IMG/VR virus record: IMGVR_UViG_3300036981_000377
Location: 36,407-100,406 of that record
Direction: 5' to 3' (one strand)
Length of the DNA stretch: 64,000 bases
Source of the DNA: a virus
Shown: positions 1 through 64,000 of the stretch, piece by piece
How the letters are laid out: every line of letters starts with the position of its first letter
Numbering within the stretch: the stretch's first letter is position 1
The notes under the pieces: generated by a model
Database searches by the model: none
What the model was told of the DNA's origin: nothing
The model's input: the letters and a program-made list of their open reading frames with translations, nothing else
Position numbers and translations under genes: made by a program

Positions 1-541
1 GGATTGGCGGCAACATAGAGAACAGCTTCAACAGCGCGTTGACCAACGCACTGTTTGAAAGTTGATTTGTTTGCAACTTTTGATCGTGGATCTCCTGCAT
101 AGCTTTAATCATTTGTTGCCAGTCTGCCGGATGGCCGCTGCTCCAGCCATCGTGAGAAGGCAGATTTTTATCTGTAATTAGAACCTGCTTGGTCTCCGAG
201 TCTACAAGCTTAAAAAACGACTGCGTAAAAATACCAGCTACTAATTCCGGCGGCGTAACTTCTTTTTTAGCTAACAGCGCTTTAGCCGACGGAGCAAATG
301 TAGCGCCTAGAGCAGCAAACTTGCTACAGTAAAATAATTGCTGCCCGTGAAGCGTTTTAGCTAGTTTGGTGGCATGAATAGCGCACGTCAAACCGAGTCC
401 GTCTGGCGCCAGTAAACCACGAATAATTTGCAAAAGATCGTAGTCGCGCTGAATAGCAATACAATACGTTTGAATAAACTGGCGCTCATCTGGCGACATT
501 TTTGCTTGATCGAAGCCTGACATAACGCCGTCCGGGATCAT
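1..541 (-). CDS. Unknown protein, C-terminus cut off by the window edge
   Basis: An open minus-strand frame runs from an ATG at 541 off the left edge (180 codons seen, no stop). The product begins MIPDGVMSGFDQAKMSPDER and is a mixed, soluble-looking helical protein with no signal peptide or membrane segment. An in-frame second ATG (MSGFDQ) lies seven codons further in and could be the true start, because no clear ribosome site precedes either. Codon use and density match its neighbours. I do not recognise the family. Confidence 0.7.
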   Translation of the reverse strand, partial: MIPDGVMSGFDQAKMSPDERQFIQTYCIAIQRDYDLLQIIRGLLAPDGLGLTCAIHATKLAKTLHGQQLFYCSKFAALGATFAPSAKALLAKKEVTPPELVAGIFTQSFFKLVDSETKQVLITDKNLPSHDGWSSGHPADWQQMIKAMQEIHDQKLQTNQLSNSALVNALLKLFSMLPPI

Positions 542-623
542 AGGGTAGTCAATTTATAGGCAACCGCGCACTCATCGAAACACGCTGCTCGCCGTATGGC
601 GTTCTTTTTGCGCTGCAGTAGCA

Positions 624-725
624 CTAGCGCCGTATTCGTGGACTAGGGCCTGTAAACATCACAATGGCTACGATAACGGCCATCGCGGTCGCAGCCTGCA
701 ATACCGCGCTTAGATTCTCGTCCAT
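624..725 (-). CDS. 33-residue single-pass membrane peptide
   Basis: The ORF starts at 725 behind an AAGGA-type ribosome site about 6 bases upstream. The product starts MDENLSAVLQAA and has one hydrophobic stretch (AMAVIVAIVMF, residues about 13-24) followed by an Arg-rich tail, the profile of a small inner-membrane peptide. It follows the 749-1102 gene by 23 bases and is probably co-transcribed with it. Function is unknown. A longer in-frame reading from upstream overlaps the preceding gene and lacks a ribosome site. Confidence 0.55.
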   Translation of the reverse strand: MDENLSAVLQAATAMAVIVAIVMFTGPSPRIRR

Positions 726-748
726 ATCTCTTCCTTTTCGCTGTGGTG

Positions 749-1102
749 TCACTCTGTTCGCGCCAGCAGCGAGCGAAGCGTGGCGATTTGCTGCGAGGTC
801 GGCAGCGGCGATGTGGTGCATTCACAAAAGCCGACTGCGCCTTCCACCGCCTCCCGCTCCGCGTCGGTGATACGCAGTCGGGCAATCTCTGCTTTTAAAT
901 GTTCGACCTCCTTCGACGCGGCTTCTGCTGATTCGCAGGCCGCGCGCCAATCGTGAGCCTTGTCGACAACGCACTGAATTAAAGCCTTCCTGTAATCATC
1001 TACGGTTGGCATATCGCTGCTGCTAACCGACTTAACACGTTGCCGAGCAATAATGGCGTATGCCTCATCAACGTTACTCATTTGCAAAACCATGTCACTC
1101 AT
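749..1102 (-). CDS. Small coiled-coil protein with C-terminal EREAV/TLRSLLART module
   Basis: A 117-residue protein with an AAGGA ribosome site 5 bases before the ATG. The middle (about residues 50-80) is a charged helical stretch with heptad-like hydrophobics. The C-terminus carries a two-helix signature, TDAEREAVEGAV ... IATLRSLLARTE, that recurs in at least four other small proteins here (1555-2073, 2070-2321, 15291-15566, 15810-16082). I associate this module with planctomycete and phage genomes but know no function. It is the last long gene before the small membrane peptide at 624-725. Confidence 0.75.
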   Translation of the reverse strand: MSDMVLQMSNVDEAYAIIARQRVKSVSSSDMPTVDDYRKALIQCVVDKAHDWRAACESAEAASKEVEHLKAEIARLRITDAEREAVEGAVGFCECTTSPLPTSQQIATLRSLLARTE

Positions 1103-1114
1103 CGTTTTCCTTTT

Positions 1115-1558
1115 TTATGTTTTATTGCAATACTTGTTTTCGACTGACAGCATGTAGTCGTGTAGCGGTTGATTGCGCGGCCACACAACTTCACCCGGAT
1201 CGCAAATCTCTGCTGTGTCGGCATACCGATAAACTGGTCGTGCCGGATACTCGGTTCCCGCTTCGCACACAACAATACGCTTGTTTTTGTCATTAATAAG
1301 CGGGCCGTGTTCTTCTAAAACTAAACCGGGCGGAGCAGGTTCCAGTTCTTCCTTGGGGCGAACTGTTCCAAAAGGAGCGCCCGTATCCCGGTGGTACTCG
1401 GTGAATAGATATTTGTGTTTGAACTTTTCGCGGATGCCGATAAAACCATTGCTCGCCTGCACGAAAACACCAAAGCCAATATTTCGACTGGACAGTCTAT
1501 ACACCCAGCCGTTGCGGCACTCGTTGAGCAGAATAGTGTTCTCTCGATTTGGGTTCAT
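1115..1558 (-). CDS. Unknown 147-residue soluble protein
   Basis: The start at 1558 has an AAAGG site 5 bases upstream and overlaps the stop of the preceding gene in an ATGA, so the two are translationally coupled. The sequence is rich in aromatic and basic residues (GWVYRLSSRNIGFGVFV near the N-terminus) and suggests a small beta-rich fold. It has no membrane segment, signal peptide or metal motif. I do not recognise it. Confidence 0.7.
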   Translation of the reverse strand: MNPNRENTILLNECRNGWVYRLSSRNIGFGVFVQASNGFIGIREKFKHKYLFTEYHRDTGAPFGTVRPKEELEPAPPGLVLEEHGPLINDKNKRIVVCEAGTEYPARPVYRYADTAEICDPGEVVWPRNQPLHDYMLSVENKYCNKT

Positions 1559-2073
1559 CTCAACCTTTCTAATAAAGTACGCAGTGTAGCGGCGACGGCA
1601 ATTCCCTCCGGGCCAACATAAAGTTGCGCGACGGCGTGGGCTCCCACATCTAACGCCTCCCGCTCCTCGTTGGTGAGGCGTTCCCGTTCGGGAACTTTCC
1701 CCGCCTGTTCGCTGGATTCTCTAGCGGCGGCGGCACTTTTCGCGGATTCTGATCCCGTTCGGGACAGCAGCGAGCGAAGGGTGTCGGCTCTTTTATAGGC
1801 AGTAGCCGCATCGTCATCCGCAATACACGACGCAACTGCCTCCCGCTCCTCGTAGGTGAGACTAATCTCGGCAACGTAGTCCCTGAGGTTGTTGATCGCC
1901 ACACGCAGCGAATCTCTTTCCCTCGCCGTCCACGCCAGTTCACCGCGCAGGCCGGCGATCTCGTCAGCGGCCTCCTCGAATAAATCTCCGCTATGCGCAA
2001 GGTGCAGCCCACGCCAGTTGCGAAGCCGCGAGACAATATCTCCGTTATAAGCAGCCGGATCAATAGTGTTCAT
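1555..2073 (-). CDS. Protein with two copies of the EREAV/TLRSLL module
   Basis: 172 residues from the ATG at 2073, which overlaps the upstream stop as ATGA and has a GGAG 9 bases before it; a longer frame from 2097 would run into the upstream gene. Residues about 25-75 form a coiled-coil-like helix. The EREAV...TLRSLL signature then occurs twice: an internal copy (LTYEEREAVASC ... ADTLRSLLSRTG) and a C-terminal copy (LTNEEREALDVG ... AATLRTLLERLR), with an Ala/Ser/Glu linker between. The duplication suggests the module is a repeatable interaction unit. Function unknown. Confidence 0.75.
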   Translation of the reverse strand: MNTIDPAAYNGDIVSRLRNWRGLHLAHSGDLFEEAADEIAGLRGELAWTARERDSLRVAINNLRDYVAEISLTYEEREAVASCIADDDAATAYKRADTLRSLLSRTGSESAKSAAAARESSEQAGKVPERERLTNEEREALDVGAHAVAQLYVGPEGIAVAATLRTLLERLR

Positions 2074-2321
2074 TTTAACCGCTCCAGCAGCCCGCAAAGC
2101 GCAAGTCTTGCACCTTCAGGGCGTTCTGCGCCAGGAACAGCTGCGTACCAATTAATGACTTTCTGCTCGTAGGCAGATAGCGCTGGCCGCCACGCAGCTT
2201 GTTTTAATGTTACCGTATTTTGCAACTGCTGAATATATTCAATTAGCTCAAGAACCAGTGCAGCGCCTTCTGTTCTTGGTTGCGCAGCAGCCCATAATGT
2301 AGCTTTGTCGACGATGTCCAT
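2070..2321 (-). CDS. Small protein with divergent EREAV/LLERLK module
   Basis: 83 residues from the ATG at 2321, chosen because a GGAG lies 7 bases upstream; another ATG at 2333 has no ribosome site. The N-terminal half is helical (KATLWAAAQPRTEGAALVLELIEYI). The C-terminus (LSAYEQKVINWY ... ALCGLLERLK) fits the pattern of the neighbouring proteins with substitutions in the first helix. It heads the 624-2321 cluster of four overlapping or nearly overlapping genes. Function unknown. Confidence 0.65.
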   Translation of the reverse strand: MDIVDKATLWAAAQPRTEGAALVLELIEYIQQLQNTVTLKQAAWRPALSAYEQKVINWYAAVPGAERPEGARLALCGLLERLK

Positions 2322-2333
2322 AACAGGCTCCAT

Positions 2334-2503
2334 AACTTAAAACGTCAGCCTCCGAATTGATCGGGCGGGAATTGCACCCGCTATGTACCTCACCGGCATG
2401 CTGTGTAGTTCACCCCGTCGGGTTAGGTCAAGCACGTGGCTGTTGGGTACCGGCACACCAAAGCGCCGCCTTAGTCGCTGTCACTAAGGAGCCGATCAAA
2501 CTG
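2334..2503. other. Intergenic spacer with a T-arm-like hairpin
   Basis: No gene is supported in these 170 bases. On the minus strand 2365-2381 forms a 5-bp stem (GCGGG/CCCGC) closing a 7-base loop TGCAATT, which looks like a tRNA T-arm, but no matching acceptor, D or anticodon arm can be folded around it. The rest is GC-rich with several short inverted repeats (GGTACC and GCCGGT segments). It could be a decayed tRNA or a structured leader. Confidence 0.35.
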
Positions 2504-2995
2504 TTAATCAAAAAACGGAACCGTTTCTTGAAACAAAATACGATAAGCGTTGCCGGGATAATACCAACTATCTGACTGCCACGATACGTGACAACCAAGC
2601 ACTAGCGAAAGATCGCGCGTGGCAACATTTAAAGCCGCTTCGTATTCTTCTGTGTCAGTCGTCGGGTAGGGTTCTAATACGTAACATTCTTGCCCGTTAA
2701 TAGTTGTGCAACCAGAATGATCATACAAATCGTCGTGCGCACATAACACGTCTCGGCCTGTTTTAGCGGCAAGGGCTTCTTCTGCCGCAGCAAGCATAAA
2801 TAACAATTTTTGCAGCAAATAATCAGCAGAAAAATACTTATGCTCGTTATAGCCTTCCGGCAGTAGTGTTTTTGCCGCTGATACGATTTTTTTTCTGAGC
2901 CATTTTGGCGGCTTTGCCGCTTGGGTTACAGGACTCATTGTCGTTTTAGCGCGAAGTTCTTTGACATAATCTGGGTTCTTTTTTGCTTTTGACAT
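2504..2995 (-). CDS. Unknown 163-residue protein
   Basis: The ATG at 2995 follows an AGAGG site at good distance. The product starts with a basic segment (MSKAKKNPDYVKELRAK), has a central helix (LQKLLFMLAAAEEALAAK, about residues 63-80) and an acidic, aromatic C-terminal half containing three cysteines and ending in SWYYPGNAYRILFQETV. No membrane segment is convincing. It lies just downstream of tRNA-Gln in the transcription direction. I do not recognise the family. Confidence 0.7.
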   Translation of the reverse strand: MSKAKKNPDYVKELRAKTTMSPVTQAAKPPKWLRKKIVSAAKTLLPEGYNEHKYFSADYLLQKLLFMLAAAEEALAAKTGRDVLCAHDDLYDHSGCTTINGQECYVLEPYPTTDTEEYEAALNVATRDLSLVLGCHVSWQSDSWYYPGNAYRILFQETVPFFD

Positions 2996-3025
2996 GATTA
3001 CCTCTTAAATGTAAAAACTAAACCA

Positions 3026-3096
3026 ATGCCCGACTAGGATTCGAACCTAGACTAAGAGAGCCAAAATCTCTTGTGCTACCGTTACACTATCGGGCA
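3026..3096 (-). tRNA. tRNA-Gln (UUG)
   Basis: The minus strand folds into a cloverleaf: a 7-bp acceptor stem TGCCCGA/TCGGGCA, a short D-arm, an AGAGA/TCTCT anticodon stem around the 7-base loop TTTTGGC (anticodon TTG), and a CTAGG/CCTAG T-stem with the canonical TTCGAAT loop. The 3' CCA is not encoded, so maturation would need a CCA-adding enzyme. It reads glutamine CAA. Confidence 0.93.
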
Positions 3097-3238
3097 ACCG
3101 CGTATGGCGTCCTTACCAGTCCGACTTTCATTGCAGCTAGGGCATGAAAACCTCAAAGCTCAATGACTGTCGTTGTTATTGCCCACAAACGACTAGGGCA
3201 CCGGGCTGTAGCAACGAACAGCCTACAGCATGCCTTAC

Positions 3239-3808
3239 TTAGCTGAGAGCCGGCTCTCCCTTTGATATTGCTACAAATCGCTTGGCAACTTCTACTGTTG
3301 CTAAGACGTCGTTCATAGCATTGTGCGCATCGCCAGTCTCTATTGAGAAAAGCTGGCGTAACGCTGTCAGACTAAAAAAAGCAGGAATCATTTTAGTCGT
3401 CACGAAAAAGCGCGCTAAAGAAGCTGTGTCTAGCGCAGGATATGCGCAGTATTGCCGCCACATATCTTCGGGCATTAGTTGCGTCCAGATAAAGTCTAGA
3501 TCAAACGCAACGTTGTGCCCGGCCGGAATAAGCCGATCGTTATCAGCTAACTCCATGCCAGTGCGTAGAAACAGCTGCAGCTCTTCGCACGCAATCTCCG
3601 GAGACATCGACGTTTTTGCGTGCTGCACAAGATCTATTTTGTTAACAGAAATTGCGCCGGGATCTACGACATAAACCGGCGGCTTGACTCCGAAAGAAGT
3701 TGTCGTCACGACATTAAAATCGTTGTCGACAATAGCCGCGGCTACTGTTAACAGACTAAACTCTCGCGGGTCCAAGCCGCCCGTTTCCGTGTCAATAAAT
3801 ACAAACAT
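3239..3808 (-). CDS. DEDDh 3'-5' exonuclease (DnaQ/RNase T superfamily)
   Basis: A 189-residue protein, the usual size of a stand-alone exonuclease domain, with an AAAGGA site before its ATG. Exo I (DTETGGLD, residues 6-13) supplies the first Asp and Glu, Exo II lies in HNVAFDLDF (about 98-106), and Exo III is HNAMNDVLAT (about 162-171) with the His and Asp of the DEDDh type. All catalytic residues are present, so it is probably active on DNA or RNA 3' ends: proofreading, end trimming or nucleotide salvage. There is no polymerase domain here and none beside it. It is separated from the tRNA-Gln gene by about 140 bases without features. Confidence 0.9.
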   Translation of the reverse strand: MFVFIDTETGGLDPREFSLLTVAAAIVDNDFNVVTTTSFGVKPPVYVVDPGAISVNKIDLVQHAKTSMSPEIACEELQLFLRTGMELADNDRLIPAGHNVAFDLDFIWTQLMPEDMWRQYCAYPALDTASLARFFVTTKMIPAFFSLTALRQLFSIETGDAHNAMNDVLATVEVAKRFVAISKGEPALS

Positions 3809-3827
3809 AGCATCCTTTCAAAGACAA

Positions 3828-4130
3828 CTATTGCAAGTTACGCCTTTCGTGCTCGTCAAGCGCGAATTGCACCATAGCCGGAAGCAGGTCAACGCTCGTC
3901 TGAGAGCCGCCAACGTGCTTGCCGAGGTGCCAAAGAATTGAGCCAATTTCATCATCAGACAAAATTTTGTCGGCTTGTCCGTTATCATCAGAGTCAGTTT
4001 GAAATTTTGCAATGTCCAGAACGCTGACAACATCGAGCACAACGAGCACGTCGGCGTACTCTTCGCGAACTTTTTTCAAAGCAGTGATTGCTTCCCACGC
4101 CCGGTCCCGCTTAAGCTCAGATATTGACAT
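3828..4130 (-). CDS. Unknown 100-residue acidic protein
   Basis: The ATG at 4130 is preceded by AGGAG at 5-6 bases. Predicted largely helical. The central segment (TDSDDNGQADKILSDDEIG) resembles a loose calcium-binding or EF-hand-like loop, DSDDNGQADKIL, but it lacks the flanking helix pattern that would make this secure. It sits between the exonuclease and a 79-residue gene and is probably in the same operon as hldE. Confidence 0.7.
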   Translation of the reverse strand: MSISELKRDRAWEAITALKKVREEYADVLVVLDVVSVLDIAKFQTDSDDNGQADKILSDDEIGSILWHLGKHVGGSQTSVDLLPAMVQFALDEHERRNLQ

Positions 4131-4141
4131 GGGAACTCCTA

Positions 4142-4381
4142 TTAATGGACTTCGTGCAGTGAAATAAACTGCCCGTTTTTTACAGAAAGATCTACAGCTG
4201 CAAAACCGCCGGGTGATTGTACGGCGGCTGTTACGGCTGTGACAAGCTCTTTATAAAGCCGCTTGCCCGCACTTACCCCTAGCTTTGCAGTTAAAAAACC
4301 TTCAAGCATTATTGCTTTACCGGCTTCGTTTTTAACAGTCACGTCATTAATTGTCCACACTGCGGCCTTTTCGTCACTCAT
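4142..4381 (-). CDS. Unknown 79-residue protein coupled to hldE
   Basis: Its start at 4381 overlaps the hldE stop by 8 bases, with an AAAGG inside the end of hldE, so it is translationally coupled. The sequence (WTINDVTVKNEAGKAIMLEG ... GQFISLHEVH) suggests a small mixed alpha/beta fold. No motif is recognised. Tight coupling may mean a role near HldE, but that is positional inference only. Confidence 0.65.
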   Translation of the reverse strand: MSDEKAAVWTINDVTVKNEAGKAIMLEGFLTAKLGVSAGKRLYKELVTAVTAAVQSPGGFAAVDLSVKNGQFISLHEVH

Positions 4382-5882
4382 GGCTTTTTGCCTTTAATTT
4401 GTTCACAAATACGGTTGTGCTGCTATTTGGCACAAGTGCCACAAACACAACTTCTCCGGGTGGTTCTTGCCGACTCACGGCGTCCGCACCGACTACAAGC
4501 TTATTTACATAATCTGCTCCTTTAACAAGCACGTCTGGTTTTATTGTTTCGATTAAATTTTGCAATACCGAGTTGTCTGCGGTGTCGTCAAAGACGCACA
4601 CAGCGTCGACTACGTCTAATGCGGCTATATTGCCGGCGCGAGTCGTCTGGTCTTGCACAGGGCGGTCAGGGCCTTTGAGCCGCGTTACGTTGTGATCAGC
4701 GTCTACGGCAACAATGAGCGTGTCGCCGTGCTGCTTGGCCTGCGTAAGAAGCTCTATGTGCCCAGCGTGGAGCAGGTCAAAACAACCGTTGGTGAACACG
4801 ATTTTGCGCCCAACCCGTTTATTCCGCGCTACAAATTGCGCTAAATCAGCAACAGCCATAATGCGGCGTACTGGATAGTTTTTGCGCAATACTTCTCGAA
4901 TTAACTTGTCGGCGTTTAATGGCTTTGTGCTATTTGTTCGCACCCGTTGGCCAGCCGCAACAATCCCAAACTGCATGAGTTTGAGCATGTCATTTTCTGT
5001 GAGATCTTTAGGCCTATATTTGCCAATTTCTGAAAAGCCAAGAACAAGCCCAGCTAAGAAAGTGTCGCCAGCGCCTACACAATTCCCAGATGAGTACCGG
5101 CGCGGGGTAGGAACAAAGCAAGTCTCGGTGTGCCTGAGGCTATAAAAAACACCAGACCCGCCGTCCGTCACAATTAATAATGGCGTGCGTAAATGCACTG
5201 ACGCTATTTTAATAGCTTCTGTTAACGACTTAAACGGCCCAATCGTATCGGCAAACAGTAGGAACTCCGCCATGTTGAGCTTGATTACGTCAGCGCCCAT
5301 GTAGCTGAGCAAATGCTGCGGCTTAGCGTCAACGTAAATTGGCGCTCCCGCAGTGTGCGCGGCGTTCACAAGCATTTTGCGGGTAGCTTCTGAAATACAC
5401 CCTTTGCTGTAATCAGAGACTACTACGCATTTTGATTCTTTAGCTCGAATTAAAAAAGCCTGCTGATAAAATAAAGCAGCGTTTAATTCATTCGGGGTCT
5501 CTGCGTCATGTCGCGCTAAAATGTGCCCATTAGCGTTCACATAGCGCGTTTTTACAGGCGTACAAAAATCCTTAAAAACAGTAATAACGCCACAACAACT
5601 TACGTTTGCTCTGGCTTGCAGTCGCCTAAGCATTTCTTGCGTTTCTTGACTGAAGTCCACAACAGAGAATGCCGAGACTTTAAATTTGGCCTGGGCCAAC
5701 GCTTCAATGACAATGCCCACGCCGCCCGGCTTAATGACGCGGTCGTGAGCTGCGCTAATAAGAGCTACGGCAGCGTGCTCTGCGTTTTTCTTAGCCGTGT
5801 CTACATTCCACCACACGTCAACGAGCAGGTCGCCTATGCAGACGACCTGCCCGCGGTTGGTGTGTTTGCTTTCCGTGCTCAT
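4374..5882 (-). CDS. hldE: Bifunctional heptose-7-phosphate kinase / heptose-1-phosphate adenylyltransferase
   Basis: At 502 residues it has the full two-domain length of HldE. The N-terminal PfkB/ribokinase domain (about 1-330) includes the anion-hole and catalytic-base motif GAGDTFLAG (near residue 272) and an upstream DxK segment (YVDAKPQHL). The C-terminal nucleotidyltransferase domain carries TNGCFDLLHAGH (near 364) with the HxGH signature and RLKGPDRPVQ, as in known HldE. The enzyme phosphorylates D-glycero-D-manno-heptose 7-phosphate at C1 and, after GmhB action, forms ADP-heptose for LPS inner core. Starts as ATGA with the previous gene. Its pathway partner HldD is at 16467-17426; no GmhA or GmhB is seen here. 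Confidence 0.93.
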   Translation of the reverse strand: MSTESKHTNRGQVVCIGDLLVDVWWNVDTAKKNAEHAAVALISAAHDRVIKPGGVGIVIEALAQAKFKVSAFSVVDFSQETQEMLRRLQARANVSCCGVITVFKDFCTPVKTRYVNANGHILARHDAETPNELNAALFYQQAFLIRAKESKCVVVSDYSKGCISEATRKMLVNAAHTAGAPIYVDAKPQHLLSYMGADVIKLNMAEFLLFADTIGPFKSLTEAIKIASVHLRTPLLIVTDGGSGVFYSLRHTETCFVPTPRRYSSGNCVGAGDTFLAGLVLGFSEIGKYRPKDLTENDMLKLMQFGIVAAGQRVRTNSTKPLNADKLIREVLRKNYPVRRIMAVADLAQFVARNKRVGRKIVFTNGCFDLLHAGHIELLTQAKQHGDTLIVAVDADHNVTRLKGPDRPVQDQTTRAGNIAALDVVDAVCVFDDTADNSVLQNLIETIKPDVLVKGADYVNKLVVGADAVSRQEPPGEVVFVALVPNSSTTVFVNKLKAKSHE

Positions 5883-7033
5883 ACAACAATAAGCGAGACT
5901 GACTTATCTCCCAACGGAAACAGATAAACGCCGCATGCCGAAAACTCACGCGGCGTGTCTAACCGCATAAAAATTTGGCCGTTACCAATTTCTACCAAAG
6001 TAGTCGTGATGTACGGGCGAAATCGGGCCGCTTGTGCCGTCACGATAACCTGCAAATTTGTGTTTGGAATATCGAACGACCGCATTGCTCCGGTTGCTTG
6101 CGTATCATTACGCGCCCAGCGCTCTTTGTCAATGACCTGCACAAGTTTTTCAATGTCTTTTTCAGCCGCAATTAAAGTTGGCACAGATTGGGCAAAATTC
6201 CCGAAAACTTTGTTCAATTTTTCTACTACGTCTACAAGTTCGTTGTCCTCGGCAAGCTGCAAAATCATCGTTGGAACAAACAGCTTGGCGCAGGCTAATA
6301 AATACGGCGGCAATTCACTGGTGTCGTAGTCTTTGGTAGCCGCAAGGCAGAGAGACGCTGCTGGAGTTTTGACGTATTCACCCGTCTCTAAAATGACATG
6401 CGCGACATCACCCTTGATATACGCCAAGCCCCATAGCTCAGGCCCAAAACCGCCACCCATAAGTTCTCCGCGGTAAATCACGACATGCAGCGGTTCGAGG
6501 TCTATAGCCGCTACCTTATTAGGCGTAAATATTTTCAGAATATTAGCCCTGTAGTTTAGCGCAGGGGCTAGTGCTGCCTGCGTGTTTTGCGCGCTATCTG
6601 CCACAATACCGCGCAAAACATTTTCTTGGGCAATATCCGGATTATCTTGAAGCAAGACTAAAAACGTATAAAGTCCTTCAAGCAAGACTTTGTACTTGTC
6701 TTCGTCTTGAACGTTATTTTCTGTGAATATGTCAGCGTACGTTTGAGACAAAAGCGTGCTGCTAACTGGAAAATTTACGCTGTTCCACGAAAGCGCCCCA
6801 AGCGCCGTAAATACCTTCGCGGCCGAAGCTTGAAGCTCTGCTCGTTTTGAGCTGGTGTGCGTAAACAATTTTTGAGCGGCCTGCATTAACGCAACCGCTA
6901 AGAGAAACTCGTCTCGGGATGTGCTTTTGCCATATTGCGCGGCGGCGTAATTAGATACAAGCTCGCTAATCGCTTCGATCGGCTGGGGCGGCTCGTTGGG
7001 GGTGCTCAAGGACTTTGTAGCCATAGCGCTCAT
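5879..7033 (-). CDS. Unknown 384-residue protein upstream of hldE
   Basis: The start at 7033 (MSAMATKSLS) has AAAGG 7 bases upstream, better than the ATG at 7048. The first half (residues about 20-150) is helical with few charges. The second half has a glycine turn (RGELMGGGFGPELWGLAY) followed by beta-like segments (VAHVILETGEYV) and ends in LFPLGDKSVSLIVV. There is no signal peptide or membrane segment. It overlaps the upstream gene by 68 bases and couples to hldE by ATGA. Family not recognised; a virion-associated or sugar-related role cannot be told apart. Confidence 0.7.
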   Translation of the reverse strand: MSAMATKSLSTPNEPPQPIEAISELVSNYAAAQYGKSTSRDEFLLAVALMQAAQKLFTHTSSKRAELQASAAKVFTALGALSWNSVNFPVSSTLLSQTYADIFTENNVQDEDKYKVLLEGLYTFLVLLQDNPDIAQENVLRGIVADSAQNTQAALAPALNYRANILKIFTPNKVAAIDLEPLHVVIYRGELMGGGFGPELWGLAYIKGDVAHVILETGEYVKTPAASLCLAATKDYDTSELPPYLLACAKLFVPTMILQLAEDNELVDVVEKLNKVFGNFAQSVPTLIAAEKDIEKLVQVIDKERWARNDTQATGAMRSFDIPNTNLQVIVTAQAARFRPYITTTLVEIGNGQIFMRLDTPREFSACGVYLFPLGDKSVSLIVV

Positions 7034-8225
7034 AGAGAAACCTTTCAAACTTTCCTTTGTAGACAGCCTGACAAATGTCTAAAAACTGTGGAAACAAAAC
7101 GCGATAATCGCCAGATAGAAAGAAATCTAAATTTTTGTTGGCAGGAACATTAGAAATGCGCGCTATTTTTACAGCGCTAAAATCAAGCGGTTCCGGCAAC
7201 CTTTGACCGGCATCAATCGCAACAGACAATAATGGCAGCGCTGGCTGAGCGGACCCAGCTACAATAAACGTGCCGGCGGGGTCTCCGGCCATGCCAAATA
7301 CCTGCTCTGCAAAGACCAAATAATCTACGCTGGCAGTGGCGCCGAGAACAGCACCGAACTCTGCGCCGGCTGTTGACGGCATAATGTGCAACGGCGTTTC
7401 GCCAATCGTGACGTGCACGGTGGCAGCGGCGTTGTTGTCATAAGCTGCAGCAAGAATGCTGGCAGATCTGTCATCTTCCGGCGCTAAACCCCATCGGCCT
7501 ATACCCTCGGCTATGCCCACGCCGGCGTTTGCCGCAAGCTTGAGCGTTGACCCAAATACCGACATATCAGCTTTGTTCTTTTTAGCTGTCTGCAAGTCAC
7601 ACGCCGCGGCTTCGCTAGTCATAGCCACGTGCGTTACCACTTTATTTTTTAAGAGAGCAATAACAATTGGAGTAATACCGGCCTGCACTACATCTGCGTT
7701 TAAAAACAACATAACCGGCTTGTTCTGCTTTCGGGAATGAAACGCAGCTCGAGCCAGCGGAAGAAACGCCATAGCGTCTTTGTTTATTACGTATTCTTTA
7801 GGCGTAATAAACGGCTGCGCTTCTGGAATGACAGGCTGCGCAAGAAGCGTGGGGTCTAGCGCGGGTAACTGGCTGCTTATAGCTCTGGGCGGCGCATAAG
7901 CAGCTAACTCATCTTTGCGGGAATCATTTGCGAGCATTGGCCCAGAACCGCAAAACAACCACTCGGCAGAGACCACGCCACTTTCTACAAATTGCGCAAA
8001 CGTAGACAAACGCAAACGAGTACTATCATTTAAAATACGTTTTACCCAAAATTCTGAAAACCCTACAGCCTGCCCATACGCCGCTAAGTCACCGCCAAAC
8101 ACGTGCTCGCCAACGTAGCGCAGGCGGGCAGTGATGGCTTTTACTTTAGGGGACGTCAGGAAGGAACCTTTGCTCTTTTTCGGGTTTTTCGATTCGGCTC
8201 CGTCGGTAGGCGCATCCGGTGGCAT
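6966..8225 (-). CDS. Repressor-like HTH protein fused to a large C-terminal domain
   Basis: 419 residues. Residues about 28-95 look like a phage CI-type helix-turn-helix: helices around GGDLAAYGQAVGFSEFWVKRI, then VSAEWLFCGSGPM, close to the SAEWLLTGEGPM seen after CI-like HTH domains. Residues about 135-380 form one alpha/beta domain with repeated small-residue motifs (THVAMTSEAAACD, GVGIAEGIGRWG, ASILAAAYDNN, VTIGETPLHIMP, FIVAGSA). These remind me of deoxyhypusine-synthase-fold proteins, but I cannot confirm it. A DNA-binding regulator sensing a metabolite is possible. It overlaps genes on both sides by 68-80 bases. Confidence 0.65.
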   Translation of the reverse strand: MPPDAPTDGAESKNPKKSKGSFLTSPKVKAITARLRYVGEHVFGGDLAAYGQAVGFSEFWVKRILNDSTRLRLSTFAQFVESGVVSAEWLFCGSGPMLANDSRKDELAAYAPPRAISSQLPALDPTLLAQPVIPEAQPFITPKEYVINKDAMAFLPLARAAFHSRKQNKPVMLFLNADVVQAGITPIVIALLKNKVVTHVAMTSEAAACDLQTAKKNKADMSVFGSTLKLAANAGVGIAEGIGRWGLAPEDDRSASILAAAYDNNAAATVHVTIGETPLHIMPSTAGAEFGAVLGATASVDYLVFAEQVFGMAGDPAGTFIVAGSAQPALPLLSVAIDAGQRLPEPLDFSAVKIARISNVPANKNLDFFLSGDYRVLFPQFLDICQAVYKGKFERFLYERYGYKVLEHPQRAAPADRSD

Positions 8226-9105
8226 TATGTAACCTCAAACTGTTTCGGGCGTGCATGACAGCTGCGACTAGCTCAGCGTAACCAATTAACATTCCGCGGG
8301 GGTATTCGACAAATAAGCCAAATACATTCATAACAGCTTTGAAGTCAGTGGCTTTTGCTGATTGCAAAAAAATAGCGGAAGATTTTTTGGCTCGATTTAC
8401 TGGCCGTTTAGCTTTCGGCCTGGTAATAAATAATTGTCTAACCTGTATTTCACAACCCGTGTCCGCAGGGTTGAGCACTACTCGCCACATTGAGCCAAAC
8501 GTATCTGTACCTAATTTACGGCTAATTTTTTTATAGTTTGCAATCTCCCGCTGCAAAGCTGCGTGGATAACTTTAGCGTTAGCCAGCATGTGTGGTTTGT
8601 CCCAGCCAGCACCTTCAAAATTAGTCGTTTTAATTACGTAGGTTTCAATGCGGCAAGTAACGAGCGCTGTTCGGCTTTGTTTCTGCAGCTGCCGCAAAGA
8701 ACGCGAAACACGCCTGTAAAGCTCTTCAGCCTGCCGAGCAGAACAGAACGGACAGAACCCAAATTTTCCGCAAGGTTTAATGGCTACAGCGTTTGCTGGC
8801 CAATGATACTCTAAGCTTGTTGGCCGGCAGTATAAGCAGCGCGCTACGCTAGCTTTTTGAATACCAGATCCGCTGAACTCAGAACCAGGAGACCAGAGCT
8901 CTCGCAGCACCAGCTCTTTGATGCGCATGAACCAGTTTCTGTGCGCTTGTTTTAAACGCCGAACTATCGTTGGCGAATGCACGCGCCGCGATTTGATCGC
9001 TTTGTTAGCGGCAGGGATTATGACATACCTGTGCGCAAACAACTGCGAAGCAAACCGCGGCACGCGTGCTATTTGCCACCGGGCAAGCCGGTAGTCTTCA
9101 ATCAT
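8146..9105 (-). CDS. Zinc-finger protein resembling rolling-circle Rep, HUH motif not evident
   Basis: 319 residues and strongly basic. Two cysteine pairs (CLYC at about 90, CPFC at about 118, followed by SARQAEELYRRV) resemble the zinc-binding region before the HUH domain of rolling-circle replication proteins. At the place where a Rep would show hydrophobic-HxH-hydrophobic, this protein has GCEIQVRQLFI, so the metal-binding histidines appear to be missing. The C-terminus (EYPRGMLIGYAELVAAVMHAR) also fits the Rep pattern loosely. If related it is probably a non-catalytic descendant. It is coupled to the small membrane gene upstream (4-base overlap) and overlaps the next gene by 80 bases. Confidence 0.55.
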   Translation of the reverse strand: MIEDYRLARWQIARVPRFASQLFAHRYVIIPAANKAIKSRRVHSPTIVRRLKQAHRNWFMRIKELVLRELWSPGSEFSGSGIQKASVARCLYCRPTSLEYHWPANAVAIKPCGKFGFCPFCSARQAEELYRRVSRSLRQLQKQSRTALVTCRIETYVIKTTNFEGAGWDKPHMLANAKVIHAALQREIANYKKISRKLGTDTFGSMWRVVLNPADTGCEIQVRQLFITRPKAKRPVNRAKKSSAIFLQSAKATDFKAVMNVFGLFVEYPRGMLIGYAELVAAVMHARNSLRLHNATGCAYRRSRIEKPEKEQRFLPDVP

Positions 9106-9368
9106 CGATTCTGCTGAGCTTGATGAAACTTGAGGATAGCGTTTGTGGCTTCTTGAGTTTCAGCCTGATTATAACCTTCTTGACGTAAACGCCCTTCGAC
9201 ATAACGTCTCTCGGGTGTTCCGCTCATCGTCGTCGTCGAACCCGTGCTCGTATAGCTCGAGGAACTCGTGCTGCTCTGGCCGCCGGAAAAAAGCTGCATA
9301 ATGAATGCCATCGCGAACACGAGACCAATGATCACCCACATTCCGTTCGTATTTTGTTTTTGAGTCAT
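9102..9368 (-). CDS. 88-residue membrane protein with Ser/Thr-rich linker
   Basis: The ATG at 9368 (MTQKQNTNGMW) follows an AAAGGG site; a longer reading from 9458 is unsupported. One transmembrane helix (WVIIGLVFAMAFIMQLF, residues about 11-27) is followed by a Ser/Thr-rich stretch and a charged helical tail (RRYVEGRLRQEGYNQAE). About 200 bases are shared in another frame with 9169-9480. Single-pass topology and overlapping partner recall lysis spanin pairs, but neither has a lipobox, so that is not claimed. Confidence 0.6.
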   Translation of the reverse strand: MTQKQNTNGMWVIIGLVFAMAFIMQLFSGGQSSTSSSSYTSTGSTTTMSGTPERRYVEGRLRQEGYNQAETQEATNAILKFHQAQQNR

Positions 9369-9480
9369 TCCACGCCCTTTCAATTCGAGTAAGTAACCAA
9401 ACAAACCACGCAAGTACAAACAACATCCCGTGAAATAACTCCGCGGGTAACTCGTCAAAGCTCACTAACGTCTCGGCCAT
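9169..9480 (-). CDS. 103-residue membrane protein nested with the 9102-9368 gene
   Basis: A very good ribosome site (AAGGAG, 5 bases before ATG 9480) supports translation. Residues 14-32 are hydrophobic and aromatic (LFHGMLFVLAWFVWLLTRI), a likely membrane helix. The remainder is charged and Arg-rich and overlaps the next gene in another frame, so its composition may be constrained by that gene. It begins inside the end of 9455-10006. Function unknown. Confidence 0.5.
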   Translation of the reverse strand: MAETLVSFDELPAELFHGMLFVLAWFVWLLTRIERAWNDSKTKYERNVGDHWSRVRDGIHYAAFFRRPEQHEFLELYEHGFDDDDERNTRETLCRRAFTSRRL

Positions 9481-10006
9481 TGGCGCTCCTTTGCCTGTTT
9501 TCGCAAATAGCGTTTACAGCCTTGGTTAACTCAGGTATACGCTCACTCTCTTCAAACGTGCCGTCGCCGACTGTGTTTGACATATAAATCGTCTCATCAC
9601 CGCAATCTGGAACGTCAGCGCGAAAGATGCCGTGACGCAGCCTAAGATAACCAATCTTTTTAGCGCTGACTTCATCAAAGACGTCGTACTGCTCCGGGCA
9701 CGCCGAGCACGTGCAAATCAGCCGGCAGCCATGAATTACGATGTCGTTAGGGGAAGTCGTGTAGCCGTGATAAGGTTGCGCCTGCAAACGCAACAACTGC
9801 TCAGCACGCTCTGCTGCTATAGCCCGTACCCTTTTTTGCACTACCTCGCGGCTAACTTTGTACTCGCCGCACCATTCTGTAGGCATCGTTGTTGGAAAAT
9901 TACCGTTCTTTGGCGGATAGCGCCGACAAACAGCTATGCCGACAATTTTTGCGTGATACATACAATTGCCGCAAGATTCTTTGTGTTCTTCTAACAGACC
10001 GCTCAT
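9455..10006 (-). CDS. Cysteine-cluster protein, possible metal binding
   Basis: 183 residues. The N-terminal 50 residues contain CGNCMYH ... CRRYPPK ... PTEWCGEYK, a CxxC-C-WCGE(Y/F) pattern that recurs in small phage and bacterial proteins and is likely to bind zinc or an iron-sulfur cluster. A helical Arg/Glu-rich middle follows, then a second cysteine group (CRLICTCSACPEQYDVFDE, about 93-111). Soluble. It is followed with overlap by two small membrane proteins. Exact function unknown. Confidence 0.7.
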   Translation of the reverse strand: MSGLLEEHKESCGNCMYHAKIVGIAVCRRYPPKNGNFPTTMPTEWCGEYKVSREVVQKRVRAIAAERAEQLLRLQAQPYHGYTTSPNDIVIHGCRLICTCSACPEQYDVFDEVSAKKIGYLRLRHGIFRADVPDCGDETIYMSNTVGDGTFEESERIPELTKAVNAICENRQRSANGRDVSEL

Positions 10007-10049
10007 GTGTTTAGTTCCTGTGGTTTTTACTTTTAGGTTATTTAACGCG

Positions 10050-10385
10050 TTACAAATTTGCAGGAGACACTACGAGCTTTTTGCCCAACGAGTATTTGCG
10101 CGCGTTGGTGTCAGCGCCGTGGCCCCGCCGTTGCGCTTTGCTCTTGCTCCATTTCTTTCGGAGCTGGCCGGCTATAGCCGTAACGGCAGTTTCGTCAGGG
10201 TCAGGCGGGACGTTACTGCGAGAGTGCGTCGCGCATTTTTTCTTCGGGAGCTTATGAAGCTTAGCCAGCCGGTCTAAGCTTGCGCGAGAGATTTTAAGGG
10301 CTTGACTAATTTCACCCCGGGTTAAAGAAGTAGCCCAAATACGCTGCAGGGCCGGGACAGAAACAAGCGTGGCTAATTTACGCAT
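10050..10385 (-). CDS. Small basic helix-turn-helix protein
   Basis: 111 residues and very basic. Residues about 10-48 (VPALQRIWATSLTRGEISQAL ... SLDRLAKLHKLPKKK) fit a helix-turn-helix resembling the GcrA/sigma-region-4 type, with L-xx-G-E-I-S-Q-A-L as the first helix and turn. The rest is a Lys/Arg-rich tail that could contact DNA non-specifically. Likely a phage transcription regulator or nucleoid-type protein; which genes it controls is not visible. Confidence 0.65.
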   Translation of the reverse strand: MRKLATLVSVPALQRIWATSLTRGEISQALKISRASLDRLAKLHKLPKKKCATHSRSNVPPDPDETAVTAIAGQLRKKWSKSKAQRRGHGADTNARKYSLGKKLVVSPANL

Positions 10386-10419
10386 AATGCAAAAAACAAC
10401 GTCCTTATTTTAGGGATTA

Positions 10420-10764
10420 TCAGTCAACTTTCTTTTTAGCTTTTACAGCGGGCTTCTTGCGCTTCTTTTTTGCTAATTTTTTTACGCTAGTTGTAACGTC
10501 TAGCGCTTCTTTGTACGACGAAGACGTATCAATATGGCTATCATCGCGTACTTCACGCCAAAGTTGATCAAAATTTGCGCGCGTAGTTAAGAGCTCGTTT
10601 TCTAGCTCGCGTACAAACGTGAACAACGCGCTAGTAAAACGCGAATGCACGTCGCCGCTAGACTGCAACCCTTCAACCATAAGCTCGAGCATCTCATTAA
10701 AGTCTGCGAGCTTACAGAGCTGTGAGTCTAGGTCATTCAGCCTGTCCCAGTGTTTCATTGTCAT
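10420..10764 (-). CDS. Helical protein with lysine-rich tail
   Basis: 114 residues from the ATG at 10764, selected because AAGGAG sits 6 bases before it. The body is helical with heptad-like spacing (LDSQLCKLADFNEMLELMVEG) and the last 25 residues are dominated by lysine (KKLAKKKRKKPAVKAKKK), typical of a nucleic-acid-binding tail. Its start lies within the end of the SEC-C gene. Function unknown. Confidence 0.65.
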   Translation of the reverse strand: MTMKHWDRLNDLDSQLCKLADFNEMLELMVEGLQSSGDVHSRFTSALFTFVRELENELLTTRANFDQLWREVRDDSHIDTSSSYKEALDVTTSVKKLAKKKRKKPAVKAKKKVD

Positions 10765-11224
10765 TATTTGCTCCTTCAAAAGTTGTGTCTTCTAACTCAA
10801 GCAGTTCGTAGCCGAGTTTTTCGCGCTGGTCGTTAATGCGCTCTAAAAGTAACGCCGCAGCTAACTCAAAATTATCAACTTCAATAAACGGCAGAGTTTC
10901 TTGCAAGTGCTTAAGCTTTGTCGGGCCTACGCCTGCAATACGAATTTCATTCGGTCCCTGCTCTGTAAACAACTCCAGGCGCGCAATGTTTGCCGCAATG
11001 TAATTTTTCGTAAAAACAAGAATGCGCCCTTGCTTGTCTACAAAAAAAGCTGTGTTCTTTTCGTTTGTAATAACCCAACGAATAGCGTCTTCGCCGGGGT
11101 CTGTGTAGTGCTTAACTTTTGGCACGATACGGGAGCTAGGTCCGCGCCCGTGACACCGCTTGAATTTATCCCCAGAACCGCACGGGCAGCCCTCGTTGCG
11201 CCCAATCCTGTTACGAATAGCCAT
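10733..11224 (-). CDS. SEC-C zinc-motif protein
   Basis: 163 residues. Residues 8-26 are the SEC-C signature: GRNEGCPCGSGDKFKRCHG, with the CxC...C-H ligands intact, the module used by SecA and many stand-alone proteins to bind zinc and partners. A compact alpha/beta middle follows (AIRWVITNEKNTAFFVDKQGRILVF) and then an acidic helical tail. In phages, SEC-C proteins are usually of unknown role; binding to SecB or ribosomes is known only for SecA. The end of the gene overlaps the following small gene. Confidence 0.85.
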   Translation of the reverse strand: MAIRNRIGRNEGCPCGSGDKFKRCHGRGPSSRIVPKVKHYTDPGEDAIRWVITNEKNTAFFVDKQGRILVFTKNYIAANIARLELFTEQGPNEIRIAGVGPTKLKHLQETLPFIEVDNFELAAALLLERINDQREKLGYELLELEDTTFEGANNDNETLGQAE

Positions 11225-11284
11225 ATGCCCTCCTTGCGAAAATGCGAGAGGCGCTAAGTGTACGCGAAACTAAGATTTAAGCAA

Positions 11285-11797
11285 CTATTTTTTGGCTTTT
11301 GAAGACGCCGACCGGCGAGATCGCGCTGCCGTGCCTTTGCGCCTGCTGTTAACCGGGGAATACGGCACTCCGGCCGTTTTGCACAGCACGTACCAACACG
11401 ACGGGCCAGCGCACGTTTCCCACCAATCTGCGGCTAATCGAAAAACCGTTTCTTTTTCGGCAAGGTCGTTAAATGTGCGGCGCAGGCTCCAGAGATTTTT
11501 ACCCTCAAGCTCGACAGAAAAGAAACCGCAGTCTCTGACTTTGAGCGCAACACGCAATGGTGCAGAAAACGAGATATAAAACGAAAAAGGCGCTTTGCTG
11601 TAGCTGGGCTGGTGCCCCTCGCAGCTGTACGAGGTTTTTGCGCCAAGCTGCTCAAGCATGAGCACGAAATAGTTTACGCCGGGGTCAATCGGGCCTGTGT
11701 AGGTCTTGCAGGGCGACGTGCGGTCTAGCTCTAACCGACAGGCGATATCCCAAATGTTTTCTGCAGAAGTAGCAGCTGAGCTTTTAGCAGCAGCCAT
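11285..11797 (-). CDS. Unknown 170-residue protein with basic tail
   Basis: The start at 11797 (MAAAKSSAATSAENIW) has a GGAG 9 bases upstream. The middle (FVLMLEQLGAKTSYSCEGHQ) contains SCEGH, a motif seen in small phage and bacterial proteins where a conserved Cys and His lie near a substrate loop. The segment FSFYISFSAPLRVALKV is beta-like, and WWETCAGPSCWYVLC adds three more cysteines. The last 20 residues are Arg/Lys/Ser rich. Soluble. The function is not recognised. Confidence 0.7.
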   Translation of the reverse strand: MAAAKSSAATSAENIWDIACRLELDRTSPCKTYTGPIDPGVNYFVLMLEQLGAKTSYSCEGHQPSYSKAPFSFYISFSAPLRVALKVRDCGFFSVELEGKNLWSLRRTFNDLAEKETVFRLAADWWETCAGPSCWYVLCKTAGVPYSPVNSRRKGTAARSRRSASSKAKK

Positions 11798-12001
11798 AGC
11801 GAATAGCTCCAGTAAGATTTGGACGAAAGACAGCACCCGGACTTAGGGTGCTTAGGGTGGTGCTTGGGAAAAAACGCAGAATGAGCGAGGCTAACTCTAG
11901 CGCTATCAACCCTTTAGCGCGATTACCTTACGAAAAAGTCATGCAACTTGCGTATATCTTTCTTACGAAAGCTAAGAAGATTAAGGATTTACTCATTCCA
12001 C

Positions 12002-12036
12002 GTGTGAGAAGGCGCACAATACGCCTTCTCTCACAC
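12002..12036 (-). terminator. Stem-loop downstream of 12117-12731
   Basis: GTGTGAG...CTCACAC inverted repeat of 13 paired bases with a 2-base bulge and a 7-base loop. On the minus strand a six-T run (complement of 12039-12045 region) comes before it, not after, so it may be a processing or stabilising hairpin working with the next one. Confidence 0.5.
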
Positions 12037-12054
12037 ACAAAAAACTACATAGGC

Positions 12055-12084
12055 GCAGAGGGAGCAGTTGCCTGCCCCCTCTGC
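12055..12084 (-). terminator. Strong hairpin with GCAA tetraloop, likely terminator
   Basis: On the minus strand the arms GCAGAGGGGGCAG and CTGCTCCCTCTGC pair over 13 positions with one G-U wobble and close a GCAA tetraloop of the stable GNRA class. A T6 run follows about 10 bases later. It lies 33 bases past the stop of the 12117-12731 gene and probably ends that transcript. Confidence 0.65.
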
Positions 12085-12116
12085 TTTACCTACGCTGCCA
12101 CGCTCACACCGAACGG

Positions 12117-12731
12117 TCAGTCAAACACGCGCCGAACGCGCATGTTTGCGTCTATTGTGCGCTGAAACACGATTCGATACGAACCCGGACAAAGATTCCA
12201 ATTTCCGTGCTCCGGGTGCGAAATCACGCCTGGGTTCTTGAGCACGATAATTGGGCCAGAAAGCGCAAGAGAGTTAGTTACTTTATCCCCAAGTCCACGA
12301 GAGACCGAACCCCACCGATTTGCGTCAGTGTCATTTTCGCCTGTAATATTTTGCACGTAGGTTTGAATTTGAGCGTTAAACTTTGCTTCAAGATCAAAGA
12401 AATCGTCTGACCTTTCTGCGTCTTCATCATCGATAAAGCGCGAAGCATTGCACGTATAGACTTCAATGCCTGCTGAATTTTCGAGCATGTGCCTCGAGCC
12501 TTTTGTGTTCCCCGGCGCAAGCTGGACTGGAAATTCAGGATTATTCAGTCGCGTATAGAACACAGGCGTCGAGGTTACGGGCTCGATCAGTTGGATATAG
12601 ACGTCACCTTGGCGAACAGTATCGCCAATATTAGCTGCTTCTGGAAAATTCTGATCTCCGTCGTTGACGATCTTCTCGACCGCCTCCTCGACTTGCTTTA
12701 CCGCCTTCGCAACGTTAAGAGTAGCACTCAT
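12117..12731 (-). CDS. Conserved partner protein of DUF6745 (RQGDV...HPEHG...QR family)
   Basis: 204 residues. Visible pattern: VRQGDVYIQLIE (about 39-50), GSRHMLE (about 79-85), VISHPEHGNWNLCPGSYRI (about 169-187) and QRTIDANMRVRRVFD at the C-terminus. I recall this set of blocks from a family of unknown function that usually sits directly beside DUF6745 proteins in bacteria, as it does here. Probably a small beta fold. It is downstream of DUF6745 by 91 bases and ends before a terminator pair. Confidence 0.8.
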   Translation of the reverse strand: MSATLNVAKAVKQVEEAVEKIVNDGDQNFPEAANIGDTVRQGDVYIQLIEPVTSTPVFYTRLNNPEFPVQLAPGNTKGSRHMLENSAGIEVYTCNASRFIDDEDAERSDDFFDLEAKFNAQIQTYVQNITGENDTDANRWGSVSRGLGDKVTNSLALSGPIIVLKNPGVISHPEHGNWNLCPGSYRIVFQRTIDANMRVRRVFD

Positions 12732-12822
12732 GGTTGTGAGCCCTTGTAAAAGTTAAAACTAGTAAGTCAACGCGCACGAACTCGAGCTTGATCGCTCGTT
12801 TATTTTTGATAGAGTTAGCGTC

Positions 12823-14151
12823 TTACGACGCGCCGACAATGTTTAGCGCATTTACGGCATAAGGCAGATGGTCACAAACTGCGCCGTTTGCTAGCCAGCT
12901 TTGTGCTGCTTCGCACGTATTAATCGGCGCAATATTGTCAGGATTAAATCTGCTCTCAGGCAGAATTTCCGGTATAGCAATAAAGTATTTACGCCCTGTA
13001 GACCGGCACGATAAGACCATGCGTAGTGGCTCGCGCCCAAATGCTGCCTTTGTTTTACGCGGAGCAATCAATACTTCTACGGTATTATCTACCCAATTTT
13101 CGCGCGAGTCTAAGACTACAGCACCAGAGTCGTGTAGGTACTTGCCCCAGCCATACCGGTCGATGGCAACACGGCGATTCTCTTCGTTATCGATCTCTTG
13201 GATTTCTTTTGGCTTAAGCGTTTCAGGCGCCATAATAATTTTTTCGCCGTGCTTGGCGAGATAGTGCCCTTCAAAGAACCAGACTGCTTTGCCGTCTGCC
13301 CACTGCACGGCTGGTCCAGATTCATTATGCAGGTTGTCGTCTGCGTCTAGCCGCATTACCGGGCGCTTGCCAAGAATTAAATAAGCGTCCCTGAATTGCA
13401 TAACTGCTGGCGTGTAGTGAAAGATCTCTTGATATTTGATGATCTCAGGATCTTTGCAGTTAAGCATCTTAGCTACGATCTCAGCGTGCACGGCGTCAAA
13501 CCAATGCTGCTGCGGTTGAAACTCGCCGGCTTCTAGGTCTTCTGTGAAGTTCGACACAGCGCCGCTTAACGTAATTTGCGCGCGCTCAACCAGCCTAGAA
13601 TTCCGGTAACTTAGCTTGTACGCAAGTTTTTCGTATTCGTTCACGTCCGGGGCGCCGGTAGCTGGCATCGAAATAAACAAATTGTAAAGATCGCTAAGCG
13701 TGCAAAGCGCTATTGCTGCGGTGTTGTCTCGCCCCGAACTGCTTCGCCAGCGTCTGGCCGGAATAGCACTTCCTTTGGTTTTTTGGGTAAGTTTATGCAG
13801 GTGTTGCTGCATCATATTATCCATCAAATTGTTTTTCATGTGCCGAGACCAATAGTTGCCGTTAACAATGTCTCGCATACCGCCGCACTTTTGGACGTTT
13901 GCCGCAAACGCCGAATCAATGCCGAGATAGTCGCAGTACTCTTTAGCTGAACTTTTGGCTATCCGGCCCCGAATGATTGCCTGCGCAATGTAGAACTGCA
14001 GCGGCGAATCCACAGCAAATACTTTGATTTTCTTATTTTTGCCAATGAGCAATTTCTTGGCTGCGTCAACATCTACAGCAGTGTCATGCAGAATTGTATT
14101 TTGCCACCGCGCTACAACTTCGGAAATGATCCGTTGAAACTTCTTGCTCAT
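12823..14151 (-). CDS. DUF6745 family protein
   Basis: 442 residues. The N-terminal 250 residues are helical (includes GIDSAFAANVQKCG and FQPQQHWFDA). The C-terminal half shows the DUF6745 hallmarks: LDADDNLHNESGPAVQWADG (near 285), the EENRRVAIDRYGWGKYLHDS segment (near 340) and a final KYFIAIPEILPESR block. The family is widespread, unstudied and paired with the RQGDV-type protein that follows here. The role is unknown; the pairing suggests a two-component toxin, defence or surface function but nothing in the sequence proves it. Confidence 0.85.
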   Translation of the reverse strand: MSKKFQRIISEVVARWQNTILHDTAVDVDAAKKLLIGKNKKIKVFAVDSPLQFYIAQAIIRGRIAKSSAKEYCDYLGIDSAFAANVQKCGGMRDIVNGNYWSRHMKNNLMDNMMQQHLHKLTQKTKGSAIPARRWRSSSGRDNTAAIALCTLSDLYNLFISMPATGAPDVNEYEKLAYKLSYRNSRLVERAQITLSGAVSNFTEDLEAGEFQPQQHWFDAVHAEIVAKMLNCKDPEIIKYQEIFHYTPAVMQFRDAYLILGKRPVMRLDADDNLHNESGPAVQWADGKAVWFFEGHYLAKHGEKIIMAPETLKPKEIQEIDNEENRRVAIDRYGWGKYLHDSGAVVLDSRENWVDNTVEVLIAPRKTKAAFGREPLRMVLSCRSTGRKYFIAIPEILPESRFNPDNIAPINTCEAAQSWLANGAVCDHLPYAVNALNIVGAS

Positions 14152-14160
14152 AAAACCCTT

Positions 14161-14553
14161 TCAGTACTCGCTCTTTAAAAGGATGGTTCGAGTCTGCGCG
14201 CCGTCAACCGGCATGCAGTAAACAGAAAACGTAGAGAGATCAAAATCGGTGTATTCTATTATTTGCTCAATTTCTGGCGGCAGATCTGAGTCAGCTTGGC
14301 ATAAAAGCCTTGCTGTCTTGTCTGGAAATACTTCAAGAGTCCAAAGCTGAAAATCCTGCAAGTTTGGCTTGCTGTTTAGCGTTGGCTGGTAAGATGCAAT
14401 TGCGTCCATAAGCCAGAACGCGCCATGCTTGCCGCCGTTTTCAGCGACGTATAGCGCGCCGTCTGTTAGCACCATTTTTGGGAACAGCGGAGACCACCTG
14501 TGCCAAGCTTCTGTTCCTGTAAATCCTGAAAGCTCTTTTACGTCAATTGGCAT
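14161..14553 (-). CDS. DUF6876 family protein
   Basis: 130 residues. The characteristic blocks are LSGFTGTEAWHRW at the N-terminus, LTDGALYVAENGG followed by AFWLMDAIASYQP in the middle, and QLWTLEVFPD, then EYTDFDLSTFSVY near the end, finishing in LLKSEY. The family occurs on plasmids, phages and chromosomes with no known function. Starts 9 bases after nothing else of note and is followed by the DUF6745 gene within 10 bases, so the two are probably one operon. Confidence 0.85.
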   Translation of the reverse strand: MPIDVKELSGFTGTEAWHRWSPLFPKMVLTDGALYVAENGGKHGAFWLMDAIASYQPTLNSKPNLQDFQLWTLEVFPDKTARLLCQADSDLPPEIEQIIEYTDFDLSTFSVYCMPVDGAQTRTILLKSEY

Positions 14554-14597
14554 GTTATGTCTTTCTGATAGACAGGCTATAAGTATTAAAACGCGTA

Positions 14598-15017
14598 TTA
14601 ATCCAGAAAATCATTTGGGTCATTTGGATCTGCTGTTTTTTCTGTTTCGCACTTGTAGCAGATTAGCCCCATCTTGCTTCCGCGAAGGTCGCCAAGCTCG
14701 CACATGTCGCCGCAGTAGTGGCATTGATATGTGCACGGCGCTTCGTCGTCTTCTCGCTTGTTGTCCCAGTAGCGCTGCAGCTCTTCTGCTATCGTATTAG
14801 CTGGCGCGTAATAGTCGTCAGCATTTGCTACGTGCGCAATTTCTCCGTTAACTTTCATTAAATTAACGAATTCTGCAAACTCTGCGTCTTCAATCTCAAT
14901 AATCGATTTTAATACAGTACGCAGCCGGGCTTGCTCAGGAGCTGGAAACTCTTTCTTAAGTTTTTCCCATAAGCGGCCTATCTTTTGCATAAATCGAATG
15001 TTGCTAAATTGGCTCAT
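14598..15017 (-). CDS. Helical protein with C-terminal zinc ribbon
   Basis: 139 residues. Residues 1-90 are helical. Residues about 95-130 contain CHYCGDMCELGDL followed by LICYKCE, a four-cysteine zinc-ribbon pattern (CxxC...CxxC) with an extra Cys. The C-terminus is acidic (DPNDPNDFLD). Zinc ribbons of this kind usually mediate protein or nucleic-acid contacts. No family recognised. Confidence 0.7.
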   Translation of the reverse strand: MSQFSNIRFMQKIGRLWEKLKKEFPAPEQARLRTVLKSIIEIEDAEFAEFVNLMKVNGEIAHVANADDYYAPANTIAEELQRYWDNKREDDEAPCTYQCHYCGDMCELGDLRGSKMGLICYKCETEKTADPNDPNDFLD

Positions 15018-15053
15018 GTTAGCCTTTCTTTTATTTGCGTTGTGATTGTGCTG

Positions 15054-15287
15054 TTACTCGTCTTCGTCAGCCAACATTTCAAATCCGGCTTTAAGCCGCG
15101 TAAATAAAGTCTGGTTACGCCTTGTGGGCACGTCGTCGTACGCTCTTGTGTCAGCTGCTTTCTGTGCGCCGTTGTGTCTTTTAGAGCAGTTATGCCGGCT
15201 TGAAATGCCGTCTATGACCTGAATTGGCCCGCCGCACGAAACACACGACATAACGTAATTGCGGCTTTTGTGTTCTTCGCTAGTCAT
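15054..15287 (-). CDS. 77-residue zinc-binding protein
   Basis: Residues about 13-35 contain CVSCGGPIQVIDG ... HNCSKRH, a CxxC plus C/H arrangement likely to hold zinc; compare the deubiquitinase-type and HNH-type small zinc knuckles. The C-terminus is helical and acidic. It starts 3 bases from the end of the upstream 15291-15566 gene. Function unknown. Confidence 0.65.
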   Translation of the reverse strand: MTSEEHKSRNYVMSCVSCGGPIQVIDGISSRHNCSKRHNGAQKAADTRAYDDVPTRRNQTLFTRLKAGFEMLADEDE

Positions 15288-15290
15288 TTT

Positions 15291-15566
15291 TTATTCCTTT
15301 GTACGTTCGAGCAAACTACGCAGCGTGGCGGCTAATTCAAAACCGTGACTACCGCCACCCATTTCCCAAAACGCTTGCGCCTCGTGTTCTGCCCACCGTA
15401 CCGCATCTCGCTCCGCCTTAGTGAGCCGTAGTTGCGCAATCTCTTTAAGGTAATCTATGTCAGCCTGATCGGCGGCGGAGCGTAGCTCCTCAATCGCCGC
15501 CTGTAATCGCCGCACCTCCGCCGCCAGTAGGTCTAGATCGCGGCAGGTGTCAGGGTCAATTCTCAT
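15291..15566 (-). CDS. Coiled-coil protein with EREAV/TLRSLLERTK module
   Basis: 91 residues from the ATG at 15566, which has GAGGAG 7 bases upstream; the longer frame from 15632 lies in another gene. Residues 5-50 form a coiled coil (LDLLAAEVRRLQAAIEELRS) and the C-terminus is LTKAERDAVRWAEHE ... LAATLRSLLERTKE, the best-preserved copy of the module also seen at 749-1102 and 15810-16082. Function unknown. Confidence 0.75.
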   Translation of the reverse strand: MRIDPDTCRDLDLLAAEVRRLQAAIEELRSAADQADIDYLKEIAQLRLTKAERDAVRWAEHEAQAFWEMGGGSHGFELAATLRSLLERTKE

Positions 15567-15813
15567 CGCCCCGCTCCTCGTCGGTGAGCGTGGGAGGCGT
15601 ACGCTCGCCAGCGTTGCTGCTTGACTCGCCAAGGAACCGCTGCGGCCAAAACCTTTCCCCGGCTTTGAACTCTGTCCATTTTTCCAGCACGCGCACCGTC
15701 TCCAGCCAGCGTGTCTCTGCCGCGTGTTCTCGCCGGATCGTCACCGGCCACCACGCAAAAAACTCTCGCGTGCGCTCGTCTCCCACTTTAAACCGTTTCC
15801 AGTGTCGTCTCAT
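15556..15813 (-). CDS. Small protein ending in a truncated EREAV module
   Basis: 85 residues, rich in Trp, Arg and Glu (MRRHWKRFKVGDERTREFFAWW). It ends TPPTLTDEERGDEN, which is just the opening of the LTxxEREAV module found complete in its neighbours, so the C-terminal helices are missing. Its stop overlaps the next start by 11 bases and its own start overlaps the upstream stop as ATGA. It could be a genuine short paralog or one shortened by frameshift; no frame simply restores the missing part. Confidence 0.65.
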   Translation of the reverse strand: MRRHWKRFKVGDERTREFFAWWPVTIRREHAAETRWLETVRVLEKWTEFKAGERFWPQRFLGESSSNAGERTPPTLTDEERGDEN

Positions 15814-16082
15814 TTCGTCCTCTCCAGTAGTGCGCGGAGCGTAGCGGCTGCGTTGCCTGCGTGAATGATTCGCAACTGATTGTAAGCGAGCCGCACCGCA
15901 TCTTCCTCATCGTCGGTGAGGGTGGGCTGCTGGTGGCGGTAGAGCGGAACCACCACGCCGCTGCAACCCAGCGCAACGTCACCGGCAGTTGCGGCAGATG
16001 GGTATATGAACTCGCAATCAATCTCTTCGTCCTTGCCTGTCGGCGTCACGGCCCATGCCACAGGCTCGTTTGTTTTGATCAT
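15810..16082 (-). CDS. Small protein with VPLYR and EREAV/TLRALLERTK modules
   Basis: 90 residues. The first half (EPVAWAVTPTGKDEEIDCEF ... VVVPLYRHQQP) matches a pattern, AW..(15-40).VPLY, common at the N-terminus of small phage proteins. The second half is the module LTDDEEDAVRLAYNQL ... AAATLRALLERTK. It shows that the module can be joined to different N-terminal parts. Coupled to its neighbours by ATGA-type overlaps. Function unknown. Confidence 0.75.
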   Translation of the reverse strand: MIKTNEPVAWAVTPTGKDEEIDCEFIYPSAATAGDVALGCSGVVVPLYRHQQPTLTDDEEDAVRLAYNQLRIIHAGNAAATLRALLERTK

Positions 16083-16387
16083 GCTGTCTCCTTCACAAAA
16101 ATACCTTCTGGAGTTAACGTGCCCTTTCTATCTTTGATCTCGGCGTAGGCGCGAGCTAAGCATTGTTTTATGCTTGTGCCCTGCAATTCGCAGTACAGGA
16201 TCAACGTAACGAGCACGTCGCCAACGCCGTCCATAATGCCGTCGTCGTCGTTTTTAAGCGTGGCGTCAGCTAACTCGCCCAACTCCGACATCGTCTTCAT
16301 GAGTTGCGCCGTCGGGTTGCTGTTAGGGATGATCTTCCGGTCCATCGCCCACGTTAGTACTTTTTCTTCCAGTTCGTGAAACTTCAT
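16079..16387 (-). CDS. MazG-type nucleotide pyrophosphohydrolase
   Basis: 102 residues from the ATG at 16387 (AGGGAG 6 bases upstream). It has the compact all-helical MazG-like layout: a first helix (KFHELEEKVLTWA), the metal-binding ELGELADA (ExxE, about 36-43), and a second acidic motif DGVGDVLVTLILYCELQG (ExxD equivalent GVGDVLV, about 54-71). Enzymes of this group hydrolyse (d)NTPs or alarmones to monophosphates, and phage versions alter nucleotide pools or ppGpp. The substrate cannot be told. It overlaps the next gene start by 4 bases. Confidence 0.82.
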   Translation of the reverse strand: MKFHELEEKVLTWAMDRKIIPNSNPTAQLMKTMSELGELADATLKNDDDGIMDGVGDVLVTLILYCELQGTSIKQCLARAYAEIKDRKGTLTPEGIFVKETA

Positions 16388-16466
16388 TGTCGCTCCCTTG
16401 CGGTTAGTGTTACTGCTGACGACACAACTTATTGTCGTGTCGCTATTCTTGTTTTTTTGCGCCACA

Positions 16467-17426
16467 TTACCGGGCAGCAGCGCAAAAAGATTCCCGGTAG
16501 TTAGCTACGCCACGCTCAACAGAGCTAAAATTTAGTGCATATCCGGCCTGCCGAAGTCTTGTCAGGTCAGCTTGTGTGAATGGCTGATATCCTGCGCGTA
16601 ATTCGTCAGGAAATTTACGAATAATGATATCCGACTCTTTAGCGCCTGCCAGCTCAGCAATTCGCCTAAAGGTCGTGGCTTGCCCAGTGCCTACATTGTA
16701 GATCCCGCTTTTCTCGGAAAACTGTGCAAAATGTAAGGTTACGTCAACTACGTTATTCACGTGCACGAAATCTCTAGCTGCGGGCTCGCCGTCCTCGAAG
16801 ATAGTGACTGGCTCGCCGTTGGCTAAGCTGCGCAGGCACTGGTGCGGGAAACTCGCCATACGCCCTTTGAGCTCTTCTCCGGGGCCGTAGACGTTGAAGT
16901 AGCGCAGGCCCACTACTGGCGCCATTAGCCGAGACTTGCCCTCTGAGTCGTCGTACAGGCTCAGGTTAGCCGTCCGGCGAACGTAGTTGTCAAACATGAG
17001 CTTTGACGCCGCGTAAGGCGACTCGGGCTTTTCGAACTCGGGGGTTTCTTGAAAGCCAGCTTTTGCTTGCCCGCCGTATACGCTGGCTGAACTAGCGTAG
17101 ACCATGCGGCAGCCGTGCTCGATGGCTAACTCAAGCATGTCTTTTGAGAAGGTGAAATTTTGTTCGGCAAGAATCCGGCCGTTCGTAAACAACGTGTCGG
17201 AAATAGCGCCAAGATGAATTATGCCAGTGATGTTTTTTAGCGCCCGACCCTTACGCCCAAACTCGCGAAAGTCAAAATAGTCGGCAAAACGATACTGCGC
17301 TAACTTTGGCAGTTTACGGCCGTCTGACAAGTCATCTACAACAATGACATCATAGAAGCCGTTGTAGTTCAGCCGCGAAAGAACCTGCGAACCAATAAAC
17401 CCAACGCCGCCTGTAAGAACTAACAT
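16467..17426 (-). CDS. hldD: ADP-L-glycero-D-manno-heptose 6-epimerase
   Basis: 319 residues, the HldD length. Extended SDR fold: NAD(P)-binding TGGVGFIGS (residues 5-13), the YASSASVYGG catalytic Ser region (about 109-118), and the YAASK catalytic Tyr-Lys pair (about 138-142). Substrate-side blocks match HldD rather than other epimerases: GLRYFNVYGPGEELKGRMAS, RDFVHVNNVVDV and especially FPDELRAGYQPFTQADLTRL near the end. It converts ADP-D-glycero-heptose to ADP-L-glycero-heptose for LPS core. It completes the last step after HldE (4374-5882), though separated from it by 10.6 kb. Starts just after a terminator. Confidence 0.92.
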   Translation of the reverse strand: MLVLTGGVGFIGSQVLSRLNYNGFYDVIVVDDLSDGRKLPKLAQYRFADYFDFREFGRKGRALKNITGIIHLGAISDTLFTNGRILAEQNFTFSKDMLELAIEHGCRMVYASSASVYGGQAKAGFQETPEFEKPESPYAASKLMFDNYVRRTANLSLYDDSEGKSRLMAPVVGLRYFNVYGPGEELKGRMASFPHQCLRSLANGEPVTIFEDGEPAARDFVHVNNVVDVTLHFAQFSEKSGIYNVGTGQATTFRRIAELAGAKESDIIIRKFPDELRAGYQPFTQADLTRLRQAGYALNFSSVERGVANYRESFCAAAR

Positions 17427-17444
17427 TGCTATCCTTTTGTGTAA

Positions 17445-17483
17445 AAAGAAACCCGGGCGGCAGCATTATTACTACCGCCCGGG
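17445..17483 (-). terminator. Rho-independent terminator after 17505-18536
   Basis: Perfect 9-bp GC stem CCCGGGCGG/CCGCCCGGG with a 14-base loop, followed on the minus strand by a T-rich tract (TTTCTTTTT). It lies 22 bases past the stop of the 343-residue gene and just upstream of hldD, so hldD probably has its own promoter or depends on read-through. Confidence 0.85.
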
Positions 17484-17504
17484 CTTATTTAACTGTTTAA
17501 CGAA

Positions 17505-18536
17505 TTAGCGCGTAATAGACTTGTAATTTTTGGTCTTTTTGATGAGCATAGCGTGCTCGTCAACAAGGTAATTCTCCATATCGACTTGTCCGCCATTTTG
17601 AAAGTTGGCTTTTCGCCCATCTGGGCCAACAAAGCGCTCAACACAAGCTAGAATGCGACACAAACGATCAAGACGATGACTAGCGCCGCCACCGCCTTTC
17701 TTTGCCATTATTTTGGTTATCTCGTATACCGTGTCATGGAGCTTTCCGTTCTTTACGCCAGCGTCGTTCTGATGCAGGCGAAATAACTCCAGCACATCGT
17801 CAACATTTTTGCCAAGCTCCGTGTACTTGTAGTGCGCCAGCAAGAACGCCGCGGTGGGCGGGCCTGAAAAACGCGCGTGCGTCGGGTTTATTGTCTCGAG
17901 CGCCCGAAGCTGTTTTTGAAAAAACGACACACACGTTGCGACAGACGCGCGCCTTAAATTAGCAGGCGCGCCGTCAATTTCGTAAAGTTTTCCAATTTCC
18001 CAAAGTGCTTCTTTCATAGCAGTTACAATGCCCTTGCAACCGCGAAAGAAAGACGACTCGTATTTAATGTCAAACTGTTTAAACGCGCTGAATAACTGAT
18101 CAGCTGCGTCTTTAACCTGTCCGGCGCTATCGAAGGTGTAATACTCGTCAATAACCGCGTCTTCGTCTTTTACGTAATGCACAATTACAGTTACGTAATC
18201 CGGAACAGCGTCGGTTAACTTGTTTGACCACCCGAAACAACGACTATGCGAATCAAGTTTAAATTGTTGGTTATCTTCAGTAATCGCCATGTGCACTGTG
18301 TAGTGTGCTTCACACAATTTGCTGAGATAAACCTTTGCTTTACGCCAGTGCTTCTCAGTATCGCGTTGCACCGGGGCGTCTGGCACAGCTAACCACTGCG
18401 CAAGAGTCATTGTTTTGACGTTTGATCGTCCAAGCTTACGAGCGTTATTGCTCTTCTTTTTTATCGCCACCGCGGCGATCTTACTTGCTGCGCGCTTCTC
18501 TGCGCCTTTACCCTGCGGATGCTCCGAACGAGCCAT
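17505..18536 (-). CDS. Unknown 343-residue protein with a ParB-like N-terminal segment
   Basis: An AAAGGA site precedes the ATG. The first 40 residues are Lys/Arg-rich. Residues about 85-150 (QFKLDSHSRCFGWSNK ... PDYVTVIVHYVKDEDAVIDEYYTFDS) resemble the ParB/Srx-type fold of phage proteins that carry a DGHTR-like motif (here DSHSR) and a fDS motif; in known ParB this pocket binds nucleotide. The C-terminal half is helical with two cysteine pairs. It stands alone between two terminators, so it is probably monocistronic. A DNA-binding or nucleotide-binding role is inference. Confidence 0.6.
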   Translation of the reverse strand: MARSEHPQGKGAEKRAASKIAAVAIKKKSNNARKLGRSNVKTMTLAQWLAVPDAPVQRDTEKHWRKAKVYLSKLCEAHYTVHMAITEDNQQFKLDSHSRCFGWSNKLTDAVPDYVTVIVHYVKDEDAVIDEYYTFDSAGQVKDAADQLFSAFKQFDIKYESSFFRGCKGIVTAMKEALWEIGKLYEIDGAPANLRRASVATCVSFFQKQLRALETINPTHARFSGPPTAAFLLAHYKYTELGKNVDDVLELFRLHQNDAGVKNGKLHDTVYEITKIMAKKGGGGASHRLDRLCRILACVERFVGPDGRKANFQNGGQVDMENYLVDEHAMLIKKTKNYKSITR

Positions 18537-18572
18537 AGTTCAGTCCTTTGTGAAAGAGTCAGTCAAACTAAA

Positions 18573-18602
18573 GGGGAGGGCGGCGACAGCGCCGCCCTCC
18601 CC
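18573..18602 (-). terminator. Rho-independent terminator after 18609-18953
   Basis: A 13-bp perfect stem GGGGAGGGCGGCG/CGCCGCCCTCCCC around a 4-base loop, followed on the minus strand by TTTAGTTTG. It ends 7 bases past the stop of 18609-18953 and isolates the 17505-18536 gene downstream. Confidence 0.85.
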
Positions 18603-18608
18603 AACAAG

Positions 18609-18953
18609 TCAATTAGCTGAAAATCCAGGAATGCCGCTTTTTGTGTCTTGAGGCGACTCGCGGTCTGGGATTTCAACTTCGGGCAGTAAATCAAACATTC
18701 CCATTTCGACATCTACAAACACGTAGTCGAACGGGCCTGTTAGAGACTTTCCGACCATGATCCGGCACCGCATGTGCGGAGCAACGGGCTGGCCGGCTGC
18801 ATGTTCGTGAACCATGCAAAACGTTACAGGAAATTTCATTTCGTCAGGCAGGCTGTCTACAAAGTCTTCTTCAATTGCGCGATTGTAGTTGTTACGCAAC
18901 GCGCGTTTATTAATGGCCTTCAAGATAGCCTTGTCGCAGAACTTGACTTTCAT
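18609..18953 (-). CDS. Unknown 114-residue protein
   Basis: Soluble, with an N-terminal basic helix (KVKFCDKAILKAINKRALRNNYNRAIEE) and a beta-rich second half (FPVTFCMVHEHA, HMRCRIMVGKS, DYVFVDVEMGMFDLLP). One Cys in each strand could pair or bind metal. It is the last gene before a strong terminator and follows the secreted 108-residue protein by 7 bases. Family not recognised. Confidence 0.7.
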   Translation of the reverse strand: MKVKFCDKAILKAINKRALRNNYNRAIEEDFVDSLPDEMKFPVTFCMVHEHAAGQPVAPHMRCRIMVGKSLTGPFDYVFVDVEMGMFDLLPEVEIPDRESPQDTKSGIPGFSAN

Positions 18954-18960
18954 CTAAACC

Positions 18961-19287
18961 TCAATGGTACCGGACACACGCAAACCAGCCGCGCGGGCCT
19001 CGAGCCACTCCGATCTCCCGGGGCTTACGCTGGCCCCAGAAGCAGCAACTCCGAATAGCGGCGTCGGCACTTGCGGTGCTGTAGCCTACGCCTTCGTATC
19101 CGGAATTCCCGCCAAAATGCCGACACGAGCCACACTGGGCCTGCGCTTCTGCGACGCCCTGTGCGGACGCCGTATCGGCGCTCGTGGGCGCGCTTGAGGT
19201 GTAGGTGTATGAACGCCGAGGCCCGCGGGCTTCAGCGAACGAACCGGCCACAAGCACAAGACCCAGAGCAAAAACAAAAGAACGCAT
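18961..19287 (-). CDS. Secreted cysteine protein of planctomycete type
   Basis: 108 residues from the ATG at 19287 (GGAGG 5 bases upstream). It has a clear signal peptide: MRSFVFALGLVLVAGSFAEA with likely cleavage after SFAEA. The mature protein has a Ser/Thr stretch and then the conserved domain CGSCRHFGGNSGYEGVGYS ... AIRSCCFWGQRKPREIGVAR ... GWFACVRYH. I recall this YEGVG/CC(F/Y)WG(Q/K)R/GVARG pattern as a family mainly of planctomycete genomes. Probably acts in the host periplasm or on the surface; role unknown. Its leader resembles that of the 22089-22385 gene. Confidence 0.8.
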   Translation of the reverse strand: MRSFVFALGLVLVAGSFAEARGPRRSYTYTSSAPTSADTASAQGVAEAQAQCGSCRHFGGNSGYEGVGYSTASADAAIRSCCFWGQRKPREIGVARGPRGWFACVRYH

Positions 19288-19316
19288 CGTATCCTCCGTG
19301 AAAAACAAAACATCCG

Positions 19317-19625
19317 TCAATCGAACACAGCGCGTAATAGACGATCTATTACGCGCAGCACACCGTCCCGAACGTCGGCAGTGAGCGATAAACCCGGCAC
19401 TATAAACGCCAATTTGCCCTCAATGCTTTCGCGGTTGTTACCGCTATTTACGCAATTAATAATTGCTTTATTTAGGCGGTCTACGGTTTCCGCCGGCGTG
19501 TCTGCTGGCAGCCCCCAATCGCCGTGGTTGAGTTCGCACCGAAATACCCACGGGCGTTTTTGTACTTCAAATTTGCGATCAAACCGTTGCCTGCTCGTTC
19601 CGTTGCAGTACTTGTTTTTTGGCAT
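19317..19625 (-). CDS. Unknown 102-residue protein
   Basis: The start at 19625 has AAAGG 6 bases upstream and lies within the end of the DUF6915 gene (47-base overlap in another frame). Basic N-terminus (MPKNKYCNGTSRQRFDRKFEVQKR), a Trp pair (WVFRCELNHGDWGLP) and a helical C-terminus (DGVLRVIDRLLRAVF). No known motif. Confidence 0.65.
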   Translation of the reverse strand: MPKNKYCNGTSRQRFDRKFEVQKRPWVFRCELNHGDWGLPADTPAETVDRLNKAIINCVNSGNNRESIEGKLAFIVPGLSLTADVRDGVLRVIDRLLRAVFD

Positions 19626-19989
19626 GTTCTGCCTTTGTCTCTTTTGCTAGTTCCTTCTCGAGGTTTTTTTGACTGCCAAGCATCCAAGATTCCGGCCGAA
19701 TATTCAAGAGCCAATCGGCCACTGTCGGTATTCTGCCGAGATCTTCGCTTACGTGCTGCTCGCCGACGTACCGAACCGGAACTACGCGGCCGGCAGAATT
19801 GGTTATGGTGCTGCCAAAAATCTTCTCAGCCATAAATATGCCTTCAGCGTGGTGCCGTAAGGCCCGGTGTCGAAAGTCAGCCATATGCGCTTTAGACTCG
19901 TCAAACCAGTCGTGAATGGCTTGATAGTCCTCGGGCACGCCGCCCCATTTTTTGACGCTTGAAAGTGCGTGGTGGTATGGGTGTGCCAT
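19579..19989 (-). CDS. DUF6915 family protein
   Basis: 136 residues. It shows the near-invariant family core: MAHPYHHALSSVKKWGG, EDYQAIHDWFDESKAH, ADFRHRALRHHAEGIF, and VPVRYVGEQHVSEDLG followed by IPTVADWL. The many conserved His, Asp and Glu residues (H3, H6, HDWFD, RHRALRHH) suggest metal binding or catalysis, but no activity is known. The family is common on plasmids and phages alongside DUF6876 and DUF6878, as in this window. The last 25 residues are a variable charged tail. Confidence 0.88.
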   Translation of the reverse strand: MAHPYHHALSSVKKWGGVPEDYQAIHDWFDESKAHMADFRHRALRHHAEGIFMAEKIFGSTITNSAGRVVPVRYVGEQHVSEDLGRIPTVADWLLNIRPESWMLGSQKNLEKELAKETKAEHAKKQVLQRNEQATV

Positions 19990-20282
19990 TATCGTGTTTC
20001 TTGATCTGCTAACACGGGTTTATTGTTGTCAGCGGTATGCCAACGAATATTATCGACTAAAAGTCCGTGAATTTTTAAAAAATACTTTAGTTGATCCTCG
20101 ACACCATCTGCGCGCACAGGTTTTTTGGTTTCGTCACAAAAGTTGTCGGCAAAACACGTAACAGCAATATGATAATAACCGAGATGATTTTTTGACGGCG
20201 CTATTTCTATTGCAAAGTTTTCTCCATACGCTATCGCTACGCCGCGCAATATTTTTTTGCCGTCTAGTTCTGGTATTGGCAT
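19989..20282 (-). CDS. Unknown 97-residue protein
   Basis: Starts at 20282 (MPIPELDGKKILRGV), 2 bases beyond the previous stop; the longer in-frame reading from 20306 overlaps that gene. A beta-rich protein (AIAYGENFAIEIAP, GYYHIAVTCFADNF) with a charged C-terminus. It ends exactly where DUF6915 begins. Not recognised. Confidence 0.65.
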   Translation of the reverse strand: MPIPELDGKKILRGVAIAYGENFAIEIAPSKNHLGYYHIAVTCFADNFCDETKKPVRADGVEDQLKYFLKIHGLLVDNIRWHTADNNKPVLADQETR

Positions 20283-20283
20283 G

Positions 20284-20493
20284 TTACTCGCTCGTGTAAA
20301 GGTCAAGACTCATAGCAAGGCCTTCATGCGTCGAAGACCAATCATGCTTGCGTTCCACTATGTCAGCAGCGTGTTCCCACGATTTGTCATCGGCACGGCC
20401 AAACATATCGGCTTGCCACCACGCCACGATCACACTTTTTACGCCAGCGGCTTTTTCTGCTTCCAGTAATTCAATTGCTTCGTCGATGGTCAT
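20284..20493 (-). CDS. Conserved 69-residue protein (MTIDEAIELL family)
   Basis: The sequence MTIDEAIELLEAEKAAGVKS, IVAWWQADMFG, and WEHAADIVERKHDWSSTHE matches a short conserved protein I recall from many proteobacterial and planctomycete accessory regions: a helix, a strand (VIVAWW) and a helix, with an acidic/aromatic pocket. No function is known. It belongs to the same run of small conserved genes as DUF6915 and DUF6878. Confidence 0.75.
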   Translation of the reverse strand: MTIDEAIELLEAEKAAGVKSVIVAWWQADMFGRADDKSWEHAADIVERKHDWSSTHEGLAMSLDLYTSE

Positions 20494-20505
20494 TTGTAGT
20501 CACTG

Positions 20506-20967
20506 TCAGGAGGACGGGATGGGTAATCTGTCTTTCAACTTGCGCAATGTGACGAAATCTACAAATTTAATTTGCTGCGTTTCACTATTCACCTCGACAA
20601 CAAACCATTGAAAATTACAACAAGCTTCTACCCAGTCCGAGTAAATTGGGATTACTTCCATAAATGGTTCGCTGCCCGCAAGCGCGCGACAATGTTTTAT
20701 GCACGCTTCAGCGCCGTCGTCATTGTTATCAGGATCGCAATCTTCGGCATATGCGTGATATCTGTGTTCGGAAGCTATTAAGTCGTACGGTTGTCCGTTG
20801 CTTAAAATATAGATACCAGCGTTGTCGTCTAGCACAAACGTCAATCCCGGCGCAGGTTTTTCATGGTGATCGCCGGGGCTGCAGCCCATGTACCAATAGC
20901 GCGAGCAATTTGCGTGCTGCACACAACGCAAAATTTGCGTAGTTCTAAACCAGCACGCATTTGCCAT
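20506..20967 (-). CDS. Possible DUF3085-like protein
   Basis: 153 residues, with nine cysteines. The middle has GLTFVLDDNAGIYILSNG and YHAYAEDCDPDNND, close to the GvYlMSNG...YAeGcnP pattern of DUF3085. The end is WFVVEVNSETQQIKFVDF plus a basic helix. DUF3085 genes often travel with DUF6878/DUF6915 genes, which fits the neighbours. Function unknown. Confidence 0.6.
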   Translation of the reverse strand: MANACWFRTTQILRCVQHANCSRYWYMGCSPGDHHEKPAPGLTFVLDDNAGIYILSNGQPYDLIASEHRYHAYAEDCDPDNNDDGAEACIKHCRALAGSEPFMEVIPIYSDWVEACCNFQWFVVEVNSETQQIKFVDFVTLRKLKDRLPIPSS

Positions 20968-21461
20968 TAGAGCTCATACTCATATTCAGAGTGTTCACTG
21001 TGCTCAAAGCGTTGCTCGTGCTCAACTGTTACTCTTTTTTCTGGAATTACTATGCGAACGACGCCCCACCCGCCGTCGTTGTTTTCAAAACCAGAGGGCA
21101 ACAAACGCCAGACAGCGTCTTTTAGTTTTGTAGCTAAATTTTCTGGCACAAAACCGTCAAATTTGTCATCAAGCGCGGTTCTATAGTCAATGTAATCAAC
21201 GGCGCCTTGATCGCCGCTGCCGCTGTAATCTATTTGCACGCTATACACGCCTAGCAAAAATAGCTCTGGGCATATTTTTGCAATTTCTTTTTTGGCGTTA
21301 TCCGTGGCGGTCTCTATTTGTTTTTTGTAGTTTTTGAAAACTTCGTCAATATCTAATGACACAACAGTGTGAACCGGCGCTACAAAAGCTTTTACTTTTT
21401 TACCGGTTTTCTTTTTAGCCTTTTTCTTAACAGCTTTTTTAACTGTTTTCTTTTTTGCCAT
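20967..21461 (-). CDS. DUF6878 family protein with lysine-rich N-terminus
   Basis: 164 residues. The first 25 residues are nearly all Lys, Ala, Val (histone-tail-like). The DUF6878 core follows: VYSVQIDYSGSGDQGAVD (about 72-89), then ENNDGGWGVVRIVIPEKRVT and VEHEQRFEHSEHSEYEYEL at the C-terminus, matching NDGAYGEFTFDV...LEHNERY. Unknown function. The basic tail, absent from the family members I remember, might add nucleic-acid binding. Confidence 0.82.
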   Translation of the reverse strand: MAKKKTVKKAVKKKAKKKTGKKVKAFVAPVHTVVSLDIDEVFKNYKKQIETATDNAKKEIAKICPELFLLGVYSVQIDYSGSGDQGAVDYIDYRTALDDKFDGFVPENLATKLKDAVWRLLPSGFENNDGGWGVVRIVIPEKRVTVEHEQRFEHSEHSEYEYEL

Positions 21462-21474
21462 AGTTATAGTCCTG

Positions 21475-21999
21475 TTAATAGGAAGCGTAGACAGTGCACG
21501 GTTTGCCGGTCTTAGCTTCTTTTAGTTCTGCTAGCGTCACAAAATCCCGAAAAGACTGAATGACAGCGTTCACGAGTTCTTCGCCGTCTTCAGGATAAAG
21601 GCTCAGACAGCGCTCGCGTACAGCTTCTTCTACCGTCATTGGGGTAGTCTTGCCCGACGCGGTAAATTTTGGCGTAACTGCGGTTCGGCCTATTTTTTCG
21701 CTCATTTCTGTTAAAAGCGCGATTAACATCATTGAGGTGTTGTGACCGCCATCGCAGTCCATAGCCGGCTCTGTAACATTTGTAAGTCGTTCTCGCATAA
21801 CGGCTGCTGGGATCTGCGCCTGACAGTCCTCGGCCTCGAACGCTTCCCGCACTAGAATCTTGGTGGCGTAAGGTCCGCCGTGATACGCCTCGCGCAGATA
21901 ACCTACGGCACCGCTGGTCGTAGAAAATCCGCAATCGGTTTGCTTCTTCTTGTCTTTTTTAGACTGTCGCTTCCACTTAAGATAGATATCAATTCCCAT
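21475..21999 (-). CDS. Conserved MGIDIYLKWK family protein
   Basis: 174 residues from the ATG at 21999 (AAAGGG 5 bases upstream); a longer frame to 22065 would run through the terminator at 22025-22054 and is rejected. The N-terminus MGIDIYLKWKRQSK and the block GAVGYLREAYHGGPYATKIL match an unnamed conserved family seen in bacteria and phages. The C-terminal half is helical and ends with TLAELKEAKTGKPC. Function unknown. Confidence 0.8.
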   Translation of the reverse strand: MGIDIYLKWKRQSKKDKKKQTDCGFSTTSGAVGYLREAYHGGPYATKILVREAFEAEDCQAQIPAAVMRERLTNVTEPAMDCDGGHNTSMMLIALLTEMSEKIGRTAVTPKFTASGKTTPMTVEEAVRERCLSLYPEDGEELVNAVIQSFRDFVTLAELKEAKTGKPCTVYASY

Positions 22000-22014
22000 G
22001 ATTCCCTTTCTGCG

Positions 22015-22054
22015 TAAAAAGAAAGAGGGCGCCGGGTACAAACCCAGCGCCCTC
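22015..22054 (-). terminator. Rho-independent terminator after 22089-22385
   Basis: A 13-position stem GAGGGCGCCGGGT/ACCCAGCGCCCTC with one mismatch and a 4-base loop. On the minus strand it is followed by TTTCTTTTT. It sits 35 bases beyond the stop of the secreted 98-residue protein. Confidence 0.85.
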
Positions 22055-22088
22055 CGTGGCGTCATTTCTCGCCCGCGTTAAACGTCGC

Positions 22089-22385
22089 TTACCGACGAAC
22101 CGGCTTCACGACCGTCCGCGTAGTCTTGCGCACTACCTTGCCGCCGAAAAGGCGGTTACGGCAGCTCTCAGACGACTGCGAATTGGCACTGTACAGCCGT
22201 GAGTTGCCGCACTGATCGCCAACGCAAATCAGCTGCGGACCGCTCGAGCAATTACCGTCGCAGCAACCACCATTGCACGGGGCGGCAGCTGCTTCCTTGT
22301 TGACCAGCACGCTCTGTGGCTCCGAACCACCGAACGAAACACCGGCCGTCAGAACCACGAACGCAAACGTAAAAACAGAACGCAT
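22089..22385 (-). CDS. Secreted cysteine-rich protein
   Basis: 98 residues from the ATG at 22385 with GAGGA 7 bases upstream. Signal peptide MRSVFTFAFVVLTAGVSFGG with probable cleavage near SFGGS. The mature part contains APCNGGCCDGNCSSGPQLIC, VGDQCGN and SCRNRLFGG, then a basic tail (KVVRKTTRTVVKPVRR). The cysteine-rich plus RTVVK pattern is one I associate with planctomycete secreted proteins. Likely monocistronic, with a terminator just downstream. Its upstream leader (a T-rich tract, GAGGA, then ATGCGTTCT) echoes the 18961-19287 gene. Confidence 0.78.
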   Translation of the reverse strand: MRSVFTFAFVVLTAGVSFGGSEPQSVLVNKEAAAAPCNGGCCDGNCSSGPQLICVGDQCGNSRLYSANSQSSESCRNRLFGGKVVRKTTRTVVKPVRR

Positions 22386-22444
22386 AGTAGAGTCCTCAAA
22401 AACCAAAAGAAACGTTGCTGACATATCCGTATGCCCGCAATTTG

Positions 22445-22837
22445 CTACTTAGCAGCGCTTTGGATAAAAGCTGTGCAAAATCCAAAGATACCTTGTAGCT
22501 CCTCAACATAGGGCGCTCGGCCCCATTCTCTTTGGTACGTGCGCTCAATCCTTTGACGCGCGCGTTCCAGTAATTGCTTGTGGATCAGGTCTATCTCGTC
22601 GTCCAAGACAGGCTCTCCCATGAACGCCCTTTGGACGGCGTCTTTATAGCTGGGGTCCGTGAGTTTATCAAGCATCGTACCCACGACCTTGTCCAGAATA
22701 TCTGCGGGCTCATCGCCGTTGTAGTAATTTTCTGGAGAATCTTTGCCGGGCATGTGATTCTCTAGAACTGCTCCGTCACTACCGCGCGAAGACCAATTGA
22801 TTCCACCAGTCGCACCATCGATTCGCCACCAACCCAT
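22445..22837 (-). CDS. Conserved MGWWRID family protein
   Basis: 130 residues. The N-terminus MGWWRIDGATGGI and the block YYNGDEPADILDKVVGTM match a small conserved family that I recall from planctomycetes and proteobacteria (MGWWKID...GDGPAD). The rest is helical with EWGRAPYVEELQGIFGF. It lies immediately downstream of the VWA gene, past the hairpin at 22888-22918. Function unknown. Confidence 0.72.
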   Translation of the reverse strand: MGWWRIDGATGGINWSSRGSDGAVLENHMPGKDSPENYYNGDEPADILDKVVGTMLDKLTDPSYKDAVQRAFMGEPVLDDEIDLIHKQLLERARQRIERTYQREWGRAPYVEELQGIFGFCTAFIQSAAK

Positions 22838-22887
22838 GATTCCCTCTGCTAGTTTGCGTGTTTAACGTAGTTTACCACCTGTGCGCA

Positions 22888-22918
22888 GCTCGGGAGGGCC
22901 AGAGCGACCCTCCCGAGC
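22888..22918 (-). terminator. GC-rich hairpin downstream of the VWA gene
   Basis: An 11-bp perfect stem GCTCGGGAGGG/CCCTCCCGAGC with a 9-base loop, 8 bases past the VWA stop. No T-run follows, so it may stop RNA polymerase weakly or protect the 3' end. Confidence 0.6.
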
Positions 22919-22925
22919 GTTTGAA

Positions 22926-25900
22926 TTAGTCCGCTGTTACGTCAACAAGGTTCTTCTCTTTGTGGAGAGCATTGCGCAAGAACCGCACGATTTGCGGGAG
23001 GCACTGCCTTACCGTCGAGAGAAAGACTATGTTATCTTTGCCGTATTGTTCCTCGAATGCGGGGTAGTCGTATTCGGGAACGCCGACAGCAAACGCGTAA
23101 GTCGGTATTTTCAAACGATTGCGTACAAATGAACAAACGCTCGTTACATGCTTTTTAGCTTCGTCACCGGCATATCCGGAGCCGTGAGGTAACCCGTCGG
23201 AAATCACAAATAGATATTTACGCTTAGCTGGATCTTTATCGAGCAGCTTTGCCGTTTCTTTAATAGCGTAACCGTCGTAATTGTTTGCGTGCGCGGCAAT
23301 TGACCCTAATCCGTCAAGATTAGCGCTAGCTGCCGGCCCGTAAGAGCTGTAGTGCTCGAACAATACGAGGTCTGCTTGGCTTGCCTGATTTGCGGTATGC
23401 CCGTAAATATGCAAGTGCACGCCATCAATTTTCTTAACGGCTTCGGCCAGCAGTACGCACATTTCTCGCGCCTGCTCGATCTTGCCGCCCGACATACTGC
23501 CCGATTGATCAACGAGAATACCCACGGCCACGTCTGGCAACTTAGTGATCAGCTTCTGCGACCAGATATGCTCAGAGTCATACCTTAGTTTATGCAGACT
23601 GCCTTCGTCTAAGTCACCGGACAGCATCCCGTGAACCTCGCCTGTTCGCTTAGTTCCTTGAAAACGCAGCGCGCTACGGATTTTCTCGATAGCCGCCTTG
23701 TTTTTTGTCCTTATTGCGTGCGTTATTGCCCGCCAAGGAGTTGTATTTTTAAGCGGCGGTTTAACCCGCAATTTTGGCTTTGTGGAATCTGCGTTATCCA
23801 AGTAAGCCACATACTCTTCCTCGGCGGCGTTGCGCGCTTCATCGTTAACCTGTGTAAGCGCTTCGCCGTTTAAAATCTTAGTTTTTCGCTCAACCGTTTC
23901 ACCGAAGAGCTGTTCGTCAACCGGGCTCAGCTTGGCGAGATCGTCAAACTTTTCGCGGAGCATTTTGCCTAAATTTTTTGCGTCATCGGCGTCGTCAGCG
24001 TGGTTAGCAGCTTTTGCTTTTTCTGCTGCGTTTAACTCGTCTAACAGCTCTTGCGAAGACATCCCAAGCCCGGCGGCGGTTGCTTCAAATTTTGTTTTTA
24101 CGGCTTCGTCTAAACGCCCAGCAGCTGCTGGCATGCCGGTATTTTCAAACATTTTGCGCAGAATCTCAAATAGTTCTGGATTTGCCGCCGCTGCTGTCGT
24201 GGCTTGAAATCCGGCGTCTGACATAGCCTCCTGCGCCATAAAATTATCAATAGCGCTTTCGTGCCATGAGTCTATTTTTGCCGCGTCGCCTCTTTCAAAA
24301 TTGTAGTGACCACTTGCGGCGTCGTTTATGAAATTTTGAAAAGGCCAAGAACGACCACCTGATCGAGAAATTCGATCTGTTGTTGACCGACACTCGCCGA
24401 GGCCTTCAGCAAATCTTCGCCGCGAACTGCTACAAAAAGATTGCAGCCCAGAAGCTGTTTTGCCAATGGTTGCTGTTTTATTTTGGAGCTCTTCTACGTT
24501 ACTTTTAACTTGCGCTAAATTTGCTAGTTTACTGTCGGTAAGCTTTGCGATTAGTTCTGCAGTTTCGATTACATCTGCCACCTCGCTAAATTTTTCAGCT
24601 GTTTCTTGCAATTTTGCGCGGCAGTCATGCGCTTGTTGTTTAATCGCCTCTAGCAGGTTTTGCGTATTCGGCATCTCATCTGCAATTTTTTGCAACGCCG
24701 CTGCGGCTCGCTCCCGAGAAACCCGCATTTCGTCTTTAACCAGCTTGCTAGCTTCTTTGATAAAATTGCGAAGATCTGCTGCCTGTTTTTTGAATCGTTC
24801 AGGCGCCGGTATTTCAGCATACTTTTCTTGAAAAATATCTTGTTTGACGCCTGCTTTGTTTAAATCTGTAATTTGTGCGTCAAAATGCGCGATGGTCTGC
24901 TCTAGCGTTCTTTGCCAATAACGTATGTCGTTCTCTGGAGTTTTTACCTCCGCGGCGGACTCAAAACGTTTAGCAGACTCTCGTAAATTTTTAAGCAATT
25001 TTTCTTTGTACTTTGTGTTGTACAAATCTTTTTCAATATTTTCTAGCTCGTTCAGCGCATCTGTATTAGCGGAAGCGCCAACTCTATTTTCATAAAGCCC
25101 GTCTAGCAAATCGGCAAAATCTCCCATGTTGTTACGCATGGTTTCTGCGTCTTCTGCTGAACAGCTTTTTTCTTTCTTGATCTTCTCGAGCATTTCTTCA
25201 AGGCCGGCTGTAAGCGCGTTTTCGAACGCTCCGCTTTCGGGCTCGCCTTTTGCTGCAAGATGCTTGCGCAGGTCGGCAATAAGCAGCTGGCACGCCGGCA
25301 ATATTTCATCATGCTCGAGCTTGTCGCCCAAGTTCTTTTCTACGATACCGTTAATGTCTGCCGCGATCGCAATTTCGCTTTCGTCGGCAATCATGTTGTA
25401 GGCAATTCTGGCTACGAGTGTCTCCACTGAAATTTCGTCTGCCTCCAGCTTTTCGCGAGTTGTCGCAAATTGCTTGGCGTGGCGGACAAAATACGGAGCA
25501 AAACCACCCCAGTCAGTTACTACCTCGCGGCGACAGAGTCTGGTTAGCAAGCTCTTTGCAAGCACGCCAGCCAAATAGCTGTCGATAAATTCCGCTGAAA
25601 TATTCTTGGCGTCTTCGCTGGCCAAGGCCGACGACGCGGCTGCTTCACGAACTTTGGCAGCCAACGCACTCGGCAATGTTTGAATTGACAGCTTGTTGAT
25701 TTTAGTGATCACCTTTTGCGCGACAGACTGAGAAATCTGTACTCGTAAAAGTACAAACCCGGTCAGCGCGTCAATTACGGCGTCCTCTTCGTCAACAGTC
25801 TTAGTGCCGACCAATTTGTCAGGAGATACAAAAATTGCTCGCTTTTTGCCGTCGAGCAAATTGGCCGTAACACCATTGCTGTCGGTGCCGTTGCTAAATT

Positions 25901-26303
25901 GCACGTCGTAGCTAATTTTCTTACCAGCATCTACCAGCGTATTTGCGTTGCGCGTTAGAACACGCAGCGCTCGAATAGCTTTATTTTTAGCTTCGTTGTC
26001 GCCGGAAGAGGCATAACGCGCAAATCCAACAAATGAACTACGAAACAAACTACTCGGCGAATAATCGCTGTACTTGCTGTATTTGAAACTGCTTTGGCGG
26101 TACCAAGAATCGGCTGAGTCGTCAAAAGCTCTTTTGTAAGAAAAGCTGTCGGCGTTATACCTGTCTTGGTCAGAACTTTTTTCGTCATCATCGTGAAACT
26201 GCCCCCACCAACCAAGATTTTCACTAGACTTTTTATCGTCTTTGTCGTCATCTTGGTCTTTGATCGGGTCGTCCCACTCAGACCTAAAAGATTCCCAGCC
26301 CAT
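22926..26303 (-). CDS. Large VWA-domain protein, CobT-like partner of the AAA+ ATPase
   Basis: 1125 residues. The N-terminus (1-90) is acidic, Tyr/Ser-rich and disordered-looking. Residues about 95-250 form an alpha/beta domain, 380-650 a long run of Ala/Glu/Lys helices (coiled coils), and 700-850 more helices. The C-terminal VWA domain has the complete MIDAS: ILVDQSGSMSGGK (about 925-937), a Tyr-Asp/Thr loop (NNYDGYAIKETA) and ISDGLPHG. Layout and MIDAS match the CobT/CbbO/MoxR-partner class. Four bases separate it from the ATPase upstream. The complex would remodel or load a metal or protein client; the client is unknown. Confidence 0.85.
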   Translation of the reverse strand: MGWESFRSEWDDPIKDQDDDKDDKKSSENLGWWGQFHDDDEKSSDQDRYNADSFSYKRAFDDSADSWYRQSSFKYSKYSDYSPSSLFRSSFVGFARYASSGDNEAKNKAIRALRVLTRNANTLVDAGKKISYDVQFSNGTDSNGVTANLLDGKKRAIFVSPDKLVGTKTVDEEDAVIDALTGFVLLRVQISQSVAQKVITKINKLSIQTLPSALAAKVREAAASSALASEDAKNISAEFIDSYLAGVLAKSLLTRLCRREVVTDWGGFAPYFVRHAKQFATTREKLEADEISVETLVARIAYNMIADESEIAIAADINGIVEKNLGDKLEHDEILPACQLLIADLRKHLAAKGEPESGAFENALTAGLEEMLEKIKKEKSCSAEDAETMRNNMGDFADLLDGLYENRVGASANTDALNELENIEKDLYNTKYKEKLLKNLRESAKRFESAAEVKTPENDIRYWQRTLEQTIAHFDAQITDLNKAGVKQDIFQEKYAEIPAPERFKKQAADLRNFIKEASKLVKDEMRVSRERAAAALQKIADEMPNTQNLLEAIKQQAHDCRAKLQETAEKFSEVADVIETAELIAKLTDSKLANLAQVKSNVEELQNKTATIGKTASGLQSFCSSSRRRFAEGLGECRSTTDRISRSGGRSWPFQNFINDAASGHYNFERGDAAKIDSWHESAIDNFMAQEAMSDAGFQATTAAAANPELFEILRKMFENTGMPAAAGRLDEAVKTKFEATAAGLGMSSQELLDELNAAEKAKAANHADDADDAKNLGKMLREKFDDLAKLSPVDEQLFGETVERKTKILNGEALTQVNDEARNAAEEEYVAYLDNADSTKPKLRVKPPLKNTTPWRAITHAIRTKNKAAIEKIRSALRFQGTKRTGEVHGMLSGDLDEGSLHKLRYDSEHIWSQKLITKLPDVAVGILVDQSGSMSGGKIEQAREMCVLLAEAVKKIDGVHLHIYGHTANQASQADLVLFEHYSSYGPAASANLDGLGSIAAHANNYDGYAIKETAKLLDKDPAKRKYLFVISDGLPHGSGYAGDEAKKHVTSVCSFVRNRLKIPTYAFAVGVPEYDYPAFEEQYGKDNIVFLSTVRQCLPQIVRFLRNALHKEKNLVDVTAD

Positions 26304-26307
26304 TTAT

Positions 26308-27903
26308 TTAAGCTCCCTTCTTTGTCGCCTGCGCGGCTGCCCTGGCTGCAAGCAAGTCGCCGAACTTGCCCTGAATAATGTTCTGCACGCGAACACGCTC
26401 GCTATCATCGTCGCCGTCCGACGAGAAATGATTGCTGATCGTGAAAGTCAAAGTTTCTACGCCACCGATAGCGAAGTCGTGCGCGGCAGCGATAAGCTGA
26501 CGTGTCGACATGCTTTCGGTAAGGGAGGCAGACAGTCCACAAGCGTCCTGCCGAATCTTATTAGCCATACCCACAAGGCGGCTGGCAATGTCTTCATTGA
26601 CCCCGACGCGCTTAACGAGAAGCTTGATCTCGTCAGCCTCGCCCAGATACGTCAGTTCGACAACGCGCGGAAAGCGGTCGCGAATGGCGCGGTCGAGAGC
26701 CGATGTACCCGTGTAACCAGCGCCTTCGTTCATAGACGCAAAGAACACAGTACCCGGACCGACCATAATCTTATCACCCTTCTCCTCGAGATACGTAAAA
26801 CGACGAGCGTCGAGCAGCGGCATTAACGTATTGAGCAGGTGCGGATTAGCACGATTGAGCTCGTCGAGCAGGACGACGTGGTTACCAGCCTCGACAGCCT
26901 TTACGAACTGACTCTCGTGCCAATAGACCGTACCGTCCCGAGCCGTCTTGTAGCCGAACCAATCACGAGCCTCGCGGAGATTGGCGCAGTCCATGATCAG
27001 CAGCGGCAGGTTAAGCCGAGCCGCAAACTGGATGGCTAGCTCAGTCTTACCGCAGCCGTGAGGGCCGATTAAGTTAATGTTCTGCGGGCAGTTCTTTCTG
27101 GAAATCTGCAGAATCTTGAAAAGTTGAGCGACCTGCTCGTTGATGATGTAGGTTTCGTCAGGCTTAGGCAGAAATACGCCGTTGGATTCTGCCTCGTCGC
27201 GAGTATCGGCAGTAACATCTTTAACCTTTAATTCAGGCTTTTCGGCAGTGCCAGAAAGCCGGCCAAAACCAAAACTTACTGTGGCTGTCGCCATGCTCTT
27301 GTCTTCTGGTTCCTCAAGTACTTCGGTTGCAGTGACGTTCTCAATCTCCGGCCGCGGTCCGTCGGCGTCGCGGCTCGACCAGCCAACGCCGGCCGGGGTT
27401 GCGCTTAACACACTATTAAGCAATTTTTTGTTGTTGTTGACAATTTCAGCAATTTGTTCGATATAGCTAAACCCGTCAGGCATTGCCCGCAAAAGAGCTA
27501 AAGGCTTATTAAGGCCCTCAGCAATAGCGCGCAGCTGCACGCTCATGCTTTTAGGCAGGCTGTCAAAATATTCTCCGGGCAATGTGTTTAGAACTTCGTG
27601 GATGACTGCGCCAAGATGCCGAGTCATGGCGTAATCTTCATTTGGCGCGTTTGCCACCTCTGGTTCAATTTTTCCGTCTGCAATTGCAGCTTTCATATCG
27701 CCCGGGTCACGTAGAAGATCGCGGTCGACATTAGCGTGTGGAATTGAGGCAACGTGGAACTCGAGCGCTCCGACGCAGCACTTTGCGTGATTTTTTGCTG
27801 GGCGACCGCGAGTAGACGGCAGCAACGCCAGCGGCTCCCAATTCGAGTAATCGGCATCAACAGTCGCGTCGGGCTTTTTGTTGCTGGCTACGTAAAGATA
27901 CAT
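26308..27903 (-). CDS. MoxR/CobS-type AAA+ ATPase
   Basis: 531 residues. Residues 1-270 carry a helical, variable N-terminal part that includes a basic segment (TRGRPAKNHAKC). The AAA+ core follows: Walker A GPHGCGKTELA (about 279-289), Walker B HVVLLDELNRA (about 342-352), sensor 1 VFFASMNEG and the arginine-finger segment ALDRAIRDRFPRVVEL. The lid shows ASLTESMSTRQLIAAA. The residues are intact, so it is probably active. It belongs to the MoxR/CbbQ/CobS group, which partners with VWA proteins such as the one 4 bases downstream. Confidence 0.9.
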   Translation of the reverse strand: MYLYVASNKKPDATVDADYSNWEPLALLPSTRGRPAKNHAKCCVGALEFHVASIPHANVDRDLLRDPGDMKAAIADGKIEPEVANAPNEDYAMTRHLGAVIHEVLNTLPGEYFDSLPKSMSVQLRAIAEGLNKPLALLRAMPDGFSYIEQIAEIVNNNKKLLNSVLSATPAGVGWSSRDADGPRPEIENVTATEVLEEPEDKSMATATVSFGFGRLSGTAEKPELKVKDVTADTRDEAESNGVFLPKPDETYIINEQVAQLFKILQISRKNCPQNINLIGPHGCGKTELAIQFAARLNLPLLIMDCANLREARDWFGYKTARDGTVYWHESQFVKAVEAGNHVVLLDELNRANPHLLNTLMPLLDARRFTYLEEKGDKIMVGPGTVFFASMNEGAGYTGTSALDRAIRDRFPRVVELTYLGEADEIKLLVKRVGVNEDIASRLVGMANKIRQDACGLSASLTESMSTRQLIAAAHDFAIGGVETLTFTISNHFSSDGDDDSERVRVQNIIQGKFGDLLAARAAAQATKKGA

Positions 27904-28010
27904 GTGCAGTCTCAGATGGGTTTAGGGGGTAAGTTTGCGCGTATCGGCTAATTTCTCTCTCGGTTTTCCAACGCGGCAAAGCCGGTGTCAAGCCGAGCCA
28001 TTTTTGCGGC

Positions 28011-28062
28011 CCAAAAAAGAACCCCAGCGCAGATTGCCCGAAAAACGGGGTCTGCGCTGGGG
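28011..28062 (-). terminator. Rho-independent terminator after 28088-28825
   Basis: A 12-bp perfect stem CCCCAGCGCAGA/TCTGCGCTGGGG with a 17-base loop, followed on the minus strand by TTCTTTTTT. It lies 26 bases past the stop of the acidic HTH protein, so the AAA+/VWA pair downstream is a separate unit with a promoter in 27904-28010. Confidence 0.88.
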
Positions 28063-28087
28063 CCTATCGAATCTGTTTAGCGAAGCC

Positions 28088-28825
28088 TTAGCTGCGCTGG
28101 ATTACCTTCTTGCAGATACCGAGCAGCTCGATTGCGTGATCATAACTGCCGGCGGCGTGCATAAACTCTGCCGCGGTCGCGAGCATATCACCCGATAAAG
28201 TCCCCGCTGCCGGTTCTAGCTTTTCAGCAACCTTGCCCGCGCGAAATTTTGCTGTGGGGCGGGTTTTCTCGTGCTCGCCAGTCGTCTCTGCAATTGCCGC
28301 GGTGGGCTTGCTCTTTGGCTTGGCACCGCCACCGCGCTTTGCCGCCGGGACGCCCATCGCGCGAAGCGTAATGGACACCTGCGAAGCGTTTACTTCAATA
28401 CCTTTTTTCTTTAACGTTTCAATGATGTCGCGAGGTCGCAGTTCGACCCCGCTTGCTTTCCGTGCTTCAATTACAGCGCGAATAGATTCAGCCTTTGTTG
28501 TCTTACCAACAGCCTTTGTTTTAGGCATTTTACTACCTTTGGGGTTGGCCTCTAAAGTCGCGTCAGCTTCTTCTTCGGCGGGTTCGTCTTCATTATCAGC
28601 CTCGTCCTCCGAATCATCTTCTTCAAGATCTTCGGCAGCCTCGGCTACAGGTTCATCCTCCGCAACATCGTCGACGGTTTCGGGTTCCTCTTCGTCGCCG
28701 GTTTCTACATCATCCGCGATCTTAGCCGCTTTTTGTTGCTGTAGATATTTTTCGCAACCATCGTCGTCGCTAAAACCATCTTCCCAGCAACTTTCAGCGT
28801 CCGTTACGTTTACTTGCCTAACCAT
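28088..28825 (-). CDS. Acidic protein with a central HTH-like domain
   Basis: 245 residues. Residues 30-95 are almost entirely Asp, Glu, Ala and Val (disordered, like an acidic DNA-mimic or histone-chaperone region). Residues about 105-155 (KTTKAESIRAVIEARKASG ... PRDIIETLKKKGIEVNASQVS ... LRAMGV) read as a winged-helix or HTH fold that I have seen in planctomycete proteins (RDIIE.LK..GIEVS..QVS). A Lys/Pro-rich linker and a C-terminal helix (AAEFMHAAGSYDHAIELLGIC) follow. Likely a DNA-associated regulator; the targets are unknown. Confidence 0.72.
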   Translation of the reverse strand: MVRQVNVTDAESCWEDGFSDDDGCEKYLQQQKAAKIADDVETGDEEEPETVDDVAEDEPVAEAAEDLEEDDSEDEADNEDEPAEEEADATLEANPKGSKMPKTKAVGKTTKAESIRAVIEARKASGVELRPRDIIETLKKKGIEVNASQVSITLRAMGVPAAKRGGGAKPKSKPTAAIAETTGEHEKTRPTAKFRAGKVAEKLEPAAGTLSGDMLATAAEFMHAAGSYDHAIELLGICKKVIQRS

Positions 28826-28942
28826 ATTGGCCTCCTCTTGAAGTCAGTCCTACCGCGCGGCAGGAAAACTGATGGTTAATGAACCATACACCCGACGCAA
28901 GCCGGTTTCAACTGCTTGCGTAAAAAATTGCCGCGCCGCGAC

Positions 28943-29338
28943 TTATTTTTGCTTTGCGGCTTTTTTGGCTGGTTTTTGCGGCAACTTTTTTGCGCCCTTT
29001 GGCACAGTTCCGTTAGGTCCGCGCAGCCTATCCTCATTCAACTCCGGCCACATCTTCAGCGAATGAATAGCGCCAACGATGTTCCAAACCGCGTGACCCA
29101 AATCATCTTCGTCACGTTTTCCAGCGAGGAATTCAAAAATATGCCGTAAGGCGTGGTTAATTAGATCCACTGCCGGCATACCGTTTTCCCAGTTAAACTC
29201 GCCAAACTTTTGCGCGCCTTCCGCATATGCGCGGGCTAACGCCTCGAGCCCAACTGGCGAAATCAAGTCGTAGCGGACAGCGTTGCAGTCGGTGCTGCGA
29301 ACGGCGCCGGTTTCATACTTCTTGTACTTGTCGCTCAC
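28943..29338 (-). CDS. DUF5664 dATP/dGTP diphosphohydrolase-like protein
   Basis: 131 residues. The conserved core is RYDLISPVGLEALARAYAEG, KFGEFNWENG, DLINHALRHIFEFLAGKR and DEDDLGHAVWNIVGAIH, with the His and acidic residues of a MazG-like or HD-like metal site (EDDLGH). The family is annotated in phages as dATP/dGTP diphosphohydrolase. The last 25 residues are a Lys-rich tail. With the MazG-type enzyme at 16079-16387 it points to nucleotide-pool control. Confidence 0.82.
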   Translation of the reverse strand: MSDKYKKYETGAVRSTDCNAVRYDLISPVGLEALARAYAEGAQKFGEFNWENGMPAVDLINHALRHIFEFLAGKRDEDDLGHAVWNIVGAIHSLKMWPELNEDRLRGPNGTVPKGAKKLPQKPAKKAAKQK

Positions 29339-29615
29339 GATGCTGGTCTTCTATTAGTTCGGGAATAAAGCAAAAATACAATCGAGGATTATGCAGATAA
29401 GCAACAGTTCCTCGAACGCCATCAGCCCGCCGAATAACGCGCACTATCGGATTTTCAAACAAGTGCACGCTAAACAGGTTGTCAAATTCGGCGTCATTCC
29501 AAACTTCTGCGTTATACTTTTCTTGCAGATCAGTCAAAATATCTGCGTCAAGCATACCGAGATAATAACTGCGCAACTTTTCGGCGATTAACGCGTTTTC
29601 GGCGTTTTGGGTCAC
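29313..29615 (-). CDS. Unknown 100-residue protein
   Basis: Overlaps the DUF5664 gene by 26 bases, so probably coupled. It has a helical first half (ENALIAEKLRSYYLGMLDADILTDLQ) and a beta-rich second half with RVIRRADGVRGTVAYL and RLYFCFIPEL. Not recognised. Confidence 0.7.
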   Translation of the reverse strand: MTQNAENALIAEKLRSYYLGMLDADILTDLQEKYNAEVWNDAEFDNLFSVHLFENPIVRVIRRADGVRGTVAYLHNPRLYFCFIPELIEDQHRERQVQEV

Positions 29616-30049
29616 ATCTGTAATCGGCTTAACTCCGCTTTGGTTTCTTCTACTTGCTTTTTCAGCTCTGCAAGTTCGGTTACTGTAGCTTGCAGTTGTT
29701 GCGCCATACTTCCGGCGTCATTATTGAATGTTTTAATTTGCGCGACAAGATCGCGATGCACGTCTACGCCAAAAGCAGCCAACTTACTCATCATTTGAAA
29801 AAGCTGACCAGCGTATGACGGCTTTTCGTTTCGCAAGCGAATTCTGCCGCTTGGTATGCCCGTCATGTTGATAGACCACAGCGGCACAATGGCGATAGCT
29901 TGCAGTTCTGGAATTTGTCCCATCATGTATTCGGAGAACTGATCGGCCTGCATATAAAAATGAATGTCGCAGGGCGGTTTTTCTGACTGAATCGCTGTAG
30001 CCGTTGTCTGGGCTGGCTCAACCATCGGCTCCGATGCTGTTTCGCTCAT
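29612..30049 (-). CDS. Unknown 145-residue protein with coiled-coil end
   Basis: The start at 30049 (MSETASEP) is preferred to 30079 because the longer form lies in the upstream gene; the overlap with it remains 32 bases. The middle (CDIHFYMQADQFSEYMMG) is followed by GIPSGRIRLRNE and a C-terminal coiled coil (about 105-145, ELAELKKQVEETKAELSRLQ). A coiled coil at the end suggests oligomers or a virion role. The gene ends in an ATGA with its neighbour. Confidence 0.7.
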   Translation of the reverse strand: MSETASEPMVEPAQTTATAIQSEKPPCDIHFYMQADQFSEYMMGQIPELQAIAIVPLWSINMTGIPSGRIRLRNEKPSYAGQLFQMMSKLAAFGVDVHRDLVAQIKTFNNDAGSMAQQLQATVTELAELKKQVEETKAELSRLQM

Positions 30050-30377
30050 ATTGCATCCGTTTGGGTAAAAGGCCGTCAATTACGTTAGAACCCCGTGTCG
30101 CCGCGAGGCCGTAAACGACCACCCGGACAAGCCCCGCCAAAATACCACCAAAGTAGTCGCCTGCAAAGAGGGCTAAGAACAAATAAATTGGGATATGATA
30201 GCTTTTGCAGAATGGGCACATAAAAAGCTCTGTCCACAGGGCAGTGACAGAGCCGTGATCCGCAAAGTCTTGCTTTGCTTGGACAATTGCCCGGGATGTG
30301 GCAAAAACAGAACCGTTGTGCCAGACGTCGATAATCGCGCCGGTGGCAAGAATCACAGCAATTAGATCAATAACCAT
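30018..30377 (-). CDS. Membrane protein of DUF1360 type
   Basis: 119 residues with two to three hydrophobic segments (LIAVILATGAIIDV near residue 5-18; IYLFLALFAGDYFGGILAGLV near 64-84). The blocks IDVWHNGSVFATSRAIV, MCPFCKSYHIP and VYGLAATRGSNVIDGLLP match the DUF1360-type sequence I remember, with the CPFC pair conserved. Inner-membrane location expected. Function unknown. Confidence 0.75.
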   Translation of the reverse strand: MVIDLIAVILATGAIIDVWHNGSVFATSRAIVQAKQDFADHGSVTALWTELFMCPFCKSYHIPIYLFLALFAGDYFGGILAGLVRVVVYGLAATRGSNVIDGLLPKRMQYERNSIGADG

Positions 30378-30378
30378 T

Positions 30379-30561
30379 TTAACGCCTTTTCTTATTGTGG
30401 CGTTTTGATGCGGAGTCTGCGCCGTTAGTTAGAACTAGACAGAAATAGACGGTGACAAAAGCGGAAAAAATACCGCCCCAGCCAAGCGCTGGCGCACATA
30501 AAACAGAAGCTAAAAGAATTACACCAGCAAAACCAATGAAGGTTCCTCCAATGTTGTTCAT
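30379..30561 (-). CDS. 60-residue membrane protein
   Basis: Two hydrophobic segments (GTFIGFAGVILLASVLCA, residues about 6-23, and GIFSAFVTVYFCLVLT, about 30-45) with a basic cytoplasmic-type tail (KRHNKKRR). The topology with both ends inside fits a small holin-like or accessory membrane protein, but the evidence is weak. It touches the neighbours (1 base shared with 30561-30794). Confidence 0.65.
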   Translation of the reverse strand: MNNIGGTFIGFAGVILLASVLCAPALGWGGIFSAFVTVYFCLVLTNGADSASKRHNKKRR

Positions 30562-30794
30562 TACGTCGCGTACTCATCGCCGAATGGCCACACAACGGTG
30601 CGCCCGGCGTCAGGCGGTGGGTTGCCGTTGGTGGGTCTAACCGCTTCGGTCACTGGAAGCGGCGGTTGTAATTTAAGGGTGTTTGCGGGATTATCGTGTA
30701 AGTAGAGTTGCGGTCCGGGGCCGCGCATAGTTTTGCGGATTCCCGGCTGTCGGCGTTCTTGATATAATTTGGCACTTTTGCTGATGTTTGGCAT
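30561..30794 (-). CDS. Proline-rich 77-residue protein
   Basis: Basic N-terminus (ISKSAKLYQERRQPGIRKTMRGPGP) then a proline-rich middle (KLQPPLPVTEAVRPTNGNPPPDAG). No membrane segment. It is probably disordered. It starts just after the terminator region and is the first gene of the 30794-28943 series. Function unknown. Confidence 0.6.
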   Translation of the reverse strand: MPNISKSAKLYQERRQPGIRKTMRGPGPQLYLHDNPANTLKLQPPLPVTEAVRPTNGNPPPDAGRTVVWPFGDEYAT

Positions 30795-30805
30795 TTGACG
30801 CTCGT

Positions 30806-30851
30806 AAAAATGGCTGGGGCGAGATACGCCTCAGTATACTCACCCCAGCCA
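30806..30851 (-). terminator. Rho-independent terminator after 30861-31043
   Basis: A 13-position stem TGGCTGGGGCGAG/CTCACCCCAGCCA with one mismatch and a 15-base loop, followed on the minus strand by TTTTTACG. It ends 10 bases beyond the stop of the 60-residue membrane gene. Confidence 0.88.
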
Positions 30852-30860
30852 CGGCAACAA

Positions 30861-31043
30861 TTAACTTGCCCGGTCCGAGGTGACGAGCTTAAAAAGCCCG
30901 TAGGTCAACTGACAAATACCAACAGCAAGTGCGCAGACGCCATAAACAAACAGTTTCACGACTAGGCCAACGCCGTCCTCGAGCCACTGCAACTCTGCAT
31001 CGTTTTTACCGCGGTAATAATTTCCGTTCTGGTAGTGACCCAT
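30861..31043 (-). CDS. 60-residue membrane protein divergent to the terminase
   Basis: Starts at 31043 in a CATATG shared with the terminase start on the other strand; longer readings overlap the terminase. The N-terminal 25 residues are charged (YYRGKNDAELQWLEDG) and two hydrophobic segments follow (LVVKLFVYGVCALAVGICQL, about 29-48, continuing TYGLFKLV). No ribosome site is obvious. A terminator follows it, so it is a one-gene unit. Function unknown; holin-like only by size. Confidence 0.65.
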   Translation of the reverse strand: MGHYQNGNYYRGKNDAELQWLEDGVGLVVKLFVYGVCALAVGICQLTYGLFKLVTSDRAS

Positions 31044-32969
31044 ATGACACCCAATTTGTTGCAGGATAACGCGCTGCTGCGTGAACAAAATTTTGAGATA
31101 CCGGACAAAGGTATTCGCCACCTTGTTCAAGAATTGATGAGTATGGACTGCACCGACGCGCATGCTATAAACGCGCGGGCAGGCATATTATCTGAACTCG
31201 CTAATAAACGCTTTTTCCCATCCTTGGAGCCGTTGCTTCCGTTAGTGCTTAATCTAAACGGTAAGCCGTATAACCTATCTGGACATTACCCGTTTGCCCC
31301 ACTTTTCAGGCTGCTTATGCCTAAAAATTTGGTGCTAAAAACAGGTCGGCAGGTTTCTAAAAGTACCTCACTAGCTGCGCACGGCGTTGTGCTGGCCAAC
31401 TGCCTGCCGTTCTTTAAAACTCTGTACATCACGCCGCTGTACGAACAGATTCGCCGTTTCAGTAACAACTACGTGCGATCATTTATTGATCAGTCGCCGA
31501 TCAAAAGTCAGTGGTGCGGCACTGACACTGAAAACAATGTATTGCAGCGTTCGTTTAAGAACAAAAGCATTATGTTGTTTAGCTTTGCTCTTCTTGATGC
31601 TGATCGCGTCCGCGGTATAAGTACTGACCGCGTGGTTATGGACGAGATTCAAGACATGGATCCCGACCACATTCCGATCATTCAAGAAACGATGTCGTAT
31701 AGTCGATACGCGATGCTTCACATGGCCGGGACCCCAAAAAGTCTGGACAACCCGTTAGAGGGCGCCTACAAACGCTCAAGCGGCGCCGAGTGGTTCATTC
31801 CGTGTGAGTCGTGCCGATACTGGAACATACCGTCAATCGATCACGATCTCGATAAGATGATCGGGCCGTACAACATTCACATTAGTGAAAAATATCCGGG
31901 AACTGTCTGCGCAAAATGTCAAAAGCCAATTAACCCGCGTTACGGCCGATGGGTTCACCGCAAAGAAAACCAGCGCTGGCAATTTGCTGGCTATCACGTG
32001 CCGCAGCTTATTTTACCGTTGCATTTTGCGGACCCTGAAAAATGGTCTGCGTTGCTCCTAAAGCGTGAAGGCTTTGGCAACATGACGCAGGCGCAGTTCT
32101 ACAACGAAGTTTTGGGCGAATCTGTTGACGCGGGCCAAAAACTCATTACAGAAACCGAGCTTAAAGCCGCATGCTTGTTAGAGTGGCCAAACAAAAAAGA
32201 ACCAGAACCAGAAATTTTCAACAACATCAAAAACTACAAGCACCGCGTCATGGCCATTGACTGGGGCGGAGGCGGTGACGAGGGTATTTCATTTACTGTT
32301 ATTACAGTTCTTGGTTTTAGATACGACGGCTCAATTGACGTACTCTGGGGCAAGCGGCTCTTACTTGGATCAGAGCACCTAGCCGAAGCAGCCGAGTGCA
32401 TGAAGTGGGCGCAAAGATTTAAGATTGATTACGTAGCGCATGACTATACAGGCGCCGGAACTGTTCGCGAAACCGTAATGGTGCAAGCAGGCTTTAAACT
32501 TGAGCGTGTCATGGCTATTCGCCTTGTCCGAGCGGCTAGTCAGGACGTCATGGTGTTTAAAGAATCTACGCCAATTAATCATCGGCAGCATTACTCACTC
32601 GACAAGACTAGGTCACTGCTGTACACGTGTCAGGCTATTAAGCTAAAACGTGTGCGCTTCTTTAAATATGACTGGGAATCGCAAGACGATCCCGGCCTTA
32701 TTGCTGATTTCTTAGCGCTTGTAGAAAACAAAACAGAATCGCGCATGGGCGGCGACATTTACACAATTACGCGCAATACGCTGCTTAGTGACGATTTTGC
32801 GCAAGCTGTGAATATAGGATGTGCCGCTATTTGGCACATTAACGATGCTTGGCCTAATTTTGCCGAAATAGCCGGCGTAGGCGCGATTAGTCAGCAACAG
32901 GCGCAAGGGCAAAACCCTGAAGACTGGGCAGACGACGACATGGGTGGTCGCTTTTTTGGTCAGCCGTGA
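31044..32969 (+). CDS. terL: Terminase large subunit (packaging ATPase/nuclease)
   Basis: 641 residues from the ATG at 31044 (a GTG at 31035 is possible). The ATPase domain has a variant Walker A, GRQVSKSTS (about 101-109), and Walker B VVMDEIQD (about 197-204) with the expected catalytic Glu, then motif III-like HMAGTPKS. Between the domains is a zinc ribbon (CESC ... CAKC, about 252-293), as in lambda gpA-type terminases. The nuclease domain starts at VMAIDWGGGGDEG (about 400) with further acidic residues at HDYTGAG and the C-terminal ADDDMGG. It translocates and cuts genomic DNA at the portal. No small subunit, portal or capsid gene is visible nearby. One of three plus-strand genes. Confidence 0.93.
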   Translation: MTPNLLQDNALLREQNFEIPDKGIRHLVQELMSMDCTDAHAINARAGILSELANKRFFPSLEPLLPLVLNLNGKPYNLSGHYPFAPLFRLLMPKNLVLKTGRQVSKSTSLAAHGVVLANCLPFFKTLYITPLYEQIRRFSNNYVRSFIDQSPIKSQWCGTDTENNVLQRSFKNKSIMLFSFALLDADRVRGISTDRVVMDEIQDMDPDHIPIIQETMSYSRYAMLHMAGTPKSLDNPLEGAYKRSSGAEWFIPCESCRYWNIPSIDHDLDKMIGPYNIHISEKYPGTVCAKCQKPINPRYGRWVHRKENQRWQFAGYHVPQLILPLHFADPEKWSALLLKREGFGNMTQAQFYNEVLGESVDAGQKLITETELKAACLLEWPNKKEPEPEIFNNIKNYKHRVMAIDWGGGGDEGISFTVITVLGFRYDGSIDVLWGKRLLLGSEHLAEAAECMKWAQRFKIDYVAHDYTGAGTVRETVMVQAGFKLERVMAIRLVRAASQDVMVFKESTPINHRQHYSLDKTRSLLYTCQAIKLKRVRFFKYDWESQDDPGLIADFLALVENKTESRMGGDIYTITRNTLLSDDFAQAVNIGCAAIWHINDAWPNFAEIAGVGAISQQQAQGQNPEDWADDDMGGRFFGQP

Positions 32970-33190
32970 TTTTCTGTTGGCACCCGCTCGACGATGTCTG
33001 GCGGGCAAACGCAAGACAGAGATCGCCCGTTGTCCCACTTGACTAACAATTGCGTTTGATTTTTTTCGTCGTAAAAATATAGTGGCACAACTTTTAGTAT
33101 TGTGCCCATAGTCCCAGCGGGGACAGGATCAGGGTCATTGGGCATGTGCGCCAACTTGATCCTGTCCCCGCTTTTTACATCAGGAAGCAT
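32960..33190 (-). CDS. DUF4314 family protein
   Basis: 76 residues from the ATG at 33190. The DUF4314 core is complete: SGDRIKLAHMPNDPDPVPAG, TMGTILKVV, and LLVKWDNGRSLSCV. It is a small SH3-like beta fold by pattern, with no known role. It overlaps the upstream stop by 11 bases and converges with terL (10-base overlap of the ends). The codons for GDRI and DPVP form an inverted repeat on the DNA that serves the plus strand, described separately. Confidence 0.85.
   Translation of the reverse strand: MLPDVKSGDRIKLAHMPNDPDPVPAGTMGTILKVVPLYFYDEKNQTQLLVKWDNGRSLSCVCPPDIVERVPTENHG
33116..33177 (+). terminator. Plus-strand terminator for terL, inside DUF4314
   Basis: A perfect 16-bp stem (33116-33131 AGCGGGGACAGGATCA with 33157-33172 TGATCCTGTCCCCGCT) closes a 25-base loop and is followed by TTTTTA on the plus strand. 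It lies about 147 bases past the terL stop, in the antisense strand of the DUF4314 gene, in codons that encode GDRI and DPVP. It would end terL transcripts, and on the minus strand could fold in the DUF4314 mRNA near its start. Confidence 0.7.
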
Positions 33191-33533
33191 TTTCTGATTC
33201 TTCAGTTTCTTTTTTGCCAGACTGCGCCTGTTCAAGCGCGGCCTGTCCTGTAGGAGAAAGTTCGGCTTCCATTACGCCATCTTCACCAGCATCCGCAATT
33301 AAAAAACCGCGCATAAACAATTGCAGCATTTCACAATTTTGACACATCATGCGTGCCCAATCGCTAATTGCTTGCATGTTCTCTTTCGTCGGCTCCCGCC
33401 CGTTTGCGGCATTAGAGCCAACTACAATTGAAACAAGCATTTGCCCAAAGGCGTCAAGCGCTGGCATTTTTCGCAGCCAGTCAAGAATCTCGCGTCCTAG
33501 TTCTGTATCGTCTTTGGTCTGGTCCATGTTCAC
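33180..33533 (-). CDS. Unknown 117-residue acidic helical protein
   Basis: Starts in an ATGA with the preceding gene. Mostly helical: LGREILDWLRKMPALDAFGQMLVSIVVGSN, then EPTKENMQAISDWARMMCQNCEMLQLFMRG, followed by an acidic tail (LSPTGQAALEQAQSGKKETEE). No motif known. Confidence 0.7.
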   Translation of the reverse strand: MNMDQTKDDTELGREILDWLRKMPALDAFGQMLVSIVVGSNAANGREPTKENMQAISDWARMMCQNCEMLQLFMRGFLIADAGEDGVMEAELSPTGQAALEQAQSGKKETEESENAS

Positions 33534-33862
33534 TCCGTAGCGGCGTTCAGTCGAGATTCCGCAATTGCCGCGTCGTACTTGCCACGAGCAAGAATGCGGC
33601 GAACGGCTGCTTCGCGTAGCTTGCTTAAATAATCAGCGTAATTTACGTCTGTGTTTACAACTGCTTCCGCGCTGCTGTACGAGTGCGGCTTGCTGGTCAT
33701 TAAGTTGTCACCAGCTTTCATAATGCGCTGAATAGCGGCTATTTTAACTATTGCGCGCTCATCTTCAAGCCGCATTTCTGCTGCTACAGCTTTTGCATAA
33801 TTTTCAGCGCAATCAGTAATGTTATTGACAAGTTTATGCACAAAAAGTTCTGCAACTGGCAT
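33530..33862 (-). CDS. Unknown 110-residue helical protein
   Basis: The start at 33862 has AGAGGA upstream and sits 1 base after the previous stop. Helical (ELFVHKLVNNITDCAENYAKAVAAEMRLEDERAIVKIAAI) with a middle S/H/Y stretch and a basic C-terminus (LREAAVRRILARGKYD). Possibly a virion or packaging accessory given its position near terL; not recognised. Confidence 0.68.
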   Translation of the reverse strand: MPVAELFVHKLVNNITDCAENYAKAVAAEMRLEDERAIVKIAAIQRIMKAGDNLMTSKPHSYSSAEAVVNTDVNYADYLSKLREAAVRRILARGKYDAAIAESRLNAATE

Positions 33863-33863
33863 G

Positions 33864-34142
33864 CTAGTCCTCTGATGTTCGGTAGTCGATAACGCGGATT
33901 CTGTTGATGTGCGAGTGTTTCTCGCGATAACCAAGTTTTACAAACACAACTGCAATACGGCGATTTGTCTCATCGTACGGATCACCAATAGTTAATTCGA
34001 ATGTCTTGTCAGTCTTATTGACTTTAAAAGCGCTTTGGTTCATGGGTACGCCCCACACACCGTTGTCTTTTAAAACTCGCAGCCAGCTCTCCTGCCAAGC
34101 AATGTCAGCCGGAGTTGGCTCCCACGTTGTCGGTGGTATCAT
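33864..34142 (-). CDS. Unknown 92-residue protein
   Basis: Begins at 34142 (MIPPTTWEPTPADIAWQESW); a longer frame to 34319 overlaps the previous gene and looks out of character. The segment LKDNGVWGVPMNQSAFKVN ... FELTIGDPYDETNRRIAVVFVKLGY looks like a small beta protein. Its 38-base overlap with the previous gene suggests coupling. Not recognised. Confidence 0.6.
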   Translation of the reverse strand: MIPPTTWEPTPADIAWQESWLRVLKDNGVWGVPMNQSAFKVNKTDKTFELTIGDPYDETNRRIAVVFVKLGYREKHSHINRIRVIDYRTSED

Positions 34143-34380
34143 AAAACGCTTCGCGCTCGTCGCGCTTAGCTTGTAGCTCCTTTCTAGTAAGAATTCGTTT
34201 GGGATATTTTTCGGGATGACACAGCTGGCAGCTTGAGCCGCCGCAGCCAGCGACTCGCAACGATTTTCTAAACCGACCAGTATCGGGCAAGTTGTCGTCG
34301 ACATAGAAAAATAGTTCAAGTTGCCGGCGTATTTTTGCTCGGCGCTTTAAAATGTGTGTTTCTGAGTGGTAGCGTTTCAT
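34105..34380 (-). CDS. Conserved basic protein with CxxCH motif
   Basis: 91 residues. The pattern GRFRKSLRVAGCGGSSCQLCHPEKYPK is one I recall from an unnamed family (RFRKG.RV.GCG...CQLCH.EKFP), with three cysteines and a histidine likely to bind metal. The protein is basic throughout (MKRYHSETHILKRRAKIRRQ). It may bind nucleic acids. Function unknown. Confidence 0.75.
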   Translation of the reverse strand: MKRYHSETHILKRRAKIRRQLELFFYVDDNLPDTGRFRKSLRVAGCGGSSCQLCHPEKYPKRILTRKELQAKRDEREAFYDTTDNVGANSG

Positions 34381-34382
34381 AG

Positions 34383-34826
34383 TTATGAGTCACAGTAGAT
34401 GACGATCTTACAACCACAACGTCGCGCAAGCTTAATTACTGCGTTGGCGTAAACAGATACAGGTAGCTCCCTATCTATAAATCCGCCGGTGATTAACGCC
34501 TGCAGCCCTAACTGGGCATATCCGCGATTTCTAAGCTCAGGGTCGGTGAAACACTCGACTGTCTGCGCCATTATTTTTTCGCCTTTGAAGCGTTCGGGCC
34601 ACAATCTTGTGCCAACCCACGCCACTAAAAGGCTATTGTGCCACACAAGGGCAATAGCCATTTCTGGGTGCGGGCCGGGTGTAGGGCTTAGATAGCGCTT
34701 TTCGAGTTCTTTTTGAATAGAACTGTCGCTGCCAGAATTCGGCCAAGACAAGCGCGTGTAGATCGCTGTCACGTCGGTAACCGCGAGCTTGTTGATATCG
34801 CGGATACGAATCTCAAATTCGTTCAT
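34383..34826 (-). CDS. GNAT-type acetyltransferase-like protein
   Basis: 147 residues from the ATG at 34826. The GNAT fold shows in MAIALVWHNSLLVAWVGTRL (beta strands), then motif A: AQTVECFTDPELRNRGYAQLGLQALI (about 92-117) with the RNRGYA acetyl-CoA pyrophosphate loop. The C-terminus VYANAVIKLARRCGCKIVIY fits motif B. The substrate is unknown. It is the last gene before tRNA-Thr on the other side and may be phage-specific protein or small-molecule acetylation. Confidence 0.72.
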   Translation of the reverse strand: MNEFEIRIRDINKLAVTDVTAIYTRLSWPNSGSDSSIQKELEKRYLSPTPGPHPEMAIALVWHNSLLVAWVGTRLWPERFKGEKIMAQTVECFTDPELRNRGYAQLGLQALITGGFIDRELPVSVYANAVIKLARRCGCKIVIYCDS

Positions 34827-34862
34827 GGCGGGCACTCCGTTGCCTACCACTTATTATACGAA

Positions 34863-34935
34863 AGCCGGCGGTCGGACTCGAACCGACGACCTGCTGATTA
34901 CAAATCAGCGGCTCTACCAACTGAGCTACACCGGC
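34863..34935 (-). tRNA. tRNA-Thr (UGU)
   Basis: The minus strand folds into a full cloverleaf: acceptor GCCGGTG/CGCCGGC with one wobble, D-arm GCTC...GAGC, anticodon stem GCTGA/TCAGC around TTTGTAA (anticodon TGT), and T-arm GTCGG/CCGAC with loop TTCGAGT. The CCA end is not encoded. It reads threonine ACA. Confidence 0.93.
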
Positions 34936-34939
34936 AGTT

Positions 34940-35254
34940 TTAATCTACGTCGTCTATGTCGTCTTCAAACTCTTCTTCGTAGATCTCGTCTTCGTCTTCG
35001 TCCTCGTCCTCGTCTTCGTCTTCGTCTGACCACTCAAGGTCGTCGTCGGCATCTAGCTCGTCGTCGTCGTCATCTTCGTCGGCGTACCAGTCTACATTTA
35101 CGCGCGGTGGACTAAAGTCAGAGTCGTCGTCGTCACTTTCTTCGTCGTCGTCTACAAACTGCCAATCTTCGTCAATAAAGTCGTCGTCGTAGCTCTCGTC
35201 TCGGCGTGAGCTGGCGGGTGAATTAACGGAAGGATCAAACCAGTTTGCGGACAT
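34940..35254 (-). CDS. Very acidic 104-residue protein
   Basis: More than half of the residues after position 20 are Asp or Glu (DDDDDELDADDDLEW ... DEDEDEDEDEDE), with scattered Trp and Phe. Such sequences are disordered and can mimic DNA or bind basic proteins. It starts 11 bases past the stop of the large primase-like gene. The DNA is a low-complexity run of Asp/Glu codons, so length may vary among strains. Confidence 0.75.
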   Translation of the reverse strand: MSANWFDPSVNSPASSRRDESYDDDFIDEDWQFVDDDEESDDDDSDFSPPRVNVDWYADEDDDDDELDADDDLEWSDEDEDEDEDEDEDEIYEEEFEDDIDDVD

Positions 35255-35264
35255 CTAAAGCTCC

Positions 35265-37895
35265 TTAGCCGGCATTTTTTTCTTCTGTAGTTTTGTAGTC
35301 GCTCCAGAACATATCGCACCACTCACGTTTAATTAAAAAACCCGGCGATTTGTGAACAATCTCTTCTCCACAAAATACGCCTTGTTTTGTAAAACAGTGT
35401 AGCAAAGCTATCCAATTTGGAACAATGCCGGTTTTAATTAAATACGTATCAATTGCTTTACGGCTTAACCACCAATGGTCTTTCCCGCGGACCACGTAAT
35501 TTTGCGACTGCGTTTTAAAGCGGGGCCTCGGCAAAATGTCTATTTTTCCAGTGCAGATAGCTTTGTTTAGCTCTAGCATGAGCGCTTCGTGCGCTGTGTC
35601 TGGCTGCATTATAATTTGCTCTGCAGCGCTAAGATTAAATGTCGTACCGTATGTTTCGTCTAGCCATTTGTGCGCATCTCTAAGCACCGCGGGTAAAAGT
35701 TTTGCGCCGATGGCTCCGAAGCCCATACGTTGCCGCAAGACTCTTTGAATGTACGCCGGCACGATAAATCGCAGTGGCGTGAGGTCTGCTGTAAAGCTAG
35801 GGCAAGCTAGTGGGGCTATTCCCGTCCAACCGTAAGTCAACGCGGCGGGTAAACCAGCCGCCGTAACCTTAAGCAGCACAGGGCGATTAGGGTATCTGAT
35901 TATGCTGCTGGAGATATAGGTGTCGGTTTCGTGCGGCGAATAAATCAAGCTCGGGCCTGCCGCGCTTTTTATTGCTGTTCCGATAGACGTGCGGCTAGCT
36001 TGATATATGGCTCCAATCTCGCTGATGGTGCAGTTAAGCGCTTTGCCGCAGTTAATCGCGCTAGTGTATGCGTCTGAGCGTATTGCAACGCTGGTAGGCG
36101 GAATGTTCAGTATGGGCGCAATCATGTCAGTTAACACGGCTGCTGTGACCGCCCAGACAAACGCATTCTCGTGCGACGGGGTTAGTAGGTTGTGAATCGA
36201 GAGCGGCGCGGCAATGCTGGGCTCCGGGAAATCAAATTGCCGATTGGTCTGCAACTGCGAACATACGGCCGGCGTAATAGCGCCGTCGTTGGTGAGCGAA
36301 TAAGCCGCAAAATGGAACTCGCGTGTTTTGTCGTCCCAGCCCGGGGTGTTTGATACTGTGACTACCGGCGGCGGGTGAAGTCTAAGTGCAATCTCAGTCG
36401 CGCGGGTATCCCATCGCGGGGCGGTAATTACCAATTCGCCACGGGCGGCAAACAACTGCCCGGCGTACGTTAGCAAGCCCACTCGTTCTATGCGCGAGGC
36501 CGGGGAGAAAAACTCTACGATCTGATCGGTCTTTTTTACGTAACCCTCGTAATACTTGTCGCCCTTTTCGGTGTAAATAACGCGGGTAATTACTGGAACG
36601 CAATTTGTTACACACAGGCCGCTTGCCGTAAACCAACCGCCGTCGCGCTCAATTACCTCAAAGTTTACATTTTTGTTCGGCGCAATTCCGTGATGTGGCT
36701 GCACCTGTTCAATAATCTTTATTACGGCTAATTCTGGCAACGCTGTTTTATCTTTTAAGAATTGCTGCAGTTTTTCCCGAGGGACATGCAGCTTAGACGC
36801 AAACGCCACGGCTTCCGTTTGATTTAAGCTGTTCACGTGATTTTCAAGCGTCGTCTGCCACGTTGACGCTGATTTGTATATTCGGCTGAGCTGGCGCATT
36901 GTCTGTACCGGCATTGTCGGCTGCGGCTCTGATACGACATCGGTAACACAGACGTATCCTCTTGAGTTGGCTGCCTGAGAAATAAGTTCCGGCGTAACAC
37001 TGCTGCCTGCAAACATTTTTTTAGTTTGCGGGAAATTGTGCAGTGTAGTTGCGTGGCTTATTGCCTCGTGCCCGATGTAACTAGCGCATACTGGCAGTCG
37101 GGCAGTGTCGTGCCGCAGTTGCGTGATGTGCGTTTTTAAAGCCCAGCACGGGTCGTCAGATATAAATAGCGCCTCGTTAAGCGGCGAGCCAGTCGGTAGG
37201 AGCGCGTTTTGCAACAAAAAATAACCAGAATCAACGCGACGCAGCCGGGTTGCCATATTCGGCACGTACGCTGTTTTTGTTTCTGTTTCTGTTCCGTGCT
37301 GCATAAACAGAAAGCCAGTATGATGATTAGGCAGATCATAATACGGAAACACAATAATCGGGTGCCGCGGGCGCATGTGGCGCGGAAAAGACCGACCAAT
37401 GCTGGCGCAGAATTCAACGCCGCGGGTACCCGGAACAGTGCCTATGAGGCCGAGGCAGGGTATTTCCCGCGATATGCCGTATTCGCGGTATTTTTGCAAA
37501 ATGATATCATTCGCATTAACCCACAGGCTTTCGGCTGCTTCTGTCCAAAATTCATGCGCTGCTCGTTGCCGGTCGTTTAAACGCAAAATATCGGACACGT
37601 CTTCGCTATTTGCCCGACCGGCGACCAGTCCGCTGTCAACTAGCCGGTCGATCGCGGCTGTTATGTCTACCTTCCAGATTTGCGCTGCGAATGTTATGAT
37701 ATTTCCGTGGGCCGAGCAGGTATTGCAGTTTAACCAGATATCTTCTCGGACCGTATTATCAAAAGCGTAAAGTGTCGTCTCCCCACAGAACGGACAGCCG
37801 AGCACGGTAGGAAAAGACGAGTTTTCCACCGAAAGGCCAATAAAGGCTAGCGCGTTCGTGTGGTTGTGGCGGCGGATTATGGAGCTAATTAGCAT
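35265..37895 (-). CDS. Zinc-ribbon primase-like protein with degenerate helicase region
   Basis: 876 residues. The N-terminus (about 33-62) is a CHC2-like zinc ribbon: CPFCGETTLYAFDN ... WLNCNTCSAHGNI, as in phage primases. After it, IDRLVDSGLV and a long region (200-330) contain NEALFISDDPCWALKTHIT, which could be a TOPRIM-like segment without obvious catalytic Glu. Residues 380-470 (HGIAPNKNVNFEVIERDGGWF) and the stretch AFVWAVTAAVLTDMIAPIL ... IRSDAYTSAINCGKALNC lie where a DUF927-type helicase would have its P-loop, but GxxGKT is absent. I infer a replication-primase ancestor, perhaps not a working helicase. Its start overlaps that of the plus-strand 37894 gene. Confidence 0.55.
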   Translation of the reverse strand: MLISSIIRRHNHTNALAFIGLSVENSSFPTVLGCPFCGETTLYAFDNTVREDIWLNCNTCSAHGNIITFAAQIWKVDITAAIDRLVDSGLVAGRANSEDVSDILRLNDRQRAAHEFWTEAAESLWVNANDIILQKYREYGISREIPCLGLIGTVPGTRGVEFCASIGRSFPRHMRPRHPIIVFPYYDLPNHHTGFLFMQHGTETETKTAYVPNMATRLRRVDSGYFLLQNALLPTGSPLNEALFISDDPCWALKTHITQLRHDTARLPVCASYIGHEAISHATTLHNFPQTKKMFAGSSVTPELISQAANSRGYVCVTDVVSEPQPTMPVQTMRQLSRIYKSASTWQTTLENHVNSLNQTEAVAFASKLHVPREKLQQFLKDKTALPELAVIKIIEQVQPHHGIAPNKNVNFEVIERDGGWFTASGLCVTNCVPVITRVIYTEKGDKYYEGYVKKTDQIVEFFSPASRIERVGLLTYAGQLFAARGELVITAPRWDTRATEIALRLHPPPVVTVSNTPGWDDKTREFHFAAYSLTNDGAITPAVCSQLQTNRQFDFPEPSIAAPLSIHNLLTPSHENAFVWAVTAAVLTDMIAPILNIPPTSVAIRSDAYTSAINCGKALNCTISEIGAIYQASRTSIGTAIKSAAGPSLIYSPHETDTYISSSIIRYPNRPVLLKVTAAGLPAALTYGWTGIAPLACPSFTADLTPLRFIVPAYIQRVLRQRMGFGAIGAKLLPAVLRDAHKWLDETYGTTFNLSAAEQIIMQPDTAHEALMLELNKAICTGKIDILPRPRFKTQSQNYVVRGKDHWWLSRKAIDTYLIKTGIVPNWIALLHCFTKQGVFCGEEIVHKSPGFLIKREWCDMFWSDYKTTEEKNAG

Positions 37896-39075
37896 GAATA
37901 TGTTAGACCACACGCAAGACATCAGCGGTCGTGAAACCCATCGTCTTCTGTCGCTCTACCCCGCGCCCGACTTTGTTAAAAACGCCAATCATGAGCGCCT
38001 GCATGGCGACCGTGAAAAACTGGCCCGGCATCTTTACGCCGAGCCCTTTAAGCAAATTTACCCGTGTCACACCGCTGCTGCAACATGGATGTCGTCTTTA
38101 TGGTTTGCCGAGAAGCGGGCCGAGTTTGACGATAAGACCGCCGCGGCGGTCGCGGAGCGTCTGGACGCGTCTGCCAAATACTTCGGTATCGGCGGGTTAA
38201 TCGCGGCGTTAACTGAGAAAGTAGCGGCTGACGCGGGCAACGAACTAACCAAGCTATCGGACGAGAGTTTTGCCATTGTTTGGCGGGACGAGGTTGGTGG
38301 GGTGGAGCGGCACTGGCCAATGCGCAACGCGACCGAGGTAAAGTTTGCTGCGGCACACTTTAAGAAATACCGCGACGAGTTTGTCTTTGCTGACCGGCAT
38401 AAAATTGCCAATAATATCTTAGACAAAGCTCTAGAATACGGCGCCGATGTCAGCCCAGCCGAGGGCACGCTTGAGACGACAGCTGGGCGTGGTCTATGCG
38501 CCACAAAGGTCGCAGCGCAGCTTCTACGCGGTCGGGCTCAGTTGACGCGGCGGACGTACGCCAACCTTAGCGCCGAGATGGAAAAACTGGCTACTCTTAT
38601 CGAGGCCAATCCCGGTGAAACGCAAAACGAGGAGTGCCGCTTAAAGCTAGCTTCCGTTGTTGACCAGTTTGATCGCGAGACGAAGCTTTACCGGCTTTAC
38701 GACGACAAGGGCCTAGACCGACCCGAAGACGTTTTGTTTGCGATCACTGAAAAGGTAGCTCGAGACTTTACAAGCGAAAACGTCGAGACCACCACCGGCA
38801 ATGTATATGCGCTTGCCGATCTTGAGAAACTGGCTGTCGAAGACATCCGGTCGTGGATGGGTGACGATTTCGCTTCCGCTATTTCTGCGGGTGGCGTATT
38901 CACAGACCGCGACAAGCTTGCGGCTATTGTCCCCACCCTCGACCGCGGCATGGCTGCTATGCTGGATCGCCTAATGCAGGAAAAGAAGGCATCCCCAGTA
39001 GCCACCAACGCCGCGGCCGAGTCCTTAATGCCGCTGGATCGGCTTTATGACTTAGCCGCTGAGTCCAACACTTGA
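37894..39075 (+). CDS. Conserved phage protein of unknown role (RNALEVK/GNVYAL family)
   Basis: 393 residues from the ATG at 37894, with GGAG 9 bases upstream. The blocks FKQIYPCHTAAATWMSSLWF, WPMRNATEVKFAAAHFKKYR, HKIANNILDKALEYG and TTGNVYALADLEKL are ones I recall together in an unnamed conserved family; they are rich in helices. The composition (no signal, no membrane segment) suggests an intracellular or virion-interior protein. It is one of three plus-strand genes and its start overlaps that of the primase-like gene. It converges with 39045-39260 (31-base overlap). Confidence 0.7.
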   Translation: MNMLDHTQDISGRETHRLLSLYPAPDFVKNANHERLHGDREKLARHLYAEPFKQIYPCHTAAATWMSSLWFAEKRAEFDDKTAAAVAERLDASAKYFGIGGLIAALTEKVAADAGNELTKLSDESFAIVWRDEVGGVERHWPMRNATEVKFAAAHFKKYRDEFVFADRHKIANNILDKALEYGADVSPAEGTLETTAGRGLCATKVAAQLLRGRAQLTRRTYANLSAEMEKLATLIEANPGETQNEECRLKLASVVDQFDRETKLYRLYDDKGLDRPEDVLFAITEKVARDFTSENVETTTGNVYALADLEKLAVEDIRSWMGDDFASAISAGGVFTDRDKLAAIVPTLDRGMAAMLDRLMQEKKASPVATNAAAESLMPLDRLYDLAAESNT

Positions 39076-39260
39076 GCGCACGTTTCAAGTACGCTTTTTA
39101 GCTGCTTGATCTGCTCTCGCAGCTCAGCCACAGCGTCGACTCGCTCCTCCGCGAGGGTTTTCTCGTACGCAATACAAACGCGCAATTTAATATTCTCTGC
39201 TTGAAGCGTTTCAATTTGAGCGCGATAGCCTTGGCTAAAAACGTTACTCAGTAAACCCAT
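39045..39260 (-). CDS. 71-residue coiled-coil protein
   Basis: Short hydrophobic start (MGLLSNVFSQGYRAQ) followed by an uninterrupted heptad pattern (IETLQAENIKLRVCIAYEK ... LREQIKQLKSVLETCAQVL, residues 16-65). Probably oligomeric. The 3' end overlaps the plus-strand gene. Function unknown. Confidence 0.65.
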   Translation of the reverse strand: MGLLSNVFSQGYRAQIETLQAENIKLRVCIAYEKTLAEERVDAVAELREQIKQLKSVLETCAQVLDSAAKS

Positions 39261-39324
39261 CCGTGAGTTTTCTCCTAGGTGTCTTTCCAGTAAACTGCCA
39301 GAAACAATTTTACGGCCAGCTATT

Positions 39325-39546
39325 TTAAGTTGCCGGCTTTGACATCTTCATAGTCGGCGACAGCGCTGCTCGTTGCGCGCTGATGTCAAACTTAAATTTG
39401 CTAATTAGCTCTGTGCGCAATATTGGCACGTCTGGTGCTGTCTCGATGCCGATTTTTACCGCGCCGTTTTTTAGCTCTACTACAGTTATCTTGACGTTAT
39501 TGCCAATTTGAATCGACTCGTTTAACCGCCGCGTTAAAACTAACAC
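39325..39546 (-). CDS. csrA: CsrA/RsmA-type RNA-binding regulator
   Basis: 73 residues. The sequence follows CsrA closely: MLVLTRRLNESIQIG (beta1/beta2 with Leu4), VKITVVELKNGAVKIGIETA (beta2-beta4), and PDVPILRTELISKF with the RNA-binding arginine at position 44. CsrA dimers bind GGA loops in mRNA leaders and repress or stabilise target mRNAs. The C-terminal 23 residues (DISAQRAALSPTMKMSKPAT) extend past the usual 61-residue E. coli form. A phage copy could reprogram host carbon metabolism, motility or biofilm genes, or act on its own GGA-containing leaders. Confidence 0.93.
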   Translation of the reverse strand: MLVLTRRLNESIQIGNNVKITVVELKNGAVKIGIETAPDVPILRTELISKFKFDISAQRAALSPTMKMSKPAT

Positions 39547-39556
39547 GTTAATTCCT

Positions 39557-40237
39557 TTACCGATTTAAAGATTCTGAAAGTGTTTTGGTGACATGTTCGG
39601 TCGTGCCGTTTACAAGTTGAACAGCCTGCAACTGCGCTATTAGCATTATCGCTTTTTGCTGCACTATTTTATTGATCTCTTCTGTCTTGCCGGCTTCTAC
39701 GTCATAAATCGCCGCGAACATTTCCGGATCATCAGCAAATTGATTAGCAGCGTCAGAGACGTTGGCTCGCCGCAGCGCTATCCGCAATACGTCTGGCGCA
39801 TTGATGATCCCTTCTTGATCAAGCACAGCGCCGATATAAGCTCGGATCTCTTCGTTGAACGGCTCTGCATTGTCCTCGTCTGGCGGACAGATTAGCAACC
39901 CCTCGGTCAAACCCCACGCTATTTCTGCGCTATCGGCCGGGTCGAACATGTCTGGCCGATACGTGTCGCCGCTCAACACGTTGCACGCTACGATGAAGTC
40001 TGGAAGGCTTTGGTAGAACGTATCCGACGTCAGGATGTTGATCGCCATCATCAGTTTGTCGAACACTGCTTGCGGCAGGTCTACGTCAAATTCTTCTTCG
40101 ACCTCGAGCGTAATGGTTGCAGGATCCCACTGCAGCCCCTCGACGCCAAACCGGTCAAGAAACACTGTCAGCAGGACAATCCCGAACGTCTGCGGGCTTT
40201 TCCACATCTCTTTCAGAATTTTGGCGTCTATCGGCAT
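39557..40237 (-). CDS. Unknown acidic 226-residue protein
   Basis: An AGAGGA site precedes the ATG at 40237. Acidic helical protein (LEVEEEFDVDLPQAVFDKLMMAINIL ... SLPDFIVACNVLSG) with a second half rich in Asp/Glu (CPPDEDNAEPFNEEIRAYIGAVLD) and a basic C-terminal helix. It lies 10 bases upstream of csrA and is probably co-transcribed with it. Not recognised. Confidence 0.7.
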   Translation of the reverse strand: MPIDAKILKEMWKSPQTFGIVLLTVFLDRFGVEGLQWDPATITLEVEEEFDVDLPQAVFDKLMMAINILTSDTFYQSLPDFIVACNVLSGDTYRPDMFDPADSAEIAWGLTEGLLICPPDEDNAEPFNEEIRAYIGAVLDQEGIINAPDVLRIALRRANVSDAANQFADDPEMFAAIYDVEAGKTEEINKIVQQKAIMLIAQLQAVQLVNGTTEHVTKTLSESLNR

Positions 40238-40679
40238 GGTGTCCGTTCCTCTGACTAATTTTGCGTTTTCCGCGGTTGTAAAGCTCTAACAGATTATACG
40301 ATATGGTCTCTAAGGGCGGCACCAGCGGCTCCACCACGACCTCGCCGGAGCTGAGGTCTAAAAACCCGCGACCACCAGACCACACGCAATATAGCCCGTC
40401 TACTAAACATATTTGCGTAAACTGCTGTGCCGCTGCGCCCTGCCACGCGGCGGCTGATTCAGTCAAAATTAAAGCGCGTTGCTCTGCCGTTAAATTAATA
40501 TTTTCCAGCATTTCTGCCAGCAGCAGGGCCATCAATAAAACCGGCGCTGGCTCGTCGTCGGGCTCCGGAATTTGCTGGTTTACGGTCGCTAAAATATTGC
40601 GTATCTGCAGCTTGCTGAGTTTAATGACCTCAGTTACCATATGCCATGTGATCAGTTCTTCGTTACTGGAGGTTTCCAT
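40155..40679 (-). CDS. Unknown 174-residue protein upstream of the csrA cluster
   Basis: Starts at 40679 in a CATG shared with the plus-strand 40678 gene; an AAGGA lies 9 bases before it. Helical N-terminus (EELITWHMVTEVIKLSKLQIRNIL), then LLMALLLAEMLENINLTAEQRALIL, a beta-like part (ICLVDGLYCVWSGGRGFLDLS) and a basic C-terminus. The last 28 codons overlap the next gene (83 bases) and look unusual (Arg/Asp/Asn-rich), so the C-terminus may have been lengthened by loss of an earlier stop. Confidence 0.6.
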   Translation of the reverse strand: METSSNEELITWHMVTEVIKLSKLQIRNILATVNQQIPEPDDEPAPVLLMALLLAEMLENINLTAEQRALILTESAAAWQGAAAQQFTQICLVDGLYCVWSGGRGFLDLSSGEVVVEPLVPPLETISYNLLELYNRGKRKISQRNGHHADRRQNSERDVEKPADVRDCPADSVS

Positions 40680-40953
40680 GCTTTCGATCCTTGACGATTT
40701 AACTCGGCTATCCAACAACCGCGGCGACTTTGTAGTGCAGGGAGATGATATCGAAACGCTAATGGCAGCGTCAACGTCAAACATCGTCTTGCAGAAAGCC
40801 GCTGAACAGGGCTTAAACCGCCCGGGTGTCTCTAACGCTAGCGGACCGTATCCTGTTGACGCGGACGGCAAGTGCGACGACGAACTGATGCTTCGAAAGC
40901 GCGGACCTGTGGTTGGCTACCGGCGCGACTTTGTCGTGCTTGCAGGCCTTTAA
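40678..40953 (+). CDS. 91-residue plus-strand protein with strong ribosome site
   Basis: GGAGG lies 5 bases before the ATG at 40678, the best ribosome site in the area. The product (MLSILDDLTRLSNNRGDFVV ... SNASGPYPVDADGKCDDELM ... YRRDFVVLAGL) is charged and soluble. A repeat of the RGDFVV and RRDFVV segments near both ends suggests a small two-fold arrangement. It converges on a strong bidirectional-looking terminator at 40987-41019. Function unknown. Confidence 0.65.
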   Translation: MLSILDDLTRLSNNRGDFVVQGDDIETLMAASTSNIVLQKAAEQGLNRPGVSNASGPYPVDADGKCDDELMLRKRGPVVGYRRDFVVLAGL

Positions 40954-40986
40954 TCACTCGACGGCGATCGTAGCTCCAGCTTTGAA

Positions 40987-41019
40987 TGCGACACACCCAT
41001 GTGTTTTGGGTGTGTCGCA
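40987..41019. terminator. Bidirectional terminator between convergent genes
   Basis: A perfect 13-bp stem TGCGACACACCCA/TGGGTGTGTCGCA with a 7-base loop TGTGTTT, followed on the plus strand by GCTTTTCG. It lies between the plus-strand 40678-40953 gene and the minus-strand 41039-41515 gene and could stop both. Confidence 0.8.
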
Positions 41020-41038
41020 GCTTTTCGTACTTATTGCG

Positions 41039-41515
41039 CTACTCGTGCCCAAACTTCTTAATATGGGCTAGTCGGGCAGCGTAAAACTGCGCAATCATTA
41101 GCGAGACGCCGTCAAAGTTTTTTACGATGTCCGGCAAAATTTTAGAGTGAAAAATTTTATTGACAGTTTTTTGCAGCTCTTCGATTGCCGCCTGTGTGTA
41201 GCGCGCATCGGCCGCCCGCATTGTAGCTTCGCGAATTTCTGGTGACTGATCGAGCAGTATCTGCAAATACTTTGGGCAGATAAACTGCGCGTCATGTCCG
41301 TAACGCAGCATTGTTTTAGCCGTTTCCTGCGGCGCGCGAAACGCTGGCGGCCCGGCGTCTGGATCTTTTTTGTTTTCAGACTTTGGATCTGGCAACCGCA
41401 AACTGTGCAACTCCCAGTTATAAGCTTCGGCGCTTTCGTTTGGCGGCGGCATGAGATAAGCAGGCTTTGGCGCTGCTTTTTTATCGGGGTCTTTCAACGA
41501 ACGCTTTTTAGCCAT
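41039..41515 (-). CDS. Unknown 158-residue protein
   Basis: A TGAGG site precedes the ATG at 41515. Basic, Pro/Lys-rich N-terminal 55 residues (likely disordered), then a helical domain (APQETAKTMLRYGHDAQFICPKYLQILLDQSPEIREATMRAA) and a C-terminus rich in aromatic residues. No motif recognised. Confidence 0.68.
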   Translation of the reverse strand: MAKKRSLKDPDKKAAPKPAYLMPPPNESAEAYNWELHSLRLPDPKSENKKDPDAGPPAFRAPQETAKTMLRYGHDAQFICPKYLQILLDQSPEIREATMRAADARYTQAAIEELQKTVNKIFHSKILPDIVKNFDGVSLMIAQFYAARLAHIKKFGHE

Positions 41516-41562
41516 AAAACCTCAATAGCTAAGGAAAATCGAGAATAGCTAAACCAATGTCA

Positions 41563-41622
41563 AGGTCGTACCGGCGAGCATTTGCAAAAATAGATGATTT
41601 GCAAATGTCGCGGTACAGACCT
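41563..41622 (-). promoter_or_regulatory. Long imperfect inverted repeat, intergenic
   Basis: Left arm 41563-41588 and right arm 41598-41622 are near-complete reverse complements: AGGTC, TACCG, GCGA and CATTTGCAAA align with two short bulges around a 9-base loop. The stem is about 24 bp, longer and more AT-rich than the terminators here, and no T-run follows. It lies in a 118-base gap between 41039-41515 and 41634-41879 and could be an RNA structure, a processing site or a protein-binding dyad. Confidence 0.6.
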
Positions 41623-41633
41623 CGAGCATTTAG

Positions 41634-41879
41634 TTAGTAGGGCGTAATCGGCGCTTGCGCGTTGAGTCGCAAGCATAGCAGATAATGATCGCACTGCATG
41701 GCGACCACCGGCGCTTCAGACGGCGCGCAATCTTCAATCAACTTATTCCGCAACCACCGATCCTGCTGGAGCGGCTCGTGCGGATATGCCTCGACGGCCT
41801 TGTCGTGAAGTTTTGCGACAAGGCTATCAATCCTTTTAATAAGCGGCCGATCGAGAGCCGCAGAGACACCAAGTTGCAT
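41634..41879 (-). CDS. 81-residue protein, start chosen by GGAGG site
   Basis: The start at 41879 (MQLGVSAALDRPL) has GGAGG 6 bases upstream; the frame is open further upstream to 42083 but that part is not coding-like. Helical (LIKRIDSLVAKLHDKAVEAYPHEPLQQDRWLRNKLIED) with a short C-terminal strand and two cysteines. Not recognised. Confidence 0.6.
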   Translation of the reverse strand: MQLGVSAALDRPLIKRIDSLVAKLHDKAVEAYPHEPLQQDRWLRNKLIEDCAPSEAPVVAMQCDHYLLCLRLNAQAPITPY

Positions 41880-41965
41880 TTGAACCTCCGTGACAAGCAG
41901 AGCGCGCCGTTGACAACACACAATAGCGCATCTAATATGCCACGATTTTGCTAAAAATTTAGCTG

Positions 41966-42268
41966 TTAAAAAGTGGTCGTTAAAGTTTGACCAGTAGCCG
42001 ACACTGAGACGACTTTTACTTGCGCGGCGTCTAGTAGCTCTTTTAGCTTTATGCGATTTTCTTGGCTCATGCCAGACAGGCACGTTTTAATCGCGCGTAG
42101 GGCTGCGCGTTGTTTATCCGCGCGGGCCTTAGCGCAAGAGCCGCAGCCGGTTGAGGCCGGCATTATCGCGTCTTTCTGTCCAGATAGGCACGGCAGCGCG
42201 CTGGTGAACTTTTCATCTTGCACCATGCGGGCTATCGTACTGTCTTCAATTACAACAATTGGTTTCAT
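41966..42268 (-). CDS. Unknown 100-residue cysteine protein
   Basis: Starts at 42268 (MKPIVVIEDSTIARMVQDEKF), 4 bases past the previous stop. It has CLSGQKDAIMPAS, then CGSCAKARADKQRAALRAIKTCL, four cysteines in a region that could bind metal, and a Lys-rich C-terminal helix (LKELLDAAQVKVVSVSA). The N-terminal IVVIED segment looks like a beta-strand start. Function unknown. Confidence 0.68.
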   Translation of the reverse strand: MKPIVVIEDSTIARMVQDEKFTSALPCLSGQKDAIMPASTGCGSCAKARADKQRAALRAIKTCLSGMSQENRIKLKELLDAAQVKVVSVSATGQTLTTTF

Positions 42269-42272
42269 AGTG

Positions 42273-42815
42273 TCACAAGCTGGAGCCGCTGGATGAGCTG
42301 CTCGTGTTAGGCTCGCCTCCAAGCCAGATTTCTCCGGCGGGTTCAATACGATCCATCAATTCGAGTGTTTCTCGTAAGCTGTAAACATCAGCAGCAACAT
42401 CGCGCACAAAAGCGTAAACTTCTGTCCGGGACCGCACAACGACGTCTACATAGTTTAATCGAAACCACTCTGGCCGGTCGCCCGGAATTGGCTCGTCTTC
42501 TGGAAACTCTTCTAGGTCGGCGGGCGAGCACACATGATCGAAAGAGCCGACGCGCTCATTCTCGCCCGGCTTTAGCGGTAACATAAGATAAGCGAATACT
42601 TTATCCGGCATAAGCGCGGCGTCGGTTGCCTCTATGCGAACGCGGATTCCGTCGGTGCTGTGGTAGTTGTAGCGGCTAACGTACCACGACAGATGTATAC
42701 GCCTGCCCGACGCGGTGCTGTTTGCAACAGGCAACTCCGGCTGCGCAAACTGCTGGCCTATTAAGCGGTCAAGTTCGACAAAATCGGCGTCTGTTAACGG
42801 ATTGCACTGGCTCAT
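42273..42815 (-). CDS. Unknown 180-residue protein ending in a serine run
   Basis: Coupled to the upstream gene by ATGA. An alpha/beta protein: ADFVELDRLIGQQFAQ, HLSWYVSRYNYHSTDGIRVRIEA, WFRLNYVDVVVRSRTEVYAFVRDVAAD. The last residues are GGEPNTSSSSSGSSL, the first of the serine runs that mark the genes to the right. It might be a virion protein because of that tail. Confidence 0.7.
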   Translation of the reverse strand: MSQCNPLTDADFVELDRLIGQQFAQPELPVANSTASGRRIHLSWYVSRYNYHSTDGIRVRIEATDAALMPDKVFAYLMLPLKPGENERVGSFDHVCSPADLEEFPEDEPIPGDRPEWFRLNYVDVVVRSRTEVYAFVRDVAADVYSLRETLELMDRIEPAGEIWLGGEPNTSSSSSGSSL

Positions 42816-43309
42816 TTAGTTTCTTCTTTACTGGCTTCAGCGGCTTGGGCAGCGTTAACGCGTTTGGCAGCGTTAATAGCCCGTTGAATAAGAATTTTTG
42901 TCGGATACGCTAAAAACGGCAATTTGCGTTTAGTTGCTTCTTCTTTTAACCAGCCCACAATTTCGGTAATATTTTGTTCGCACCACTCTATGCCCATCTC
43001 GTCCATCTTCTTTGCGCGAGCATTGCACGAGCAATTTGGCGTGGCTTTTATTCCAACTTTAGACAACAACCGTTTTAACTGTGTGCCGGGTCCGGCTAAA
43101 TTCAACTGCGCAATAGGCGTTGCAGGCGGCTCGACAACTGGCGGAGTAGTGGCTGCTTTCTGGCCACATTCTGGCATTTTGTCAGCGATAGCTTGAAACT
43201 GTTCTTTCAAGACTTTCGGAATAGTTGTTTTTTTAGCGCAGTTTTTGCACTGAAAACACACAAATTTTTCAGGTACTTTTGCGGGTACCTCTATAAAGTC
43301 ACAACGCAT
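42812..43309 (-). CDS. Conserved cysteine protein (GPGTxLKRLL...WCE family)
   Basis: 165 residues; AGGAGGG is placed 4-5 bases before the ATG. N-terminal CFQCKNCAKKT zinc-type cluster (about 18-28), a Pro/Ala-rich middle, then the block GPGTQLKRLLSKVGIKATPN, CSCNARAKKMDEMGIEWCEQN and IVGWLKEEATKRKLPFLAYP. I recall this combination from an unnamed family in phage and planctomycete genomes. It is the first gene of a unit read toward the left from the edge of the virion-like region. Function unknown. Confidence 0.8.
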   Translation of the reverse strand: MRCDFIEVPAKVPEKFVCFQCKNCAKKTTIPKVLKEQFQAIADKMPECGQKAATTPPVVEPPATPIAQLNLAGPGTQLKRLLSKVGIKATPNCSCNARAKKMDEMGIEWCEQNITEIVGWLKEEATKRKLPFLAYPTKILIQRAINAAKRVNAAQAAEASKEETK

Positions 43310-43390
43310 CGCGCCCTCCTGCGGTTAAACAGCTTTCAAAGCATAATTTTAATTGGCAGTTTGTCAATCTAAAACGTTGCGGCTACGCTA

Positions 43391-45526
43391 CTAAGGGCAA
43401 ACAATAGTCACTGGCGTATTATTGCACGGCCCGTCTACGGTGGTGTTGCAGGCGCCGGCTGTGTCACATGTCACCGTGCCGTATATTGTGCCGCCTTGTC
43501 GTTTTGCTGCAATATTAAAGCTAGCGTTACAACGTATAATTCCGCTAGCCAGCACGGCTGAATCGTTAAAGGAAGCGGCGCCATTAATTTCGCCGCTTTC
43601 ATTAAATGAGTAGCCGTAAAAGCTAGCGTTACCATTTACAACGCCGTAATTAGCTGCAAAATTCGAAAAAATAGCGTTACCGTTTATCGTGCCCACGCGC
43701 GGCGGCGAAACAGTATTGTTTCTGTTTAATATTGCATTGCCGTTAAACCGAGCAGTGCCGAGCACGTTCACTGTAATTTCTAAAGCCAATACTGGGCCGG
43801 ATTGTTCATGCCACAAATTTTTTACGCACGGTGTTGGGCCAGTGTTTTTGTCTATTTGATACAGCAGCTTAACGGTATCTGCCGCTGTGGGCAGCGTTGT
43901 AGGCGTCGGGCCTGTCTGGGTTGATACGTGCCAGTTTGCTAATATGTTCCAGTCTGTGCTGTCGCTACCGCCGGCAGTTCCGGTGAAATACAGTGTGCGG
44001 GCTCCGGGGGTGGGCCCGCTGCTGCTTTGGCTGAAAATACTGCTGCTAGAGCTACTAGAGCTACTCCGGCTAGAACTACTAGAACTGCTAGCGCTACTTT
44101 GGCTAGAGCTACTAGAACTGCTAGAGCTACTAGAGCTACTAGAGCTACTCCGGCTAGAGCTACTAGAACTGCTAGAGCTATTAGAGCTACTCTGGTTAGA
44201 GCTAATAAAACTGCTAGAGCTACTGCTGTTAGAGCTGCTTGATCCCGTATTTTCGCCAATCGTTATGGTAACCGCGCCGTTGCAGTTTGTGTCAGTTAAG
44301 CCAGAGCAGTTTATTGCTGTTGCGCACAGCGGGAACACGTATGTCCCGGGCGGCGCCGTTTCAAACGATACACCAATCACAGCTAAAAATTGTTCAGCGC
44401 TTACTGTAAACGTTGCCGGATAATCGGCGGCAGTTATGACGCCAGAGTTTAACGTGTACTCTACGGGCGGGTCGAAGTGCGTCGTAAAAAATGTCCAAGA
44501 AGTTTGACTTGCTTCAGCTTCTGTGGCGTCGCTTACGACAATACTGACATTGATAAAGTCACCCGGACCAAAACTGTTCAGCGGTGTACCAGTTCCGGTC
44601 CCGCCGGAGAAATTAATCGGTGTGAACGTCGTTGTATTGCAACTGCCGCTAGAGCTCGACGAGACATCATCGCTAGAGCTGGATGACAAGCTAGCGCTGG
44701 AGTTTGATGACGCGCACGGACCGGGGCAAGGTGGCGGATTGAAGCCCGGAGGAAGCGGCGCTTGCTCAAAACCACACGACGTTTGATTGAATATGAAAAG
44801 CCCTTGTGCTTTTAGTACGGGGCCGTTTGTACTGCAGTCGCAATCGCTGCACCACTCAAACGTCATAAACGAGCCGGCGCAACCAACTCCCGTGATTTTC
44901 AGTAAATAAACTTGCTCACCACAAATTGTTTCTGTGGTATCGCTTAGCCCGTCGAATGCCGCGTCGCAGTCACAAGAAGAACTTGAAGACCCCGGCGGCG
45001 TTGTCCCGCCCGATGAGCTTGAACCGGGTCCGGGCGGGCCACCGCCGTCGTCGCACGATCTCCAAATTATCTCAACTGGAACACAGTCACAGCCTCCGGG
45101 CTTGAAACCCGGCAGGTACGTGATTAAGCCGTACTGCGTGCCGTCAGGGCAAAATAGCGGCTTGCCGGGCGGGCACGCAGGCACTGGAAAACACGGCGGT
45201 GGAGTGCCGCCGCAGTTCATACCGCAATCCGCCCAATTTTGATAAGTTCCACCGTCCTCTACTGAAAAACAATTGCCAGTATTAGGATTACACGAATACC
45301 CAATTGCTTTGCACACGCCGTTTTTTAAAGTTTTACCAATGGGGCATTTACAAATGCATTTGGGTTTTTTAATTGTGCCCCCGGTGCATTTTGTGTCTAA
45401 ACATTTACACTCGTCGCTATCTGGGTCAACGCCGCTGCCCGGACAGCCGCACTTACACTTCTGCTCTGTGTCAAAGCAGGGGTAATCAGGATATTCGTCG
45501 CAATTATCTACTTGTACGCAACCCAT
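43391..45526 (-). CDS. Cys/Ser-rich secreted or virion protein with GNAxF repeats
   Basis: 711 residues. The first 200 residues are Cys-rich, with EGF-like spacing (CKCGCPGSGVDPDSDECKC and repeated C-Gly pairs). A Ser run at about 425-500 separates it from the C-terminal part, where the motif NGNA(I/S)F recurs at about 22-residue spacing (about 605-690), typical of a beta-helix. The middle shows TFFTTHFDPPVEYTLNSGVITAADYPATF. It has no signal peptide at the N-terminus. Most likely a tail fibre or adhesin, or an exported protein. A terminal 'CNTTVDGPCNNT' closes it. Confidence 0.7.
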   Translation of the reverse strand: MGCVQVDNCDEYPDYPCFDTEQKCKCGCPGSGVDPDSDECKCLDTKCTGGTIKKPKCICKCPIGKTLKNGVCKAIGYSCNPNTGNCFSVEDGGTYQNWADCGMNCGGTPPPCFPVPACPPGKPLFCPDGTQYGLITYLPGFKPGGCDCVPVEIIWRSCDDGGGPPGPGSSSSGGTTPPGSSSSSCDCDAAFDGLSDTTETICGEQVYLLKITGVGCAGSFMTFEWCSDCDCSTNGPVLKAQGLFIFNQTSCGFEQAPLPPGFNPPPCPGPCASSNSSASLSSSSSDDVSSSSSGSCNTTTFTPINFSGGTGTGTPLNSFGPGDFINVSIVVSDATEAEASQTSWTFFTTHFDPPVEYTLNSGVITAADYPATFTVSAEQFLAVIGVSFETAPPGTYVFPLCATAINCSGLTDTNCNGAVTITIGENTGSSSSNSSSSSSFISSNQSSSNSSSSSSSSSRSSSSSSSSSSSSSSSSQSSASSSSSSSRSSSSSSSSSIFSQSSSGPTPGARTLYFTGTAGGSDSTDWNILANWHVSTQTGPTPTTLPTAADTVKLLYQIDKNTGPTPCVKNLWHEQSGPVLALEITVNVLGTARFNGNAILNRNNTVSPPRVGTINGNAIFSNFAANYGVVNGNASFYGYSFNESGEINGAASFNDSAVLASGIIRCNASFNIAAKRQGGTIYGTVTCDTAGACNTTVDGPCNNTPVTIVCP
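44037..44245. repeat. Ser-codon low-complexity array in the 43391 gene
   Basis: About 210 bases consist of GCTAGAGCTACTAGAACTG-type units repeated with small changes, giving serine runs in the minus frame with occasional Arg or Asn. The units alternate TCT, AGC, AGT and TCC codons rather than one codon, so they are kept at the protein level but remain prone to unequal recombination. Confidence 0.8.
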
Positions 45527-45529
45527 AAT

Positions 45530-46903
45530 TTAATCATCGCAAATATAGGGTAAACTATCAAAAGTATTTACCGGCGTTAATTTTAACATTTCAGCCGCCG
45601 AAGTTGATGACGCAAAATAGTTATTGCTTGAATACGTCGGCGCTGCGCGCATAGCTTGCGCTGGGAGCGGGCAATCGCAAACAGTTGCGGCGCAGAAACC
45701 CAGCGTAGTATTAACACAACAAACCCAATTAGCTTCTGGGCAACATCCGGTCGGACAAACGGTTTCGTCAGCGCCGCACCCCACCAGCGCCAGGCCATCT
45801 TCTTCAGGAACACCGTCTTCCCCGCGCGGGAAGGCTATGTCGTCGCAACGTAAGCCGGCGATCCAAGTGCCTTCGCATTCGCACTCGGTTACTTCGGACT
45901 CGCAATTAGCCCCGGTACAGCACGCCCCAGTTGGAATAACACCGCACGGGAAAAACACATTCCCGGCATTTTCGGCTGCACACGTGCCCTGATCCGTGTT
46001 GTATGTTGTGCAATCTGGCCGCTGACATATTGCTTCGTCTGCGCATTTGCACTCTCCTTCGCAGCAGTGCCCAGTTACTGTTGGGCCGGGAGCGCCACCA
46101 CTACACGTTCTGGTTTCCGGGTCAAATTCAGTCCCCGGCGGGCAGCATCCACCAACGCCCGGAATTTCTCCATCTGCGTCGTATTTTGGTGTTGGCGTCC
46201 AGCCGGGCGGACAGCATTCATCGCAGTCAGCGTCTACGGCGCACTCGACGCTGCTGCCGCTGCTACTTGATGGCAAGCAAACCCAGAACGGCTTGCACAC
46301 CCATCCGCTTGTATTCGAGCTGCTGCTAGAATACCGGCTGCTGCTACTACTGCTACTGCTACTGCTATCGGCGCTGCCGCTAGACGAGCCGCAAGGAACT
46401 GCGGTACAAGGCTGGTCTAGATAAAATACACCGCCAAGAATGTAGCAATCGTATTCTGTGCCAAAAGAACACGTCGCTATAGTTTCGCCGGGGGTAATTA
46501 CTGTTGTGCACTCAACTACCGGTACACAAACTGTGTCTCCGTAATTTGGATCGTCTGGATCGCTAACCGTGCCGCATGATTCACTTGACCAGCACGACTC
46601 GCTAGAACCCGGCGGGCCTTGAGTGTACGTGCAGCAGGCGCCGTACGGCGTATAGTAACTGCTGCTAGAGTAACTGCTACTGCTATCGCTACTGCTACTG
46701 CTATCGCTACTGCTACTGCAGTTTACTCCTTCGTCACCGCATGTTTTACCTGCAAACCACTCGCCATTAGCGGACAAACATTCGCATTTATTTTTCTGCG
46801 AGCATGCGCCGTTTATGCAACATGCGCCGCAGCAAAACCCGTCCGTCGCAGCCAGACCTCCAGTGCCTATTAACAGCTGTCCGTTGTATGTGTAAAGCGG
46901 CAT
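45530..46903 (-). CDS. Cysteine-rich protein with repeated GACC/CxGxC modules
   Basis: 457 residues. It starts MPLYTYNGQLLIGTG and then has at least three GACC.. or GxCC... modules of roughly 35-60 residues (FCCGACCINGACSQKNKCEC; YGACCTYTQGPP; PTGACCTGANCESEVTEC), with paired cysteines as in small disulfide folds. Serine runs occur at about 63-82 and 180-200. It has an external-protein composition but no signal peptide. Likely a virion spike or adhesin. Family not identified beyond the module. Confidence 0.68.
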   Translation of the reverse strand: MPLYTYNGQLLIGTGGLAATDGFCCGACCINGACSQKNKCECLSANGEWFAGKTCGDEGVNCSSSSDSSSSSDSSSSYSSSSYYTPYGACCTYTQGPPGSSESCWSSESCGTVSDPDDPNYGDTVCVPVVECTTVITPGETIATCSFGTEYDCYILGGVFYLDQPCTAVPCGSSSGSADSSSSSSSSSSRYSSSSSNTSGWVCKPFWVCLPSSSSGSSVECAVDADCDECCPPGWTPTPKYDADGEIPGVGGCCPPGTEFDPETRTCSGGAPGPTVTGHCCEGECKCADEAICQRPDCTTYNTDQGTCAAENAGNVFFPCGVIPTGACCTGANCESEVTECECEGTWIAGLRCDDIAFPRGEDGVPEEDGLALVGCGADETVCPTGCCPEANWVCCVNTTLGFCAATVCDCPLPAQAMRAAPTYSSNNYFASSTSAAEMLKLTPVNTFDSLPYICDD

Positions 46904-46918
46904 ACATTGTTACTCGTA

Positions 46919-48895
46919 CTAATCCGGGTCGCCGCCGCAATACGTTCCGGGCGGGCAACCCGGCGTGCACGGGCTGCAGCCTTCAGAGCAGCATGTTGGT
47001 GCTGGACCGCTACTGGACCCACCACCACCGCCACCACCGCCACCGCCCGTAGAACAAGCTGATGTGTTAAGCGTGATCGTAGCCGATAGTTGCGGCGAGC
47101 ACGGGTCAGCGTTATCGACGCTAATTTGACCAGACCCGAAACCACCCAGACTAATCGGGCCGCCGTAAATTTGCGGAGTTGTGGGCCAAATAATTTCTGC
47201 GTGTATCTCTTGATTTCCGTCAACGTCTTTGTCTGACACGATAAGTGTGCACTCCGGGTCGGCGTCGCAGACAGTTCTTGTAATTACGGTTTTACCCGCA
47301 GTTAATTTGCCAACGCCGGCTGGCGGCGGCGGAACTGTTACAAACAAGTAAATTTCAAATTCGCACGGGTTACGCCCGTTCGGCACAGCCGGGACCGGCA
47401 CTATTCGAATATCGTTTATCGCAAAATTGTTACCAACAGCGTAGAACGTGTTAGCGTATCTAAATACGGGGCACGGTATTTTTGGAATCGGTATAACCAG
47501 ATCGAGTTTAATATCAAATTGGCACGTGTCGGGTGTGTTGCAATCGCCAGTCGTAATAACCGGCGTTGTGTACAGTCGCGACGGATACGGGCGGGGTTCA
47601 TCTTCGTATACAACGGCTAGGGCAATTGGTTGTTCTGGGAATGTTGGGCACACTGGCCGCGGTATAGGTAGATTTAGGTCTAATGTAAAATCAAATTGGC
47701 ACGTGTCAGGCGTATTGCAGCCGTTGCCCGGAATTTCTGTCGTAGTTACGGTTAGTTTGTTTTGTCCACTAATGCAATTTGCGTAACCAATGTTTACGTT
47801 TACTGGTTGTTGATAATTAATCACCGGGCAGCGCGGCGCTGGAATTGGGATGTTTAAATCAAGGTCAAAATCAAACTGACACGTGTCGGGCGTATTACAT
47901 CCGTCGCCCGGAATTTCTGTCGTAGTTACGGTTAGTTTGTTTTGCCCAGTAACACAGTTTGAGTAACCAGTTTTTACGGTTACGGTTTGCTCAGTATTAA
48001 TCACTGGGCAGCGCGGTGCTGGAATTGGAATATTTAAATCGAGGTCAAAATCAAACTGACACGTGTCAGGGGTATTGCAGCCGTCTCCCGGGACATCTAC
48101 TGTCGTTACTGTCAGTTTGTTTTGACCAGTAACACAATCTGAGTAACCAGTTTTTACGGTTACTGTTTGCTCGGTATTAATCACCGGGCAGCGAGGCGCC
48201 GGAATTGGGATGTTTAAATCAAGGTCAAAATCAAACTGGCACGTGTCAGGCGTATTACAACCATCGCCCGGGACTTCTACTGTCGTTACTGTTAGTTTGT
48301 TTTGTCCAGTAACGCAATCTGCGTAACCTGTTTTTACGGTTACTGGCTGCTCGGTATTAATAATCGGGCAGCGCGGCGCCGGAATCGGGATGTTTAAATC
48401 GAGGACCATGTCAAAAGAGCACGGGTCGTCATTTTCGCAATCGCCGGGTGTTGGCGTGACCTCAAGTTTGTTTTTAGTAGTAAAGCAGCTTGATTTATTG
48501 AACGCTGTCGTTACTGTTACTTTTGCTGGATTGAATACGGGGCATGGCGGCGCTGGAATCGGGATGTCCAGATCAAGCCCAATTAAAAATTCGCAACCAA
48601 TTGTTTGCGTAACAACAATTCCGCCGCGAGCGCTTTCAGAGCTATTGCTACTGTTGCAACGAGGTTGTTGGCGCACAGAAACAGTCGTGGTGCCGGGACT
48701 AATGTCTGGGCAAAACTCATCCGCCGGCGGTACAAATGGCGGGCACGTTGGTAGGTCGCAGTCGTAGATCGGCGGCGGAGGTGGCGGGATCGTGCAGTCT
48801 GCGATAAATGTAAAATCGACCTTGCAGGGAGAATTGATAATGCAGCTATTATCAAACAGCGCGACCGGGCACGACGATGATGAGGAGCTGGGCAT
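46919..48895 (-). CDS. Protein with seven 60-residue tandem repeats
   Basis: 658 residues from the ATG at 48895 (a TTG upstream at 48907 is less likely). After MPSSSSSSCP and a Pro-rich segment come seven units built on CxFDxxLDLNIPIPxPxCPV, four of them exactly 60 residues long; see the repeat entry. Each contains two or three cysteines and a DxxxxNKLTVTT strand. A Gly10-Ser linker (residues 630-640) precedes a Cys/Pro-rich C-terminus (CCSEGCSPCTPGCPPGTYC). Probably a beta-rich fibre shaft. Confidence 0.75.
   Translation of the reverse strand: MPSSSSSSCPVALFDNSCIINSPCKVDFTFIADCTIPPPPPPIYDCDLPTCPPFVPPADEFCPDISPGTTTVSVRQQPRCNSSNSSESARGGIVVTQTIGCEFLIGLDLDIPIPAPPCPVFNPAKVTVTTAFNKSSCFTTKNKLEVTPTPGDCENDDPCSFDMVLDLNIPIPAPRCPIINTEQPVTVKTGYADCVTGQNKLTVTTVEVPGDGCNTPDTCQFDFDLDLNIPIPAPRCPVINTEQTVTVKTGYSDCVTGQNKLTVTTVDVPGDGCNTPDTCQFDFDLDLNIPIPAPRCPVINTEQTVTVKTGYSNCVTGQNKLTVTTTEIPGDGCNTPDTCQFDFDLDLNIPIPAPRCPVINYQQPVNVNIGYANCISGQNKLTVTTTEIPGNGCNTPDTCQFDFTLDLNLPIPRPVCPTFPEQPIALAVVYEDEPRPYPSRLYTTPVITTGDCNTPDTCQFDIKLDLVIPIPKIPCPVFRYANTFYAVGNNFAINDIRIVPVPAVPNGRNPCEFEIYLFVTVPPPPAGVGKLTAGKTVITRTVCDADPECTLIVSDKDVDGNQEIHAEIIWPTTPQIYGGPISLGGFGSGQISVDNADPCSPQLSATITLNTSACSTGGGGGGGGGGSSSGPAPTCCSEGCSPCTPGCPPGTYCGGDPD
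47476..48575. repeat. 180-base tandem repeats inside 46919-48895
   Basis: The same bases recur with a 180-base period: a cACGTGTC anchor falls at 47701, 47881, 48061 and 48241, with diverged copies near 47521 and 48421. Seven units are recognisable at protein level (four close, three diverged). Near-identical central copies suggest recent amplification or homogenisation. Confidence 0.88.
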
Positions 48896-48900
48896 GACGA

Positions 48901-49842
48901 TTAGCAATTCTTCGAGATAACATTGTCTGATACGGTTATGTTTAGCGTGCTTAATTCAGCGTCTGTCACTATTTGAATGCCAGTGCCGGGGCTTAGGTTT
49001 ACGTTAGGCCCGGGTAGTCCATTAATTGACGTAATAACTTCATTGCAGGCCGGCCCGCCGCTTAAAAACTGACTGCGCGGGTCGCCGTTACCGTCAACAG
49101 GCGGCAGCTCGTCGGCAAAAAATTTAAGCTCTCCGTGATTTTCACATAGCTCGGCTGCGCCAGTGCCTGTCGTGTCAGCTCCTAGTAGTGGCGCTATTGT
49201 AATTGTGCGCGAATTGTCGTTTTGTGTAATTTCACAATTAAAACCGGGAATAAATTTTATGTTGTCTTTTAGGCATTCTTGGTAGCTAATGACTTCGCGA
49301 GGAGTAGAAGAAGAACTGGAGACAGTCGCGCACGGCGGTATTACCTCACGTGAATAATTACCAATACTTATTGACCGTAAATATCCGTTAACTAGCGACT
49401 GCACTCGGCGCGGTTCGACAACGCGCTCTGTATTGAATACGAGCGTAGTCCCGTTAGCTAGCTCGGCGTTGCGAATGTCGCCCGAGACTACAAAACCCTC
49501 CCACGCTGGTTCTGTAGCGCAGAACGTAGTGCCGGTTACCGGAGCGCTATCTACGTGTTCTGTTGTCCACTCTTCGGCAGTGGTTGCGCGCGTGAACGTA
49601 AGCGGTTTGTCGGAAGCACCGGGCGCGTTAGTTCGAAATTCAAATTGATAAACGTCAGCAATTCTGGTAACGCTGTGTAGATATACAAAGTGCAAAGCGG
49701 CGTCAAACCCGCTGTCTATGCCCATGATAAAACCACAGTCCACGATAAGCCCGGTAGGCAATACAGCTGCGGCGTACGTCTTTTTATGGACGAACGGAAA
49801 TTGGCGGTATTCGTTATCGTTGTAAAATCCGTCGCGGGGCAT
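48901..49842 (-). CDS. Virion-like protein, YPF/ING family member 1
   Basis: 313 residues. Starts behind AAGGTG. The N-terminus FYNDNEYRQFPFVHKKTYAAAV ... GLIVDCGF is a variant of the xYPFxxxAxx...xxPxGxIVD opening shared with four following proteins. A short serine run (SSSSST) lies near 183, and the C-terminal part has INGLPGPNVNLSPGTGIQIV, the family's second motif. It is probably a tail or baseplate component. Confidence 0.68.
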   Translation of the reverse strand: MPRDGFYNDNEYRQFPFVHKKTYAAAVLPTGLIVDCGFIMGIDSGFDAALHFVYLHSVTRIADVYQFEFRTNAPGASDKPLTFTRATTAEEWTTEHVDSAPVTGTTFCATEPAWEGFVVSGDIRNAELANGTTLVFNTERVVEPRRVQSLVNGYLRSISIGNYSREVIPPCATVSSSSSTPREVISYQECLKDNIKFIPGFNCEITQNDNSRTITIAPLLGADTTGTGAAELCENHGELKFFADELPPVDGNGDPRSQFLSGGPACNEVITSINGLPGPNVNLSPGTGIQIVTDAELSTLNITVSDNVISKNC

Positions 49843-50645
49843 TAAAACACCTTAGAACCAACAGCAGCTATTTTTAATGTGTTATTTTCGGGATAAACTC
49901 TGAGTATAGCGGCTGTCTTAGCCGTACTTATGCCCGGGGCGTTAGTTGCAACAGTTATTGTAAAATTGCCGTATTTATCGGGTTCGCAGCCGTTAATGGT
50001 CTTTAAAAAGGTTTTTGGCGTAAAGTCTCCGACGGGGTTGCCAGTCTCGTCTAGGCACTGAATTCGTTTAAAAAGCGGCTCGCCCACAATATCGACCCGA
50101 ATCGTATTATCGGCCTCTGCGCGTAAAACCACGCCCTTTTCGCCTACCAGCCACACGTCCCCCGTTAAAAGGCCTCCAGACGGCTCTAGAAGGCCGCGTA
50201 CGCCCGGTTCTTGCGCAGGGACTACCGCAGACGCCACAAGCTCTGTAGCGGCCTGTGTGAAGGTGTGCACGCCTAACGGCCACCCGCTCAGCAGGTTCAG
50301 GCCCTCCGTTAGACCGATTATTATGCCGGCCGGGCGTCCGTACTTGTCTATTAGCGGTAAAGGCGTGAAATCGTCGCTGGCGAGCTCTAACGGGGCATAC
50401 GACGCGGAGCAGGTGTTTTGCCGGGCGCTGTCGGTAAGCCTAATTGTCACTAAGTTATTATTTAACTCTATGCTGGAAATGAATACGCCAACCGCGCCGT
50501 TAATTGTGTAAACGCTAACGTCCACAAAACAGTTTTTTGGGATATAAAAGCCATCTCGTGACTTTAGCGTGGCGCTATCGTTAAATGGGTACCGCGAGTC
50601 GCTTTGCTCATCGCGAAACTCTGGGAATACAATTCTGGCGCTCAT
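49842..50645 (-). CDS. Virion-like protein, YPF/ING family member 2
   Basis: 267 residues, AGGAA upstream. Shows the RYPFNDSATLKSRDG opening followed by FVDVSVYTI and the later motif INGCEPDKYGNFTITV (about 220). Beta-rich (VFISSIELNNNLVTIRL). Its start overlaps the end of the next gene by one or two bases. Probably assembled with its paralogs into one structure. Confidence 0.68.
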   Translation of the reverse strand: MSARIVFPEFRDEQSDSRYPFNDSATLKSRDGFYIPKNCFVDVSVYTINGAVGVFISSIELNNNLVTIRLTDSARQNTCSASYAPLELASDDFTPLPLIDKYGRPAGIIIGLTEGLNLLSGWPLGVHTFTQAATELVASAVVPAQEPGVRGLLEPSGGLLTGDVWLVGEKGVVLRAEADNTIRVDIVGEPLFKRIQCLDETGNPVGDFTPKTFLKTINGCEPDKYGNFTITVATNAPGISTAKTAAILRVYPENNTLKIAAVGSKVF

Positions 50646-51530
50646 TTAAATTCCTGCACTTGAACTGGATGTCTCGCACTGATCCACGCCTTCCCGCGGC
50701 GGTTCGTACGGGCGTTTTCCACAAATCTCAGGCAGGTCGATATCGAGATACAGCCCAAAACCGCCGCAGTCAGCAAACGGGACAATTGTTAAATCTGTGG
50801 TGCCCGACAGAATATTTATGTTGCCGTCGCAGTCTGGTGTTATGCCGTTTATTGATTCGATAGGCGTCTGCGGACAGGTGCCGCTTTCCGGGCGCTGCGA
50901 GCATGGCCCTAAAAAGAATTTAAGGGGGTTGTAACCTATAAGACCAACAGTGGCGTCTAAACCAAAAACTAGCGCTTGTGTTGTTTTGCCGTTTACTTGA
51001 ATTTCTCGCAGCTCGGTCACGAGAGGCGCGGCAGTCACAATGTTTACTAACCCGGCAAGACTGGTGCCTACGCCATATTTTCCAATAGACGTCACAGGGA
51101 GAGCCGAATAAGCCCGAGCGTTATTTTCAAGCAATAACGTTTGCCGCGGCGAAGAATAGCGTGCAGTAAAATTCTCACTCACGCCGTCTCCAAATACGCA
51201 CCAACCAGCAACGCCCGATACTAGTGCTTGTACAGCGTAATTTTTATTAAGCTGCAACGGCTTGGGCGCGCTAATTGCGGCGATAGGCGTGCTCGTTGTT
51301 GCGTCTTCATCTGCAGCAGCGCCAATCACGACCGTGACGATTCCCGCAGAGACCGTAATAGCCTGCACAAAAGCTACCGATCCGTATGTTTTTGGGTAAC
51401 GAATGTTGCAATCAACAAGGATGCTGTCGCGTATGCTGTTTCCGTCATCGTCAATGCCCGTACTTCGATCGTTAAGCGGATAGCGCCGCCCGGCCTGCAG
51501 GTCATACCAATTTTGATTACGTACAGGCAT
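50646..51530 (-). CDS. Virion-like protein, YPF/ING family member 3
   Basis: 294 residues. Opens MPVRNQNWYDLQAGRRYPLN followed by DRSTGIDDDGNSIRDSILVD. The second motif is INGITPDCDGNINILSG (about 232). It ends CETSSSSAGI, again with a serine run. It is separated from members 2 and 4 by zero or one base, so all are one polycistronic unit. Confidence 0.68.
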   Translation of the reverse strand: MPVRNQNWYDLQAGRRYPLNDRSTGIDDDGNSIRDSILVDCNIRYPKTYGSVAFVQAITVSAGIVTVVIGAAADEDATTSTPIAAISAPKPLQLNKNYAVQALVSGVAGWCVFGDGVSENFTARYSSPRQTLLLENNARAYSALPVTSIGKYGVGTSLAGLVNIVTAAPLVTELREIQVNGKTTQALVFGLDATVGLIGYNPLKFFLGPCSQRPESGTCPQTPIESINGITPDCDGNINILSGTTDLTIVPFADCGGFGLYLDIDLPEICGKRPYEPPREGVDQCETSSSSAGI

Positions 51531-53162
51531 TTAAATACTGCTGCTGCTTGAGGACGCGGTGGTAGGGCCGCAAGTTATTGCCGGTATTACCGTTGAGCCG
51601 TCAGGCCCGCAGTACAGAGATTTTACTATAATGAACTCTGCTGCGTCAGTTCCGTCGCAGCCGGCAATTATGTTTTCTACGGCGCCACTCTCTTGTGTTA
51701 TTTGCCCCGTTACAACTAATTGCAAATCTGTAGGCGCAGATTGATTAAAACGTAAACGGAACTGAACTTCGGCGGAATTGCCGATGTCTACTTTACCGAC
51801 ATCAGCCTGAAATACAGGCCAAGAACCGCCAAGTGTTGCAAGGCCGCGGCGAGCATTTGATGTCGTTATAGCCGTAAAACCGCACACTGTTTCTGCCGTG
51901 TTGCCGTTACTCGACACAAATGACATAGACAACGTTACTGCTGGCGCACATGCCGAGCATTTATTGCAGTACTGCACAATCACGTCGATATATGGGCATC
52001 GTTGCGGCGTCATGCACGCTTGCAGCGGTTTTTGAAGTCGGCATTCTTGTTGCCGTATCCAGCGATCTATGTTATCGCTGTGTTTTTCTACAACGCTTAA
52101 CTCGTCACCGCGAACAACGCGACCAATAACGCGATACCTGTCGGCTGTGCGATTCATGTACAGCCCAAGGTTGACGTAGTCGTCACATGTGCAGCATGCC
52201 GGGCAGTTGCTGTTAATTTGCCACACTGGAGTGTTTGCGCCGGCCGGGCATACACATCCAGCACTGGCTGTTGACGAAGATGCGCCATTAACAGTCAAAG
52301 CCGTACCCACGAGTGTCGTGGGTCGATTAAGCCACAAGCAGTCTGATGAGCCTAGTAAGATATTCGGCCCGGTTAAACCATTTATTTCGTAGATGGGCGG
52401 TGTCGTTGTGTCACAGTCTGTGTATTTTCCTTTTCCGGACCCGGCAGCGGCGTTTAACGTAACTTGTCGTGTAGCGCGCACACCGCGAGTTTGCTGTTCG
52501 GAGGCTGTGAGTGTCGTGTTATAGCCGTATTCAAAATCAATTTCGCCGGCTAGTTTTATGGCTGCCGCGGAACCTAGCGCCTCTGTTTTGCCGTTTGACA
52601 CATAAATAGAGTTCACGCGCTTTGGCATTTTGTAGATAGCGCGCTCGTCAATGGTGCCGTTGTTTGGTGTTATGTGCGTGGTGTAATTGCGCGCAACATC
52701 ATCGTCGTTGCCCAGCTCTGCCGACACGGGCCATGTTTTGTAGGCGACGAGGCGGCAAACAGACGAGCCGGAAATCCATTCGTAGATGTGATAGTCGTAA
52801 GTGTTCGACGGAGACGCGCCGGTGTGACGAGCGCCCCAGTCCCACGCATCAAATGAAACGGCGGCTGACGCAATAGACGAAAAGACTACGTTATCGTTTG
52901 CGTCGGTCACAACGATGTCGGCGGCGTGGGTGGGCACATACGGGCCGGTTGCTGGCACGCACCCTAACCCATATAGCCAAGAAATTTTTAGTGGGTGACT
53001 TATTGCCTCGTCTAAATCTTCGTAGGCCAGATAAAAGTCAGCGATAAGATACCGAATATCTTCAGACGGATTTACAAACGGATAATGCAATCCGCTTTGC
53101 GGTTGGTTAACACCAATACCACGACGCCCGGCCGAAGAATATTCGAATGCTGCGCACGTCAT
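51531..53162 (-). CDS. Virion-like protein, YPF/ING family member 4 (long)
   Basis: 543 residues. Opens with SGLHYPFVNPSEDIRYLIADF, a shifted version of the family motif. The motif INGLTGPNILLGSSDCLWL (about 262) is followed by Cys-rich segments (CPACCTCDDYVNLGLY, CNKCSACAPAV) not found in the shorter members. The end is ASSSSSSI. It is larger than its paralogs by about 250 residues and contains many paired cysteines, so it may be an exposed, disulfide-stabilised version. Confidence 0.68.
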   Translation of the reverse strand: MTCAAFEYSSAGRRGIGVNQPQSGLHYPFVNPSEDIRYLIADFYLAYEDLDEAISHPLKISWLYGLGCVPATGPYVPTHAADIVVTDANDNVVFSSIASAAVSFDAWDWGARHTGASPSNTYDYHIYEWISGSSVCRLVAYKTWPVSAELGNDDDVARNYTTHITPNNGTIDERAIYKMPKRVNSIYVSNGKTEALGSAAAIKLAGEIDFEYGYNTTLTASEQQTRGVRATRQVTLNAAAGSGKGKYTDCDTTTPPIYEINGLTGPNILLGSSDCLWLNRPTTLVGTALTVNGASSSTASAGCVCPAGANTPVWQINSNCPACCTCDDYVNLGLYMNRTADRYRVIGRVVRGDELSVVEKHSDNIDRWIRQQECRLQKPLQACMTPQRCPYIDVIVQYCNKCSACAPAVTLSMSFVSSNGNTAETVCGFTAITTSNARRGLATLGGSWPVFQADVGKVDIGNSAEVQFRLRFNQSAPTDLQLVVTGQITQESGAVENIIAGCDGTDAAEFIIVKSLYCGPDGSTVIPAITCGPTTASSSSSSI

Positions 53163-53165
53163 ACT

Positions 53166-54128
53166 TTACCCCACAGGATCGGGGCATGTTTCGCAGCCAG
53201 CGTCGCCCAACCGGCTGCCAATCACCACCAAGCTCATTTGCGTAACTTCAGAACTAAGCTTGGTTACAAAATTTTCAAGCGTGGCTACGCCGTCACTAAA
53301 GCGATCTATTTGAGTTTTTAGAGCGTCCAGCTCTGCGCAACCGCAGCAGGGCGACGCGCACGTGTCTATTAAATTAATACCGTTATCACTTGCGTTAACA
53401 GAAATACAATCTGAACCAGCAATATTAAAATTACCGTCATCTGAGCAAACGCCGTTAATGCAGCGAATGCATTCACCGGTATTGTTTACTGAGCACTCGC
53501 ATTCTGTATTTAAATTTTCGCCGGAGATAGCGTTGAAAACTATTTTGGCGGTTGTAGTGCTTGTAGCCGGCTTAACGATGATCTGCATATTTGTGCCGGC
53601 AACAAATTCGACGTCTCCGTATAGCGTGGGGCTAATTTCATTAAGGCTCACGACACGAATACCTGACACGCCGCGGATCATTGGGCGGACAACGTCTGTC
53701 TCGAGCTCGCCGTCTGTGATCGCGAACTCGTACAGGCCCTGCGGTAACGCGGCTACGTCGTCAAGGCGGCCAATAACGACATGCCCTACAGAGTCAGCAA
53801 AATCATTTATACCGCCGACAGCGTACGTCGTATTTGGCGTATGCGTAACAATCGGGATATTAGCGCTTCCAACTAAAACAGCTGTGCCGTTGTCGTTGTA
53901 CGCGACGCTGATCGTGTAACCGACTGGCGACAGTAGAATATTTTTGATGTAAAACTGATCTACTTGAACAGCTAGCCCGGCGTGCACAGGAAAATACAAC
54001 GCTAAAATAAAGCCGTCCGGTACCCGGATTGTTCCGGTAACGTCCGTCTTAGTGGCGCGCTCTGTGAACGGGTACGAACGCTGCGAGTTGTGGTTAAGCC
54101 ACTGTAAATTCCAATTTCCGATAGGCAT
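53166..54128 (-). CDS. Virion-like protein, YPF/ING family member 5
   Basis: 320 residues. Opens MPIGNWNLQWLNHNSQRSYP followed by FTERATKTDVTGTI and VPDGFILALYF, the fullest form of the opening. The second motif appears as CINGVCSDDGNFNIAGSDCI (about 228). Near the C-terminus a coiled-coil-like helix (ELDALKTQIDRFSDGVATLENF) could trimerise it. Upstream is the 619-residue tail-like gene. Confidence 0.68.
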   Translation of the reverse strand: MPIGNWNLQWLNHNSQRSYPFTERATKTDVTGTIRVPDGFILALYFPVHAGLAVQVDQFYIKNILLSPVGYTISVAYNDNGTAVLVGSANIPIVTHTPNTTYAVGGINDFADSVGHVVIGRLDDVAALPQGLYEFAITDGELETDVVRPMIRGVSGIRVVSLNEISPTLYGDVEFVAGTNMQIIVKPATSTTTAKIVFNAISGENLNTECECSVNNTGECIRCINGVCSDDGNFNIAGSDCISVNASDNGINLIDTCASPCCGCAELDALKTQIDRFSDGVATLENFVTKLSSEVTQMSLVVIGSRLGDAGCETCPDPVG

Positions 54129-54143
54129 AGCAATTCACCATTT

Positions 54144-56003
54144 CTACGAGCCGGATATGGTGATAATACCTGCTAGCCGCAGCAGCCCGACTTCAGACGT
54201 ATACGTGTCCGTCGATGTTCGACGCAGCGTTACAAGTACTGTGTCGCCCTGCGCAACATTAAACTCTGCCGTTTGAACTTCGATTGCGTTGTCTGCGTTT
54301 ACCGTAACTGCAGACGCAAAAGTTAGCGGAGTAGAGTTGTCAGTAAGTATCAGCGGCTCTTGAGTAATACCAACGGGCCGGGGCAGAATGCGGTATTTAA
54401 CCTCTAAGGCAGGCAGCGTTCCTGCGCCGCGCCCAAAAAGCTGCGCCGAAATCTTCATTACGGGTGAATTACTTAGCCCGGTGTTCGGTACGTTAAATCG
54501 CACACGCACAGACGATTCCTGCGATTCAGGAAAACCAAGATAAGGGATATCGCGGTACAAGCGTTCAACAACATCGCTAAGGCGAATAATTTGAGGCGAG
54601 ATCTCGCGGTCAATTGCCGAGTCGTTAAACGACAGGCGCACGATACCTTGCTGCACGGTGACTGGTGTGGCAGGCAGCAAACCAAATGATGTTTTTTCGG
54701 CTGTTGTAAGTTCGCGCGTATTTGTGCCAGTTAATACAACTATGTCATTATCGCTAAATACGCCTTCTGTTAACCAGCCAGTTCGAAACGTATTGCCGTT
54801 GTCAATTCGCTTGAGTGCTTTGCCGCCGTTTACGTCAGGTGTGCCGACAAGGAAGTCTAGATCAAGCGACAGCTCAAGATCGCCAGTGCGGGCTGTTACG
54901 CCGTCACAGTTTGTAATTTTTATCGGGCTGGTGTCTGCGGCGTGCAGGCTGGTCACGACACTTCGATCGTTACCGAACGTCATGCGCAAGAAGGCCACGA
55001 TTACGCGCATACGTTCTTCACGCGGGCACTCCGGGCCAGTAGTTGATGAGCTAGAGCTCGTCGGCGTATCCGTCCACGGTACGTCTCCGGGGCAGTCGCT
55101 CATCCACCAAATACCGTTGGCGTCGCAAACCGCAAGTCCTGACGCGCCGAGCGGAATCTCAAAAGCGCCAGTTAAATCTTCGCCTTTATCCCAAAGAACG
55201 GCTACGGCCGATATCGGCGTCGGCGGCCACACGCGTGAAATGGCCGGATGCCCTTTCAAGTTGTACCCAAACGCTGCGCCAGCCGGCGCCTTACCGTTAA
55301 AGCTTGCGTGACTTGCAGGCAGCCAGCCCGGCGTAATTGTTACATCGGTTGCCGGATCGACTGTGACAGCATAGTGGCCGTTAGTGAGCGTGGCGGTGCC
55401 AATAACCGCCGGCGTTAGTTCGAATCGATAGTGGATGTGGTCCTCGAGAAAATCGCGGACCTGCGGCATCACTACTACCCACGGATCAGCGGCGCAGTTC
55501 TCTTTAGCGCCCTGCACGTAGCAGACAGACACAGTGGCAGGTGGCCGTTGTTTTGTTAATTTGCCCGGTTGCTCAGAAGATAAATAATATCTTCCAGCTT
55601 CTACGGCGCCGGTAATTGCATTTGTGATATTTGGCATCTTTACGATGCCGCGCAAAACTACGTCGCCTAGCGTGTTGGCTTTCTTTTTGTGCAACAATCC
55701 AAGGCAGTCAGATGACGCCTGCACAACTAGCGTCTGAGTCACCTCGTCGTTTTCAACTGCGGCAAGAGCGCGCTCATATCGCTGTGTCTGGTAATTCCAG
55801 AATACTGGCTGCCCCTCAAGTACGTCGGGCGCGATTGTGGCGTCAGCGTCAAACAACGCCTGCCCAAGGGCGGCGGCGTCGAGCCGATCCTTCAAATAAT
55901 TTGTTCTTGACTCAAGCGCTGTATCGGGCCTGCCGGCAATATTTGCTTGTACCGGCTCGCCTGCGACAATGTGCCGAATGTTATAAAGCCACTTATTGGA
56001 CAT
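54144..56003 (-). CDS. Large virion-like protein, possible tail or baseplate component
   Basis: 619 residues, behind a GGAGG site. Residues 1-110 include SNKWLYNIRHIVAGEPVQANIAGRPD and a helix (LDAAALGQALF). The rest is beta-rich: VFWNYQTQRYERALAAVENDEV, GTATLTNGHYAVTVDPATDVTITPG, and a Ser run (TSSSSSTTGPECP, about 320). The C-terminus ends GIITISGS. It lies between the YPF family and a 208-residue gene in what looks like a structural operon. No catalytic motif seen. Confidence 0.6.
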   Translation of the reverse strand: MSNKWLYNIRHIVAGEPVQANIAGRPDTALESRTNYLKDRLDAAALGQALFDADATIAPDVLEGQPVFWNYQTQRYERALAAVENDEVTQTLVVQASSDCLGLLHKKKANTLGDVVLRGIVKMPNITNAITGAVEAGRYYLSSEQPGKLTKQRPPATVSVCYVQGAKENCAADPWVVVMPQVRDFLEDHIHYRFELTPAVIGTATLTNGHYAVTVDPATDVTITPGWLPASHASFNGKAPAGAAFGYNLKGHPAISRVWPPTPISAVAVLWDKGEDLTGAFEIPLGASGLAVCDANGIWWMSDCPGDVPWTDTPTSSSSSTTGPECPREERMRVIVAFLRMTFGNDRSVVTSLHAADTSPIKITNCDGVTARTGDLELSLDLDFLVGTPDVNGGKALKRIDNGNTFRTGWLTEGVFSDNDIVVLTGTNTRELTTAEKTSFGLLPATPVTVQQGIVRLSFNDSAIDREISPQIIRLSDVVERLYRDIPYLGFPESQESSVRVRFNVPNTGLSNSPVMKISAQLFGRGAGTLPALEVKYRILPRPVGITQEPLILTDNSTPLTFASAVTVNADNAIEVQTAEFNVAQGDTVLVTLRRTSTDTYTSEVGLLRLAGIITISGS

Positions 56004-56028
56004 CCTTGTCCTCCGAGGCGCTTAAAAG

Positions 56029-56655
56029 TTATTCAAAAGAGATGTCCCAAGTGATACCGATCTGCGAAGATGCTTCCTTGCTTGTCTGATCGCCGATATC
56101 AAAGTTTGTACGCGCAAAAATAACGTCGTGCGATTTATCATCAAATCGCGGCATAGCGACTAGCGCGGCCGAGTACACCTTGCTGTTAGTTGTGTGGCTA
56201 AACGGGCACTCTTCGCCGTTGTTAACGCCGACTGCGCCGGATGTTTGCGCAAAAAATGTTAACTGGTTTCCCTGCAATGCAGACGTAAGCGCTGCTGCTC
56301 CCTCACTTCCAGCGGCGACGCCAAGGGCCGGCTCTAGGCGCAGAGGGACGCGCAGGTAGTCTTTTGGCGCCGTCAGCTCTGAATAATAATCAATGCCAAG
56401 TACGCGGCTAAAAGTCGGGACGGCAATTGGCGACGCAGGGTTTTCGAGGTTTTCGTATTCAAAGTACATACCCGATATAAAGTACTGATCCCTATCGGGC
56501 TGGTACCGGTACCCTAGCTGTTTTGCGGCAACGTAGCCCCAGCTGACTTGAATCTGATTAGGCTTAGAGATAATCGGCGTGCGGATGCCGGTTTTTTCGT
56601 CAATCCGCCAAAGCGTGACCTTACCGCGAACGTTAAATACGGATTCTGCTGGCAT
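56029..56655 (-). CDS. Unknown 208-residue structural-like protein
   Basis: AGAGG sits 5 bases before the ATG. A beta-rich protein (NVRGKVTLWRIDEKTG ... FISGMYFEYENLENPASPIAVP ... PLRLEPALGVAAGSEG) that ends VYSAALVAMPRFDDKSHDVIFA. No signal or membrane segment. Neighbours on both sides are virion-like, so a tail-tube or stopper role is possible but not shown. Confidence 0.62.
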   Translation of the reverse strand: MPAESVFNVRGKVTLWRIDEKTGIRTPIISKPNQIQVSWGYVAAKQLGYRYQPDRDQYFISGMYFEYENLENPASPIAVPTFSRVLGIDYYSELTAPKDYLRVPLRLEPALGVAAGSEGAAALTSALQGNQLTFFAQTSGAVGVNNGEECPFSHTTNSKVYSAALVAMPRFDDKSHDVIFARTNFDIGDQTSKEASSQIGITWDISFE

Positions 56656-56800
56656 GTTTTTACCTCTCTGCCGCTTATTATACGCAATTTGGCCCGGCCG
56701 CCCGAATTTCTGAGGCTGTTTTATGCGGGCGCGTGACTAGGCCGCTAATAGCTTATCAAAGCGGTGTTTTAACGGGTAGTGCTGCAATGACGGTTGTTTT

Positions 56801-59278
56801 TTATGTGCTGCTACTGCTGCTGGCAATGCCGAATCCTGGCAAGGTAATAATGTTTGGCGTATGCGAGGTATGCCCGCAAAATCCGACTGTGCCGCCGGCG
56901 GTCAACAACTGCGCCCCAGTAACAGGCGTAGGATCTGCTTCTGGTGTGCCAATTAACTCAAAGCCGATGTCTACCAACGCTTGAAGTGTTAAACGCGATA
57001 AAACCATGCTTCCCGGGTTCTGCAGAATTGCGCCGACCATGAGCTCGTTTTGTACGCCATAAAAACTTACAGCTAAGTTCGGATCTGTTTCGCCCGGTGC
57101 TGCCGGCCGGTAACTATTTTCCCAGTGGCCGGAGGCTGTGCCGCTACCGCCGGTGTTCTCGAGCGGCGTGTAATATCGCGTAAGCGTTGTGATGCCGTTG
57201 TACGCTGTTTGTGTGTTTGTGTAGACGCTGCCGTTTAACGCAAAATTTGCTGCAGACCACAAGGAGCCAATACCCAGCGCGTGGCCGAGCTCGTGCGCGA
57301 TTACTGTCTCCCAGAATGTTGCGGACTCAACAAATGCTTCGTTAATCGTCAGGTCAAAATATGTTGGAATATATGTATCTGGCCCGCCAGTTCCAATATT
57401 AACCACCTCAGCAAGCGAGCACGTTGCAATTGTGTTACTTTCCGGGTTGTTAAAGTATGTAATGCTATTTAATGCAATGCCAGCCCATACGGTATTTGCT
57501 GAATAAAAGTCTACGATAGCCGCGTATTTTTGCGCGTTTATCTGCAGCTTACTGGACCACCGTGCGTCCGCGACGTTTAAATACGACTTATACGGCTCCG
57601 CGACCGCAGCCCACGAAGTAGCGTCAAATAGATTTTGCGCGGTTTGGTCGCTGTTTGACGAGCTTGACGAGATACCGCTACTGCTAGAGCTGCTGCTACT
57701 AACACTGCTGCACGAGTCTGTGCAAGTTAATGTGTCGTCGTCTGTGTCGCACCACTCCACTAAAAAATGATGTTGCATATTTGTGTGGTGCAATTGATCT
57801 ACGGTGTCGGTCGATAAGGCGACGTAGTAATCTCCGGCTGGAACAACAAAAGTTCGACACATAAAGTGATTGCTGGTGTCGCACTGAATGTTTTCGTCTG
57901 ACCCCGCTATTCCTACGCGCGCAATTACGTTATTTACAAGACAATTTTTATTGCAACCGCACTCGACGCCCAACGCTGCAAATGGCTTTGGGTTATCGCA
58001 ATCACAGTTTTCTGCCTTACACTGTTGAACGCCGCACCATTCCGGCGGTAGGTCTATAGTAGGCGGTTTGCCAGAGTCGCCGGTCGGAACTCCTGTTCCG
58101 GGCCGGTATAGCGTCATGGTCGGAAAAACGAAATCTGCGCTAACGTCAACGTCGCCATATATCTCGCAGTTTCCCCACTCGGCTGGCGGCGGGCCCGGTA
58201 TTGCACCAATTGGTTTCCCGTTAGTCCCGCATTCCAGCGGCGCGTAATAAAGCAGCGCGTCGCCAACACCGGGAATAGGATAAAACGAAAAACCCGGCGG
58301 GCCGGAGCCGTCTGTTGGCGCCGCCGACCCAGCCGAAGGAATGCAGATTACTACTACAGCTGCGTACCACTGCACGACATCCGGCGAGTAGGGACCGATG
58401 AGCACATATTCTTGCTCAAAAGGATACTGCCCTTGAGGCGCATAATCCACCGGTTTTTGAGTGTAAACCTGACCCCCGGCTGCGTAAAAACGGCCGGGGA
58501 CGGCTTGCGCGGGAAAACCGTCTGGCGACGAAAACTCTAAAACATTGTCTGGGTAAAATATTTCCCAGACAAGTGTTTTACTGCACACGCGATATTGGTG
58601 ATCTGGGTATGTGCTTTGGTCCGGGTGCTGCTTTATGTCTCCCTTGCGGTAAAACTCAACTAGCGGCTCAGTCCGCGTTACCCAGTCGAAGCCCGGGTAG
58701 GCAGCTGGCCGCTCAGATTCCGGACAGCGCCTAAACCTTGGTATTTCGACGTCGCAGGTACCTAAAATATCTTCAGCTGTATCGCCTAAGCCGGCGACAT
58801 CTGCGCGCAAGCATTCGGGCGTTAAATTCGGGTGTATCGCATATGTCTCTAATGGTCCAATGTTGTACGCGCAACCAAGCATCAATGTTGAAAAATTCTG
58901 CGAATCTGGCACCATGCCAAACTGCCAGTCGCCCCTATCTTTATATTGTTCAGCGCCTATTGTCGAGTTTATCGCCAATAAAGGTGAGCAGCATTGTTGA
59001 TAACTCGAGCCTAGTGCCGCTGTGGGACAATCCACCCATAAATTGTTTTGCGTCGCGTCTCCCTCGCATTTTTTAACGATAAAGTCTCGCGGGCATGGTG
59101 TTGTTTCTAGCTTGACGAGCTTTACTTCAGCAATGTCGTATGGTGCGTCTTGTCGTTCTGTATTTCCCCAGATACTTAGCCGCACCTTTTTCGCTGTAGC
59201 AAGATTCAGCGGACAAAAAGTAAATCCGCGCTGTCTTTGCGCGCCTTCGTCAAAACTGCTTAAAAAAGAAGTAGGCAT
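56801..59278 (-). CDS. Cysteine-rich protein with C-terminal zinc metalloprotease domain
   Basis: 825 residues. The first 550 are Cys-rich and beta-like with many aromatic segments (PYSPDVVQWYAAVVVICI, GGQVYTQKPVDYAPQGQYPF). A serine-run linker (about 520-545) leads to a domain with the zinc motif VIAHELGHALGIGSLW (about 661-676): HExxHxxGxxx, then GHWEN and ELMVGAILQNPGSMVLSRLT, resembling leishmanolysin-like or other metzincin-type peptidases. It would cleave host or virion proteins. The C-terminus again ends with a serine run (ASSSSST). Confidence 0.7.
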   Translation of the reverse strand: MPTSFLSSFDEGAQRQRGFTFCPLNLATAKKVRLSIWGNTERQDAPYDIAEVKLVKLETTPCPRDFIVKKCEGDATQNNLWVDCPTAALGSSYQQCCSPLLAINSTIGAEQYKDRGDWQFGMVPDSQNFSTLMLGCAYNIGPLETYAIHPNLTPECLRADVAGLGDTAEDILGTCDVEIPRFRRCPESERPAAYPGFDWVTRTEPLVEFYRKGDIKQHPDQSTYPDHQYRVCSKTLVWEIFYPDNVLEFSSPDGFPAQAVPGRFYAAGGQVYTQKPVDYAPQGQYPFEQEYVLIGPYSPDVVQWYAAVVVICIPSAGSAAPTDGSGPPGFSFYPIPGVGDALLYYAPLECGTNGKPIGAIPGPPPAEWGNCEIYGDVDVSADFVFPTMTLYRPGTGVPTGDSGKPPTIDLPPEWCGVQQCKAENCDCDNPKPFAALGVECGCNKNCLVNNVIARVGIAGSDENIQCDTSNHFMCRTFVVPAGDYYVALSTDTVDQLHHTNMQHHFLVEWCDTDDDTLTCTDSCSSVSSSSSSSSGISSSSSNSDQTAQNLFDATSWAAVAEPYKSYLNVADARWSSKLQINAQKYAAIVDFYSANTVWAGIALNSITYFNNPESNTIATCSLAEVVNIGTGGPDTYIPTYFDLTINEAFVESATFWETVIAHELGHALGIGSLWSAANFALNGSVYTNTQTAYNGITTLTRYYTPLENTGGSGTASGHWENSYRPAAPGETDPNLAVSFYGVQNELMVGAILQNPGSMVLSRLTLQALVDIGFELIGTPEADPTPVTGAQLLTAGGTVGFCGHTSHTPNIITLPGFGIASSSSST

Positions 59279-59325
59279 TTAAGTTCTCTAATTTGCAATT
59301 ATTAAATTACGTTTAATACCAGATT

Positions 59326-64000
<4,675 letters not shown>

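Follow-up and report, generated by a model that had tools for sequence, protein, structure and literature searches.

The 64,000-base window analyzed here, which covers bases 36407 to 100406 of a viral record 100,406 bases long, carries a neighboring AAA+ ATPase and VWA protein pair that is real, ordinary in kind, and new in subtype. Such pairs are an already known and widespread module of tailed viruses, and an AAA+/VWA pair in a phage is therefore not in itself new. The new subtype is defined by an AAA+ clade that is viral only in our sample, by VWA partners without an HExxH motif, and, in the focal group of close relatives, by a very long helical arm. The initial annotation had overlooked how common this module is in viruses and that it has been interpreted in print twice: cobST genes are widely encoded in tailed viruses and have been proposed to hijack the host CobN (PMC8651126), and a MoxR-vWA chaperone pair with an N-terminal metallopeptidase has been described in jumbo phage group 2.2, where a role in virion assembly was proposed (PMC7824862). 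Our own reading, which we favor with somewhat less than even confidence, is that the pair is an ATP-driven protein-remodeling machine whose most likely client would be an early or replication-phase protein complex.

The two open reading frames and their surroundings are as follows.

26308..27903, minus strand: MoxR-type AAA+ ATPase, 531 aa (phrog_249, E 3.4e-39; Pfam AAA_5, E 2.1e-21; CbbQ_C, E 3.7e-7)
22926..26303, minus strand: VWA/MIDAS partner, 1125 aa, with a CobT-like C-terminal part (Pfam CobT_C, E 2.6e-10; AlphaFold pLDDT 76)
22445..22837, minus strand: 130-aa protein, frequent downstream neighbor
28010..28064, minus strand: terminator-like hairpin with a T-run and a 14-pair stem, between the HTH gene and the pair
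28088..28825, minus strand: acidic HTH-like protein, 245 aa, constant upstream neighbor
28943..29338, minus strand: MazG/dATP-dGTP diphosphohydrolase-like protein, near neighbor
31035..32969, plus strand: terminase large subunit, terL (phrog_675, E 3.7e-55)

The AAA+ gene precedes the VWA gene, with 4 bases between its stop codon and the VWA ATG, in agreement with the initial description of a MoxR/CobS-type ATPase beside a VWA partner. Compared with the near relative L002, the ATPase is 97% identical (dN 0.016, dS 0.216, dN/dS ~0.07) and the VWA protein is 81% identical (dN 0.109, dS 0.476, dN/dS ~0.23), and these values indicate that both genes are real and under purifying selection. The record is that of a tailed phage, as marked by its terminase large subunit, which is 73 to 99% identical to those of its relatives. 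A TerL similarity search returned no close isolate, and a scan of genome contigs matched just four distant relatives, cellular or prophage, and gave no clue to the host. In the left part of the record, Pfam scans recognized the families PolA, primase, RecA-like, SMC/SbcC-like, and UDG; a thymidylate kinase was recognized as well.

The acidic HTH gene that the initial annotation had placed upstream in a neighboring unit is indeed there, upstream of the AAA+ gene also in relatives, in one copy in all nine focal-group records searched. As the terminator-like hairpin lies between, we regard this gene as a constant neighbor with its own transcription unit rather than as an operon partner; stems occur at the same place in L002, L003, L013, and L035, with mostly different sequences. 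Relatives of the 130-aa protein follow the VWA gene in L002, L003, L005, L013, L035, and L043 and were not recognized after it in L008 or L034. The MazG-like protein has relatives in L002 to L004, L008, and L034; Pfam matches to dGTP_diPhyd_N and MazG were obtained for the protein set holding it and were assigned to it from its sequence.

The ATPase consists of an N-domain (residues 1 to 180), a disordered linker (181 to 240), and an AAA+ core (241 to 531). Its Walker and arginine-finger motifs, earlier read as intact, are conserved in the 18 relatives compared.

27043..27066, minus strand: Walker A, GPHGCGKT (AAA+ translation and relatives)
26860..26877, minus strand: Walker B, VVLLDE (AAA+ translation and relatives)
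26665..26691, minus strand: arginine-finger segment, residues 405 to 413 (R410 and R413 invariant in 18 relatives)
26500..26508, minus strand: sensor 2, STR, S466-T467-R468 (invariant in 18 relatives)

The Walker A core residues G280, G283, G285, K286, and T287, the Walker B pair D347-E348, and sensor 1 N392 are likewise invariant in the 18 relatives. The best fold matches of the AlphaFold model (pLDDT 77) are NorQ and CbbQ, with a TM score (by target) of ~0.87, in a library that CobS structures may postdate. By sequence, the nearest proteins are midasin, whose score is a sum over several AAA modules, NorQ, and CbbQ, with NorQ at E 5e-22 versus CobS at E 1e-9. The CbbQ_C model (PF08406) gives 30.7 bits against a cut-off of 20.6, and yet the protein branches separately from NorQ and CbbQ. 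In the AAA+ tree, a quick one that lacks bootstrap values and contains several long branches, which leaves deep joins unsure, the window and its IMG/VR relatives group in a 23-row clade (SH-aLRT 97) that includes no cellular sequence from our sample. Its nearest neighbors are Bacteroides, gut, jumbo, and Microcystis phages. NorQ/CbbQ, MoxR, and CobS, the last together with Rhizobium, SSU5, cyanophage, and Pelagibacter phages, lie apart from it.

The likeness to NorQ/NorD and CbbQ/CbbO extends to the VWA domain, for which they are also the best fold match, and to the layout of N-domain, linker, finger, and VWA domain, although identity is only ~26% and both the arm and the N-domain are larger here. 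No nor or cbb genes were seen, and no RuBisCO family is among the general Pfam scan matches, in line with the initial statement. As NorQ and NorD are the closest solved structures, one could suppose that the phage pair inserts a metal or cofactor into a phage or host enzyme, as NorQD does for nitric oxide reductase. We consider this improbable: no candidate metalloenzyme was recognized among the neighbors, and the close fold also includes midasin (Rea1/Mdn1), which inserts no metal and removes factors from complexes. Midasin has a similar MIDAS domain but is a single eukaryotic chain of ~4,700 to 4,900 residues with six AAA modules.

The VWA protein can be divided into the following parts.

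26004..26303, minus strand: acidic disordered N-terminal tail, residues 1 to 100 (pLDDT <50 for residues 1 to 80)
25269..26003, minus strand: N-terminal domain, residues 101 to 345, probable degenerate zincin metallopeptidase domain (hhalign to HExxH phage domains)
25734..25748, minus strand: LRVQI, residues 186 to 190, at the position of the HExxH of other phages (alignment register)
23934..25268, minus strand: helical/coiled-coil arm, residues 346 to 790 (helices in the AlphaFold model; only in the focal group)
23541..23645, minus strand: pre-VWA hairpin with GDLDEGSLHKL, candidate pore-inserted finger (conserved in the clade)
22929..23531, minus strand: VWA domain (fold matches to NorD VWA, E 7e-9, and Rea1 MIDAS, E 4e-5)
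23496-23510, minus strand: MIDAS, DQSGS, inside the VWA domain

The AlphaFold model, with its disordered acidic residues 1 to 100, helices at ~331 to 790, and a VWA fold at the C-terminal end, bears out the acidic N terminus and long coiled-coil middle noted from the sequence. The MIDAS is intact, as had been claimed: among 16 relatives, D932, S934, and S936 are invariant and T970 and D1036 nearly so. The GDLDEGSLHKL segment is strongly conserved in the clade and aligns with its equivalent in CobT, and a related segment is found in other phage partners. It lies in a hairpin with strands at residues 887 to 893 and 913 to 921 and, in the VWA protein modeled alone, a low-confidence tip.

This C-terminal likeness to CobT, together with PHROG labels, is what speaks for a vitamin B12 auxiliary gene, in which viral CobST and host CobN would raise cobalamin production, for example for ribonucleotide reductase (RNR) (PMC8651126). 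The VWA family profile matches solved CobT at E 6.4e-15 over the VWA and pre-VWA finger region, the C-terminal CobT model (PF11775) scores 40.8 bits against a cut-off of 21, phrog_249 is labeled "porphyrin biosynthesis," and two of the three PHROG matches of the VWA protein (phrog_1576, 17276, and 5298) are labeled CobT or cobalamin. However, the ATPase scores only 27.4 bits with the CobS model TIGR01650, against a curated cut-off of 558.55 and below its score with the GvpN model, and its clade stands apart from CobS in the tree. The N-terminal CobT domain (PF06213) was not detected in the VWA protein, whereas the SSU5 phage protein matches it at E 2e-37. Searches in which positive controls were found, made on records that may be incomplete, detected no CobN in 25 viral records, including the whole 100-kb record (in line with the initial remark that no chelatase is present), and no RNR in nine focal records. 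On the grounds of CobN, RNR, the CobS model, and the tree, we reject a B12 role as highly improbable.

The N-terminal domain separates this clade from most other phage pairs. The HExxH motif is absent from all 34 VWA partners inside the clade (31 after 90% dereplication) but present in 17 of 19 outside it; of the two exceptions, L053 is truncated by the contig end and L076 has HE with the wrong spacing. Thus, the motif has been lost in the clade, and a single loss is the simplest account given that the clade nests in the tree beside the HExxH-bearing Bacteroides, gut, and jumbo phages. A clade-wide profile of the domain aligned by hhalign to a broad HExxH phage set with a probability of 77% (E 2e-5) and to three close outgroup proteins only with a probability of 56% (E 1.2e-4). 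The alignment spans the HExxH site and a later segment, LEDxR/PGF, which likewise lacks the third-ligand Glu. Narrow profiles of the domain gave no significant match to single HExxH phage groups, and a masked PSSM gave the candidate site rank one or two in the majority of focal proteins, though close to shuffle level; support came from the clade-wide profile only. Descent of the domain from an active peptidase domain is hence likely but not proven.

The second distinguishing feature is the arm. VWA proteins of the focal group (nine loci) are 1124 to 1173 aa long versus 593 to 792 aa in the rest of the clade, a difference accounted for by the helical arm of ~450 aa. The arm is the fastest-evolving and least conserved part of the protein, with 70% identity to L002 versus 93% for the VWA domain. 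As its dS against L002 is also the highest of all parts, recombination may contribute to its divergence.

Rapid arm evolution could alternatively reflect an arms race, as would be expected if the pair were a MoxR-vWA conflict module that blocks host defense or rival phages, and the bpMoxR model of MoxR-vWA-propeller systems does score just over its cut-off (28.1 versus 27 bits). Against this, Pfam scans of the pair and its neighbors revealed neither a third component (VMAP, iSTAND, or propeller) nor a C-terminal effector domain, PADLOC matches were all weak and lay around Walker A, phage pairs make up the best-matching families, and no focal contig that spans the locus lacks the pair. With nothing convincing from PADLOC and Pfam, we set aside a defense or conflict role as quite unlikely.

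With the ATPase motifs and the MIDAS retained along with the candidate pore-finger motif, a remodeling mechanism like that of NorQD or midasin is likely. The published model for NorQD has the NorD finger inserted into the NorQ pore and the linker twisted (PMC13036017). By analogy with NorQD and midasin, the AAA+ protein would form a ring, and the VWA protein would insert its conserved GDLDEGSLHKL finger into the pore while gripping the client through the MIDAS site and the N-terminal part. ATP hydrolysis would rotate the VWA domain relative to the N-terminal domain, tugging on the long arm between them, and the pull could remodel or disassemble the client complex. Most other phages have the zinc-peptidase motif in the N-terminal domain, and their machines may cut the client as well; in this clade, which has lost the motif, the domain probably serves as a platform for binding.

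The position of the genes elsewhere favors a client of the early or replication phase, which appears most likely because the pair lies among replication genes in unrelated phages. DnaE is near the pair in RHph_X66, SSU5, PhiR41_1, and Cantare; primase, helicase, and polymerase in ICP2; primase and DnaB in Gray; gp46/gp47 and a clamp loader in P-RSM1; SbcC and a clamp in HTVC008M; PolA and a nuclease in L050; and DNA ligase in L109, a purely descriptive pattern drawn from a phage sample partly picked by eye. No replication gene stands beside the pair or its AAA+ gene in Camerico, AM24, Mel-JY01, and HCTV-2. In the focal group, none of the nearest recognizable genes codes for a replication protein: they are terL and the gene for the MazG-like nucleotide hydrolase, and the pair is ~3 kb from terL in every focal contig covering both. 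This terminase neighbor is compatible with a virion assembly chaperone that remodels a capsid, tail, or packaging complex, a role proposed for jumbo phages (PMC7824862) and, as cited in PMC7911831, for p618/p892 of the archaeal virus ATV. The latter is also a viral AAA+ and VWA pair, to which that source attributes a proposed chaperone role in tail development, but ATV ORF892 is only a weak fold match (E 3e-4). Moreover, terL is read from the other strand, the pair has a transcription unit to itself, and the clade lacks the peptidase motif to which processing of structural proteins is ascribed. In ICP2 and Cantare, whole-genome annotation places the pairs within the half devoted to replication, at a distance from the virion genes. 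We therefore regard virion assembly as a credible but rather unlikely alternative to the replication-phase client that we prefer.

Homologs of the pair occur in many unrelated tailed viruses, and not only beside cobalamin or CbbQO genes, a distribution that the initial annotation had envisaged as pointing to a simple borrowed role. With tblastn, 103 phage records matched the AAA+ protein and 29 the VWA protein, and a Rhizobium-phage CobS query matched 501 records, mostly of cyanophages. The published phage MoxR/peptidase-vWA pairs (PMC7824862) and viral cobST genes (PMC8651126) share with the pair described here the adjacent genes in tailed phages, the PHROG families, the candidate pore-finger motif, and the MIDAS, whereas the lack of HExxH, the ~450-aa arm of the focal group, and the separate viral AAA+ clade distinguish it. 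A bolder version of our reading, which we offer as a doubtful one, would see a viral-only AAA+/VWA class in which a peptidase-bearing ancestor gave rise to a client receptor of pseudo-peptidase type whose lever arm is extremely long, acting on the phage replication apparatus and not on B12 or the virion.

In marine cyanomyoviruses, cobS belongs to the core genes, and it is regularly listed among the auxiliary metabolic genes for B12 (PMC3037559, PMC2984593). A clade that keeps the motor and the VWA finger without CobS identity or the peptidase motif, in focal records without RNR or CobN, is hard to square with that role, and we advise against applying the B12 label to it. Viral pairs with and without the peptidase motif provide natural subtypes for testing what these machines do. 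If the pair indeed remodels replication complexes, phage "cobST" genes at large would be misnamed replication-phase remodelers.

Synonymous divergence is uneven along the AAA+/VWA gene pair. In the arm, the long helical or coiled-coil part of the VWA protein (window 23934-25268), dS against the near relative L002 is 0.72, compared with about 0.1 to 0.4 over the remainder of the pair, and this raised divergence hints at recombination. A second terminator-like hairpin, in addition to the one between the HTH gene and the pair, lies at 22024-22065 and overlaps the opening codons of the listed ORF 21475-22065, whose true start is probably a later ATG (MGIDIYLKW).

The phage also encodes the following genes in the window:

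3026-3096, tRNA-Gln
4374-5882, HldE-like (bifunctional heptose kinase/adenylyltransferase-like)
16467-17426, NAD-dependent epimerase
34863-34935, tRNA-Thr
39325-39546, global regulator of the CsrA type (a PF02599 match at E = 2e-19 among the proteins scanned together, assigned to this gene from its sequence)

The region at 43391-64000 encodes large serine-run and cysteine-rich proteins; those that were scanned gave no clear family match, and the group probably represents tail or surface proteins.

Members of the viral AAA+/VWA clade that holds the window's pair, in which the VWA partners lack HExxH, are also carried by two jumbo-sized contigs, L103 (381 kb) and L109 (479 kb).
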